Positions 1 to 47,998 of a stretch of DNA of 47,998 nucleotides are shown here, piece after piece (position 1 is the first letter of the stretch; the number at the start of each line of letters is the position of its first letter). The notes under the pieces are model-generated. The model did no database searches. It was not told the origin of the DNA and was given only the letters and a program-made list of their open reading frames with translations. Source of the DNA: a bacterium (GTDB taxonomy: Bacteria > UBA9089 > CG2-30-40-21 > SBAY01); contig JBFLXS010000004.1 of the NCBI GenBank assembly GCA_040755795.1, positions 1 to 47,998 on the forward strand, written 5' to 3'. A program made the translations under genes and the position numbers.

Positions 1-102
1 GATGGTGGTTGGCAACAACGAACTCCGGCAATGGCTGCTGGTCTAACCGACCACGTTTGGAGTATAGAGGAATGGCTTACCTATCCGGTTAGAGGAAGTT
101 AG
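1..102 (+). CDS. Transposase, C-terminal end only (cut by window edge)
   Basis: Frame 1 is open from the first base to a TAG at 100-102 and reads 33 residues. The stretch [19 protein letters not shown] resembles the C-terminal tail seen on many IS-encoded DDE transposases (the TPAMAxGLTDHxW type), which is the only basis for the call. The catalytic part lies outside the window, so family and activity cannot be judged. It is followed at once by a short inverted repeat and then by a dispersed intergenic repeat. A host gene with a similar tail is possible but less likely. Confidence 0.6.
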
Positions 103-104
103 CT

Positions 105-126
105 AATTTCGGACACCACCGAAATT
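105..126 (+). terminator. Short inverted repeat after the transposase end
   Basis: AATTTCGG and CCGAAATT form an 8-bp stem around a 6-base loop two bases after the transposase stop. There is no T-tract, so it may be a weak terminator or part of the insertion-sequence end rather than a classical rho-independent terminator. Confidence 0.35.
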
Positions 127-182
127 TCCTCCACTGGCAGAGAATCAAGAAGGATAGAAGATAAAAGTCAGAAGGAGAAAAA

Positions 183-271
183 CCCTTGAGCCTAATTACG
201 GACACGGATACCGGACACGATTCACGAATTTTCAGTGTTTCATCTATGTCCATCTGTGGCTGAATAGTTAC
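183..271 (+). repeat. Dispersed intergenic repeat (CACGGAT type), right half of an inverted-repeat element
   Basis: This stretch (CCTAATTACGGACACGGATA onward, ending CTGTGGCTGAATAGTTAC) recurs at about 12388-12450 in the same orientation and, inverted, at 22096-22157 and 25380-25461. Its end TGAATAGTTAC is the right terminus of the GTAAC(C/T)(G/A)TTCA element family found across the window. The matching left terminus is absent, so this copy looks truncated. It lies just upstream of the radC promoter. Confidence 0.75.
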
Positions 272-282
272 ATTATTTTTGC

Positions 283-311
283 TTGACAGATGTTAAATAA
301 TAGAATATAGT
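283..311 (+). promoter_or_regulatory. Sigma70-type promoter of radC
   Basis: TTGACA at 283-288, a 17-bp spacer and TATAGT at 306-311. Initiation about 7 bases downstream would leave a leader of under 10 nt before the ATG at 326 and would exclude the AGGAG at 313-317, so either the start site is slightly upstream or translation is nearly leaderless. Confidence 0.55.
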
Positions 312-325
312 TAGGAGTAGGACAA

Positions 326-1015
326 ATGAACGAATATAAATCTTTCACTATTCATGACCTGCCAATTTCGGAAAGACCGCGGGAGCGATTGCAGAAATTT
401 GGCGCGGAAGCACTCTCTGCTCAGGAGATTTTAGCCTTGATTTTAGGAAGGGGGATTGCTGGGGAGTCGGTAATGGTTACTGCTCAAAGGTTATTGACTA
501 CCTTTGGCAATGTCAAGGCAATCTCCGAAGCCTCGCTTGAAGAATTGGCAAAGGTGCGTGGCATAGATCAAGCCAAAGCCTCGCAAATCAAAGCCGCATT
601 TGAGCTGGCAAAAAGAGGCGATGAGGAAGTAGGAGAAAGGGTTTCTATAAAATCTGCTGAAGATGTAGCTAAATTAGTCAGACCAAGACTTAAAGATAAG
701 AAAAAGGAATATTTCTTAATCTTATCTTTAGATACAAGGAACAATCTAACCAAAATTAGCGAAATATCCATTGGTAGCCTGAATGCCAATTTAGTTCATC
801 CAAGAGAGGTTTTCAAAGAGGCAATCCAATCCGTTGCCAATTCGGTAATTTTGGTTCACAATCACCCCTCGGGAAATCCAGAACCATCAGAGGATGATTT
901 ACTAATTACTAAACGGCTCATTGAAGCAGGCAAAATATTAGGCATAGAAATAACCGACCACATCATCATCGCTAAAACAGGATTCTATAGCTTTAAGGAG
1001 AAAAGGCTGATTTAA
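326..1015 (+). CDS. radC: RadC family protein (JAB/MPN+ domain)
   Basis: A 229-aa protein of typical RadC (UPF0758) length. The N-terminal half (about 1-100) has the helix-hairpin-helix-like region, including [18 protein letters not shown]. The C-terminal JAB/MPN+ domain carries the metal-binding signature [14 protein letters not shown] near residue 177, with the two His, Ser and Asp expected of a zinc metalloprotease fold. The cellular role of RadC is unsettled; it was named for DNA repair, but it is frequent in defence islands and mobile elements. Here it sits 16 bases upstream of hsdM and is probably co-transcribed with the restriction operon. The ATG is preceded by AGGAG. Family assignment is firm; function is not. 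Confidence 0.93.
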
Positions 1016-1031
1016 AAGTAGGAGTAATTAT

Positions 1032-2591
1032 ATGGCAAGAAATCATATTACAGAACTTGAAAAACGGTTGTGGGATGTAGCGGATGAATTACGGGCTAAT
1101 TCCGATTTAAAATCATCTGAATACTCTCCACCGGTTTTAGGACTCATCTTTTTGAAATATGCAGATTATCGGTTTACCAAACAAGAGAGGATGCTTTCTG
1201 AAAAATCAAGTAGTCGTCGTAAGATTGGTAAAACAGATTATCAGGCGGCTGGTGTTATGTATCTACCTGATGAAGCACGATTCTCTTACCTGCTAAATCT
1301 TCCTGAAGGTGCTGATATTGGCAGAGCAATAAATTCTGCAATGAAGGCGATTGAACGAGAGAACGAAATAGAACTCAAGGGTGCCCTTCCAAAGACATAC
1401 AACAGGTTCAAAAACAATCTGTTGGTAGAACTACTTAAACTTATGTCATCAATTCCCGAAGATATAGAAGGAGATGCCTTTGGTAAGATTTATGAGTATT
1501 TTTTAGGCAAATTTGCAATGAGTGAAGGTTCAAAAGGAGGCGAATTTTTTACTCCTACTTCTGTGGTTAAGTTAATTGTCTCTGTGATTCAGCCGTTTCA
1601 TGGGAAGATACTTGACCCGGCCTGTGGTTCGGGTGGTATGTTTGTCCAGAGTGCTGAGTTCGTTGAAGAACACAAAAAGCGGGCAATTGATGAAATCAGC
1701 ATTTATGGACAGGAGAAGACCAGAGAAACAGTCAATCTCTGCAAGATGAATCTCGCTATCCATGGCCTTTCTGGTGATGTTTTACAGGGTAATTCCTACT
1801 ATGAAGATCTTCACGATATGGTCGCCAAGTTTGATTTTGTGATGGCTAATCCACCGTTTAATGTCAACCGGATTGATAAAGAGCGTATTAAAAATGATAG
1901 AAGACGCTTTCCGTTTGGTATGCCTTCAGTGGACAACGGTAATTATCTCTGGATTCAGCTTTTTTACAGTGCCTTAAATGAAAAAGGACGGGCAGGGTTT
2001 GTTATGGCCAATTCAGCAAGCGATGCCAGAGCAAGTGAGCTGGAACTGCGAAAAAAACTAATTGAAGACAGGTCTGTTGATATAATGATTGCTGTTGGTT
2101 CTAACTTCTTTTATACGGTGACCCTGCCTTGCACATTATGGTTTTTAGATAAAGGTAAACACAATACAGATCGTAAGGATAAGGTGCTTTTTATTGATGC
2201 AAGAAAAATCTATCAGCAGATAGACCGAGCACATCGTGAATTTTTACCAGAGCAGATAGAGTTTATTGCTAATATCGTTCGCTTATATCGGGGAGAGGAT
2301 ATTGAAATAACACATGGCAGTGAGAAACTGACAAAAGAAACATTCCCAAAGGGCAGGTATCAGGATGTTGCTGGTTTGTGTAAAGTTGCGACATTGAAAG
2401 AGATTGAAGAACAAGGCTTTAGTTTAAATCCCGGACGATATGTGGGCGTAGTTGAAAAGGAAGTAGAGGGTTTTGATTTCCAAGAACGGCTTGAAGAACT
2501 GAATGAAGAGCTGGAAGTTTTAAATACAGAAGCAAAAGAGTTACAAGAACAAATATCAGAAAATGTGGCAAAGATTCTGGAGAAGGTGTAA
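1032..2591 (+). CDS. hsdM: Type I restriction-modification DNA methyltransferase subunit HsdM
   Basis: A 519-aa N6-adenine methyltransferase, the modification subunit of a type I system. The helical HsdM N-terminal domain (about 1-140) is followed by the catalytic domain, with the S-adenosylmethionine motif [10 protein letters not shown] near residue 194 and the catalytic motif NPPF near residue 273. The last 35 residues are a predicted coiled coil rich in Glu, as expected for contact with HsdS. AGGAG precedes the ATG. With hsdS at 6911 and hsdR at 9103 the system is complete, but four unrelated genes lie between them. The final codons (K V stop) run into an intergenic repeat that supplies the TAA. 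Confidence 0.96.
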
Positions 2592-2880
2592 ATAAGGAAA
2601 AAGGGAAAATAGTGGAAAAAGGGGGAATTTATTTTTATGTAGAGGGATTTGAAAATAGGACGCAAGATGTATACGCAGATTTTCAGGATTTTTTATTTTA
2701 ATTAATCTGCGAGAAAAATCTTAAAGTTCTATTAACTTGGATTTGAAATAAAATTCTTTAATATTTTCCCCTTTTCCCCTACTTTTCCATTTCCCCTTAC
2801 TTACACCTGAATAGTTACAAGAAAATAACAGAAATCACAAATTTAAGAGGATTTTGTGATTTTTGTAAATTTGAAAGATT
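2592..2880. repeat. Intergenic inverted-repeat element between hsdM and the zinc-ribbon gene
   Basis: The left arm has A/G-rich words (GGAAAAAGGGAAAATAG, GGAAAAAGGGGG) that are mirrored on the right by CCCCTTTTCCCCTACTTTTCC. The right arm ends in CACCTGAATAGTTAC (to 2820), the terminus of the GTAACTATTCA family. The left arm starts at GGTGTAA, inside the last codons of hsdM, and lacks the GTAACTATTCA end, so the element is truncated on that side. An inner fragment around 2660-2720 (ACGCAGATTTTCAGGATTTT) resembles 14560-14582. I see no gene here. Confidence 0.6.
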
Positions 2881-3204
2881 ATGAATAAGAAAAATTCAAA
2901 CAAAAGCAAAAACACTTTAATTTCAAACAGTCTTTTTAAAGCCGTTAAACAACTTGTAAAATTAAACGAAAAAGTCAAAGCACTTGGTATCTTTGTTGAT
3001 GACCGTGAATTGCTTGAGTGTCCAAAATGTGGACTTATGGAAGATATAGATATTTATGGAAGGTTGTTTACTGTTTTTGAAAAAGAGCCCAATAAAGATA
3101 CCGGGTTAAGATTTAAAGAAATAAGAAATAGTAAAACTTTCCGCTGCCCGAATTGCGGAGAGCAAATATCAGGAAATGTTGTAGAGATATTGGAGGTGAA
3201 ATAA
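2881..3204 (+). CDS. Small zinc-ribbon protein, unknown function
   Basis: A 107-aa protein with two CxxC knuckles, CPKC at about residues 47-50 and CPNC at about 89-92, enough for one zinc ribbon with a 38-residue insert. The first 40 residues are Lys/Asn-rich and basic. I do not recognise a named family. It ends 2 bases before the start of the SIR2 gene, so it is probably translated with SIR2 and HerA as a third component of that defence cassette, perhaps a nucleic-acid-binding sensor (inference). No strong ribosome-binding site precedes the ATG. Confidence 0.6.
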   Translation: MNKKNSNKSKNTLISNSLFKAVKQLVKLNEKVKALGIFVDDRELLECPKCGLMEDIDIYGRLFTVFEKEPNKDTGLRFKEIRNSKTFRCPNCGEQISGNVVEILEVK

Positions 3205-3206
3205 AT

Positions 3207-4703
3207 ATGGAGGATAAAGCAAACCTGAGTGTTGTTTCATCATCCCTAACTCCTGCGTATTGGGATAACAAATTCCAATTAGGGTCGAGAGAACTTTTAA
3301 TAGAAATTATGGGACCAAAACCTACTGAGGAAGAATCGAAAACTCTTAATGAAAAAGGCATCAGAGATAAATGGAATGAATTTCTTTTACAAGGGCAAAT
3401 TTACATATCTAAACTTCTAAAAGCAGAAAATCTATCGTTTTTATTTGGTGCCGGTCCTTCGATTCCTCTTGGGGCTGTAACCATCAGAAATATTCCCCTT
3501 AAGTTGGAATATCAGATTAATCGGGCATTTTCTACCGATTCTGACGATATTAAATTGTTTTATGAGATTTTAGAACACCTAAAGGGCTCAAAACCCTTCA
3601 GGCAAAAAAATGTCCAAGAAAGGATAGAAACTATTAAGCAACTAACTGATAAAGGAAATACCGAAAATATAAAGGAACAAGAGATTAAAATTACCCTTGA
3701 GGATTTATTATCTTTTTTGTATTGCTTAAGAAGTGCTATCTGTACTCCATTTAAAAAACAGAATAATTTCCTTCCCACAAATATAGTATCTCTAAATAAT
3801 GGCGAAAAAGAAATTAAAGTAAGATTACAAGTGCTGGATAATTTGATAACAGCAATCAAGAGAGAATATTTTTCTCTACTCTCAAAAGTTCCTGACCCTT
3901 CAATTAAAAATCCTTTGACTGCACACAAGCAGTTCCTTAAGAAGATCTTAACAAGACCATTAAATCTGAGAAGACCTAAAATATTTACAACCAATAATGA
4001 CCTATTAATCGAGCAGGCAATGGATGAATTAGGCATTATGTATCTAGATGGTTTTGTTGGAACAATACGACGAGCATTCCGTCCCGAATGTTATAATTAT
4101 GACTTTTACTTCCCTTCAACCTCAACAGAGGGTAAAGTTCATCGCATCGACCAAGTAATTCATTTCTACAAAATTCATGGTTCCATTAATTGGGTAACAT
4201 CTTTTGATTCACCAGAAAATATATATGGTATTGAAACAAAAGACATAAAAACAATAGAGAAAGAAGAAAAATATCGTGAAGTCATGATTTATCCAACACC
4301 TCTAAAACATGAATTTACTTTGGATTTTCCATATTCTGACCTTTTTAGACGTTTTGCAGACGCTATAACCCAACCACAATCTGTTCTCGTAATAATAGGA
4401 TATAGTTTTGCAGACGAACATGTTAATAGAATAATTTATCAAGCCTTAACAATTCCTTCCTTTACTTTATTGATAGTGGATCCTCTCGCGGATAAGAATG
4501 AAGAAATTAAAAGATTAATTACACTTGAAGATAGCCGTATCCATGTCATATCAGGCTGGGATATAGGTGCATTTGAAAATTTTACCAAAAAGCTCTTACC
4601 CGATATAAAAGAATTGGATGTCTATGAAAAATCGGCAAAGAGTGCCCGGCGCATGTTGAGAGTAAAGGAAGACGAAAATTTTTCTTCTGAGGAGGAAGAA
4701 TAA
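3207..4703 (+). CDS. SIR2-like NAD-binding defence protein (partner of HerA)
   Basis: A 498-aa protein starting at ATG 3207, behind GGAGGTG at 3192-3198; an upstream in-frame ATG at 3153 lies inside the previous gene and is unlikely. The SIR2-like Rossmann features are LFGAGPSIPLGA near residue 80, FTTNNDLLIE near 257 and KIHGSINW near 325, which match the GAG, TTNxD and HG motifs of prokaryotic SIR2 NADases. SVLVIIGYSFADEHVNRII is the late Rossmann strand. Its stop is 3 bases before the HerA start. SIR2 next to HerA is the established anti-phage arrangement SIR2-HerA (Nezha), where SIR2 depletes NAD+ and HerA is an ATPase or nuclease partner. The family call is firm; activity is inferred. 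Confidence 0.88.
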   Translation: MEDKANLSVVSSSLTPAYWDNKFQLGSRELLIEIMGPKPTEEESKTLNEKGIRDKWNEFLLQGQIYISKLLKAENLSFLFGAGPSIPLGAVTIRNIPLKLEYQINRAFSTDSDDIKLFYEILEHLKGSKPFRQKNVQERIETIKQLTDKGNTENIKEQEIKITLEDLLSFLYCLRSAICTPFKKQNNFLPTNIVSLNNGEKEIKVRLQVLDNLITAIKREYFSLLSKVPDPSIKNPLTAHKQFLKKILTRPLNLRRPKIFTTNNDLLIEQAMDELGIMYLDGFVGTIRRAFRPECYNYDFYFPSTSTEGKVHRIDQVIHFYKIHGSINWVTSFDSPENIYGIETKDIKTIEKEEKYREVMIYPTPLKHEFTLDFPYSDLFRRFADAITQPQSVLVIIGYSFADEHVNRIIYQALTIPSFTLLIVDPLADKNEEIKRLITLEDSRIHVISGWDIGAFENFTKKLLPDIKELDVYEKSAKSARRMLRVKEDENFSSEEEE

Positions 4704-4706
4704 ACA

Positions 4707-6884
4707 ATGAGTAATGATAGAACCATCGGAAGGATTGTCTTAGTAGATAGTTACAAAGCCATCGTTGAAATAGATAAGGATCTTAAAAGTCTCACTAAGA
4801 CCGCTTTTACAGGAACCTACGATTTTGCAAGGATAAATTCTTATGTGATTATTCCTGTCGGAAGCTCAAAAATAGTAGGGATGATAAGCAGAGTTCAATT
4901 AACCGAGGAAGCAGAAGGACCTACAAGTAAAACAACGATAGTTCTTCCTGAAGCAAAACGTATTATGACTGTAACTATGATAGGAACGATTGGAGAAAGA
5001 CCAGAGGGAAAACAAGAATTCTACCAAGGTGTCATTTCCTTCCCAGCATTGGATAACCCTGTATGGTTCATAGAAAAAGAGGAATTAGATATACTTTTTG
5101 ACAAATCGCCTTCAGGTGAAGATAGTAAGTACAGAATTCCTATTGGAACTTCCATTGTTTTTCCAGAATACCAAGTTAGAATTGACCCAGACGCATTTTT
5201 TGGTAAACACGCTGCGGTAATTGGTAGCACAGGTTCGGGTAAATCCTGCACAATTGCCTCAATTCTTCAATCAATATTTGAAATGAAAAATGTCAAAAAC
5301 GCTCATTTTGTAATTTTGGATACTAATGGCGAGTACGGAGAAGTTTTTAAGGGGCGTAAACAACCGTATGATTTTCTTCATATTAAGGATTTAAAAATTC
5401 CATACTGGTTTATGAATTTCGATGATTTTCGTACCTTGTTTAAAGCAAGCGAAGGCACACAAGCCCCTGTATTGCGAGATGCTATTGTTGACGCAAAAAA
5501 TGAATCTTTACAGATTAAGACATATAATTTGGAAGCACGAATTATAGAAAATGCTCTACGAAGTGTATCAGCACAAGTCGAACGTACTGGAAATCAACAG
5601 ATGCATAATAGGCGTAATGCTGCAAAAACAATTTCTAAACTTATTGATCGGGTTAGAGACTGGGAAGCCAATTGCAGTGATCCCCAAATAAAGGAAGTGT
5701 TTAAAAAAATAATTGAAAAACTTTCTAACATGCAAAGTGCAGGTGGAATAGATACAAGTCAAGATCAAGATAGTATCGATTGGAATACCTATAAAAAAGA
5801 TATGAAACCAGACGAAGTTGAAAATATTTTTAGGATTTCCGAAGATATTGAAGAGAATTTACTTAATGAACTTACAATGAGTAGTGTAACACGAGGGTAT
5901 GATATTAGCGTGGATACTCCCACATTTTTCGACAAAACCTATTTTAGAAAAACAAGTATTAATAATGCTATGGAGGTACAACCCGGCAAAGAGGATAGAA
6001 GACTTGCAGAATACTGTGCGACTCTACTACTAAGAATTGACAGTTATTTTAATGATAAAAGATACGACTTCTTATTCCATGAATATAAAAAACATCCTCA
6101 TTCATTAGCTTTATTTTTAAGGTATATTTTTGGAAGATTACAAGAAACACCGAAAGATACTACTTTTTCCAAAGATGCAAAGGCAGATTTGCCTTATCTA
6201 AATGAGTTTGAGGGAAACAACAAAGGGAACTACCAAATTATTATAATTGACCTACATCTTTTGGCAACTGAAATTCTAGAAAATATTACTGCTCTTTTAG
6301 GACGTATTATATTAGATTTTCTCCAGAGAATTCGTGGCTCTGCAGAAATTAAAGATGAAAATACTGGTAAAACTATTCGACTTGAAGAGACACGAGGAGA
6401 ATTCCCTGTAGTCCTTATATTAGAAGAAGCTCAAAATTACATCAAAGAGGCAAGGAGTCAAGAGCAAGAATCTCCCTCAAAATTGGTGTTCGAAAGAATT
6501 GCGAGAGAAGGACGGAAATATGGATTAAGCCTTGTTATCGCTTCTCAAAGATTGAGTGACTTGTCTAAAACTGCGCTCTCTCAATGCAATTCATTTATTG
6601 TGCATAGATTACAAAATCCTGAAGATTTACGATATTTCAGGGAAATTGTTCCAGAGATACATTCAATACTCTTAGAGCAACTACCTTCACTTGCCTCACA
6701 AACAGCGCTTATCTTGGGAGAATGTGTTAGGGCTCCTATGCACGTAAAAATCCGAACAGCGTTTCCTAAACCACAAAGTAAAAATCCAGAACTATGGAAA
6801 CATTGGACATCAGAACCAGTATATGAACCCGACTTTGAAAAAATCTGTGATGACTGGGAAAAAGGAGTTAAAAATGCTGAATAG
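4707..6884 (+). CDS. herA: HerA-like hexameric ATPase (partner of SIR2)
   Basis: A 725-aa P-loop ATPase of the HerA/FtsK class. An N-terminal HAS-barrel-like beta region (about 1-110) precedes Walker A GSTGSGKS near residues 172-179 and a helical insertion. Walker B is VVLILEEAQNYI near 568-579, followed by the REGRKYGLSLVIASQRLSDL segment typical of HerA, with an arginine-finger region. It starts 3 bases after the SIR2 stop, so the two are translationally coupled and probably form one complex. This is the second component of the SIR2-HerA system, here placed between hsdM and hsdS. No nuclease domain is obvious in this HerA. Confidence 0.9.
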   Translation: MSNDRTIGRIVLVDSYKAIVEIDKDLKSLTKTAFTGTYDFARINSYVIIPVGSSKIVGMISRVQLTEEAEGPTSKTTIVLPEAKRIMTVTMIGTIGERPEGKQEFYQGVISFPALDNPVWFIEKEELDILFDKSPSGEDSKYRIPIGTSIVFPEYQVRIDPDAFFGKHAAVIGSTGSGKSCTIASILQSIFEMKNVKNAHFVILDTNGEYGEVFKGRKQPYDFLHIKDLKIPYWFMNFDDFRTLFKASEGTQAPVLRDAIVDAKNESLQIKTYNLEARIIENALRSVSAQVERTGNQQMHNRRNAAKTISKLIDRVRDWEANCSDPQIKEVFKKIIEKLSNMQSAGGIDTSQDQDSIDWNTYKKDMKPDEVENIFRISEDIEENLLNELTMSSVTRGYDISVDTPTFFDKTYFRKTSINNAMEVQPGKEDRRLAEYCATLLLRIDSYFNDKRYDFLFHEYKKHPHSLALFLRYIFGRLQETPKDTTFSKDAKADLPYLNEFEGNNKGNYQIIIIDLHLLATEILENITALLGRIILDFLQRIRGSAEIKDENTGKTIRLEETRGEFPVVLILEEAQNYIKEARSQEQESPSKLVFERIAREGRKYGLSLVIASQRLSDLSKTALSQCNSFIVHRLQNPEDLRYFREIVPEIHSILLEQLPSLASQTALILGECVRAPMHVKIRTAFPKPQSKNPELWKHWTSEPVYEPDFEKICDDWEKGVKNAE

Positions 6885-6910
6885 TTTGAAAAAAGTATAG
6901 GTTGAAAACT

Positions 6911-8143
6911 ATGAAATTGAAAACAATAGAAGAAATAGCATTTATTAATCCTGATTCAATTAAAAAGGATTGTCCTTACGATGAGATTGAGTATATAGAT
7001 ATTCAGTCTGTTGGCAGTGGTTATTTAATTGAAAGTAAGTTAATGCCACTATCTGAAGCGCCAAGTAGGGCAAAACGTCTTATAAAAGATGGTGATACTA
7101 TTTTATCTACGGTAAGACCTAATCGGCGTTCTTTTTTGTATATAAAAGGACCAAAGAGTAATGTTGTAGTATCTACCGGTTTTGCAGTCCTACGAGCAAA
7201 AGATGGTATTGATTCAAGATATTTATATTATGCAGTAACAGACCAAAAATTTACAGATTACCTTACATTAAGTGCAAAAGGAGCTGCTTATCCTGCTGTT
7301 GATACTGAAATTATTCAGAGAGGTAAGATTCCGATTTATCCAATAGATATTCAACAAAAAATCTCTTCCATCCTCTCTGCCTACGATGACTTGATTGAAA
7401 ACAACACCCGAAGGATAAAGATTCTTGAAGAGATGGCACAGAGGATTTATCGGGAATGGTTTGTTGATTTCCGATTTCCAGGGCATGAGAAAGCAAGGTT
7501 TGTAGATTCAGAAATGGGAAAGATTCCTGAAGGATGGAAAGTAAAACAGTTGTCAAATATTGTAGAGACACAATATGGATATACTGAGAGCGCATCTGAA
7601 GAAAAAATTGGTCCCAAGTTTTTAAGGGGAAAAGACATCAATAAGAATTCATACATTAATTGGGATGATGTTCCTTACTGTAAAATTGAGACAGAAGATT
7701 ACGAGAAATATAAATTGAATAGAGGAGACATTGTTATTATTCGTATGGCTGACCCTGGTAAAGTAGGTATTGTTGAAAAGGACATTGAGGCTATATTCGC
7801 ATCATATTTAATTCGTTTAAAAATCAAGAATGGTATAGACCCGTATTATCTTTTTTATTTTCTTTTGTCTGAACAATATCAATCTTATATTGTTGGTGCA
7901 AGTACTGGAACTACCAGAAAAAGTGCGAGTGCTGGTGTGATAACTGACACAAATATTCTTTTGCCGTATAAAAGCATATTAAAACAATTTGTAGAGGTTG
8001 TTAAACCTCTACGCCAGTTATTGAATACACTTTTAGAAAGGAATGTTAATTTACGACAGACCCGAGACCTTCTCCTTCCCAAACTCATCTCAGGTGAAAT
8101 CGATGTGTCGGAATTAGACATTGCTATAAGGGAGCAGGAATAA
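6911..8143 (+). CDS. hsdS: Type I restriction-modification specificity subunit HsdS
   Basis: A 410-aa protein with two target-recognition domains (about 1-140 and 205-365). They are separated and ended by the conserved helical repeats: NNTRRIKILEEMAQRIYREW near residue 163 and LERNVNLRQTRDLLLPKLIS near 378-397. The two domains read the two halves of a bipartite target. I chose ATG 6911; an in-frame TTG at 6902 is possible but has no better Shine-Dalgarno sequence. It follows herA by 26 bases, and its TAA overlaps the next ATG as TAATG. The N-terminal domain differs from the C-terminal one, so the site should be asymmetric. Confidence 0.95.
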   Translation: MKLKTIEEIAFINPDSIKKDCPYDEIEYIDIQSVGSGYLIESKLMPLSEAPSRAKRLIKDGDTILSTVRPNRRSFLYIKGPKSNVVVSTGFAVLRAKDGIDSRYLYYAVTDQKFTDYLTLSAKGAAYPAVDTEIIQRGKIPIYPIDIQQKISSILSAYDDLIENNTRRIKILEEMAQRIYREWFVDFRFPGHEKARFVDSEMGKIPEGWKVKQLSNIVETQYGYTESASEEKIGPKFLRGKDINKNSYINWDDVPYCKIETEDYEKYKLNRGDIVIIRMADPGKVGIVEKDIEAIFASYLIRLKIKNGIDPYYLFYFLLSEQYQSYIVGASTGTTRKSASAGVITDTNILLPYKSILKQFVEVVKPLRQLLNTLLERNVNLRQTRDLLLPKLISGEIDVSELDIAIREQE

Positions 8144-9099
8144 TGAAAGGACAAATTGTTTTATACAAGAACCGGCTTGAGGTCAGATTAGAACAGGACA
8201 CAGTATGGCTGCGGCAGGAACAAATAGCCGAATTATTTGGAACTCAGCGTCCTGCGGTTACAAAGCATTTGTCTAACATATTCAAATCAAAAGAGTTGCA
8301 AGAAAAATCAGTATGTTCCATTTTGGAACATACTGCCTCCGACGGAAAAGTGTATAAGACGAAATTTTACAATCTGGATGCTATTATTTCAGTCGGTTAT
8401 AGGGTCAACTCAACCCGGGCTACTCAATTCCGTATCTGGGCAACGAATGTGTTAAAAAGGCATCTTGTTGACGGGTATACTATCAATGAAAAACGACTTA
8501 AGGTTGCCGAGCATAAATATAATGAATTACAGAACTCATTGCGGTTATTAAGCAATGTTCTTGCTCTTGACGAAGTTTCTGACGAGACCAAAGGTTTGAT
8601 TCAAGTTATAACTGAGTATTCCCGTGCACTTGACCTTCTGGATGAGTATGACAATAACAGATTACCTATCCCAAAAGGGACAACTCAGTTAAAATATACA
8701 CTTACTTACCAGGAAGCGAGGATAATTATAGATGAGATGAGGGAAAAATTTAAAACCTCTTCACTTTTTGGACGGGAAAAAGATAAAAGTTTTGAAAGTT
8801 CGCTTAATACAATTTATCAGACTTATGATGGTAAAGAGCTTTATCCTACAATAGAAGAAAAATCGGCAAACCTATTATATTTTGTTGTCAAAAATCATAG
8901 TTTTGTGGATGGCAATAAAAGAATTGCAGCAGCGATTTTTATCTGTTTTCTACAAAAGAATGGAATTTTGACCCGTAAAGATGGGACAAGACGCATTGAT
9001 AATAACGCTTTGGTTGCCTTAACCCTGATGATTGCCACAAGCAAGCCATCAGAAAAAGATGCGATGATTAAGGTCATATTAAATTTATTAGGAGAATAA
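8143..9099 (+). CDS. RhuM-type DNA-binding domain fused to a Fic/Doc domain
   Basis: A 318-aa protein. Residues 1-115 match the RhuM (virulence) family N-terminus, with a helix-turn-helix around LRQEQIAELFGTQRPAVTKHL. The C-terminal 140 residues are a Fic/Doc-type fold with HSFVDGNKR near residue 252, the HxFx(D/N)GNKR variant typical of Doc-like proteins. The start overlaps the hsdS stop by one base, so translation is coupled. RhuM-Fic proteins recur inside type I restriction loci, but their job there is not established. Fic/Doc enzymes AMPylate or phosphorylate target proteins. An accessory regulator or a toxin-like fail-safe is plausible (inference). Confidence 0.85.
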   Translation: MKGQIVLYKNRLEVRLEQDTVWLRQEQIAELFGTQRPAVTKHLSNIFKSKELQEKSVCSILEHTASDGKVYKTKFYNLDAIISVGYRVNSTRATQFRIWATNVLKRHLVDGYTINEKRLKVAEHKYNELQNSLRLLSNVLALDEVSDETKGLIQVITEYSRALDLLDEYDNNRLPIPKGTTQLKYTLTYQEARIIIDEMREKFKTSSLFGREKDKSFESSLNTIYQTYDGKELYPTIEEKSANLLYFVVKNHSFVDGNKRIAAAIFICFLQKNGILTRKDGTRRIDNNALVALTLMIATSKPSEKDAMIKVILNLLGE

Positions 9100-9102
9100 A
9101 GT

Positions 9103-12100
9103 ATGTGGCCAAAAAATAACGATTACTCAGAATCCGCATTAGTAGAAAGACCAGCAATGGACTTATTCAGCCAATTAGGCTGGTCTGTCCAAAATTGCTT
9201 ACACGAGTGTGACGAGAATGGCAAAAGTTTTCTCGGTAGAGAGACAAAAGCAGATGTTATTCTTGTCTCAAAACTCAAACCTGCTCTGAAAAGGATTAAT
9301 CCATCTCTTTCTGAAACTGTCATTGATGAAGCAATAAAATCATTAACTGCGGATAGAAGTTTGATGGGAATGGTATCCGCAAACCGTGAGGTATTTGATT
9401 TTCTTAAAAATGGAATTCTTGTTTCCTATCTGAATAATAAAAATGAGCAGGTTTCTGAACGAGTCCAAATTGTTGACTGGATAAATATAGAAAACAACGA
9501 TTTCTTTCTAACTTCACAGTTTTGGATTTCAGGCGAAATGTATACCAGAAGATTTGACCTTTTAGGGTTTGTTAATGGCATACCACTTCTTTTTATGGAA
9601 CTCAAAGCATCTCATCGCCATCTTAAAAAGGCTTATGATGAAAATTTAAGGGATTATAAATCAACCATTCCACAGGTGTTCTGGTTTAACGGAGTGGTCA
9701 TCCTTTCCAATGGCAGTCAAAGCCGGGTGGGAACACTCTCTGCAGAATGGGAGTATTTCAGCGAGTGGAAAAAGATTAATTCCGAGGGTGAGCAAGGCAT
9801 TGTCTCATTAGAAACAGTTATCAGGGCAGTATGCGACAAAAAGAGGTTATTGGACATATTGGAGAACTATACTCTATTTCGAGAGGAGCAAAATGGACTT
9901 GTCAAGATTGTTGCAAAGAATCATCAATATCTTGGTGTTGAGAACATCTTAAGAGCATTCCATAAGATAAAAGAAAATGAAGGACGGCTCGGCGTCTTCT
10001 GGCATACTCAAGGTTCAGGAAAAACAGAATCAATGATTTTCTTTTCACAGAAGATTTTAAGAAAAATACCGGGCAACTGGACATTTGTAGTTGTAACCGA
10101 TAGAAAAGAACTGGATGAGCAGACATATAAACGGTTCGTGCGTTCAGGGGTTATTCAGGGAAAACAGGAATGGGCTCAAAACACTGAGGATTTAAGACGA
10201 TTGCTAAAAGAAGACCATCGTTATGTATTTACAACCATTCAAAAATTCAGGACAGAAAAAGGAGCAAAGCATCCTGTTATTTCTAACCGTTCAGATATTG
10301 TTGTTATAACTGATGAGGCACACAGAACCCAGTATGATATATTTGCTATGAATATGCGCAATGCTTTGCCGAACGCAGGGTTCATTGCCTTTACCGGCAC
10401 ACCACTTATTGTTGGTGAAGAGAAAACAAAAGAGGTTTTTGGTGATTATGTCAGTATTTACAATTTTAAACAGGCAACCGATGATAAAGCAACCGTGCCG
10501 CTTTATTATGAGAACAGGAAGCCCAAAGTTCAGTTGGTAAACTTAAGTTTGAATGAAGATATTCAGCGTATTTTAGAAGACGCAGAACTTGATGAGGCAC
10601 AGGAACAAAAGTTTGAGAGAGAGTTCTCTAAAGAATACCAACTCATTACCCGTGAAGACCGTCTGGAAGAAATTGCCCAGGATATTGTTTTGCATTTTAT
10701 GAACAGGGGTTTTATGGGTAAGGCAATGGTAGTTTCCATTGACAAGGCTACCGCGGTAAAGATGTACGATAAGGTGAAGAAATATTGGAATAGATACGCT
10801 GATAAATTACAAAAAGATTATAAGCATGCGACAGATGTTGTCAAAGAAGAAATCGGCAATAAACTGATTGATATGCATCAAACCGATATGGCAGTTGTGG
10901 TTTCGCAATCCCAGAATGAGGTTGAGGATTTAAAGGCAAAGGGAGTGGATATCACACCACATCGCATTAGAATGAACAAGGAAGCCCTTGATGAGAAGTT
11001 TAAAGACCCGGATGACTCATTAAGGATTGTTTTTGTCTGTGCAATGTGGATGACCGGGTTTGATGTGCCTTCCTGTTCTACAATCTATCTTGATAAGCCA
11101 ATGAAAAATCATACCCTTATGCAGACCATTGCAAGAGTAAACAGGGTATTTGGCGAGAATAAAGTTGTAGGACTAATCGTTGATTATATCGGCGTGCTTC
11201 ATAATTTGAATCAGGCACTGGCTATTTATGCTGCTCCTGTTGAAGAAGGTAGCGTTGATACACCAATCATTGAAAAATCCGAATTGATAGAACAACTCCG
11301 TAAAGATATTCAGGAGATGATGGACTTGTTAGATGGATGGGAAATATCTTTGCCAAAAATAATGACCGCAAAAGAATTTAAACAAATTGCTTTAATGGAT
11401 GATGCAATTGAGTGTATATTAGAGGATGAAGAACGGCAGTCTATGTTTAAAGAAAAGAATGCCATCATTCAAAAGATGTATAAAGCGATACTGCCAGATA
11501 TATCTGCAAGTGAATTCCAGCCGGTTGTGAAGTTATTACAGGTTTTAGCGGATAAGTTGGGTTTAATATCTCCCACAGTTGATATTTCTGATGTGCTTAA
11601 GGAGGTTTCAGAATTACTGGATAAATCAGTACAGGTTAAAAAATGGCAGGGAGCAGGTAGAATTCTTGATTTAAGTAAAATTGATATTGAAAAATTGCAG
11701 AAAGAATTTAACAAAGGTCGTAGGCGAATACTGGCAGAGCAGTTAAGGAAAGCGATTGAGGTTAAACTATATGCCTTATGTATGCTGAATAAGACCCGGA
11801 TGAATTATATGGAAAGATTCCAGCAATTAATTGATGAATACAATGCCGGGTCAATGAATGTGGAAGAGTATTACAGACGATTACTTGAATTCGTTAAAAG
11901 TTTGGATGAGGAAGAGAAGCGGGCGATGAAAGAATCTCTATCAGAAGAGGAACTTGCAATCTATGACTTGCTGGTGAATCCGCCGATTAAAATGACGCAG
12001 AAAGAGATTCTGGCAGTAAAAAAAGTAGCACAAGACCTTTTGGAGAAACTGAAATCAGAAAAACTTATCCTTGACTGGCGAAAGAAACAGCAAGCCAGGG

Positions 12101-12252
12101 CATCAGTTAAGTTATGCATTGAAGAAATACTTGAAAATCTACCACCAATATTCTCAACTGAAATCTATCATCAGAAGTGTGGTTTAATTTATCAGCATAT
12201 CTATGAGTCATACTATGGAAGTGGTATGAGCATATATGCACATCAAATTTGA
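9103..12252 (+). CDS. hsdR: Type I restriction endonuclease/translocase subunit HsdR
   Basis: A 1049-aa motor-nuclease. The N-terminal nuclease domain has an ERPAMDLFSQLGW start and the PD-(D/E)xK-like segment GIPLLFMELKAS near residue 160. The SF2 translocase follows, with Walker A TQGSGKT near residue 302, DEAH near 403, FTGTPL near 430 and motif VI QTIARVNR. The long C-terminal helical region contacts HsdM and HsdS. GGAG lies 8 bases before the ATG. It closes the restriction operon and has normal length with no frameshift, so the system is probably active. The C-terminal tail after about residue 1030 is short and unremarkable. Confidence 0.96.
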   Translation: MWPKNNDYSESALVERPAMDLFSQLGWSVQNCLHECDENGKSFLGRETKADVILVSKLKPALKRINPSLSETVIDEAIKSLTADRSLMGMVSANREVFDFLKNGILVSYLNNKNEQVSERVQIVDWINIENNDFFLTSQFWISGEMYTRRFDLLGFVNGIPLLFMELKASHRHLKKAYDENLRDYKSTIPQVFWFNGVVILSNGSQSRVGTLSAEWEYFSEWKKINSEGEQGIVSLETVIRAVCDKKRLLDILENYTLFREEQNGLVKIVAKNHQYLGVENILRAFHKIKENEGRLGVFWHTQGSGKTESMIFFSQKILRKIPGNWTFVVVTDRKELDEQTYKRFVRSGVIQGKQEWAQNTEDLRRLLKEDHRYVFTTIQKFRTEKGAKHPVISNRSDIVVITDEAHRTQYDIFAMNMRNALPNAGFIAFTGTPLIVGEEKTKEVFGDYVSIYNFKQATDDKATVPLYYENRKPKVQLVNLSLNEDIQRILEDAELDEAQEQKFEREFSKEYQLITREDRLEEIAQDIVLHFMNRGFMGKAMVVSIDKATAVKMYDKVKKYWNRYADKLQKDYKHATDVVKEEIGNKLIDMHQTDMAVVVSQSQNEVEDLKAKGVDITPHRIRMNKEALDEKFKDPDDSLRIVFVCAMWMTGFDVPSCSTIYLDKPMKNHTLMQTIARVNRVFGENKVVGLIVDYIGVLHNLNQALAIYAAPVEEGSVDTPIIEKSELIEQLRKDIQEMMDLLDGWEISLPKIMTAKEFKQIALMDDAIECILEDEERQSMFKEKNAIIQKMYKAILPDISASEFQPVVKLLQVLADKLGLISPTVDISDVLKEVSELLDKSVQVKKWQGAGRILDLSKIDIEKLQKEFNKGRRRILAEQLRKAIEVKLYALCMLNKTRMNYMERFQQLIDEYNAGSMNVEEYYRRLLEFVKSLDEEEKRAMKESLSEEELAIYDLLVNPPIKMTQKEILAVKKVAQDLLEKLKSEKLILDWRKKQQARASVKLCIEEILENLPPIFSTEIYHQKCGLIYQHIYESYYGSGMSIYAHQI

Positions 12253-12292
12253 AGAAAATGCAAAGCCATATTTGGAATCGGCAAAAATAAAA

Positions 12293-12454
12293 GTAACTAT
12301 TCAGCCACTGATTAACACGGATTAGCACGGATAAATACAGAAGGCAGAGGGCAGAAGGCAGAAGGCAACAGGAGGAAAAACCTTCAGCCTAATTACGGAC
12401 ACGGATTACGAATTTTCAGTGTTTCATCCGTGTCCATCTGTGGCTGAATAATAC
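12293..12454 (+). mobile_element. GTAAC-family inverted-repeat element, CACGGAT subtype (eroded)
   Basis: The left end GTAACTATTCAGCCAC is matched by the right end GTGGCTGAATAATAC, with one terminal mismatch region. The subterminal arms are CTGATTAACACGGATTAGCA on the left and TTTCATCCGTGTCCATC on the right. The inside holds AGAAGGCAGAGGGC-type repeats and the CCTAATTACGGACACGG repeat also seen at 183-271. No target duplication is evident. The inverted relative is at 25374-25520. It lies between hsdR and gspI. Confidence 0.6.
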
Positions 12455-12467
12455 AAAAGGAAAAACA

Positions 12468-12881
12468 ATGAAAATGAACCGTCCCAATAAAATCTTTTTA
12501 AAAGCAAAGAGAAATAACGGTTTTACCCTTATCGAGGTGATAGTGGCAATAACCATTTTTGCCGTGAGTGTCCTTGCCATTCTTAATTTATTCTCCACAA
12601 CACTTAAATCAAATACACAGATTCGTCATTATACCATAGGACTTATCCTGGCTCAATCTAAAATGGCAGAGATTAAAAGTGGTTTAGAAATAGAATCAGC
12701 TGGAATTTTCGAGGAAGATGATATTGAGTATGAATGGTCAGTTCATACAAATCCAACAGAAATTAAAAACATAGAAGAAATCAGACTTCAGGTGACATGG
12801 AAAGGTCAAAAGGCGAAAAAAAATATCGAATTAGTTGGGTATCGAGTTATTGAATCAAGAAAAGACAGGGAAGAAAAATGA
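12468..12881 (+). CDS. gspI: Type II secretion minor pseudopilin, GspI-like
   Basis: A 137-aa class III-signal protein. A basic leader of 18 residues ends in Gly, followed by FTLIEVIVAITIFAVSVLAI, the prepilin peptidase site and hydrophobic helix. The expected Glu at +5 is present. The following LAQSKMAEI segment and the short C-terminal strand with WKGQ are typical of GspI/PulI. It would be exported to the inner membrane and processed by GspO, then sit near the tip of the pseudopilus. The nearest downstream partners are the GspJ-like gene at 13129 and GspK at 20906; the core gspC-G genes are not in the window. It could also belong to a type IV pilus-like machine. Confidence 0.8.
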   Translation: MKMNRPNKIFLKAKRNNGFTLIEVIVAITIFAVSVLAILNLFSTTLKSNTQIRHYTIGLILAQSKMAEIKSGLEIESAGIFEEDDIEYEWSVHTNPTEIKNIEEIRLQVTWKGQKAKKNIELVGYRVIESRKDREEK

Positions 12882-13128
12882 ACTGGTAACTGTAATTCAG
12901 ACAATAGACTGTAGACATTAGACCTCAGACTAAAGCGGGCAGAAATTGCAGAAGAATGAAGGCTTAAAAGAAGTGGAAGTGGATGTGAATGTGTTTTTCA
13001 CTTTCACTTTCACTTACACTATAAGAGTCTATAGTCTTGTGTCTGATGTCCAGTGTCTGAATCACAGAACTGGTAACTAATTACCATTCACCAGTTACCA
13101 TTTACTAAAGATAAGGAAGGGAAAAAGA
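12882..13128. repeat. Long imperfect palindrome between gspI and gspJ
   Basis: No gene is visible. The arms mirror each other: AACTGGTAACTGTAATTCAGAC at the left against GTCTGAATCACAGAACTGGT at the right; ATAGACTGTAGACATTAGAC against GTCTATAGTCTTGTGTCTGATG; and a central GAAGTGGAAGTGGATGTG against CACTTTCACTTTCACTTACAC. The right end carries AACTGGTAACTAATTACC-type sequence, repeated at about 45595-45636. If transcribed it would fold into a very long hairpin that could lower gspJ expression relative to gspI. Confidence 0.6.
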
Positions 13129-13725
13129 GTGAAGAGACAATCAGGATTTACTCTAATCGAACTTTTAATTACTTTATTAATTATCAGTATTACTGTAGTT
13201 CTAATTGCCAGTTCTTTTAGTTTGAGTTTAAAATCCTGGTCTTCTGTCTCTGCAAAGGTAGAGGTCTATCAACGGGTCAGGGTCTGTCTGGATATGATGA
13301 CTTCAAGAATCCGTAATGCGGTTATTTTCCCGTTAAATAAAAATTTAACCTTTAAAGGAGATAGATATTCCTTAAGTTTTATTACCACCTCATCAGATTT
13401 TGAAGGTTGGACAAAGGTAGATTTTGGAATAAAAAAGGAGGAAGAATTCTTATGGTTGGAAAAAGAAGAAGAATTGGCTAAAGGAGAAAAGATATTCATA
13501 GGTAAAGGTATAGAATCAATAGAATTTATGTATTATGACTCTCAAGATGGGCAGTGGAAAGAGAACTGGGATTCTTCTGAACATGGACGACTACCATTTG
13601 CGGTTAAAATTTTCATTACCTTTGCAATAAGCAATGATCAGGTAGAAAAGATTACTATTCCGGAGGTAGTAATTATGATTCCGGCGGCAATGGAATCTAT
13701 CAAGGAGCCTGAAAGTAGGAAGTAG
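13129..13725 (+). CDS. gspJ: Type II secretion minor pseudopilin, GspJ-like
   Basis: A 198-aa protein starting at GTG behind AAGGAAGGG. The leader KRQSG is followed by FTLIELLITLLIISITVVLI, a canonical prepilin peptidase site with Glu at +5 and a hydrophobic helix. The next segment, YQRVRVCLDMMTSRIRNAV, and the beta-rich remainder match GspJ. It should form the tip trimer of the pseudopilus with GspI and GspK. The last codons (E S R K stop) are supplied by a dispersed GTAGGAA-type repeat that begins at 13708, so the natural C-terminus may have been replaced. Confidence 0.78.
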   Translation: MKRQSGFTLIELLITLLIISITVVLIASSFSLSLKSWSSVSAKVEVYQRVRVCLDMMTSRIRNAVIFPLNKNLTFKGDRYSLSFITTSSDFEGWTKVDFGIKKEEEFLWLEKEEELAKGEKIFIGKGIESIEFMYYDSQDGQWKENWDSSEHGRLPFAVKIFITFAISNDQVEKITIPEVVIMIPAAMESIKEPESRK

Positions 13726-13873
13726 GGGAGTAGGAAAGTAGGAAAGGGGGAGACATTGCCCCCAGAAGAGGAATACCGTGCACATCCTTTATCCCTTTCC
13801 TACTTACCTACTACCTACTATTTTCATTGCTTTGTCCTCCGCAGGTTAATGTTCATTCCCCCAAATAACTGAC
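13708..13873 (+). repeat. GTAGGAA/TTCCTAC inverted-repeat element, copy 1
   Basis: Nearly identical to 17237-17410 over about 165 bp. Left arm: GAAAGTAGGAAGTAGGGGAG and AGTAGGAAAGGGGG. Middle: a GGGGGAGACATTGCCCCC hairpin. Right arm: CCTTTCCTACTTACCTACTA, then TTTTCATTGCTTTGTCCTCC and a tail ending in AAATAACTGAC. Its left part overlaps the last codons of gspJ. The remaining stretch to 13960 shows no gene. Confidence 0.75.
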
Positions 13874-13963
13874 GTATTACGAAGGGAGAGATGAGCCGGG
13901 ATAAATGGGAACTTCGAGGTAGAAGAACCCTAATCCTTAAAGATAAGTTTCACAAAAAAACTG

Positions 13964-13992
13964 TTGACAGGAAAGAAGAGTTATGCTATGAT
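13964..13992 (+). promoter_or_regulatory. Sigma70-type promoter of the coiled-coil gene
   Basis: TTGACA at 13964-13969, 17-bp spacer, TATGAT at 13987-13992. The predicted start near 13999 gives a leader of about 45 nt that includes GAGGAG before the gene at 14046. Confidence 0.7.
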
Positions 13993-14045
13993 AAGAATGT
14001 TTCCTGAAAGAGATTTCTAAAATTGACTAAAGAGGAGAGATGAAT

Positions 14046-14507
14046 ATGGCTACATATACCTTGCCTCGAGCAACATATGATTTATTAATAGAGGCATTAG
14101 GAGAAAAACAAAGAGCAGAGACTTTTGCTAAGGCAATGGAGTCAGTAATTGAGGCAATTGATAATCGGGCAAAAGAGGGAATAGTAGAAAAAAAGAGCCA
14201 GATAAAGACGGAATTAAGAGATGAATTAAGAAATGAACTGGTAACAAGAGAATTATTTGAAGAAAGATTTAAGGTTGTAGATGAAAGATTTAAGACTCTT
14301 GATAACAAAATGGAGGAAAGATTTAAGACCCTTGAAAATGAGATGAATGAAAGATTTAATGTTGTTGATGAAAGATTTAATGTTGTTGATGAAAAGTTCA
14401 AGAGCCTTAATTTTAGGCTTAATATCTTTATCGCCATTGCCCTTATTGCCCTAACCTTTGCTAATCCTACCTTTGTGAAATTAATAGAAAAGGTCTTTGG
14501 GATTTAA
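14046..14507 (+). CDS. Coiled-coil protein with a C-terminal membrane anchor
   Basis: A 153-aa protein starting at ATG 14046, chosen because GGAG at 14036-14039 is 6 bases away; the in-frame ATG at 14040 is too close. Residues 40-120 are a charged coiled coil with repeated ERFK/N-x-VDERF-type units (about 7 to 11 residues), encoded by near-perfect DNA repeats of GATGAAAGATTTAATGTTGTT. The C-terminal 25 residues (LNIFIAIALIALTFANPTF) form one membrane helix. It resembles small DUF1640-like coiled-coil membrane proteins, but I would not assign a function. It has its own promoter and no operon partner. Confidence 0.7.
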   Translation: MATYTLPRATYDLLIEALGEKQRAETFAKAMESVIEAIDNRAKEGIVEKKSQIKTELRDELRNELVTRELFEERFKVVDERFKTLDNKMEERFKTLENEMNERFNVVDERFNVVDEKFKSLNFRLNIFIAIALIALTFANPTFVKLIEKVFGI

Positions 14508-14916
14508 GAAAGAACACGAATTGGACGAATTAACGAATATCACGAATTTGGAACGCAGATGAACACAGATTTTCAAGATTTTAAATATAAAATTATTGGT
14601 AACTATTCACCACGAAGAGCACGAAGGGCAGGGAGATGTTACAGAACAAATCTCTTTATGCCTTCGTAACCGTTCAGGATATAGCCACAGAGTCACAGAG
14701 AACACAGAGGGAATATATAACCACGAATGAACACAAATACAAAGAGATTTGTAGTGCGAGGTTTTAGCCTCACTTCTGGCAAACCGGAAGGCAGACCTAA
14801 AGGTTCGCACTACATTTATGGGATGTCAGAGGTTAATTCGTGTGCATTTGTGGCTAATTTCTTTAATTCTCTGTGAACTCTGTGCCTCTGTGGCTGAACG
14901 CTTACGCTGAATCTAT
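14508..14916. repeat. Nested inverted repeats downstream of the coiled-coil gene
   Basis: No gene is visible. Several palindromes lie inside one another. The outer one starts GTAACCGTTCAGGATATAGC at 14671 with ACAGAGTCACAGAGAACACA, and is mirrored by TTCTCTGTGAACTCTGTGCC and TGGCTGAACGCTTAC near 14870-14905. Inside it, ACCACGAATGAACACAAATA faces TTCGTGTGCATTTGTGG. Innermost, GTAGTGCGA faces TTCGCACTAC around a GGTTTTAGCCT/AGACCTAAAG pair. A further GTAACTATTCACCACGAAG end lies at 14600. No clear target duplication remains. It lies between convergent genes. Confidence 0.65.
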
Positions 14917-17121
14917 TTAACCAGTTACCAGTTCTGTAATAAATCTTCGCACCTCTTTATAATCATAGATATTATATCTGGCAAAGGAGGATGAAATCCC
15001 AACCGTGACAGAATATGCCTTTTGAGGAAGAACTTTAAACATATCCTCATCTGTGGCATCATCACCAATGGCTAAAATAAATTCATAATTCTTGTTCGAG
15101 ATAAAATGCGTGGCTATTACCCCTTTATTTATACCAGCACTTTTAATCTCGATGACCTTCTCTCCTGATAAAATCTGGACATCGATATTTGCGGTTAAGG
15201 AGATTAAATCGTCGATTAACTCTTTGGCTCGAATAGAGGCAAGTTCAGGGTCTGATTTGCGGTAATGCCAGACTAATGAAAATTCCTTTTCTTCGATAAA
15301 CGAGGCAGGTAACCTATCTACGGCTAATTTAAGCAAAGGGTAAAGTTTAGATTTCCAGTCAGCAGATACAGGTTTTAGCAGTAACCAGTCTTTATTTTTT
15401 TCTTTTATCCAGACACCATGTTCTGCGGATAAAGAAATATCTAATTTACCAAACCATTTCTTTAATGTAGATTTATCTCGACCACTAACAAGCACCACCT
15501 CTGTATCTGGATATTCGGATAGAATACGGAGAAGTTTTAATAGTCTATTATCCGGTTTAGACCTCTGGGGTTTGTCTGTAAGCGGAACTAATGTTCCATC
15601 GTAATCTAAAAAGATAATTCTTGAATTAGAGGTTTTAAAATCTTTTATTATCTGTTCTTTTTCCAGATGAGATAAAAGTTTTGTCATTCGAGTCATTTTT
15701 TGTTTATTCAAGTCTAAAAGTTCGGAGATAAAATCACCTGCCCACCGAATAACATCATAATCACTCAGTCTTTTCTGCATAATTTTAATTCTTCTTGTTT
15801 GCTCTTTTATAGACATTGATAAGGCATCTTTTATGGCTTGAGCAATTTCTTGTTTATGGTTTGGGTTGATGATAATTGCCTCGCCAAGTTCCTTAGCCGC
15901 ACCAGCCATCTCGCTTAAGATTAAAACCCCTTTTTTATCTGATTGTGAGGCAATATACTCCTTTGCTACCAGATTCATCCCATCCCTCAAAGGGCTGATT
16001 AAGGCAATATCCGCAACATTATACAAGGCAACTAATTGTTTAAACGGAATATGTTTATATTGATACTGGATGGGTGTCCAGCCGACATTTCCAAACCGAC
16101 CATTGATTTTTCCGATAAATTCATCAATCTTGATTTTTATCCGTTGATAGCGTTCTACTCCGATTCGAGATGGAACAACGATTAACAAAAGAGTGATTTT
16201 ATTATGCCAATGTGGATTTTCTTCAAGGAATAATTCATAGCCTTCCAGACGATTGATAATCCCCTTGGTATAATCAAGTCTATCTACGGAGAGTATGGTT
16301 TTTGTATTCATTAAGATTCTGGCAAACTCATCTTTTTCTTTCTGGACATCAGGGTCAGTAGCCGCCGCATAAAACTTTTTATAGTGAATACCCATAGGAA
16401 AGGTATCGGCACGAAGAATCCTATTATTTAAAGTTAGACTTCCAAGATTATGTTCTAATCCTGAAATCCGTAAAACACATCTCAGGAAACTCTGGGTATA
16501 ATCAATTGTATGAAATCCAATTAAATCTGCTCCTAAAAGTCCCTCTAATATCTCTGTGCGCCATTTTTTAGGTAAAAGGCGATATATTTCATAAGGTGGG
16601 AATGGGATGTGCAGGAAAAAGCCAATAAGTGATTCTGGCCTTTTTTCGCGGATGAGTTTTGGAAGTAACAAAAGATGATAATCATGTATCCATAAAATAT
16701 CATCTGACTTTAAAATTTTACAAATTGCCTCACAAAAAAATTCATTTACCTGTTTATAATAATTCCATAAATTTTCGTTAAATTCAGCATAGATAGGAAA
16801 ACAATGAAACAATGGCCAGATAGTTTTGTTGCAAAATCCATGGTAGAAATTATCCATCTCTTTTTCCGGGATAAATACAGGTGAACAGTTATATTCCTTA
16901 ATGGTTTTCCTTCTTAACCTACGCTGATATTTTTCTTTCACGGTTACCCCGGGCCACCCAATCCAGAGATGCTCAAGTGGTGTAAATGAAGAATCTTTCA
17001 AGGAATCAAGGTAGTCACTTAATCCAGTAACAAGTCCACCCGAACTTTTTACTAATTCCAGTTCCCCTTCTTTTTCTATAACCGTAAATGGTAATCTGTT
17101 AGAAACGATGAGTAATCTCAT
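14917..17121 (-). CDS. otsAB: Bifunctional trehalose-6-phosphate synthase/phosphatase (OtsA-OtsB fusion)
   Basis: A 734-aa two-domain enzyme. Residues 1 to about 470 are a GT20 trehalose-6-phosphate synthase with SSGGLVTGL, WIGWPG, WIHDYHLLLLP, FFLHIPFPPYEIYR, SVDRLDYTKGI and LRDGMNLVAKEY, which bind NDP-glucose and glucose-6-phosphate. The C-terminal part is a HAD-family phosphatase with FLDYDGTLVPL near residue 502, SGRDKSTL, SAEHGVW and GDDATDEDMF. Together they make trehalose in the cytoplasm. Start ATG 17121 has GGTGG seven bases upstream; the upstream TTG at 17136 would bury that site. The treT gene lies upstream on the same strand, separated by a repeat element. Confidence 0.95.
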   Translation of the reverse strand: MRLLIVSNRLPFTVIEKEGELELVKSSGGLVTGLSDYLDSLKDSSFTPLEHLWIGWPGVTVKEKYQRRLRRKTIKEYNCSPVFIPEKEMDNFYHGFCNKTIWPLFHCFPIYAEFNENLWNYYKQVNEFFCEAICKILKSDDILWIHDYHLLLLPKLIREKRPESLIGFFLHIPFPPYEIYRLLPKKWRTEILEGLLGADLIGFHTIDYTQSFLRCVLRISGLEHNLGSLTLNNRILRADTFPMGIHYKKFYAAATDPDVQKEKDEFARILMNTKTILSVDRLDYTKGIINRLEGYELFLEENPHWHNKITLLLIVVPSRIGVERYQRIKIKIDEFIGKINGRFGNVGWTPIQYQYKHIPFKQLVALYNVADIALISPLRDGMNLVAKEYIASQSDKKGVLILSEMAGAAKELGEAIIINPNHKQEIAQAIKDALSMSIKEQTRRIKIMQKRLSDYDVIRWAGDFISELLDLNKQKMTRMTKLLSHLEKEQIIKDFKTSNSRIIFLDYDGTLVPLTDKPQRSKPDNRLLKLLRILSEYPDTEVVLVSGRDKSTLKKWFGKLDISLSAEHGVWIKEKNKDWLLLKPVSADWKSKLYPLLKLAVDRLPASFIEEKEFSLVWHYRKSDPELASIRAKELIDDLISLTANIDVQILSGEKVIEIKSAGINKGVIATHFISNKNYEFILAIGDDATDEDMFKVLPQKAYSVTVGISSSFARYNIYDYKEVRRFITELVTG

Positions 17122-17197
17122 TAAATTTACCACCAATGTTATTTTAGATTTTAGATTGCTGATTTTTGATTGAAAAATAAATCCAAAATTTATGTAA

Positions 17198-17428
17198 TAC
17201 CTCTACAGGCAATGGGTCACTGAAATGGGGGATTCTCCTGAAAGTAGGAAGTAGGAGAGTAGGAAAGTAGGAAAGGGGGAGACATTGTCCCCAGAAGAGG
17301 AATACCGTGCACATCCTTTATCCCTTTCCTACTTACCTACTACCTACTTGCCTACTATTTTCATTGCTTTATCCTCCGCAGGTTAATGTTCATTCCCCCA
17401 AATAACTGACCCATTACCTCTACAGATA
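17198..17428. mobile_element. GTAGGAA-type inverted-repeat element (copy 2) with flanking direct repeats
   Basis: The element body, 17212-17414, has ends ATGGGTCA and TGACCCAT, with further pairing TGGGGGA against CCCCCAA. It is flanked by TACCTCTACAGGCA (17198-17211) and TACCTCTACAGATA (17415-17428), 12 of 14 bases identical, which look like a target duplication; the right one overlaps the treT stop codon. The core 17237-17410 is nearly identical to 13708-13873. It lies between treT and otsAB on the same strand and could act as a hairpin attenuator. No gene is present. Confidence 0.6.
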
Positions 17429-18640
17429 TACAATATCCCCCTCATAAAACATCGATAAAAACAACAAGAGATAATCCTGGATATGTCTTGTAATCAAGAA
17501 ATTATTTTTGATATGTTCTCGACCGTTTTCACCCAGTTTTTTTGCGTATTCAGGTTCATTAATAAGTCGTTTTATCCAATAAACAGTTCCTTCGATAGAG
17601 CGGGTCAAAACACCAGAATATTTATGAGTGATTTGAAGGGGGATGCCGCCAACTGCACCAGCGATGACTGGTTTTGCCTTCCAGAGTGCCTCTGCCACAG
17701 TTAAACCAAATCCTTCTTTCAACGATTTTTGTAAAACTACGCTCGAGGCTCGTTGTAAGGCATTTATTTCAATATCACTTGCTGGTGGAAGGAATAAAAC
17801 AAAAATATCTCTATCCTTTTCTGCCTCATTTCTAACTTTGTTCAAAACCTCCATCCCTTCAGGGTCATCTGTTGCTCCGCCGCCGGCTAAAATTAGTTGA
17901 CAATCAACATACTTCTTTACCTCAAAATATGCCCCAATTACACCTAATGGGTCTTTCAAATAATCAAATCTGGAGATTTGAGTAATAATCGGACGATTTT
18001 TATCAATCCCGTATCTTTCTAAAATAGAATCGATTACATCTTCCGGTATCTCTTTATTTTTATCACTTAACGGGTCAATTGACGGAGAAATAAGAACCTG
18101 CGGTATGCTAAGTTCCCTGGAAAAGGCTGGTGCTGAAAAGACAGCTGTATCATACTGGTTAATATATTGTTTTAAAAACTCCCAGATGTCTTTTTGTGGA
18201 GTTGAGAAATCTATATGGCAACGCCAGAGCCATTTTTTATCAAGATTCTTCTTTTCCTCAACTAAGGCAATTGGTTGAGAATCATGAACAAAAATAATAT
18301 CACCAATAAGATTTAACTCCTGGGCATTGTTACGATTTATTTCGATAAAATATTCTAAGTCTTCATCTGAAAACTCGGTTTTTACCCCATGTAAGGCATT
18401 ATGAATCTTTTTGGTTATCACAAAAAACCTTTCATTCCCTTTAATAACATCCCATCTAAAATCTATTCCTAACTGTTGAATTAAAGGTAACATCCTGGTC
18501 AGGATTTCAGCCACACCACCGCCAACTGCGGTTGAGTTTATATTTTGGATAACCTTTCCTTTGAGACAGTTAGCTAAAAAGTACAGGTCATCTATCACCT
18601 CTTGACCAACAATCTTTGTATAATTATTAATATTCAGCAT
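17420..18640 (-). CDS. treT: Trehalose glycosyltransferring synthase TreT-like (GT4)
   Basis: A 406-aa glycosyltransferase of the GT-B fold. The N-terminal INSTAVGGGVAEILTRMLPL and the FRWDVIKGNERFFVITKKIHN segment are characteristic of TreT-type trehalose synthases, which join NDP-glucose and glucose in one step. The donor-site region holds PIITQISRFDYLKDPLGVI, KEGFGLTVAEALWKAKPV and AGAVGGIPLQI. It gives a second trehalose route beside OtsAB. Its first 14 bases overlap the end of the AbiEii-like gene, so translation is probably coupled to that toxin-antitoxin pair. Confidence in GT4/TreT is high; the exact donor is unknown. Confidence 0.88.
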   Translation of the reverse strand: MLNINNYTKIVGQEVIDDLYFLANCLKGKVIQNINSTAVGGGVAEILTRMLPLIQQLGIDFRWDVIKGNERFFVITKKIHNALHGVKTEFSDEDLEYFIEINRNNAQELNLIGDIIFVHDSQPIALVEEKKNLDKKWLWRCHIDFSTPQKDIWEFLKQYINQYDTAVFSAPAFSRELSIPQVLISPSIDPLSDKNKEIPEDVIDSILERYGIDKNRPIITQISRFDYLKDPLGVIGAYFEVKKYVDCQLILAGGGATDDPEGMEVLNKVRNEAEKDRDIFVLFLPPASDIEINALQRASSVVLQKSLKEGFGLTVAEALWKAKPVIAGAVGGIPLQITHKYSGVLTRSIEGTVYWIKRLINEPEYAKKLGENGREHIKNNFLITRHIQDYLLLFLSMFYEGDIVYL

Positions 18641-19328
18641 ATTTTCCCACCGCTTTAGAGGATTTTTCTGATAACATTTCCTTTATTTTAAAAGTAAGAA
18701 TCTTGAAATTTTCGCTTTTATAATATTTTCTTTGAATTGGTTCCAATAAAGATCCAAGTTTAACTGTATAATCTTTCTGGGTAAGATTTTCTATTTCTTT
18801 AAGTAATGCATTTAGATTTTCAGGTGATGTTTCTATGTCAACACCCTTTTTAATTAAAAATTCTATATCATATACATCTCTTATTTCTTTTCTATTTAAA
18901 AATGCTTCTATCTTGGCTCTCATCATTTCTGATAACGCTACTACCTTTAAGAGGACTTGTATATTGGCATCTGGACTATAGGCAATGGCAGATGCAGTTT
19001 TAATCTTTCTAATCTCTTTTCTAATTTCAATTTTTAAGGCACGAGGATAATTTGGTGATTTTACTTCCAGAAGTATCGTATAGAATTTATTAGCGGTGTC
19101 AGTTAAGGTATAAAATTGTCCTATATAAGTTTTGAGGTCAGAGAATAACTTATTAAAATTGATTTTTTTAACAACCCAAAAATCCAGGTCCACAGAATAG
19201 CGGTCTAATCCATAGCAGAGCCGTAGCATTGTTCCACCACCAAATACCAGATAAGTCAAAAATCTACCACTATTCAATTTATCCAGGATTTCAAGCTCGA
19301 ATTGTTCATTTTTTTTTAAATCTTGCAT
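18627..19328 (-). CDS. abiEii: AbiEii-type nucleotidyltransferase (toxin-like)
   Basis: A 233-aa protein of the AbiEii/AbiGii nucleotidyltransferase family. The signature is YLVFGGGTMLRLCYGLDRYS followed by VDLDFWV, giving the GG and D-x-D metal and nucleotide ligands; KALKIEIRKEI-like strands follow. AbiEii enzymes are GTP/CTP-dependent tRNA or RNA nucleotidyltransferases acting as type IV toxins. It overlaps the AbiEi-like gene by 13 bases upstream and treT by 14 bases downstream. This makes a three-gene overlapping unit that joins a toxin-antitoxin pair to trehalose synthesis, which is unusual. Confidence 0.85.
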   Translation of the reverse strand: MQDLKKNEQFELEILDKLNSGRFLTYLVFGGGTMLRLCYGLDRYSVDLDFWVVKKINFNKLFSDLKTYIGQFYTLTDTANKFYTILLEVKSPNYPRALKIEIRKEIRKIKTASAIAYSPDANIQVLLKVVALSEMMRAKIEAFLNRKEIRDVYDIEFLIKKGVDIETSPENLNALLKEIENLTQKDYTVKLGSLLEPIQRKYYKSENFKILTFKIKEMLSEKSSKAVGKYAEY

Positions 19329-19912
19329 AATTTCCCCACGATTTTTAAGGTCTTTTCTGGATAGACTTCTATGAGTTTTTTGATTTTTGTTTTTTCCAGT
19401 TTATTGAAATCCAGAGCATTAAAATCTAATTTATATTTCCCAAAAGAGTAAAGATACATCGCATCAAGAAAGGCTTTTTCTTTAGAAGCAATAAAAATTC
19501 CGTCTTTTTTAATAAAATCGAAATAATACTGTTTATTTAACTTATAATAATTAAATATAGTATCTTTGATTTCGAGTTTTTGTGTTCGCTTCAAGCAGAC
19601 ACTTTCAAAAAAGTTTCTCTGAATTTGCGTAGTTACTTCATAATAAACCAGGGCAGTTTGTAAGGAGATATAAGAAGGCACTTGTAAGATATTAGCAATC
19701 TTCAAAAACTCATCACGATTATTACTTTCCCACCTTTGTCCTGAAGAATAATAATTATTCTTTAGTTTTAATAATATTTTCTTTTTAACATACCGCGAAC
19801 AAAATACTCGTGCTGATTCCAATTTAATTCCCAGAGATTCTGCCAGGTCTTCAACAGTAAAATAAGGCGATTGAGCTAATGTTTGTAATTTAAGTATATT
19901 TTTACTAATCAT
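19316..19912 (-). CDS. abiEi: AbiEi-type winged-helix antitoxin
   Basis: A 198-aa protein. The N-terminal winged helix-turn-helix (LAQSPYFTVEDLAESLGIKL, then ARVFCSRYVKKKIL) is followed by the AbiEi C-terminal domain with a PSYISLQTALVYYEV segment and ASKEKAFLDAMYL. In type IV systems it represses its own promoter and counteracts AbiEii. AGGTG precedes the ATG. A TA-bordered miniature element (19948-20173) lies 35 bases upstream and may have displaced or altered its promoter. Confidence 0.83.
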   Translation of the reverse strand: MISKNILKLQTLAQSPYFTVEDLAESLGIKLESARVFCSRYVKKKILLKLKNNYYSSGQRWESNNRDEFLKIANILQVPSYISLQTALVYYEVTTQIQRNFFESVCLKRTQKLEIKDTIFNYYKLNKQYYFDFIKKDGIFIASKEKAFLDAMYLYSFGKYKLDFNALDFNKLEKTKIKKLIEVYPEKTLKIVGKLCKI

Positions 19913-19947
19913 AATATCTTATCACCTATGATATTTATATATCCTTA

Positions 19948-20173
19948 GTGTCGTGTTGAGTAAGTTTTACACGGGGCATCATCACGTTTCGTAACCTACA
20001 AATGGATAATTGGTAACTGGTAACTGGTTAAATAGATTCGTCCTCAGCTCAGCCGAACGGTATTTAATTACCAGTTACCAATTACCAGTTACCAATCACC
20101 AGTTACCAATTACCAGTTACCAATCACCAGTTACCAGAATTAAATTCCGTGCGTTATTTGTTCAACACGACAC
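19948..20173. mobile_element. MITE-like element, copy 1 (226 bp)
   Basis: Terminal inverted repeats GTGTCGTGTTGA and TCAACACGACAC, extending imperfectly to TTACACGG and CCGTGCGTTA. Both sides are flanked by TTA (19945-19947 and 20174-20176), consistent with TA-type insertion. The inside holds five 14-bp units of ACCAGTTACCAATT/C and their inverted complement GGTAACTGGTAACTGG. The other copies are at 25524-25707 and 45377-45567. It carries no gene, so movement would need a transposase acting in trans. Confidence 0.8.
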
Positions 20174-20195
20174 TTAGTAATAATTTGTCAGGTTA

Positions 20196-20822
20196 TTATT
20201 CCATCAGCGAGATAATTTTTCCCCTTAAACTTTCGAGGGTATAAGCATAAGGGTCTAAATTTGCCATTTTGTTTGCCAGTTGAGCATAGCCAGCATCCCT
20301 GAACCATAAAGAGAAATCGTTATCTTCCTTTTTTAGTCTTAACCTTGCCTCAAAGATATGAAAATACAAGGAATCAGCACTTATTTTTTTGACTATATCC
20401 TTAAATTCGTTGAGATTGTTTGCCACATAAGGAGTTTTCAAGATAAAACTCTTTGAAGATACAAAATAAAACGCTTCATCTTCAGGACACTGGACATTCC
20501 GAGCGTCTTTTAAAAGGTGTTGTTCGATTATTTCCACAAATTTTTTCCTTATCTCTTCAATCCAATGAAACTGGATGATATTAATACTGAACAATTTTTC
20601 ACCCAGTAGTTTCTCATTCAAAACATTATTAACCCAGTAGGCAAAATCGTTTGGAGGTTCTGGAACAAGATATTGATATTGTTGTAAAAACCTGTGAGTA
20701 TGATGATAGATTGATGAGCCGGGAACTGTTTTTATCCCGTCTAATAATTCTTTTAAATCCCTTGCCTTTTTACCTAAGAGTATGGTTTGATTAAATCTGG
20801 TATAAAATAAAAATGGCTCCAT
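20196..20822 (-). CDS. DUF5752-like protein of the trehalose locus
   Basis: A 208-aa protein beginning MEPFLFYTRFNQTILLGKKA, with VPGSSIYHHTHRFLQQYQYL and PEPPNDFAYWVNNVLNE. I recognise these features as DUF5752, a family that often lies beside trehalose or glycosyltransferase genes and has no established reaction. The ORF is open to 20858, but the start is set at 20822 because a TTGACA-17-TATAAT promoter ends 7 bases before it, making the transcript leaderless. No membrane segment or signal peptide is seen. A role with TreT or OtsAB is only an inference from position. Confidence 0.75.
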   Translation of the reverse strand: MEPFLFYTRFNQTILLGKKARDLKELLDGIKTVPGSSIYHHTHRFLQQYQYLVPEPPNDFAYWVNNVLNEKLLGEKLFSINIIQFHWIEEIRKKFVEIIEQHLLKDARNVQCPEDEAFYFVSSKSFILKTPYVANNLNEFKDIVKKISADSLYFHIFEARLRLKKEDNDFSLWFRDAGYAQLANKMANLDPYAYTLESLRGKIISLME

Positions 20823-20829
20823 AATGAAT

Positions 20830-20858
20830 ATTATATTCAGCATCCTATCAGATGTCAA
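20830..20858 (-). promoter_or_regulatory. Leaderless promoter of the DUF5752-like gene
   Basis: On the minus strand: TTGACA at 20853-20858, a 17-bp spacer, TATAAT at 20830-20835, then 7 bases to the ATG at 20822. No Shine-Dalgarno sequence fits between. It is divergent from the gspK promoter, with only 11 bp between the two -35 boxes. Confidence 0.8.
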
Positions 20859-20869
20859 CTTTTATTTTC

Positions 20870-20898
20870 TTGCATTTTGCTATTCCCTGTGTTATAAT
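20870..20898 (+). promoter_or_regulatory. Leaderless promoter of gspK
   Basis: TTGCAT at 20870-20875, a 17-bp spacer, TATAAT at 20893-20898, then 7 bases to the ATG at 20906. This decides the gspK start, since the in-frame ATG at 20852 lies upstream of the promoter. Confidence 0.8.
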
Positions 20899-20905
20899 TA
20901 AAAAT

Positions 20906-22084
20906 ATGAATCATTCCCTTAATTCAAACAAAGGTATAGCATTAATAATGACCTTATGGCTGGTGATGATACTTGCCATTATGGCATTTGAAATAGTAAA
21001 TCTAATGCGAGTTGAATCAAATGTCGTCATCAATTTTAAGGAAGATGCCCAGGCATATTCCTTAGCCGAAGCAGGTGTTATTCAGGCGATAAATTCTTTG
21101 CTTACCGACGAATCTAAAGATTATGATTCTCTTGAAGATTCCTGGGCAAAGGGAATCTCTCAAGAATTACAAATTGGTAGTTTTACCGTTAAAATCGTTG
21201 ATGAACAAAGAAAGATAAATATTAATGAAATAGACGCAAACATTTTACAGGAATTCATTAAACGATTTGTTTCAACAAAGGCTGATGAATTAACTGAAAA
21301 TATCTGTGATTTTAAAGACGCAAATTTTAAAAAATGGGACGGAAGGCAAGAGGAAAAAGACAATAAAAATCTATTATTTGACACTATCTATGAGTTACAA
21401 TTGGTAAAAGAAATGGTGTCTGATGAAAAAAATCTTTTTTATGACATTAAAGATTACATTACGGTTGTTGGACCAATAAACCTGAATATTATTGACGCCC
21501 CAATTCTTGCTACCTTGATGTATCAAACAGGAACCCAGACCGATAATCTAAAATTAGAGCAAAAAATCGAAGAATATGAAGATTTGGCAAATAAAGCTAT
21601 TGATTTTAGAAAGGCGAAAAAACAAGGTGAAGGGGCATTACCTTACATCATTTCTAATACCGAGACAAGACTTATAACCGCTCTGGGTAAAGAACATTAT
21701 GAAAATATAAAACCTTTTATTACCTGGCTTGGGAAGATAAATGTTAATACCGCCTCTAAAGAAGTTTTGTATGCTTATTTTTTAGGGACATTAGGGGCTG
21801 ATTCGACTCATTTTGCGGATGAGATAATTAGTGCCCGCAATAAATCCCCATTTAAAACATATCTTGAGTTAGATGATAGAATAGCGGAGTTTAATACCAT
21901 TAAAAAGGCTAATGATTATGTCCCTGTGCGTGAATATCTTACAGTAAAATCTACCCAGTTTACGATTGAATCCGTAGGACATTTAACCAACAGCCCTTTT
22001 ACAAAAAAAATAACAGCCATTGTTGAACGAGAAGAAAAAAGTGGGAAATTTCAGGTAAAGATACTTAGCTGGCATGCAAGTTAA
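20906..22084 (+). CDS. gspK: Type II secretion minor pseudopilin GspK
   Basis: A 392-aa protein. After a short leader, NSNKG is followed by IALIMTLWLVMILAIMAFEI, the GspK-type prepilin site and helix. Then come NFKEDAQAYSLAEAGVIQAI and INVNTASKEVLYAYF (helix-hairpin-helix near residue 278), which are typical of GspK. GspK caps the pseudopilus tip with GspI and GspJ. The start is taken at 20906 because of the leaderless promoter. It lies about 7 kb from gspI and gspJ, with the trehalose block between, so the minor-pseudopilin operon appears to have been split. Confidence 0.9.
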   Translation: MNHSLNSNKGIALIMTLWLVMILAIMAFEIVNLMRVESNVVINFKEDAQAYSLAEAGVIQAINSLLTDESKDYDSLEDSWAKGISQELQIGSFTVKIVDEQRKININEIDANILQEFIKRFVSTKADELTENICDFKDANFKKWDGRQEEKDNKNLLFDTIYELQLVKEMVSDEKNLFYDIKDYITVVGPINLNIIDAPILATLMYQTGTQTDNLKLEQKIEEYEDLANKAIDFRKAKKQGEGALPYIISNTETRLITALGKEHYENIKPFITWLGKINVNTASKEVLYAYFLGTLGADSTHFADEIISARNKSPFKTYLELDDRIAEFNTIKKANDYVPVREYLTVKSTQFTIESVGHLTNSPFTKKITAIVEREEKSGKFQVKILSWHAS

Positions 22085-22458
22085 GATTATATTTAGACAC
22101 GGATGAAACACGGAAAATTCGTGAATCGTGTCCGGTATCCGTGTCCGTAATTAGGCTCAAGGGTTTTTCTGAAAATAAGGAAGTAGAAAGTAGAGAGTAG
22201 AAAGTAGAAAGTAAAGAAAACATCATTCCTCACGCTTATCTCCTTACCTCCTATTTCCTACCACTATTTTCATCGTCCTTTGTGCCCCGCAGGGGCATGA
22301 CGGTTTCCCCTGAAAATAGGAAGTAGAAAGTAGAGAGTAGAAAGTAGAAAGTAAAGAAAACATCACTCCTCACGCCTATCTCCTTACCTCCCACCTTCTA
22401 TCTCCTACCTACTATTTTCATTCTCCTTTGTGAGTCGCAGACTCATGAGCGTTTCCCC
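22085..22458 (+). repeat. Inverted CACGGAT repeat followed by two tandem GTAGAAA-type units
   Basis: 22085-22167 is an inverted half copy of the repeat at 183-271. Two tandem units follow (about 22168-22308 and 22309-22458), each with GAAAATA-GGAAGTAGAAAGTAG, AACATCA(T/C)TCCTCACGC and TATCTCCTTACCTCC. Each unit ends in a hairpin with loop GCA: TGCCCC/GGGGCA at 22283-22297 and TGAGTC/GACTCA at 22431-22445, followed by CATGA and GTTTCCCCTGAAAAT. The stems differ but still pair. No gene is visible. Confidence 0.7.
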
Positions 22459-22543
22459 TGAAAATGAGTGTCAGTGACAGTTAAGGAATTCAACCTTTTT
22501 TCACTGACACTGACACTCACACTGACACTTCCAACTTTTTCTT
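22459..22543. repeat. GTGTCAGTGACA-type hairpin
   Basis: GAGTGTCAGTG near 22466-22476 faces CACTGACACTGACACTC near 22502-22518. It lies directly upstream of the promoter at 22544 and could end transcription coming from gspK. Confidence 0.55.
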
Positions 22544-22572
22544 TTGACATTTTGTTGCAGATATGTTATTAT
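22544..22572 (+). promoter_or_regulatory. Promoter of the peptidase/propeller/barrel gene
   Basis: TTGACA at 22544-22549, 17-bp spacer, TATTAT at 22567-22572. Initiation near 22579 leaves a leader of about 15 nt containing AGGGA before the ATG at 22594. Confidence 0.75.
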
Positions 22573-22593
22573 TAAATCATTCAGGGATAAGTT

Positions 22594-25365
22594 ATGTTAA
22601 AAAAATATATAATTTTTATAACTCTATGTATATTAATGACTAATCTTACTTTTGCCGAGAACTTTGGTAAAAATAAGGTTAGATATAAAGGATTTACCTG
22701 GTCTGTGCTTCAAACCGAACATTTTGAGGTATATTATAATTCAGAGATAGAAGATTTAGCCAGAATATCGGCTAAAATGGCTGAAGATGCCTATGAAAAA
22801 ATCAGTGCTGATTTAAAATATAATGTCTCAAAATTAATCCCTTTTGTTATCTTTAAATCCCATTATGATTTTCAACAAACAAATATTATCCTTGAGTTAA
22901 TCGAAAGAGGTGTAGGTGGTTTTGCCGAGATTTTTAAGTATCGAATGGTTATACCGTTTACCGGAAGCTATAAGAGGTTACAAACCGTCATCACCCACGA
23001 ACTGACCCATGTCTTTTCCTACGACATTTTATATCGTGAGGCTTTACAAACTATGTTTTCATCTCAAGCCTTTATATCTCCACCTTTATGGCTGATGGAA
23101 GGATTGGCAGAATATGAGACCGGGGATTTAGATACAATGGGACATACAGTTTTATCTGATGCCGTGTTTGAAAATAATATTATTCCTCTCTCAGATTTAT
23201 CAGATTTTTCCGGGTTGCCAAATGTATATTTAGCCTACAAACAAAGCCATTCCTTACTCAGATATATTGCCAGAACTTATGGAGAGGATAAAATACATCT
23301 TTTGTTAAGAAGATTTAAGGCACAGCCGAATGTTGAGAGTATGATTAAAACCTCTCTGGGCGTAAGTATGGAAAATTTAGAGAATGATTGGATAAAATTT
23401 TTACAGCAAAAGTATTATCCTGAATTAACCAGGCGTAAGTTACCAACAGAATTCGGAAAGATAGTTGTCGAAAGCCGTGATAAATTTTATTCCCATCCAA
23501 CATTTTCTCCTGGTGGAGATATGCTTGCGGTTGTCTCTTATGAATCCGGAGAACCAGAAATTGTCACCATACGACTTAAGGATGGTAAAGTAATTGAAAG
23601 AATTACTAAAGGTATGGTAACCAGTAATTTTGAAGAACTTAATATTGAATCAAGTGCAATTTCCTGGTCTGGTGATGGTTCTAAAATCGCCTTTATTGCT
23701 AAAACAAAAGGAAAAGATGCCATATTTATCTTCGATGTCTTTACCTCTAAGATTAAAGAGATATTAGAAATAGATAAATTTGATGAAATATCTTCAATAT
23801 CCTTTTCCTCAGATGGGAAAAGTCTGGCTGTTTCTGCATTAGGTAATGGTCACAATAAAATATATTTAGTTGAAGATGATAATATCGTTCAATTAACCTC
23901 TGGTGACTCACTTGACCATCAGCCTATTTGGTCTAAAAATGGGGAATATATTGCCTATGTTAAAGAAAGGGATGGGATTTCTAATATTTGTGTCATTTCA
24001 CCTAAGACAAAAGAAGAAATAATAACTATCACTCAAGACGGCTATAAAAAAGACCCATTCTGGTCAGATGATAGTAAAGTTATATTTTATTCATCAGATG
24101 TGGATGGTGTATTCAATATCTATGGTTATAATTTAGAGACAAAAGAGGTATCAACGGTAACAAACTGTATTGGTGGTGCTTTTCAAGGAAGTATTTCACC
24201 GCAGGGAGATGTAGTTTTTGTTTCATATTATCAACAGGGATATAGATTATATCTAATGGAAGATTTAAAACTTTCATGGAATAAACCTGAAACATTAGGA
24301 ACAGAGGCAAAAATAGCCGAAGTCAAACGAATAGAAAAGGCTAAAATCTATGAGTATTCACCTAAATTCTCTTTTGATTGGCGGCAGGGAGGATTTATTT
24401 ACAGTTCTTCTCAAGGGATGTCAGCTAATTTAGAATTCTCAGCCTCAGATATTCTTGGAAATCATAGGTTCGCACTTCTATTAGACAATGCATCCTCACT
24501 GAGCAATGACCTTAACTTTCAACTTTCTTACGGTTATTTAACTAAAAGACCATCATATCTGGTTGAGGTTTTTAATTGGTCTGATTTTTATAGTTTTACG
24601 GATAAAGATATTACCGAGCAAGAATACGGAATAGTAGGTAGTATGGAGTATCCTTTTAGTAAATTTAGACGAGTAGAATTAGGCCTGGTCAGCGAGGTAA
24701 CTTCAAAGGAAGAAGTTACTATGGAAGATATAAAATATGAGAAAGAAGGCATAGATTATTTTTTTGTTTCATCAGTCAAGGATACGACCAATTGGGGTTA
24801 TTTTGGGCCTTTAAGTGGAGGCAGAAGTAGAGTAAGTATTGAACAAACTGTTCCACTTATTCATCATCAAACAAGATACACTAATTTTAAAACCGACTAT
24901 CGTCAATATTTCCGATTAACCCGACGGTCAAACTTTGCCTTCCGTCTTTTTAGTGTTGTAAGTAAAGGTAGAGACCGCCGAGAATTCCCATTAGGAGGAC
25001 GGGGATTTGGAAGTTTAAGAGGATATGAAGCCGGAGAATTCTGGGGCAATTATATCATCCTGGCAAATACAGAACTCAGACTACCTTTAATCGATGAGAT
25101 TAAATTTGCGATACCTGTTTCGATTAGAAACATTCGGATGGTAATATTTGCGGATGTAGGTTCTACCTGGTCTAAAGGCGAAACACTTACCAGAAGACAT
25201 CATTCTACCGATGAGAAAAAAGATACTGATTTGAAAGCGTGTTATGGTTTGGGATTTAGAGTGCTTTTAGGCTTTTTTCCCATAAAAGTAGATTATTCCT
25301 GGAATACAGATTTTGTTGATACTGAAAAGGCAAAAGGTAATTTTAGTATTGGATATGATTTTTAA
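22594..25365 (+). CDS. Secreted metallopeptidase/TolB-like propeller/outer-membrane barrel protein
   Basis: A 923-aa exported protein. Residues 1-21 are a signal peptide ending TNLTFAE. Residues 35-275 form a peptidase-MA-like domain with HELTH at 135-139 (the HExxH zinc site) and a downstream PLWLMEGLAEYETG, whose Glu is the likely third ligand. Residues about 290-580 hold WD40/TolB-like strands (FSPGGDMLAVVSYESGEPEI, ISWSGDGSKIAFIAK, WSKNGEYIAYVKERDG). The C-terminal 330 residues are beta-rich with RRSNFAFRLFS and GGRGFGSLRGYEAGEFWGNY, the BamA/surface-antigen barrel signature, and end in Phe. It should sit in the outer membrane. The substrate is unknown. Confidence 0.85.
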   Translation: MLKKYIIFITLCILMTNLTFAENFGKNKVRYKGFTWSVLQTEHFEVYYNSEIEDLARISAKMAEDAYEKISADLKYNVSKLIPFVIFKSHYDFQQTNIILELIERGVGGFAEIFKYRMVIPFTGSYKRLQTVITHELTHVFSYDILYREALQTMFSSQAFISPPLWLMEGLAEYETGDLDTMGHTVLSDAVFENNIIPLSDLSDFSGLPNVYLAYKQSHSLLRYIARTYGEDKIHLLLRRFKAQPNVESMIKTSLGVSMENLENDWIKFLQQKYYPELTRRKLPTEFGKIVVESRDKFYSHPTFSPGGDMLAVVSYESGEPEIVTIRLKDGKVIERITKGMVTSNFEELNIESSAISWSGDGSKIAFIAKTKGKDAIFIFDVFTSKIKEILEIDKFDEISSISFSSDGKSLAVSALGNGHNKIYLVEDDNIVQLTSGDSLDHQPIWSKNGEYIAYVKERDGISNICVISPKTKEEIITITQDGYKKDPFWSDDSKVIFYSSDVDGVFNIYGYNLETKEVSTVTNCIGGAFQGSISPQGDVVFVSYYQQGYRLYLMEDLKLSWNKPETLGTEAKIAEVKRIEKAKIYEYSPKFSFDWRQGGFIYSSSQGMSANLEFSASDILGNHRFALLLDNASSLSNDLNFQLSYGYLTKRPSYLVEVFNWSDFYSFTDKDITEQEYGIVGSMEYPFSKFRRVELGLVSEVTSKEEVTMEDIKYEKEGIDYFFVSSVKDTTNWGYFGPLSGGRSRVSIEQTVPLIHHQTRYTNFKTDYRQYFRLTRRSNFAFRLFSVVSKGRDRREFPLGGRGFGSLRGYEAGEFWGNYIILANTELRLPLIDEIKFAIPVSIRNIRMVIFADVGSTWSKGETLTRRHHSTDEKKDTDLKACYGLGFRVLLGFFPIKVDYSWNTDFVDTEKAKGNFSIGYDF

Positions 25366-25373
25366 GATTTTAA

Positions 25374-25520
25374 GTAACTATTCAGCCACAGATGAAACAC
25401 GGAAAATTCGTGAATCGTGTCCGGTATCCGTGTCCGTAATTAGGCTCAAGGTTTTTTCTCCTGTTGTCCTCTGTCCTCTGCTACTTATCCGTGCTAATCC
25501 GTGTTAATCAATGGCTGAAC
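25374..25520 (-). mobile_element. GTAAC-family element, CACGGAT subtype, interrupted by a MITE
   Basis: Starts GTAACTATTCAGCCACAGAT. The right side (CTTATCCGTGCTAATCCGTG, then ATGGCTGAA) is the inverse of the left arm at 12293-12340. The expected right terminus TGAATAGTTAC is lost where the MITE at 25524 begins. Inside is an inverted copy of the 183-271 repeat. Confidence 0.6.
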
Positions 25521-25523
25521 CCA

Positions 25524-25707
25524 GTGTGGTGTTGAGTAAGTTTTGCACGGCGTATCATCAGATTTCATAACCTGCAAACGGATAATTGGTAATTGGTAAC
25601 TGGTTAAATAGTTTCGTCCTGAGATCAGCCGAACGGTATTTAATTACCAGTTACCAATCACCAGTTACCAGAATCAAATTCCGTGCGTTATTTGTTCAAC
25701 ATGATAC
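25524..25707. mobile_element. MITE-like element, copy 2 (184 bp), at the fhs stop codon
   Basis: The ends are GTGTGGTGTTGA and TCAACATGATAC. TA borders the right end and CA the left. The interior matches copies 1 and 3 (CGTCCTGAGATCAGCCGAAC, ACCAGTTACCAATC units). Its right border coincides with the fhs TAG stop at 25707-25709, so the element inserted at, and preserved, the stop codon. Confidence 0.78.
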
Positions 25708-27470
25708 TAGAAAAGCCCGGTCACTTCGCCTGTGTTCACATCCACATCTACCCTTCTAAATGCGGGATTAGAGCTTGTTCCGGGCATCAAACTAATAGTG
25801 CCTGTGCAAGGACAAAGGAACTTTGCTCCGGCAAATATCAACAGGTCACGCACTGGTAGAATCCAACCTTTAGGAACACCTTTCAATGTTGGGTCATGGG
25901 TAAGGCTCAAATGGGTTTTAACCATCATCGTTGCAAAATCCTGCATTTCTGGGTCACTTTCTACTGTCTTTGCTTTAGCCTCTGCCTCAGGTGTCCAGGA
26001 AACTCCATCTGCACCGTATATTTCTTTAGCAATCAAATCAACCCTTTGTCGAAGTGGCATTTCGATTGGATAGAGGAATTTAAAATCAACTTTTTCATTG
26101 CAGGCATCAGTAATGGCATCTGCAAGTTCTAGGGCACCTTCTCCACCCATCAACCAGTGTTTACCCAGTGCACAGCGAGCCCCTGCTTCTTCAACATATT
26201 TACGCACCAGAGCAATTTCCTCATTGGTATCGGTATGGAAAGAGTTAATGCAAACTACAGGCTTTGCCCCTGATTTTTTCACATTTTTTATGTGATGGAG
26301 TAGATTTTCAATTCCTTTTTCAAGCAATCCTAAATTCTCCCTGGTGTATTCTTCAGGAAGAGGTCTGCCAGGAACGACAGTTGGTCCTCCACCGTGCATT
26401 TTTAATGCCCTTATTGTGGCAACGATTACAATCGCATTAGGAGTAAGTCCACTAAATCGGCATTTTACATTCCAGAATTTTTCAAAACCTATATCTGCAC
26501 CAAAACCACTCTCAGTTACATGGTAATCAAACATCTTCAAACCAATACGGTCAGCAATGATAGATGATTGACCGACGGCAATATTGGCAAATGGTCCTGC
26601 ATGCACCATAACTGGTTGATATTCTGCGGTTGACATCAAAGTAGGATTAATCGTATGTCTCATCCAGGCACACATTGCACCGGCAACTTCTAAATCATTG
26701 GTAGTTACCGGCTTACCGTGTTTATCATAAGCCACGATGATTTTAGATAATCGTTCGCGTAAATCCTTAAGGTCTCGGACAATAGAAAGAATAGCCATCA
26801 ACTCAGAACTTACCGTAATGCCAAACTTTGACTGCATCATAAACCCATGCTTTTTATCACCAATACCGATAATGATATTACGTAGTGCCTGAGCACAGAA
26901 ATCAATTACCCAGCCCATTTCTACCCTTTTTGGGTCAATATCTAATCGTTTCATCTTACTATGTTTTAAAAGCTCTTCATCTGTGTAATTTGCCTCATGT
27001 TGCATCCTAGCTGTCATAGCGACCATAGCTAAATTATGGGCATTAGCAATGGCATCAATATCACCTGTTAATCCAAGGGAAAACTCAGTCATTGGAATAA
27101 GCAAGGCATTACCACCGCCTGCGGCTGTGCCTTTGATATTCATTGTCGGTCCACCAGAAGGCTGACGAATACAACCACCAACATTCATACCCCTTTTACC
27201 TAAACCTTCTATCAAACCCAGGGTAGTCGTCGTCTTCCCTTCACCTAACGGCGTGGGGGTAATCGCCGTTACATCGATATATTTACCCTCAGGTTTATCT
27301 TTAAGTCGCTCAATAATTTTTAGAAAATCAAGTCTGGCTATCCTTCCATAAGTAATCACCTCATCCTTTTCAAGCCCTAATTTTTCCTTCCATTGTTCAG
27401 GTGTCGGCATCTTCTTTTCTGTCTCTCTGGCAATTTCCCAATCCTGTAATTTTGTTGCATCATAAGCCAT
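25707..27470 (-). CDS. fhs: Formate-tetrahydrofolate ligase
   Basis: A 587-aa enzyme of the methyl branch of the Wood-Ljungdahl pathway: formate + tetrahydrofolate + ATP give 10-formyl-tetrahydrofolate. The P-loop-like motif [10 protein letters not shown] is at residues 73-82, followed by [40 protein letters not shown] and the C-terminal [12 protein letters not shown] are also characteristic. It is slightly longer than the usual 556 residues, mostly through N-terminal and internal extension. AAAGGAGG precedes the ATG, and it has its own promoter at 27568-27597. Its stop lies at the edge of a MITE. The nearby Hdr and metV genes support acetogenic or reverse C1 metabolism. Confidence 0.97.
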
Positions 27471-27567
27471 TTTTTAAAATCCTCCTTTTGTTTTGGTAAA
27501 TAGTAACTGGTGATATAGTAATTAGTTACTAATTACCAGTTATTTGTTTTTAATTGATAGATTGTGA

Positions 27568-27597
27568 ATTATACCATATTGATTTGAAAAATGTCAA
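27568..27597 (-). promoter_or_regulatory. Promoter of fhs
   Basis: On the minus strand: TTGACA at 27592-27597, 18-bp spacer, TATAAT at 27568-27573. The leader of about 90 nt contains a hairpin (TAACTGGTAATTAG paired with the CACCAGTTA side) before AAAGGAGG. Confidence 0.78.
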
Positions 27598-27659
27598 GTA
27601 TTTTTTTGAATTGAAACTTACCTATAGGCTCTTTTTGAGGGGAAGTTCCGTTGTAAGCA

Positions 27660-28838
27660 TCACAACCCTAAATCTGTAGGTGCTCTGCCAATGCATTGCA
27701 ATAATGTTACGACTTCTTCTATCTTATCAGAAAGGGTTTTATTCCCATCTGTATGACCTGGGTAGATGTCGTAAAAGGGGCGATATTTTTGTGGGGTAAG
27801 ATTAATCATTAGAGAATTTCCACCACTCAAAAGACCGCGTATTAGACCTTCTTCCTTATCAATGGTCTCTAAGGCAGTAGTCACCAGTATCCTTGATTGA
27901 GGATACCTTATCCTTGCCCGAGCGACGGTAGTTAATGCCGTTTCAAGGGATGGCTTTTCGGCATTGCTCAGGGGTGTCTGAGGATGGGGGATAAATGGAC
28001 CAAAAGAAAACATCTCGGCGTTAAGAGAGGCGGTTAACTCAACATCGTTAAGAATATCTTCCTCTGTCTGTTGCGGTAACCCGACTAAAAATCCGCTAAA
28101 GATAAGATAACCAAGCTGATATAACTCCTTAACCAAATTAATTCTATCTTTCAGTTTATGGTTGGGTCTGTATCTCTCATAAAGCTGTGGATTGCTTGTC
28201 TCAAATCTAATAAGCACTGCTCGAGCACCGGCATCATACAATCTTTTATAAATTGCTATATCCCTTTCGCCCAGACTTAATATCAGCAAAACAGGCGTCC
28301 GCCTCATAATATTTTCAACAATGGTTATCAGTTTTTCCTCTGTATACCAGGGGTCTTCTCCTGATTGTAAAACTAATGCCTTAAAATTTAATTCATTAAC
28401 CACATAAGCACAATGTTCAATTATCTCTTCTGGTTGCATTCTGTAGCGTTTAATTTCCGTGTTATCTCTACGCAGTCCACAGTAAAGGCAGTTATTTTGA
28501 CACCAGTTAGAAAATTCTATAATTCCATGCACACAGCAGGCATTACCCAGATGTTTTTGTCGAATAGAATTTGCTTGTTGGTAAAGGGTTTTCGCCTCTC
28601 GGGTAAGCCTTAAATCTGTTTCTTTGAGTTTGAAGAAGAATTCTTGCCAGGTATTAAGGATAGAAAGGGCATCTGGAGTGGGTATCTGTCGGATGATAAA
28701 TCCGCCCTGAGCATAGACATACTCGCCTGGGGTTAATTTAAAGAAATCATTCCTTGCCTTTCTCTTTTCCCCAAAGTAATCAACAGTAACTATATTATCA
28801 TTTATTTCAACAACCTTAGCCGGTATAGCGTAACACAT
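27660..28838 (-). CDS. hydE: HypC-HydE fusion: hydrogenase maturation chaperone joined to a radical-SAM maturase
   Basis: A 392-aa protein. Residues 1 to about 75 are HypC/HupF-like (MCYAIPAKVVEI, with the essential Cys2). Residues 80-392 are a HydE radical-SAM enzyme: CxxxCxxC at 113-120 (CQNNCLYC), VLQSGEDPWYT, LSLGERDIAIYKRLYDAGA, RFETSNPQLYERYRP, GFLVGLPQQTEEDIL, FGPFIPHPQTPL, and an IGRAPTDLG end. HypC carries the Fe(CN)2CO precursor for [NiFe]-hydrogenase; HydE acts in [FeFe]-hydrogenase cofactor assembly. The ATG is 4 bases after the hydG stop. I know of no described function for such a fusion; its position after mvhA and hydG points to [NiFe] maturation (inference). Confidence 0.9.
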   Translation of the reverse strand: MCYAIPAKVVEINDNIVTVDYFGEKRKARNDFFKLTPGEYVYAQGGFIIRQIPTPDALSILNTWQEFFFKLKETDLRLTREAKTLYQQANSIRQKHLGNACCVHGIIEFSNWCQNNCLYCGLRRDNTEIKRYRMQPEEIIEHCAYVVNELNFKALVLQSGEDPWYTEEKLITIVENIMRRTPVLLILSLGERDIAIYKRLYDAGARAVLIRFETSNPQLYERYRPNHKLKDRINLVKELYQLGYLIFSGFLVGLPQQTEEDILNDVELTASLNAEMFSFGPFIPHPQTPLSNAEKPSLETALTTVARARIRYPQSRILVTTALETIDKEEGLIRGLLSGGNSLMINLTPQKYRPFYDIYPGHTDGNKTLSDKIEEVVTLLQCIGRAPTDLGL

Positions 28839-28842
28839 ATTT

Positions 28843-30225
28843 TTAGAAATACAGGTCTCTTTCGCCCTCTTTAATCCTCTTTAAATATTTTTTTGTTTGA
28901 TGGCGCAGATTTTTATCTTCCATTTTGTTCAGGTAAAAATTTACTACCTCATAGCCCTTTTGATACAATCCATTAGACTTATTGGCAAAATCTTCTAAGT
29001 ATTCAGCAAAGGTAAGTAGTCCATTAGGCCGACAGAAGTTGTGAATTTCACCCGGCTTTGCCAGGCCCATAAAGACATCACCCGTTCGACCACGACGATA
29101 ACAAGCCGTGCAAAAACTGGGTAATAACCTATCCTCTAAAGCAGTAGAGATAACCTCGTTTAATGAACGGTGGTCATAAACCGTAAATTGCCCGTTACCA
29201 TTATCCCTTCCATATCCTCCTACTGTAGTTACTGACCCGGCTGATGTTTGGGAGATGCCAATCCGATAGGCAATCTTTCTTATCTCTGGAGTTTCACGGG
29301 TAGAGATAATCATACCGGTATAGGGCACTGCTAACCTTAGTATAGCAATAATTTTGAGGAATTCAGCATCGGTAACTTCGTAACCCTCTGGTTTATATTT
29401 GATGGTTGAAGCTTCCCGAAAACGCGGGACAGAGAAGGTATGCGGTCCTACCCCGTATTTTTGCTCGAAGTATTGGGCATGGGATACCAGGGCTAATACC
29501 TCAAACCGCCAGTCATAAAGTCCAAATAACACCCCAAAGCCTAAATCATCAATCTCTGATTCAAAGGCTCTGTTATGGGCAGTCAGTTGCCTGATATAAT
29601 CTGCCTTTGGACCACGGTGTAATCTCTGGTAGGTCTCCTGATGGTATGTCTCCTGAAAGAGTTGATAGGTGCCTATCCCTGCTTGCTTTAGATTCTTATA
29701 GTTCTCTACAGTGGTAGCCCCGATATTGACATTTATCCTTCTAATATTACCAACCGGCAGTCTGACCGAATATATCTTTTCTATGGCTTCAACCACATAA
29801 TCTATCGGGTTATTAATTGGGTCCTCACCCAGCTCAAGCAGCAACCTTTTGTGCCCCATCTTAAGTAAGAACTCTGTCTGCTCCTGGACCTCTTCTAATG
29901 TCAATCTGTGACGGGTTAGCTCTCGATTGCTGAGGTGATAATTGCAGTAGGCACAATCATTGATGCAAAAGTTTGAGGTATAGAGTGGAGCAAAAAATAC
30001 CAGCCGTTCACCATAGATCTCATCCTTAATCTTACCTGCTCGCTCATACATCTCATTTATAAATTCAGTATCCGACAGATTAACTAAGAATCCAACCTCC
30101 TCTAAACTCAATCCTTTCTTTTCCTTAGCCTTACCAAAGATGTCTTTGATTAGCTCAGGGGTTGGGTTCTTTGTCTTTTGTAGGATTTCGTTGATCCTTT
30201 CCTGGTTAATTATCTCTTGAGTCAT
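28843..30225 (-). CDS. hydG: HydG, radical-SAM tyrosine lyase
   Basis: A 460-aa enzyme of normal HydG length. The SAM cluster motif CxxxCxxC is at residues 87-94 (CINDCAYC). The second-cluster motif CX2CX22C, the HydG hallmark that separates it from ThiH, spans residues 372-398 (CTAC to NFC). Also seen are LYTSNFCIND, QLFQETYHQETYQRLHRGPK, FGLYDWRFEVLALVSHAQYF and GMIISTRETPEIR. HydG cleaves tyrosine to p-cresol and gives Fe-bound CO and CN for [FeFe]-hydrogenase. No hydA or hydF is in the window; instead it lies in an operon with a [NiFe]-hydrogenase, protease, hypA and hypC-hydE. The GTCTGAC-rich spacer precedes it. Confidence 0.93.
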   Translation of the reverse strand: MTQEIINQERINEILQKTKNPTPELIKDIFGKAKEKKGLSLEEVGFLVNLSDTEFINEMYERAGKIKDEIYGERLVFFAPLYTSNFCINDCAYCNYHLSNRELTRHRLTLEEVQEQTEFLLKMGHKRLLLELGEDPINNPIDYVVEAIEKIYSVRLPVGNIRRINVNIGATTVENYKNLKQAGIGTYQLFQETYHQETYQRLHRGPKADYIRQLTAHNRAFESEIDDLGFGVLFGLYDWRFEVLALVSHAQYFEQKYGVGPHTFSVPRFREASTIKYKPEGYEVTDAEFLKIIAILRLAVPYTGMIISTRETPEIRKIAYRIGISQTSAGSVTTVGGYGRDNGNGQFTVYDHRSLNEVISTALEDRLLPSFCTACYRRGRTGDVFMGLAKPGEIHNFCRPNGLLTFAEYLEDFANKSNGLYQKGYEVVNFYLNKMEDKNLRHQTKKYLKRIKEGERDLYF

Positions 30226-30237
30226 CTTTTTTATTTT

Positions 30238-30291
30238 AGTCTGACAAGTCTGACAGGTCAGACAGGTCTGACAGGTCAGACTACTCTCCTT
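30238..30291. repeat. GTCTGACAG nonamer repeat between hypA and hydG
   Basis: Alternating GTCTGACAG and GTCAGACAG units (TCTGACAAGTCTGACAGGTC and following) form a self-complementary array that touches the hypA stop. The same motif recurs at 30540-30586, inside the helix-bundle remnant at about 30680-30717, and at 31085-31150 in the protease C-terminus. Confidence 0.75.
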
Positions 30292-30523
30292 CTACAGTCT
30301 CAATAGTAATCCCCTGCCCATCGCCCTTTTTAACCTCCAACTCACTCCCTTCAACCATTGTCCCTTTCCCCAGGCATTCAAAGCATAACTTTATTGCATC
30401 AGGTGTTAAATGGTCGTCCTCGCCTACGGATAAAGAGACCCTGGTTACCTTGCTCACGCCGTTCTTATTAGATATCTTAATGACTTCATCTATTGCTTCT
30501 TGTGTAATTCCCCATTCATGCAT
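30281..30523 (-). CDS. hypA: Short HypA-like nickel chaperone lacking the zinc domain
   Basis: An 80-aa protein. It begins MHEWGITQEAIDEVIKISNK, the HypA start with His2 and Glu3 used for nickel binding, and continues with VTRVSLSVGEDDHLTPDAIK and LCFECLGKGTMVEGSELEVK. Usual HypA is about 113-120 residues with two CxxC zinc motifs; here both are missing and the last strand (GITIETVEGE) follows almost directly. GGAG precedes the ATG. It should help load Ni into the Mvh large subunit, though loss of the zinc site may change how it works. GTCTGAC repeats flank it on both sides. Confidence 0.82.
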   Translation of the reverse strand: MHEWGITQEAIDEVIKISNKNGVSKVTRVSLSVGEDDHLTPDAIKLCFECLGKGTMVEGSELEVKKGDGQGITIETVEGE

Positions 30524-30575
30524 AAATAGCTCCTTTTTGTCAGAATAGTCGGACCTGTCAGACTTGTCGGACCTG

Positions 30576-31067
30576 TCAGACTATTATTTTTTTTTGCCGC
30601 TCCTGGTATAGCCGTTCTGTGAAACCACCATTGATTGTATTTGCTGCCACCTCAGCTGAGGCTTGTTTGATGCAGTAAGGGTCGGACAGGTCGGACTTGT
30701 CTGACTGGTCAGACTTATATCTTCTCCTCACCGCAAGTGCTTCAGGTGAGTCTTTATTCCATCTGTTCAATCCATGCTGACGCAAGAAATCCTCGTAATC
30801 AAGCACCAGTTCTTCAAGGCTGGCTCTTGCAATTCCTGTTAATTTAAGTTCAATCTTCTTTGAGGTTGCAGAAGCCATACTGCCTTCAGGAATATTTTGC
30901 ACACCGCTACGGGCGGCCTGTATCATTTGGTCGTGAGTGCGCGAATATTTCTCAATAAAGCGATTGCAAAAGATAACCGTCGCATCATAGACTAATTGTG
31001 CGGTCTGGAAACTACGGAGATTACAGTATCCGCCGTGAGGTGGGATGAGGTTATGTCTCTGGTTTAT
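30576..31067 (-). pseudogene. Decayed four-helix-bundle protein gene (23S rRNA IVP-like)
   Basis: Reading upstream of the first ATG (30926), the frame continues with IPPHGGYCNLRSFQTAQLVY, FCNRFIEKYSRTHDQ and then MIQAARSGVQNIPEGSMASA, a well-known four-helix-bundle family related to 23S rRNA intervening-sequence proteins. The position that should be the start codon is ATA at 31067-31065, behind AAGGAG. Between AANT and GGFTERLY about 25-30 residues of the last helix are missing. It contains a KSDQSDKSDLSDP insert, as relatives often do. It overlaps the end of the protease gene by four bases and lies inside the hydrogenase operon. It is probably non-functional. Confidence 0.75.
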
Positions 31068-31609
31068 AGAATGCTCCTTTTTGGGTCAGACAAGTTTGAT
31101 CTGTCTGACGAGTCTGACAGGTCAGACAGGTCAGACAGGTCAGACAGTATCATCTTACAGGCAGCAGGTATCGCCTCAGATAGTCTATTAGAGAGCCCTG
31201 GCTGAACCATTTCTGGTATGTTTTCTACCTGTGCGGCAATGAGTTTTACCTCTACCTGACCTAACACCTTAAGTTCTCTGAGTAGATTTGAGGTTGGGAT
31301 TTGATGCATCGAAAAGTCATCCACCTTATTTTTCGGTAAATCCTCAATTGCTACCTCAAAAACCTCACCTGGTTTTCTACCTGCGTCTATAGCATCAACG
31401 ATAATAATCTTTTGCGGCTTTATTTCAGAGAGTAATAGATTAAACAGTATCTCTCGCACACCACTGCCTACATCTATTACTGCTACATCTTGAGGCAGGT
31501 CATAGTGTTTCTGAAGATATTCTACCACAGCTGGCCCAAATCCATCATCCCCAAATAGAATATTTCCACAACCTAAAATAAGCACACGCTTTTCGTAATA
31601 ATCAAGCAT
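31064..31609 (-). CDS. hycI: [NiFe]-hydrogenase maturation endopeptidase
   Basis: A 181-aa protein of the HyaD/HycI/HoxW family. VLILGCGNILFGDDGFGPAV has the first acidic nickel ligand, KIIIVDAIDAG the second, and MHQIPTSNLLRELKVLG the His region. It removes the C-terminal peptide of the hydrogenase large subunit after nickel insertion; its presumed target, mvhA, ends 8 bases upstream. The last 25 residues (SDLSDLSDLSDSSDRSNLSD) are translated from the GTCAGACAG repeat array and are not part of the family fold. The original stop may have been lost to repeat expansion. Confidence 0.9.
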   Translation of the reverse strand: MLDYYEKRVLILGCGNILFGDDGFGPAVVEYLQKHYDLPQDVAVIDVGSGVREILFNLLLSEIKPQKIIIVDAIDAGRKPGEVFEVAIEDLPKNKVDDFSMHQIPTSNLLRELKVLGQVEVKLIAAQVENIPEMVQPGLSNRLSEAIPAACKMILSDLSDLSDLSDSSDRSNLSDPKRSIL

Positions 31610-31617
31610 AACCTTTT

Positions 31618-33060
31618 TTAATTCCTTAAACTATCTATTATCTCCCCTGCCGAATTAATAAGGTCTATCTTCACAGGCAGCCTGCCATCTAAATCATGGG
31701 TAGCACAGGAAAGACAGGGGTCATAGGCACGAATTGCCATCTCAACCCGATTAAGTATCCTCTGGTCGTATTTGCCATCCTTAATGTTATCCATTGCCGC
31801 TTTCTTAACTGACATATTTATGGGTGCATTGTTATGGGTCGTGCCTACAATTAGATTAACATTAGTAACCAGACCATTCTCATCCGTCTCATAATCATGG
31901 ATTAATGTTCCTCTGGGTGCCTCTACACAGCCTATTCCACGACTCGCTCTGGGGGTAACGGATTTCCTGATATCTATGCTGATAATCTCTGGGTCATCTA
32001 AAAGTTTAACTATATGTTCGGCATTGTAGAGCAATTCAATCAAGCGTGCCCAATGATAAAGCAGGGTTAACTGAGCCGGTCTGCCAAAATTGCTCCTAAA
32101 TTCCTCAAGCTCACTTTGAGCAAGCGATGTCCCAATCTTATCGCAAACATTGATTCTCGCCAGAGTGTTTGTTCGGTATATTCCCACTGGATTGTTTAAA
32201 TCCATTGAAAAACCTCCCGCCTTTCTCATATAAGGAAACTTGAGGTATGTCCACGGTTCAATATGTTCTGCAATATAGTCAGTGTATTGGTTATAATCAA
32301 AGTCATGGTAACTTCCATCTGCCTGCATCATCCTTAATCTGCCGTCATAAAGGTCAAGGCATCCGTCCTCTCTAACTGTGCCCAGAAAGCCTGTCTTTAT
32401 CACCCCCAAAGTCTGGACTGCCTCAAGGAATGGTGGGAAGATATTCTTTTTCGCAAAGTCAATCGAGAATTTTGCCAGTTCTAATATCTCCATAGCCTTC
32501 GCCTTCATCTCATCCCTTTCTTGTGTAGTTAAAGCTTTACTGAATCCGCCAGGCACAGCCGCTACGGGATGAATGGATTTACCACTCAAGATTTCCAGCA
32601 TCTGAGCACCCAGATGCCTGCATCTAACCACCTGTTTAGCCACATCAGGGAGTTTTTGAGCAATACCGATGACATTTCTAATTGAATAATCCGCATCCGG
32701 CCCGATAACAAAATCTGCCCCTGCCAGAAAATAAAAGTGCAAGATATGCTCCTCTGTAAAGGCAATAGCATTCGCCAATTCCCTGAGTTTTTTAGCCGCA
32801 GAAGGAATCTCCACCCCAAAAACGGCATCATTTGCCTTAGCACTGGCTAAATGATGCGACCAGGGACAAACACCACAAATACTGGTTACAATCCTGGGCA
32901 GTTCCTCCACTGGTCTGCCAATGCAGAATTTCTCAAAGCCACGCAGTTCAACAACATTAACCATTGTCTCCTGCACATTCCCATTATCATCCAATTGAAT
33001 GGTCACCTTAGCATGACCCTCAATTCTGGTTACTGGTTGTATGATGATCTTTTTACCCAT
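31618..33060 (-). CDS. mvhA: [NiFe]-hydrogenase large subunit, Mvh type (group 3c)
   Basis: A 480-aa subunit starting at ATG 33060, five bases after GGAG; the TTG at 33063 is an alternative. The nickel ligands are in ICGVC (Cys62 and Cys65) and DPCLSC near residues 447-452, followed by ATH. About 25 residues follow that His and would be cut by the maturation protease encoded next door. QPVTRIEGHAKV and RGFEKFCIGRPVEELP are typical. With MvhG and MvhD it oxidises H2 and passes electrons to HdrA. All four Cys are present, so the site should be active. Confidence 0.95.
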   Translation of the reverse strand: MGKKIIIQPVTRIEGHAKVTIQLDDNGNVQETMVNVVELRGFEKFCIGRPVEELPRIVTSICGVCPWSHHLASAKANDAVFGVEIPSAAKKLRELANAIAFTEEHILHFYFLAGADFVIGPDADYSIRNVIGIAQKLPDVAKQVVRCRHLGAQMLEILSGKSIHPVAAVPGGFSKALTTQERDEMKAKAMEILELAKFSIDFAKKNIFPPFLEAVQTLGVIKTGFLGTVREDGCLDLYDGRLRMMQADGSYHDFDYNQYTDYIAEHIEPWTYLKFPYMRKAGGFSMDLNNPVGIYRTNTLARINVCDKIGTSLAQSELEEFRSNFGRPAQLTLLYHWARLIELLYNAEHIVKLLDDPEIISIDIRKSVTPRASRGIGCVEAPRGTLIHDYETDENGLVTNVNLIVGTTHNNAPINMSVKKAAMDNIKDGKYDQRILNRVEMAIRAYDPCLSCATHDLDGRLPVKIDLINSAGEIIDSLRN

Positions 33061-33114
33061 CAAATCTCCTTTTTCTTATAAGTCTATATGTCGTATATAT
33101 CTTATTCTCCTATG

Positions 33115-34041
33115 TCATGCCCTCTTCGGCAGTGGTCTTAATCTGCCATGAGCACCAATATATCTCTGAAAGGTAGCTGATCTGTCAAGGATTGACTTTA
33201 GGTCTAATCCAGTAGTAGAAAGTGCACCCATCATATCTACCATTGGATTAGCACCTTTTCTGATTGGACCAAAGCAGGCTCGACAGGGCATTCCTGCTTT
33301 AATACATCGTGGTATTTTTGCAGAGCCACCACAACCAGACTTAGTCACCGGTCCAAGACATAAAAATCCAAGCTCCATAAAACAGCGTGATTCTTCTAAT
33401 TTTTGCCCCGGCGGGATAATCGGCTCAAGCGGCCTCTTTATAGAGGTTACTGCCTTCTTTTCCCGTTTAGTTGGGCAGTCATCACACACACTCCGCTCTG
33501 GTAAGGTAAATGGCTTGCCCGAAAGCAGGGCAGTTAGTGCCTCAGCTACTATCTCTGGTGAAGGAGGACATCCAGGGATATAAATATCAACCTTGATCTC
33601 CTCATCAAGGGCATAAACCCGATCAGTCAGTGGTGGAAGTTCTTGTGAGGGTGTCTCTCCAGAGTCCGTAGTCTTGGAGTTACGATAGATTTTATCGTAA
33701 ATTTCCTCTAAATTATATTGATTCGCTAAGGCAGGGATACCACCATAGCAGGCACAAGAGCCAAGAGCCATTACTACCGAACATTTCTTGCACATCTCCT
33801 CTGCCACATGCTTTTCCTTCTCATTGCGTATCCCACCGGAGATAATACCAACTGTAGCCTCTGGTATCTCCATTTCCTCCTTTTCGCCGGTCTGTCCGTA
33901 GTATTTATGGTCCATAATCACCGGCATATGGACAAACTCAAGTTGAGGTAACAAATCCAGTAATGGTTCTCCAATGTCCAGAATAGTTACCTCACACCCA
34001 CCACAAATGTTTAACCACTCCTCTGCAACCTTCACTGCCAT
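33115..34041 (-). CDS. mvhG: [NiFe]-hydrogenase small subunit, Mvh type
   Basis: A 308-aa cytoplasmic small subunit with no Tat signal. The N-terminal WLNICGGCEVTILDIGEPLL supplies the proximal-cluster Cys. VVMALGSCACYGGIPALANQ and IYIPGCPPSPEIVAEALTAL follow. A Cys-rich C-terminal half (CDDCPTK, CFMELGFLCLGPVTKSGCGG, CRACFGPIRKG) holds the other clusters. It relays electrons from MvhA to MvhD and HdrA. GGAG precedes the ATG, and it is separated from mvhD and mvhA by short gaps, so it is one operon. Confidence 0.94.
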   Translation of the reverse strand: MAVKVAEEWLNICGGCEVTILDIGEPLLDLLPQLEFVHMPVIMDHKYYGQTGEKEEMEIPEATVGIISGGIRNEKEKHVAEEMCKKCSVVMALGSCACYGGIPALANQYNLEEIYDKIYRNSKTTDSGETPSQELPPLTDRVYALDEEIKVDIYIPGCPPSPEIVAEALTALLSGKPFTLPERSVCDDCPTKREKKAVTSIKRPLEPIIPPGQKLEESRCFMELGFLCLGPVTKSGCGGSAKIPRCIKAGMPCRACFGPIRKGANPMVDMMGALSTTGLDLKSILDRSATFQRYIGAHGRLRPLPKRA

Positions 34042-34057
34042 AATTTCTTATCTCCTT

Positions 34058-34477
34058 TTAATTCCTTGTTGAATATGGGCTTGGTCCTAATTGCTTTATT
34101 GTTTCAGTAAATTCTGTCATCACCTGAGCAAATCTTTGCCCTTCTGCGGCAGAGACCCATTCTAACCTAAATCTCTCCTGTTCAATTCCAAAGTCATCCA
34201 GCATTAACTGGATAGCCTCTGCCCTGCTTTGGGCTTTAAGATTCCCTTCCAGATAATGGCAGTCACCAATATGACAGCCACAGATAAGGACACCATCCGC
34301 ACCCTTAGTTAAGGCATCGATGACTAAATTAGGGTGAATCATTCCAGAACACATCACCCGAATAATGCGATTATTAGCAGGATACTGTAATCTTGATACA
34401 CCTGCCAGGTCTGCCCCGGCATAAGAACACCAGTTGCAACAAAAAGTCAGGATTTTGGGTTCAAAGTCTTTTTCCAT
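34058..34477 (-). CDS. mvhD: MvhD, [2Fe-2S] electron-transfer subunit linking hydrogenase to HdrA
   Basis: A 139-aa protein starting at ATG 34477, seven bases after AGAGG; the ORF is open to 34492 but that start lies on the ribosome-binding site. The FrhD/MvhD signature ILTFCCNWCSYAGADLAGVS with clustered Cys, VICGCHIGDCHYLEGN-like ICGCHIGDCHY, and CSGMIHPNLVIDAL are clear. It binds a [2Fe-2S] cluster and docks on HdrA in Mvh-Hdr and MetFV-Hdr complexes. A 294-bp mobile element sits directly upstream, between it and hdrA. Confidence 0.94.
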   Translation of the reverse strand: MEKDFEPKILTFCCNWCSYAGADLAGVSRLQYPANNRIIRVMCSGMIHPNLVIDALTKGADGVLICGCHIGDCHYLEGNLKAQSRAEAIQLMLDDFGIEQERFRLEWVSAAEGQRFAQVMTEFTETIKQLGPSPYSTRN

Positions 34478-34501
34478 AATAAAACCTCTCATTTAAAGTA
34501 G

Positions 34502-34795
34502 GTAACCGTTCAGGTGGTAATTTACCGCAGAGACGCAGAGGAACAGAGAAGATATGGAAATAAATCAGATAACAGAAAAGATTATTGGTGCAGCCATTGA
34601 AATACATAGGACCTGCTTGCCGAATCTTCAGCAGGCAAGCCAGATTTGTTAATCCATCCCTGATTTTCATCAGGGCAAGTTTAATGTTGTTGAACTCAAG
34701 AGCTTGCACTGATGAAAATCAGGGATGTTAAGCGTATCGTAAATAAATTTTAATTTTCTTCTCTGCGTCTCTGTGTCTCTGCGGTGAACGGTTAC
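34502..34795. mobile_element. GTAAC-family element (CGCAGAG subtype) with GxxExxY remnant and 8-bp target duplication
   Basis: The ends are GTAACCGTTCA and TGAACGGTTAC, with subterminal CCGCAGAGACGCAGAGG and CTCTGCGTCTCTGTGTCTCT. It is flanked by the perfect direct repeat TAAAGTAG at 34494-34501 and 34796-34803. Inside, an eroded GxxExxY gene can be read on the + strand: start at 34554 (MEINQITEKIIGAAIEIHRT), then FNVVELK, and DVKRIVNKF before the right end, with stops and a small insertion between. An inverted copy is at 43786-44506. It separates hdrA from mvhD within the operon. Confidence 0.82.
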
Positions 34796-34796
34796 T

Positions 34797-34861
34797 AAAG
34801 TAGGAAAGTAGGAAAGGGAGTATCCTCTTTTCCCTTTCCTACTTTCCTATTTTCCTACTTC
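34797..34861. repeat. GTAGGAAA hairpin between hdrA and the element upstream of mvhD
   Basis: AGTAGGAAAGTAGGAAAGGG faces CCCTTTCCTACTTTCCTA around a loop of about 13 bases. The hdrA stop and its last codons (V G K stop) are read from the right arm. In the operon transcript this gives a long hairpin just after hdrA, which could reduce or process the downstream message. Confidence 0.65.
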
Positions 34862-37800
34862 TTCCAACGCCGCCTCCACCTGTGCGGCAATCTGCTCAAG
34901 CCTGAACCCTCTAACAAATATCCCTTTCTTGGGACAGGTAGCCATACATACTCCACAGCCATGGCATTTGGCAATATCTACCTTAACCGTCTTTTTGATA
35001 GCTCCATCCTTCTCATATTCAACTAAGGTAATTGCCTTATATGGGCAGGGGTCAACACAATAAGCACAGCCATCACAATTGGCATCTATCACCTCAGCTA
35101 TCCTCGGGTCTATCTCCAGTTCATCCTTAGAGAGTATTACCGATGCCCGAGCTGCCGCCGCCATGGCTTGAATGATGGATTCAGGGATAGTTTTGGGTCC
35201 ATGGGCAGTGCCGCAAACAAAAATTCCCTCAGTAGCAAAATCTACAGGCCTTAACTTCATATGCGCCTCTAAGAAAAAGCCGTGTTCATTTAACGACACC
35301 TTTAATTTCTGAGCAATATCCTTGTTTGATTCATTGGCTTGTGTGCCAGAAGAAAGAACAACTAAATCCGCGGGTAGGTCTATCTTCATTCCCAAAAGCA
35401 TATCCAGGACAGAAACATTTATCTGACCATTTTTCAGCTCAACTTGCGGTTTTTCATTATCCTGTCTCTGGATAAATTTAATTCCCTTTTCCCTTGCCTG
35501 GCGGTAATATTCCTCATAATATCCATAAGCACGAATATCACGGTATATAATATAGACATCTGTCTGCGGATAGACCTCCTTGATTTTTAAGCCATTCTTA
35601 ATTGCCTCTTGACAGCATACCCGTGAGCAATACATTCGCTCTTCTTCGCGTGAACCAACACACTGGAGCATCACTACGGTATTCGGGACTCGGGGCTCGG
35701 GACTCGGGGCTCGGGGTTCGAGATTCGCTAATCGCTCCTCTAATTCAAGTTGTGTTATTACGCGTTTGTCTTGACCGTAGAGATATTCTGTTGGCTTGTA
35801 TTCTGTGGCGCCAGTAGCCACGATGACCACACCGTGTTCTATTTCTGCACTCGTTCCATTAACCGCCAATTGTGTTTTAAAGTTTCCTACGCTTCCTTCG
35901 ATATTTACCAGCTGGGTATTGAGATACAACTTTATCTTTGGGTGATTTTTGACCTCACTAACTACTTTTTCCCATAATTTATTTCTTTCCGCTCCAAGAA
36001 GATATTTAATCCTTTGGTTATATCCGCCAATTTCCTGGTTCTTTTCAATCAAATGAACTTGATAACCTTGTCGGGCTATTTCGATACTTGCGGTTAATCC
36101 AGCTATGCCAGCACCAATAACTAAGGCAGACTTGTTTACCGTTAGATAGCTTGGATACAACGGCTCATTCATTCTCACCTTAGCCAACGCCATTTTAATC
36201 AGGTCTTTTGCCTTCTGGGTGGCTTTTTGTGGTTCTTGTCTATGCACCCAGGAATTTTGGTCGCGGATATTAGCCATTTCAAAGAGGTACGGATTAAGCC
36301 CGGCATTCCTTAAAACCTCCATAAAGAGCGGCTCGTGCGTGCGCGGGGTGCAAGCGGCTACTACCACGCGATTCAACCCCTCCTTCTGGATAACCTCCTT
36401 TATCCGCTCACAACTATCACTTGAACAGGTGTATAACCTATTCTCACAATGCACTACATTGGGTAATCTCCGCACATACTCAACTACACTGTTAACATCT
36501 ACTACACCGGCAATATTTGTCCCGCAGTGGCAGACAAATACACCCACCCTTGGCTCTTCTTGAGTCACATCGCGTTGTGGAGGATACTCCTGCTTCTTGA
36601 CTAAGCTCCATTTGACATCAGAGAGAATGGCTAAACATTCAGCCGCAGATGCACTTGCCTCCATTACACTCTCTGGAATATCCTTTGGTCCTGTGGCTAC
36701 ACCCGCCGCAAAAATTCCCTCCAGATTTGTCTTTAGGAAAGCATCGGTCTCCACAAACCCAAACTCATTCAGCCGCAGATTCAACCGCTGGGCAATAGCC
36801 TTTACTGGCTGTGGTGTGATACCCACACACAAGACGACTAAATCGAACTCCTCCTCGATTATCTCGCCAGAAAGTCCATAGCGGATAACCAGACCCTTTG
36901 TCTGAGGGTTTTGCTTGAGGGTTGACGGTGTCTGATTAATATACGCTATCCCCTCTTTTTTCGCCCGTTCATAATAGGCTTCATACCCCTTGCCAAAGGC
37001 TCGCACATCCCGATAGAATATCTTACATTCCAAATCTGGCAGATGTTCCTTAGCGATTATCGCCTCTTTGGTGGCATACATACAACAGACGGATGAGCAC
37101 CAGGGTCTTTCTGTATCCCTTGAGCCAACGCACTGGATAAAGGCAATCTTGTGCGGATGGGTTTTATCTGATGGTCTTAACACCTCTCCTCTAAAGGGAC
37201 CTGATGCACCCATTATCCGTTCAAACTCCAGGCTGGTGACCACATTGGGATACCTGCCGTAGCCGTATTCGCCAGCGAGTTTTGCCTCAAAAGTTTCATA
37301 ACCAGGGGCTATGATTACCGCACCTACCTCCAGATTAATGGCTTCTTGTTTCTGCTGGTGCTCTATTGCTTCTGCCTTGCACGCCTGGACACACATCAGG
37401 CATTCAGAGCAGCCACCGCAGTTGAGGCAGCGTTTTGCCTCTTTGACTGCCTGTTCTTGAGAATAGCCCAATTCGATCTCTTCAAAGTCCTTTATTCGCT
37501 CCTGTGGTAGCAATTTAGGCATTGGTTGTCTCTGCTCTATCTTAATCTCCCTTTGAGGCAGGTTTGCCCCTGCTTCGGTCTTTTTTTCTCGGCCTTCGAA
37601 CATATCCATCCCTTGCAGATAGCGATGGATGGATTCTGCTGCCTCGTGTCCGTGTGCAATTGCATCCACTGCCATGCCAGACAACCCGATTACATCACCA
37701 CCAGCAAATATCCCAGGCACATTTGTAGCTAAGGTGGTTTTATCAACCTTTAAAAAGCCCCGCTCAGTTATCAATACCCCATCTGCGGCTTGAACCATTG

Positions 37801-39304
37801 AGTAGTCCACCACTTGTCCTACTGCAATAATAACCGTATCTGCATCCATCGTGGTGATATTTTCTCTGGCAAATACCGGGCTAAACCTTCCCTGTTTATC
37901 AAACACAGAAAGGCATTCTATCAGTTCTATGGCACAGACAGAGCCGTCTTTGCCCAATATGCGGTTTGTCCCTTTGCGGTGAAGGATGGTTATCCCTTCC
38001 TCTTTGGCGTCTTTGATTTCCTGTGGATGAGCAGGCATCTCCTCAAGGGATTCCATGCACACCATACTAACCTTCTCTGCCCCTAAGCGTAATACGGTTC
38101 TGGCAACATCAGTAGCTACATTGCCGCCGCCGATAACCGCTACCACCTTACCAGTTAAGTCTATCTCTCTATGCCGCTTGACACTATGCAAAAAGGAGGT
38201 TCCGTGGACAACCCCGGCTAAATCCTCTCCCTCAATATTCAATCTCTTGCTCTGATGCATACCAATAGCGATAAAGATAGCTTTATAGCCTCTATCAAAG
38301 AGGTCATTCAGGGTTAAATCTGGACCCAGCGGGGTATTAGTTAGTATCTCTACCCCTGAGTTTTTTATCTGTTCGATTTCATAGTCAATAATCTCTGCGG
38401 GTAAACGATATTGCGGGATACCTACCCGCAGCATACCACCTGCCACCGGTAAAGCCTCAAATATGGTTACCGGGTATCCGCGTTGAGTCAGATTATAGGC
38501 ACAGGTTAGTCCAGCAGGACCAGAGCCAATTACGGCTATCTTCTCAGGGTATTTCACTTCAACTTTAGAGGGTTGCCAGCCGCCATTTACTCTTTCATAA
38601 TCAGATACAAAGCGTTTTAATGCCCGGATGCTCAAGGGTTCGTCAACATCCTTGCGATTACATTTACTCTCACAGGGTGCGTTACAAATACGGCCGCATA
38701 TCGAGGGAATAGGGATTCTGCGGCGAATAACCTCCATTGCCTCTTTAAATCTTCCCTGACTGATCAAGGCGATGTATGCCTGATTATCACAACCGGCCGA
38801 GCAGGCGAGGCGACAGGGTGATTTATGTTCGGATTTGTCTATGGTGAACCAGTTGGGGACTGCCTGAGGGTAAAGACGATAGATTGCCTTTCTCTGGTTA
38901 AGCGAGCAGTTAAATCCATCCGGCACCTCTACAGGACAGGCCGTCTCACATTCACCACAGCCAGTGCATCTGTCTTCACGCACATATCTTGCGTGCTTAT
39001 TCAATCTAACCGTAAAATTGCCAGCCTGCCCAGAAATAGACTCTATATCGCTCAGGGTAATTATTTCGATATCCTTATGTCTGCCAATCTCAACCAGTCT
39101 GGGAGCCATCGTGCACATCGCACAATCGTTAGTCGGGAAGGTTTTATCGAGCATCGCCATCACGCCACCGATGCTGGGTCTGGTATCTACCAGATAGACC
39201 TTTATCCCACTATTAGCCAGGTCAAGTGCGGCTTGCATGCCGGCAATACCGCCACCAAGCACTAAACAAGAACCGATTTTTGTATTTTTTATTTCCGTTG
39301 CCAT
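34847..39304 (-). CDS. hdrA: Giant HdrA: two HdrA modules with an NfnB/GltD-like flavoprotein insert
   Basis: A 1485-aa flavoprotein. Residues 1-150: first HdrA FAD site (VLGGGIAGMQAALDL) and ferredoxin motif CTGCGECETACP. Residues about 160-610: a GltD/NfnB-like module with CRLACSAGC and CGRICNAPCESKC clusters, FAD site GSGPAGLTCAYNL near 257, GGGNVATDVA near 388 and FAGGD near 530. Residues about 620-900: CLNCGGCSECLMCVQAC and CVGSRD near 725. Residues about 920-1485: second HdrA with CHCGTN, FAD site IGAGIAGLTASIEI near 1062 and terminal ferredoxin CDGCAYCVDPCP and CHGCGVCMATCP. HdrA bifurcates electrons; the NfnB part suggests NAD(P)H as an added partner (inference). An in-frame EPRAPSPEPRV insert comes from a DNA repeat. 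Confidence 0.93.
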   Translation of the reverse strand: MATEIKNTKIGSCLVLGGGIAGMQAALDLANSGIKVYLVDTRPSIGGVMAMLDKTFPTNDCAMCTMAPRLVEIGRHKDIEIITLSDIESISGQAGNFTVRLNKHARYVREDRCTGCGECETACPVEVPDGFNCSLNQRKAIYRLYPQAVPNWFTIDKSEHKSPCRLACSAGCDNQAYIALISQGRFKEAMEVIRRRIPIPSICGRICNAPCESKCNRKDVDEPLSIRALKRFVSDYERVNGGWQPSKVEVKYPEKIAVIGSGPAGLTCAYNLTQRGYPVTIFEALPVAGGMLRVGIPQYRLPAEIIDYEIEQIKNSGVEILTNTPLGPDLTLNDLFDRGYKAIFIAIGMHQSKRLNIEGEDLAGVVHGTSFLHSVKRHREIDLTGKVVAVIGGGNVATDVARTVLRLGAEKVSMVCMESLEEMPAHPQEIKDAKEEGITILHRKGTNRILGKDGSVCAIELIECLSVFDKQGRFSPVFARENITTMDADTVIIAVGQVVDYSMVQAADGVLITERGFLKVDKTTLATNVPGIFAGGDVIGLSGMAVDAIAHGHEAAESIHRYLQGMDMFEGREKKTEAGANLPQREIKIEQRQPMPKLLPQERIKDFEEIELGYSQEQAVKEAKRCLNCGGCSECLMCVQACKAEAIEHQQKQEAINLEVGAVIIAPGYETFEAKLAGEYGYGRYPNVVTSLEFERIMGASGPFRGEVLRPSDKTHPHKIAFIQCVGSRDTERPWCSSVCCMYATKEAIIAKEHLPDLECKIFYRDVRAFGKGYEAYYERAKKEGIAYINQTPSTLKQNPQTKGLVIRYGLSGEIIEEEFDLVVLCVGITPQPVKAIAQRLNLRLNEFGFVETDAFLKTNLEGIFAAGVATGPKDIPESVMEASASAAECLAILSDVKWSLVKKQEYPPQRDVTQEEPRVGVFVCHCGTNIAGVVDVNSVVEYVRRLPNVVHCENRLYTCSSDSCERIKEVIQKEGLNRVVVAACTPRTHEPLFMEVLRNAGLNPYLFEMANIRDQNSWVHRQEPQKATQKAKDLIKMALAKVRMNEPLYPSYLTVNKSALVIGAGIAGLTASIEIARQGYQVHLIEKNQEIGGYNQRIKYLLGAERNKLWEKVVSEVKNHPKIKLYLNTQLVNIEGSVGNFKTQLAVNGTSAEIEHGVVIVATGATEYKPTEYLYGQDKRVITQLELEERLANLEPRAPSPEPRVPNTVVMLQCVGSREEERMYCSRVCCQEAIKNGLKIKEVYPQTDVYIIYRDIRAYGYYEEYYRQAREKGIKFIQRQDNEKPQVELKNGQINVSVLDMLLGMKIDLPADLVVLSSGTQANESNKDIAQKLKVSLNEHGFFLEAHMKLRPVDFATEGIFVCGTAHGPKTIPESIIQAMAAAARASVILSKDELEIDPRIAEVIDANCDGCAYCVDPCPYKAITLVEYEKDGAIKKTVKVDIAKCHGCGVCMATCPKKGIFVRGFRLEQIAAQVEAALEEVGK

Positions 39305-39308
39305 TTTT

Positions 39309-39542
39309 TTAAACCAATCTCCTAAATTCTTCTATGGTTAATCCAATATCATTCAGTATAGTTTTTAGAGTCCTTCTTTTTATTATCTTCCCTCTGTGTC
39401 TTGGGATAATAGTATGCCTCATATCGCTTTTTCTCCGCCATACCTCGTGACTACCTTTTGCTGTTCGATAAAATTCAAATCCAATCTTGCGAAGGACACT
39501 TATAACATCTTTATCAGTTATTGCAGGGAATTTGTCACTCAT
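39309..39542 (-). CDS. hicA: HicA-type mRNA interferase toxin
   Basis: A 77-aa double-stranded-RNA-binding-like fold protein of the HicA/YcfA family. VLRKIGFEFYRTAKGSHEVW contains the catalytic His in GSHEVW, then HTIIPRHRGKIIKRRTLKTI. HicA cleaves mRNA. Its start lies directly at the hicB stop, and its stop is 4 bases before the hdrA ATG; the hdrA ribosome-binding site (AGGAGA) is inside the last hicA codons. HicB-before-HicA order is the less common one. Confidence 0.9.
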   Translation of the reverse strand: MSDKFPAITDKDVISVLRKIGFEFYRTAKGSHEVWRRKSDMRHTIIPRHRGKIIKRRTLKTILNDIGLTIEEFRRLV

Positions 39543-39794
39543 TTATACTTCCTGTAACATAGGAATACCCGAAGTAACCACTACCTTCCCTTCATAGATT
39601 GGAAGTGAAGGAATGTTTTTGCCCAATTCTTGATAAGAATCACGGAGTATTTTTATTGCATCCTGGATATTCTCTATTGCCTCTAAATAGGTTTCCCCTT
39701 CTACATGACATCCTTGAAGAATAGGGCATTCAGCATAATACCCACCTTCTTCTAAACATTCAACTATTATTGGGAATAGAATTGTCTTTTTCAT
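39543..39794 (-). CDS. hicB: HicB-like antitoxin
   Basis: An 83-aa protein starting at ATG 39794 behind AGGGG; the frame is open further upstream, but that part lies inside the preceding nucleotidyltransferase gene. FPIIVECLEEGGYYAECPIL followed by QGCHVEGETYLEAIENIQDA is the HicB fold. No C-terminal DNA-binding domain is seen, so it is the short HicB form. It should neutralise the adjacent HicA. The start overlaps the upstream gene by 35 bases. Confidence 0.86.
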   Translation of the reverse strand: MKKTILFPIIVECLEEGGYYAECPILQGCHVEGETYLEAIENIQDAIKILRDSYQELGKNIPSLPIYEGKVVVTSGIPMLQEV

Positions 39795-40395
39795 TTTCTG
39801 ACCCCTTTTCATATTTATTTTTGACACTACCTCTTTTTCCAAATCGTCTCCAGGCTTCCTCAAATCTCTGGAGTATTTCTTCCATTTCCAACAAGCGGGA
39901 AAATTCCTTAAGCCACCGGCGGATATACGCAACATTTAACCTCTTTCCTTGACGGATAATTACCCCATCAATATCAAGTAAATCTTGAGGTCTTCCTGCT
40001 ACTGCCTTATGAATAATGAGGTCTTCTGCCGAACATATCCGCACAATTCCACTTCCAAGATCACATTCTACTGCGCGTTTTACAACTTCCTGCTCATATC
40101 CAGGGATACCTAACGAAATATCTATTTCTATCCCTTCTCTACTTTGAACTAAACAGACACGATGTTTAAGAGCAAACTCTAATGCATCAGAAATTCGAGG
40201 GGAAAAGATAGATAATATCTTTTTTAATGTTGCCTCTTCTTGCCCCAAATCAACCAGAATAGTAACATCTACATCACGGGTAAAGCGTGGCTCTCCCCAA
40301 TGTTGGAGGGCAATGCCTCCTATGATGGCATAAGGTATATCTGCTTTGGTAAAGAATTGATGAATCTCTACAGCAGCCTTAATTTGTAGATTCAT
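39760..40395 (-). CDS. Nucleotidyltransferase-fold protein (toxin-antitoxin type)
   Basis: A 211-aa protein. IGGIALQHWGEPRFTRDVDV gives the GG and D-x-D motifs of the DNA polymerase beta-like nucleotidyltransferase fold (AbiEii/MNT-like group). SAEDLIIHKAVAGRPQDLLD is the conserved second segment of such proteins. The last 25 residues are Lys/Asn-rich and overlap hicB. It overlaps the small upstream gene by 4 bases, suggesting a two-gene unit. A toxin or RNA-modifying role is inferred from the family, not shown. Confidence 0.78.
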   Translation of the reverse strand: MNLQIKAAVEIHQFFTKADIPYAIIGGIALQHWGEPRFTRDVDVTILVDLGQEEATLKKILSIFSPRISDALEFALKHRVCLVQSREGIEIDISLGIPGYEQEVVKRAVECDLGSGIVRICSAEDLIIHKAVAGRPQDLLDIDGVIIRQGKRLNVAYIRRWLKEFSRLLEMEEILQRFEEAWRRFGKRGSVKNKYEKGSENEKDNSIPNNS

Positions 40396-40667
40396 TTAGC
40401 ACCCTGTTTATAACCGCTAACCTGGTTAAACATACTTCTTTTTTTAAGTAAAAAGGAGATTTTTTGTCTTTCTAAATTTTCTATGTCTTCCTTATGAGAA
40501 TTTTGTTCCCAGAAATGGCAAAGGTTATCGTAAATGCGAAGAGAATCTTGACTTGACAAATGGGATAACCATTTTCTCTTCTCTGCCATAATTACTTCAT
40601 TAGCCTTTCTATAACCTTCAACAAAGGACAATATTACTTCCCGAGACACTTTTAATCCACTCTTCAT
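40392..40667 (-). CDS. Small basic protein, possible partner of the nucleotidyltransferase
   Basis: A 91-aa protein that I do not recognise. It is mostly helical and charged (KRKWLSHLSSQDSLRIYDNL, then FWEQNSHKEDIENLERQKIS). GAGG lies upstream of the ATG and its stop overlaps the next start (ATGA type). By position it could be the antitoxin or accessory of the nucleotidyltransferase gene. It lies just after hdrB on the same strand. Confidence 0.55.
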   Translation of the reverse strand: MKSGLKVSREVILSFVEGYRKANEVIMAEKRKWLSHLSSQDSLRIYDNLCHFWEQNSHKEDIENLERQKISFLLKKRSMFNQVSGYKQGAK

Positions 40668-40680
40668 ACTAATTATCCTC

Positions 40681-41520
40681 TTATTTTATTTTCCCTAACA
40701 CCTTATCTACCTTTATTAGATGCCGGTTCAAGCCTAATTCTTTCGCGGACAACCCATACGCCAGCCCGATTAGTTGGGTAAAATAGAACACTGGCAGATG
40801 GTACTCCTTTAACTCCCACTGAACTAATTCTAAATTAAGATGGCATAAGGGACAGGCGACCGAGATACAATTTGCACCGCTTTGTCTGGCATTATCTAAT
40901 AATTGTTTGGTTAATCGAAATACAATCTCTTTTTTAGGCAGGGTATAAGATGCCCCACAACAATCGGTTTTGTATGACCAATCAAGGACATTCATACCAA
41001 TATCAGTTAAAATATTATCCATCGTTTGAGGATTTTCAGCATCATCGAACTGCTTAATCTTGGGTGGACGGGTTAATAGACAACCGTAATAGCAGACCAC
41101 ATTTATCCTGGAGAGGTCTCTGGTGATGAAGCAATGCTCAATCTTTTTGGGGAATAGTTCTAATGGGTGGAGTATTGCCACAGAGTTTCTGAATTCATAA
41201 CCTAATGTTTGAGACACTGTTTCCTGTAGTTGTTTATCCTGCTTGATTTCATAGGTAGCGACTTTCAATCGACTAAAGCAAGCGGCACAAGGGGCTACTA
41301 CCTGGCTATAGCCTTGCTTTTCTGCTTTAGCCAGGTTATCTGCTGCCAGGGCAATAGAAACCGATGATGAACAGCAATGAGGAGCCACTGGCACACAACA
41401 AGTCCATCCCTTTATCTCCTCTAATTTAATATCAAAGGGTTTGATTGCATAGGATAAAGAATCTCCATACTCCTTTGAGCCTGAATGAATTGAACAACCA
41501 GGATAGTAGCCGTATTGCAT
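40681..41520 (-). CDS. hdrB: HdrB, heterodisulfide reductase subunit B
   Basis: A 279-aa protein with two Cys-rich CCG domains that hold non-cubane [4Fe-4S] clusters. The first has YYPGCSIHSGS, TCCVPVAPHCC and CAACFSRL; the usual CCG Gly is Val here. The second has CYYGCLLTRPP, DCCGASYT and CPLCHLNLE, all standard. It forms the disulfide-reducing or substrate-interface site with HdrC and receives one of the bifurcated electrons from HdrA. GGGG lies upstream of the ATG. The hepT-like gene ends 15 bases upstream. Confidence 0.92.
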   Translation of the reverse strand: MQYGYYPGCSIHSGSKEYGDSLSYAIKPFDIKLEEIKGWTCCVPVAPHCCSSSVSIALAADNLAKAEKQGYSQVVAPCAACFSRLKVATYEIKQDKQLQETVSQTLGYEFRNSVAILHPLELFPKKIEHCFITRDLSRINVVCYYGCLLTRPPKIKQFDDAENPQTMDNILTDIGMNVLDWSYKTDCCGASYTLPKKEIVFRLTKQLLDNARQSGANCISVACPLCHLNLELVQWELKEYHLPVFYFTQLIGLAYGLSAKELGLNRHLIKVDKVLGKIK

Positions 41521-41535
41521 ATAAGGTTACCCCTT

Positions 41536-41976
41536 TCATAGATTATCATACTTATTTGAAAGTTCCATTCCTTCTTCAAGTAACGCAGTTCGCACTACTT
41601 GTCGCACATAAGTAGCAATATCAATAGCACGAAATGCTTCTTCTTTTGTTACTTCTTCATCCTCGCCGGGATAGCGGGTAGTAATTGCAAATGGTGTTAA
41701 TTCTTCTGCGTTCTGCAATTGGCCAGGCCAACTTGCCTGTTGCGAGCATAATTCTAATAATCGAGAAATATTGTGTGTATATGGGAAGTCCACCCTTTTG
41801 AATATTAAATAGGCTTTCAAGTGCTTCTCCGCACATTGTTGTGCATGATAGGCAACTAATCGGTAAGGAACAGGAAGACGCATGGTCATAGCATATTGTG
41901 CCATCTGCAAATCTTCATCTCCATAAATAAGCCACTGTTTGACCTTACGGTGAATTTCACTGATGAGGTTGTTCAT
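41536..41976 (-). CDS. hepT: HEPN-domain protein (HepT-like)
   Basis: A 146-aa all-helical HEPN protein: VKQWLIYGDEDLQMAQYAMT, then YRLVAYHAQQCAEKHLKAYL and PYTHNISRLLELCSQQ. RLVAYH fits an R-x4-H spacing of HEPN ribonucleases, though many members of this subgroup lack proven activity. It overlaps the MNT gene by 20 bases, the classical MNT-HEPN toxin-antitoxin layout. It lies between hdrC and hdrB on the same strand. Confidence 0.84.
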   Translation of the reverse strand: MNNLISEIHRKVKQWLIYGDEDLQMAQYAMTMRLPVPYRLVAYHAQQCAEKHLKAYLIFKRVDFPYTHNISRLLELCSQQASWPGQLQNAEELTPFAITTRYPGEDEEVTKEEAFRAIDIATYVRQVVRTALLEEGMELSNKYDNL

Positions 41977-42280
41977 ACAAAATCCTTCCTTCTTGCCAGG
42001 CAGGTCGGGCTATAGTGCCTGGAATATGACGGTCACGCTCAAACTCTTGTGGAGTAAGAACGATTATATCCCGTGCAAAACCAAGCCCGGCTAATGCTCT
42101 ATCAATTGCTACCATAAGCTTTCTGCGACTACCTTCAATCGGACAGATGACCAAAATATCTACATCGCTACGGCTATCAGCCGTCCCTCTTGCCTGCGAC
42201 CCAATAAGAATAATCTTTGCTGGATGAAACATATCCACCATTCTTTGCGTAGCTTGATTAAGTGTTTCCTGCTCAATCAT
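41957..42280 (-). CDS. mntA: Minimal nucleotidyltransferase (MntA-like)
   Basis: A 107-aa MNT-fold protein. GSQARGTADSRSDVDILV matches GS-x9-D-x-D, and the downstream DIIVLTPQEFERDR is usual for this group. MntA AMPylates HepT and so silences it. Its ATG lies inside the last codons of hdrC (overlap of 8 bases), so translation is coupled to an Hdr subunit. Together with hepT it forms a toxin-antitoxin pair inside the Hdr operon. Confidence 0.87.
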   Translation of the reverse strand: MIEQETLNQATQRMVDMFHPAKIILIGSQARGTADSRSDVDILVICPIEGSRRKLMVAIDRALAGLGFARDIIVLTPQEFERDRHIPGTIARPAWQEGRILYEQPHQ

Positions 42281-42842
42281 TTTCTTCAGAACCTCCGAAT
42301 TTTCTGGTTAGTATTGGGACATTTTTTGCCCATCGAAATATTTGATTAACCCTCCAGACATCTTTTATTGAAGGGAAAAGGTTCAATTTCCCTCTTTTTA
42401 AAAGTTCAATGGTCAGTGGCAATTCCTTTTGAATCCCCTTTGTCTTTAGTTTTACTATCCCACCCAGAGCCAATTCAAAACTCGTCCCAAACAACCGCAC
42501 AGATTTAATAAAGCAATTATAGAAAAAGGGGATTTCGGGGAGAGCAGGCTTTATTCGTTGTTTCATAGCTACCATTCTTAACGCATCCATAACTTTAGGC
42601 AGGTCAACCTGTTGTGGACAGCGGGTGATACAGGTCTCGCAAGAGGCACACAACCAGATTGTCTTACTTTTTAGAACAAGGTCATTCATCCCCAAGACTA
42701 AGGCATGGATAATCTGAGTAGGGGTCAAATCCATTTCCGGAAGCATCGGACACCCGGAGGTGCATTTTTTACACTGATAGCATAGATTCACATTTTGGCC
42801 TGATGCTTTTTCTATGGTTGTTAATAGGTTATTGTTCATCAT
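42273..42842 (-). CDS. hdrC: HdrC, heterodisulfide reductase subunit C
   Basis: A 189-aa iron-sulfur protein with two [4Fe-4S] motifs, CYQCKKCTSGCP near residue 20 and CASCETCITRCP near 54. The rest is helical, as in cytoplasmic HdrC. It carries electrons between HdrA and HdrB. It is the first gene after the promoter at 42914-42943; AGGA precedes the ATG, and a second ATG follows directly. It is divergent from the metV-like gene. Confidence 0.93.
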   Translation of the reverse strand: MMNNNLLTTIEKASGQNVNLCYQCKKCTSGCPMLPEMDLTPTQIIHALVLGMNDLVLKSKTIWLCASCETCITRCPQQVDLPKVMDALRMVAMKQRIKPALPEIPFFYNCFIKSVRLFGTSFELALGGIVKLKTKGIQKELPLTIELLKRGKLNLFPSIKDVWRVNQIFRWAKNVPILTRKFGGSEEND

Positions 42843-42913
42843 TACCCGATTCCTATAGAAATAGTCAGTAGATAGTAGATAGAGAATTTGACTACTCTCT
42901 ATTAATTAAAAGA

Positions 42914-42943
42914 AGTTTATCATAATCTATACTGAAAAGTCAA
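42914..42943 (-). promoter_or_regulatory. Promoter of the hdrC operon
   Basis: On the minus strand: TTGACT at 42938-42943, 18-bp spacer, TAAACT at 42914-42919. The leader would be about 65 nt. It is back-to-back with the metV promoter, 43 bp between the -35 boxes. Confidence 0.6.
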
Positions 42944-42986
42944 GAAAAAAATTTTTTTAAAGTTTAAAAATTTCAAGAATTTTCTG

Positions 42987-43015
42987 TTGACAAAATTACA
43001 TAAATTTATTACAAT
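42987..43015 (+). promoter_or_regulatory. Promoter of the metV-like gene
   Basis: TTGACA at 42987-42992, 17-bp spacer, TACAAT at 43010-43015. The leader, about 80 nt, includes a half copy of the CACAGAGACACCGAG repeat and AAGGAG before the ATG at 43103. Confidence 0.78.
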
Positions 43016-43102
43016 ATGATATATTTATAGTTTTGTGATTTTTATCACCACAGAGACACCGAGTTCACGGAGATATATCACAGAAATAAGGAGAAAAAAT
43101 AA

Positions 43103-43777
43103 ATGATTATTGCAGAACAAAAACCAATCCAGGAAATAAAGGCAATGATAGCAAACTACCAGAAGATATTGGTAGTTGGTTGTGGAACCTGTGTTACGGT
43201 TTGTATGGCTGGTGGTGAAAAAGAGGTTGGTATTATTGCCACTTGCCTGCGAATGGCACTTAAATTGGATGGAAAAGAACCTGATATTAGTGAGGCTTGT
43301 ATTCAGCGGCAATGTGAGTGGGAATTTGTTGATGAGTTAAAAGGAAAAGTGGAACAATCTGACGCCGTGCTTTCTTCTGCTTGCGGTGTGGGAGTGCAAG
43401 CACTATCTGAACGATTTGGGGATAAACCTGTTTATCCAGCCCTGAACACTACTTTTATGGGTATGCCCATAGAACATGGATTATGGCTGGAAACCTGCCG
43501 TGGCTGTGGTAGTTGTGAATTAGGTAAGTTTGGAGGTATCTGTCCAATTGCCCGATGTTCAAAAGGATTACTTAATGGTCCCTGCGGCGGCAGCCAAAAT
43601 GGTAAATGTGAAGTCAATAAAGAAATGGATTGTGGTTGGCAACTCATCTATGAACGGCTAACAAAACTTAATCAACTCGACCAGATTGAAGAAATACTTC
43701 CACCAAAAAACTGGTTTGTAGATAGGGATGGTGGTCAAAGAAGAATATTGCGGGAAGATATTATTGTTGGACAATAA
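43103..43777 (+). CDS. metV: MetV-like protein of methylene-tetrahydrofolate reductase
   Basis: A 224-aa Cys-rich protein matching the MetV / methylene-tetrahydrofolate reductase C-terminal family. It has VVGCGTCVTVCMAGGEKEVG, SSACGVGVQALSER and LETCRGCGSCELGKFGGICP, then GPCGGSQNGKCEVN. It binds iron-sulfur clusters and stabilises MetF. In Moorella thermoacetica MetV and MetF are found with HdrABC and MvhD; here the gene is divergent from hdrC, which supports a similar coupling, though metF is not in the window. AAGGAG precedes the ATG. Confidence 0.88.
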   Translation: MIIAEQKPIQEIKAMIANYQKILVVGCGTCVTVCMAGGEKEVGIIATCLRMALKLDGKEPDISEACIQRQCEWEFVDELKGKVEQSDAVLSSACGVGVQALSERFGDKPVYPALNTTFMGMPIEHGLWLETCRGCGSCELGKFGGICPIARCSKGLLNGPCGGSQNGKCEVNKEMDCGWQLIYERLTKLNQLDQIEEILPPKNWFVDRDGGQRRILREDIIVGQ

Positions 43778-44222
43778 AGAAAACTCGTAACCGTTCACCG
43801 CAGAGACACAGAGACGCAGAGAAGAAAATTAAAATTTATTTACGATAGGCTTATAGCAGTTATTAGTCAAAATTTTACTCAGAGTGGATAAGGAAAAAAT
43901 CCAAAATCCCAAGCACCAAATCTCAAATAAGCACCAAATTCCACATACCAAAAAGCGAATTAGAGATTAGTGAATTAGAGATTAGATTTTACTAATTCGC
44001 TAATTCGCTTAATTCACTAATTCACTAATTGGAATTTGTGATTTGGAATTTCAGAGCCATATCTATGTCAAATTTCGATTAATAAGTGCTATAACATCTC
44101 TGATTTTCATCAGTGCAAGCTCGTGAGTCCAACAACATTAAATCGGCAAGCAGGTCCTATGTATTTCAATGGCTACACCAATAATCTTTTCTGTTATCTG
44201 ATTTATTTCCATATCTTCTCTG

Positions 44223-44456
44223 GTAACTATTCAGCATACCAGGCAAGTAGGAAGTAGGAAGTAGGAAAGGGGGAAAATACTTCATACTATTTTACTCTTA
44301 ATTGATTTGATTAAACCTATAAGCATCCTACTCACTTCTTCAGATATATCCCAAATGGATTGAAAATCTGGCAGATAATTAATATCTTTAGATAGAATTA
44401 GATAATGCCTTTCCTACTTCTCTACTCTCCTACTTTCCTACAGGGTGAATAGTTAC
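44223..44456. mobile_element. Nested GTAAC-family element (GTAGGAA subtype), 8-bp target duplication
   Basis: The ends are GTAACTATTCAGC and GTGAATAGTTAC, then AGTAGGAAGTAGGAAG and CTACTCTCCTACTTTCC. It is flanked by the perfect direct repeat CTTCTCTG at 44215-44222 and 44457-44464. The uninterrupted site, with a single CTTCTCTG, can be read in the relative element (complement of 34543-34550), which confirms the insertion. It carries the helix-bundle remnant at 44282-44407. Confidence 0.87.
44282..44407 (-). pseudogene. C-terminal remnant of a four-helix-bundle (IVP-like) gene
   Basis: On the minus strand the 41 codons up to TGA (44282-44284) include HYLILSKDINYLPDFQSIWD followed by EEVSRMLIGLIKSIK. 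This is the last helix region (RMLxGLIKS) of 23S rRNA intervening-sequence-type helix-bundle proteins. The N-terminal two-thirds are gone and no start signal remains. It is the only coding trace inside the nested mobile element. Confidence 0.65.
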
Positions 44457-44512
44457 CTTCTCTGTTCCTCTGCGTCTCTGCGGTAAATTACCACCTGAAC
44501 GGTTACGAAAAC

Positions 44513-45265
44513 TCATATTTCCCAAAATTTCCATTTCTTAAATTCGGGCATAACCGCATAATTAGTCATATCCAGATGAAGTGGGGTAATCGAGATTTTA
44601 CCTTCTTTAATTGCTCTAACATCTGTTCCTTCCGCCCCTTCTTCATCCATAACACATTTACTGCCAATCCAGTAATAAACCTTTCCTCTTGGGTCAGTTC
44701 TTTTAATTAATTCTTCCTGATATGTGCGTTTTCCCAGATGAGTAAGAGATACACCTTTAATTTCTTCTTCAGATAAATTAGGCACATTGATATTTAAGAA
44801 AGTATGAGATGGTAGGCCGTGTTTTAAGATAAGGCTAGCAATTTTGCAAGCAAATTTTCCTGCAAAATCAAATTTTGGGTCTTTATAATCGCCCATTGAA
44901 ATAGAAAATGAAGGTATATTTAAAAGTGTTCCTTCCATAGCCGCAGAAACCGTGCCTGAGTAAGTTACATCCTCACCTAAATTAGGACCTGGGTTAATGC
45001 CAGAGACGATTAAATCGGGTCTTTTGGGTAAAATACCTAAAACACTGATATTGATACAATCCGCGGGTGTTCCATCCGTTACAAAGGTATCTTCATCAAT
45101 CTCGTCAACACGGATAGGATGCGTTAAGGTCAATGAATGTCCTGATGCACTCCTTTCACGGTCAGGGGCAATAATCGTTACTTTACCCACCTTGCTTAAA
45201 CTTTCTCGTAAAATATGTAATCCTTGTGCCTTTATCCCATCATCATTAGTCAGTAATATGTTCAT
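44513..45265 (-). CDS. surE: 5'/3'-nucleotidase SurE
   Basis: A 250-aa protein of normal SurE length. TNDDGIKAQGLHIL holds the metal-binding Asp pair; APDRERSASGHSLTLTHPIR and GINPGPNLGEDVTYSGTVSA are the other conserved blocks. SurE removes phosphate from nucleoside monophosphates in survival and stationary phase. It has a TTGACA-17-TATATT promoter that leaves only a few bases of leader and no Shine-Dalgarno sequence. The stop lies in the target duplication of the mobile element at 43786-44506. Confidence 0.96.
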   Translation of the reverse strand: MNILLTNDDGIKAQGLHILRESLSKVGKVTIIAPDRERSASGHSLTLTHPIRVDEIDEDTFVTDGTPADCINISVLGILPKRPDLIVSGINPGPNLGEDVTYSGTVSAAMEGTLLNIPSFSISMGDYKDPKFDFAGKFACKIASLILKHGLPSHTFLNINVPNLSEEEIKGVSLTHLGKRTYQEELIKRTDPRGKVYYWIGSKCVMDEEGAEGTDVRAIKEGKISITPLHLDMTNYAVMPEFKKWKFWEI

Positions 45266-45275
45266 CTAATCTTTA

Positions 45276-45304
45276 AATATACCATATTGAACTTCCTATG
45301 TCAA
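45276..45304 (-). promoter_or_regulatory. Near-leaderless promoter of surE
   Basis: On the minus strand: TTGACA at 45299-45304, 17-bp spacer, TATATT at 45276-45281, then 10 bases to the ATG at 45265. It is divergent from the promoter at 45316-45344 with 11 bp between the -35 boxes, the same geometry as at 20830-20898. Confidence 0.8.
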
Positions 45305-45315
45305 TAAATTTTCTC

Positions 45316-45344
45316 TTGACGAAGTAATAATTTTGTGATATAGT
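45316..45344 (+). promoter_or_regulatory. Promoter upstream of the PocR-GAF-HD-GYP gene
   Basis: TTGACG at 45316-45321, 17-bp spacer, TATAGT at 45339-45344. A MITE (45377-45567) lies between it and the gene at 45651, so the leader would be about 300 nt and highly structured. Confidence 0.65.
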
Positions 45345-45376
45345 TATAATCAATAATTATTTAACCAATTACCCTA

Positions 45377-45567
45377 GTATGGTGTTGAGTAAGTTTTGCA
45401 CGGAGTATCATCAGGTTTCGTAACCTGCAAACGGATAATTGGTAACTGGTAACTGGTAATTGGTTAAATAGTTTCGTCCTGAGCTCAGCCGAACGGTATT
45501 TAATTACCAGTTACCAATCACCAGTTACCAGAATCAAATTCCGTGCGTTATTTGTTCAACACCACAC
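45377..45567. mobile_element. MITE-like element, copy 3 (191 bp)
   Basis: The ends are GTATGGTGTTGA and TCAACACCACAC, with TA on both sides (45375-45376 and 45568-45569) inside CCCTAG and CTAGGG. The interior matches copies 1 and 2. Lengths differ by 7-bp and 14-bp units of the GTAACTG/CAGTTAC repeat. It lies in the leader of the downstream gene. Confidence 0.8.
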
Positions 45568-45650
45568 TAGGGCTTTACGAAATTAAAAATAAGTAACTGG
45601 TAACTAATTACCATTCACCAGTTACCAATTGCCAAAAATAAGGAGAGATG

Positions 45651-47243
45651 ATGAAATTTAAAAATGGAATTTATCCAAAATTAACTGATTTGATTGACCG
45701 CTCTACACTTAAAGAAATTCAAGATAGTTTAGCTCAAACATTTGAAACAGGTGTAGTAATTATAGATAGAAAAGATAAACTGCATATTCCATTGGGTAGC
45801 GTGAATAAATTTTGTATGTGTATTAAAGGAACTAAAGAAGGCAAAAAAAGATGCAGTGAATTTTTAGATAAAATAAAAGAGATAGATAAACCCAAAGAAT
45901 TAATTTGTCCAATGGGCTTATCGTGTCTGGTTACCCCAATAATCACTGATGAAGTCTTGATAGGATGGATAGTTGTAGAAGGATTACTTACTTCTCGTTC
46001 AAAGGTTTTATCTCTGGTTAAAAAATTACCTTCTGAATTTGATATTGCCAGGCTAACTTCTGTTTTAAAAAGAATGAGTGTTCTTTCTAAAAAGAATATT
46101 GAGGCACGAAAGACACATCTTTTTTCCATTATTCATCTAATATCTACCTTGTGTCACCGAAAGTATCAACTGGATAAAAGAAACATAGAACTTTCAGGAT
46201 TATTTGAGATAAACAAAACTATTATTTCAACGATGGATTTAAGAAAGGTACTTATGTCCATAGTCAATGCCGCGGCTACGACTATGGGTTTGAAAAAATG
46301 TGCCGTTAGATTGTTAGATGAAAAAGGTAAAGCACTTGTTATGACCACTTCTTGTGGATTAAGTAAGGAGTATCTTAAAAAAACAGAGGTTCTGGTAGGA
46401 AAGAGTATTGTAGGAAGGGTTGTTAAGGAGAAAAAACCTATATTTGTCAGCAATACTCAGGAAGATAAACGACTTGAAGACCCATCTAGAACACGGAAAG
46501 AAAATATTGCCTCATTACTTTCTGTGCCGTTAATCTTTCAAAATAGAGTGTTAGGGACAATCACTGTTTATTCCAGCCAGATACATAAATTTACAGATGA
46601 TGAAATTGCTGTTCTGTCTAACTTAGCCGACCAGGCGGCGATTGCTATTGAAAATATACGATTATTTGTGTTGAGAAGTGAAGGAATAATTAGTATCAGC
46701 CAGTCATTAGGAGAAACGATTGAGGCAAAGGATACCTATACAAAAGGGCATTGTGAAAATGTGGCAAATTATGCCGTAGCTATTGCCAATAATTTAGGAT
46801 TACCTGAAGACCACTTAAATGATATTTACCTGGCGGGATTGTTTCATGATATAGGCAAAATTGGTGTAAGCGAAAAGATACTTTTGAAACCAGGTCCATT
46901 AACATTAGAAGAATTTAATGATATGAAAAAACATCCAACGATTAGTGTCAATATTTTATCTCCAATAGACTTTAATAAAGAAATCCTTTCTGTTGTTCAT
47001 CAACATCATGAACGAGTAGATGGTAAAGGGTATCCATATGGTATTTTTGATATTACTTTAGGTGCTCGAATAATAGAAATAGCCGATGCCTATGATGCAA
47101 TGACATCTGATAGACCATACCGTAAAGCATTATCTAAATCTGATGCAATAATGGAGTTGAAAAGATGTGCCGGAATGCAATTTGACCCAAAAATAGTCGA
47201 AGTATTTATAAAAATATTGGAGGAGGAAAAAGAAAATCAATAG
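45651..47243 (+). CDS. PocR-GAF-HD-GYP sensor phosphodiesterase
   Basis: A 530-aa cytoplasmic signalling protein. Residues about 10-170 are a PocR-type sensory domain with spaced Cys (FCMCIKGTKEGKKRC, ICPMGLSCLVTP). Residues about 185-345 are a GAF domain. The C-terminal HD-GYP domain has HCENVANYA, LFHDIGKIG, HHERVDGKGYP and ADAYDAMTSDRPYR, the complete metal and GYP motifs of cyclic-di-GMP phosphodiesterases. I chose ATG 45651 because AGGAG at 45641 is 5 bases away; the ATG at 45648 overlaps the optimal spacing. The ligand of the PocR part is unknown. Confidence 0.92.
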   Translation: MKFKNGIYPKLTDLIDRSTLKEIQDSLAQTFETGVVIIDRKDKLHIPLGSVNKFCMCIKGTKEGKKRCSEFLDKIKEIDKPKELICPMGLSCLVTPIITDEVLIGWIVVEGLLTSRSKVLSLVKKLPSEFDIARLTSVLKRMSVLSKKNIEARKTHLFSIIHLISTLCHRKYQLDKRNIELSGLFEINKTIISTMDLRKVLMSIVNAAATTMGLKKCAVRLLDEKGKALVMTTSCGLSKEYLKKTEVLVGKSIVGRVVKEKKPIFVSNTQEDKRLEDPSRTRKENIASLLSVPLIFQNRVLGTITVYSSQIHKFTDDEIAVLSNLADQAAIAIENIRLFVLRSEGIISISQSLGETIEAKDTYTKGHCENVANYAVAIANNLGLPEDHLNDIYLAGLFHDIGKIGVSEKILLKPGPLTLEEFNDMKKHPTISVNILSPIDFNKEILSVVHQHHERVDGKGYPYGIFDITLGARIIEIADAYDAMTSDRPYRKALSKSDAIMELKRCAGMQFDPKIVEVFIKILEEEKENQ

Positions 47244-47256
47244 TGATACCCTATCT

Positions 47257-47673
47257 TTACACTAATTCCTTACCCATAGTTGCCAGGCTTAATGAGCTAT
47301 ATTTTACACCTCTTGTTGATTTTAACTGATGTGCCAATTTTTCAATTTCATCAGATTTTCCTTTGACAACGACTATTTCCAGACAATTATCATGGTCAAG
47401 ATGGATATGCTGAGCAGAAATAATCAGATGGTGAAAATTATGTTGGATGTCCGTTAAGGTATTCACCAGCTCTCGTTGGTGATGGTCATAAACAAGAGTA
47501 ATTGTTCCCGCAATTTCTTTTCCTGCTACCCATTCTTTTTTTACCAAACTTTCCCGAATCAAATCACGAATAGCCTCAGAACGATTGGTGTAATTCTGGG
47601 AATGGATAAGTTTATCAAACCTTTCCAGGAGTTTTTTATCCAGAGAAACTCCAAACCGAATTAATTCACTCAT
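47257..47673 (-). CDS. nikR: Nickel-responsive regulator NikR
   Basis: A 138-aa protein of normal NikR length. Residues 1-45 form a ribbon-helix-helix (LIRFGVSLDKKLLERFDKLI, NRSEAIRDLIRESL). The C-terminal ACT-like domain has the nickel ligands in HHLIISAQHIHLDHDNCLEI (His, His-x-His and Cys). With nickel it represses uptake or nickel-enzyme genes. AGGAGGG precedes the ATG. It is convergent with the HD-GYP gene and lies near the [NiFe]-hydrogenase cluster. I could not confirm an operator by eye. Confidence 0.95.
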   Translation of the reverse strand: MSELIRFGVSLDKKLLERFDKLIHSQNYTNRSEAIRDLIRESLVKKEWVAGKEIAGTITLVYDHHQRELVNTLTDIQHNFHHLIISAQHIHLDHDNCLEIVVVKGKSDEIEKLAHQLKSTRGVKYSSLSLATMGKELV

Positions 47674-47998
47674 TGAATACCCTCCTTTTTTTTCACCGCA
47701 GAGACGCAGAGGAACAGAGAAGACATATAGTAAGTATTAACCAAAAGTTCACATTAGTATTGTTGCTATATCTGTTCTATGAGAAATTTTCGTTAATAAC
47801 TACTATAAAAAATGTGGGTAATGATTAGGATGAAAATCAGGGATGTTAAGCGTCTTGTCCATAGATTTTATTTTTTTTCTCTGCGTCTCTGTGTCTGTTA
47901 TGTAAAGTGTCAAGCTTTTTTTTATTTTTTTACTTAAGAAAAGACTCTACGACTTATCTCTATAACTCTACACCTTATTTTTGTTTTAGGCATTTTGA
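47674..47998. repeat. Eroded GTAAC-family element (CGCAGAG subtype) upstream of nikR
   Basis: TTCACCGCAGAGACGCAGAG (near 47690) faces TTCTCTGCGTCTCTGTGTCT (near 47875). DVKRLVHRF can be read near 47842-47868, the C-terminus of a GxxExxY remnant; the rest is degenerate. The GTAACCG and GGTTAC ends are lost. No gene is seen in the remaining sequence to the window edge. Confidence 0.55.

Follow-up and report, generated by a model that had tools for sequence, protein, structure and literature searches.

In the Hyp system of [NiFe]-hydrogenase maturation, HypC (through Cys2) and HypD (through Cys41) are believed to carry the Fe(CN)2CO unit between them, and the paper that sets out this system mentions neither HydG nor radical SAM enzymes (PMC12134894). 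In [FeFe]-hydrogenase maturation, HydG makes an Fe(CN)(CO)2-cysteine unit that passes directly to HydE, which reduces it toward a dimer (PMC12752695). Genes of both kinds occur together in the DNA analysed here, a stretch of 47,998 nucleotides from a bacterial contig (JBFLXS010000004.1), referred to as the window. The original prediction for this locus was a hybrid radical SAM route to the [NiFe] centre, with HydG as a possible source of CO. The analysis goes further, in that the genes present suggest a route that stands in for the whole Hyp Fe(CN)2CO pathway and does more than feed CO into it. A HypC-HydE fusion and HydG are likely to constitute a Hyp-independent route that builds and delivers the iron half of the [NiFe] cofactor, taking the place of HypD, HypE, HypF and free-standing HypC.

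The hydrogenase operon and the HypC-HydE fusion

The operon is read on the minus strand from 39304 down to 27660 and encodes, in this order, an HdrA-like protein, MvhD, MvhG, MvhA, a maturation protease, a 116-aa ORF, a short HypA, HydG and the HypC-HydE fusion. The HdrA-like protein (34847-39304, 1485 aa) sits beside the Mvh subunits and has an apparent GltD-like NAD(P)H oxidoreductase insert and an apparent second HdrA-like half. Family searches identify an MvhD/FlpD iron-sulfur subunit (34058-34492), an MvhG/VhuG-type [NiFe]-hydrogenase small subunit (33115-34041) and an MvhA/VhuA-type large subunit (31618-33063). The large subunit has the N-terminal CxxC, the C-terminal DPCxxC and the cleavable tail of an MvhA-type [NiFe] enzyme; both ligand motifs, CGVC and DPCLSCATH, are intact, the protease-removable tail is 25 aa long, and the closest solved structure is MvhA 5odc. 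The large subunits of the window type (31618-33063 in the window, L217 and L222) carry Ser for Arg before the N-terminal CxxC, reading TSICGVC as against the RICGIC of most others. The HycI/FrhD-type protease (31064-31609) matches TIGR00130 with 135.7 bits against a cut-off of 134.95.

HydG and the fusion follow mvhA, its protease and hypA in the predicted order, but the HypA (30281-30523) has only 80 aa and no zinc domain, and an extra ORF of 116 aa (30576-30926) that matched no Pfam family separates it from the protease. At least 11 further loci (L042, L046, L051, L061, L073, L078, L088, L095, L097, L098 and L099) have HypA-like proteins of 80-83 aa close to the fusion, with the N-terminal MHE retained and the zinc domain lacking, which shows that the short form did not arise by a truncation particular to the window. 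The counterpart of the 116-aa ORF at the same place in the sister genome is 209 aa long (L034:3179-3805), and the window version may thus be shortened or frameshifted. Repeats of 9 and 18 bases of the GTCAGACAG type occur between and inside the operon genes (30239-30281, 30538-30583, 30681-30716 and 31112-31147), giving rise to SDLSDLSD tails, and similar runs are present in the sister genome.

The last gene of the operon (27660-28838, minus strand) encodes the fusion in a single open frame of 392 aa, bearing out the predicted joining of HypC to HydE. Pfam HupF_HypC matches residues 1-64 with 48.2 bits (cut-off 28.5) and Pfam Radical_SAM matches residues 107-268. The NCBIfam HypC model TIGR00074 scores 39.4, below its cut-off of 48. 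The HydE model TIGR03956 scores 253.6 bits and misses its cut-off of 254.6 by one bit, and the HydE part is thus a divergent HydE. The HypC domain spans residues 1-65 (28644-28838) and the HydE-type radical SAM domain residues 80-392 (27663-28601), with the SAM cysteines at positions 113, 117 and 120. An AlphaFold2 model computed from 57 natural sequences has a mean pLDDT of 93.6 and a pTM of 0.92, so the two domains are predicted to form one well-ordered unit, and the best PDB fold matches of the model are T. maritima HydE (TmHydE) structures at 37-40% identity.

Conservation was followed through the aligned fusions. Cys2 of the HypC domain is invariant (74/74), and Gln44 is found in all 75 at the position of the histidine in the VHxGFA stretch of HypC, as represented by E. 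coli HypC. The CX3CX2C SAM cysteines are kept. A family-specific Cys101-Cys102-x-His104 motif (28527-28538), aligned with Val51, His52 and Arg54 of TmHydE, has Cys101 in 72/75 fusions and both Cys102 and His104 in 75/75; it is absent from all seven ordinary HydE proteins of a small comparison set. Among the residues chosen here to represent the TmHydE cavity, the equivalents of Q107, R159, E161, M224, T268, M291, Y303 and Y306 are kept in the fusions and those of T134, R155, P292 and R54 are lost.

HydG (28843-30225, minus strand, 460 aa) is encoded directly upstream, and 4 bases separate its end from the start of the fusion. It matches TIGR03955 with 539.3 bits (cut-off 312) and contains the CX3CX2C and CX2CX22C motifs and the GPHT dangler-iron histidine. 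The SAM and dangler-iron histidine motifs are present in 31/31 fusion-adjacent HydG proteins, 26 of which have the exact CX2CX22C spacing. The HydG tree shows no distinct clade devoted to [NiFe] maturation; fusion-linked and HydF-linked proteins are intermixed in it, which agrees with one HydG serving both hydrogenase types. Elsewhere, a HydG-like protein with an intact CX2CX22C motif (L037:5680-7056) occupies the expected thiH place upstream of apparent thiG and thiC, as read from sequence starts, and its genome encodes a canonical HydG as well. In a single-contig WOR-1 genome (L229), HydG is not linked to the fusion, and its neighbours are three MinD/ParA-type ATPases and some small proteins which, again by their sequence starts, resemble dinitrogenase iron-molybdenum cofactor factors; these neighbours are a possible lead to further assembly factors.

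Distribution of the fusion and gene content of the genomes

Of 41 genomes searched, some related and others distant, those with the fusion belong to the window's genus, with 97% identity in a second genome, apart from one genome of a different lineage. There the fusion is at the head of an Ech-like [NiFe] operon that also contains hypA and hypB. When GTDB genomes were scanned for the first 138 residues of the fusion, the result was 77 loci from many bacterial and DPANN phyla, labelled in their records as Omnitrophota, Elusimicrobia, Planctomycetes, Lentisphaerae, Verrucomicrobia, Margulisbacteria, WOR-1, Spirochaetes, Fibrobacteres, deltaproteobacteria, Nanoarchaeota, Micrarchaeota and others. 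Its recurrence at 97% identity within the genus and as one open frame across many phyla excludes an assembly artefact. The HydE parts of 75 fusions are split from the seven ordinary HydE proteins by one branch with 100/100 support, which fits a single origin followed by wide spread.

The linkage to [NiFe]-hydrogenase genes recurs in many phyla. Neighbours within about 7 kb on the same strand were grouped by BLAST and clustering, and the fusion often adjoins group-3 or group-4 [NiFe]-hydrogenase genes, a HycI-type protease and HydG. The [NiFe] large-subunit family is a neighbour at 34 loci, the protease at 27, the small subunit at 25 and HydG at about 30; these counts are lower bounds because many contigs end near the fusion.

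Whole-genome family searches covered 52 fusion-bearing genomes, namely 50 from the 77-locus scan and the window's two (its own genome and the second of the genus). The 50 were hand-picked across phyla and contig sizes rather than sampled at random, and are mostly metagenome drafts, some of them small or fragmented. E. coli and other controls score over the cut-offs in the HypD, HypE and HypF searches. HypD is absent from 51/52 genomes, and neither HypE nor HypF is over cut-off in any of the 52. The sub-cut-off HypF matches comprise a 448-bit piece in the one HypD-bearing genome, two partial matches of 125-128 bits to the C-terminal region elsewhere, and weak hits that lie, by our reading of the domains, within the acylphosphatase, Sua5-like and TsaD-like ranges. 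The [NiFe] large-subunit family is matched in all 52 genomes, some matches being short and the ligand motifs having been checked in part of the hydrogenases. HydG is over cut-off in 47/52; four genomes (G045, G072, G081 and G086) have no match over or near the cut-off, for which draft incompleteness may be the explanation.

HydA is found in 16/52 genomes and HydF is over cut-off in 11/52, a further two falling slightly short at 319-322 bits. Neither HydA nor HydF is found in 36/52, so the fusion persists in genomes without [FeFe]-hydrogenase genes, and HydG is present in 35 of these 36. The window's genome (100% complete, 4.2% contamination) is one of them. The original prediction had seen no hydA or hydF in the window, and the search extends this to the whole genome; hydA and hydF together with a complete separate hyp set were looked for there and not found, since HypD, HypE and HypF are likewise absent by family search. 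The hybrid route is thus upheld by gene content, with the window's genome resembling 35 others. Of the 19 genomes surveyed from the window's phylum, 10 have HypD, 2 have the fusion and none has both.

Individual genomes illustrate these patterns. The single-contig WOR-1 genome mentioned above, of 1,668,697 bases and labelled curated complete, contains the fusion and HydG and is without HypD, HypE, HypF, HydA and HydF by family search; its hydrogenase is of the group-4 type, with ERICGIC and VDPCYCC motifs, and is accompanied by a protease. In the sole HypD-bearing genome of the 52, HypD clusters with a separate group-1-type hydrogenase, HypA, HypB and the HypF piece, and the fusion adjoins an Ech-like operon. 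An Elusimicrobia contig (L231) encodes a [NiFe] operon that includes a protease, a short HypA and the fusion; next come HydA, HydG, an ordinary HydE and HydF. A second genome (L232-L233) has the same layout. Only one HydG is over cut-off in the Elusimicrobia genome, so in such genomes a single HydG would have to serve both hydrogenase types.

A proposed route to the iron unit and its alternatives

Gene content strongly supports a Hyp-independent route. Gene content, linkage and conservation are direct observations, and from them we infer the chemistry of the route, especially its 2 CN : 1 CO stoichiometry. The simplest reading is that the fusion receives the unit made by HydG, keeps it mononuclear and passes it on via Cys2, because HydF and HydA are missing and HypC is attached. 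The first step would be cleavage of tyrosine by HydG to give a cysteine-bound Fe-CO/CN unit, a chemistry established for [FeFe] HydG and suggested here by the intact motifs. The unit would then move directly to the HydE domain and be reduced by radical SAM chemistry; this reduction is established for HydE, and the SAM cluster and most pocket residues point to it in the fusion. At the third step, which is speculative, the unit would stay mononuclear instead of being dimerised for HydF, held between Cys2 and the Cys101/Cys102/His104 group, a candidate stand-in for HypD Cys41. The HypC domain would presumably dock on the apo-large subunit and hand over the unit via Cys2 as in ordinary HypC. Nickel insertion and C-terminal cleavage would follow, probably with HypA and the HycI-type protease.

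HydG is known to yield Fe(CN)(CO)2 and [NiFe]-hydrogenase carries Fe(CN)2CO, so the route requires either that ligands are exchanged or that HydG forms another product here. Any scheme for how two CN and one CO reach the iron is speculative, and the changes at the TmHydE pocket residues T134, R155 and P292 count against the route. The same mismatch raises an alternative in which the fusion and HydG produce a modified iron centre, for example Fe(CO)2CN, instead of the standard Fe(CN)2CO. In its favour, two CO and one CN are what HydG normally supplies (PMC12752695), the HydE-domain pocket is altered, and the LIVxTT stretch of window-type large subunits has Gly in place of the Ala of MvhA structures. 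This last difference is slight and confined to window-type enzymes, whereas the corresponding IPT stretch looks ordinary in 3b-like enzymes from other fusion loci and no consistent change was found in the CO/CN pocket of the large subunits. A modified centre is unlikely.

It is very improbable that the fusion and HydG supply CO only, with CN coming from carbamoyl phosphate via HypE and HypF and assembly proceeding on HypCD. Cyanide from carbamoyl phosphate and HypCD assembly form the sole demonstrated route (PMC12134894), but the proteins it needs are those missing from these genomes, HypD in 51/52 and HypE and HypF over cut-off in all. About as improbable is that the fusion acts for some other enzyme or survives as a leftover of [FeFe] maturation, and that the [NiFe] enzymes are unmatured or made otherwise. 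HydE and HydG are indeed known from [FeFe] maturation only, but HydA and HydF are both missing from 36 of the genomes, every member of the family carries HypC, constraint acts on the SAM and Cys2 residues, and [NiFe] genes neighbour the fusion in unrelated phyla. That hyp genes exist and fall in gaps of these mostly metagenomic, sometimes small or fragmented drafts can be practically dismissed, given that three genes are jointly missing in 51 genomes, that a 100% complete genome and a single-contig genome have the identical loss, and that the HypD search does detect its target in the window's phylum.

The Hyp-independent route formed by the fusion and HydG is likely to be an undescribed and widespread pathway that makes the [NiFe] cofactor without HypD, HypE and HypF, draws CO and CN from tyrosine via HydG, and uses the fusion to rebuild and deliver the unit; a non-standard CO/CN ligand set may even occur. 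As the original prediction supposed, no description of a HypC-HydE fusion or its route was found in a literature search, beyond whose reach lay preprints and many subscription papers.

Relation to known maturation systems

All parts of the route are members of known protein families, but together they seem to make up an undescribed pathway. Many poorly known anaerobes, both bacterial and archaeal, apparently make the iron-CO-cyanide half of the cofactor with two radical enzymes taken over from the iron-iron pathway. If so, the four-protein Hyp route is not universally required, and the origin of CO in anaerobes is answered for at least one large group of organisms. Two hydrogenase maturation systems that are regarded as separate would have merged, and [NiFe] production would need a smaller gene set, the fusion and HydG in place of four Hyp proteins. 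The fusion would also provide a clear test system for how HydE-type enzymes handle a mononuclear iron unit.

The proposed route resembles the HypC/HypD/HypE/HypF pathway in serving the same enzyme class, in using a HypC-type protein with an essential Cys2 and in the presence of a protease and HypA. It differs in that HypD, HypE and HypF are absent, HypC is fused to a radical SAM enzyme, and CO and CN are proposed to come from tyrosine. With HydE/HydF/HydG maturation it shares a HydG with all metal-site motifs and a HydE-type fold with the SAM cluster and most cavity residues; unlike that system, it occurs in 36 genomes without HydF and HydA, its HydE is HypC-fused and has a new Cys-Cys-x-His motif, and the proposed product is mononuclear. 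As with HypX, the aerobic CO source for [NiFe] enzymes, an additional enzyme provides the CO ligand, but HypX uses formyl-tetrahydrofolate alongside the full Hyp set (PMC12134894), whereas here the Hyp set is absent and CN is needed too. The fusion is, finally, a predicted functional analogue of the HypCD scaffold, with HypC Cys2 and a partner cysteine holding the iron unit, although the HydE domain has no sequence relationship to HypD and the partner lies on the same chain.
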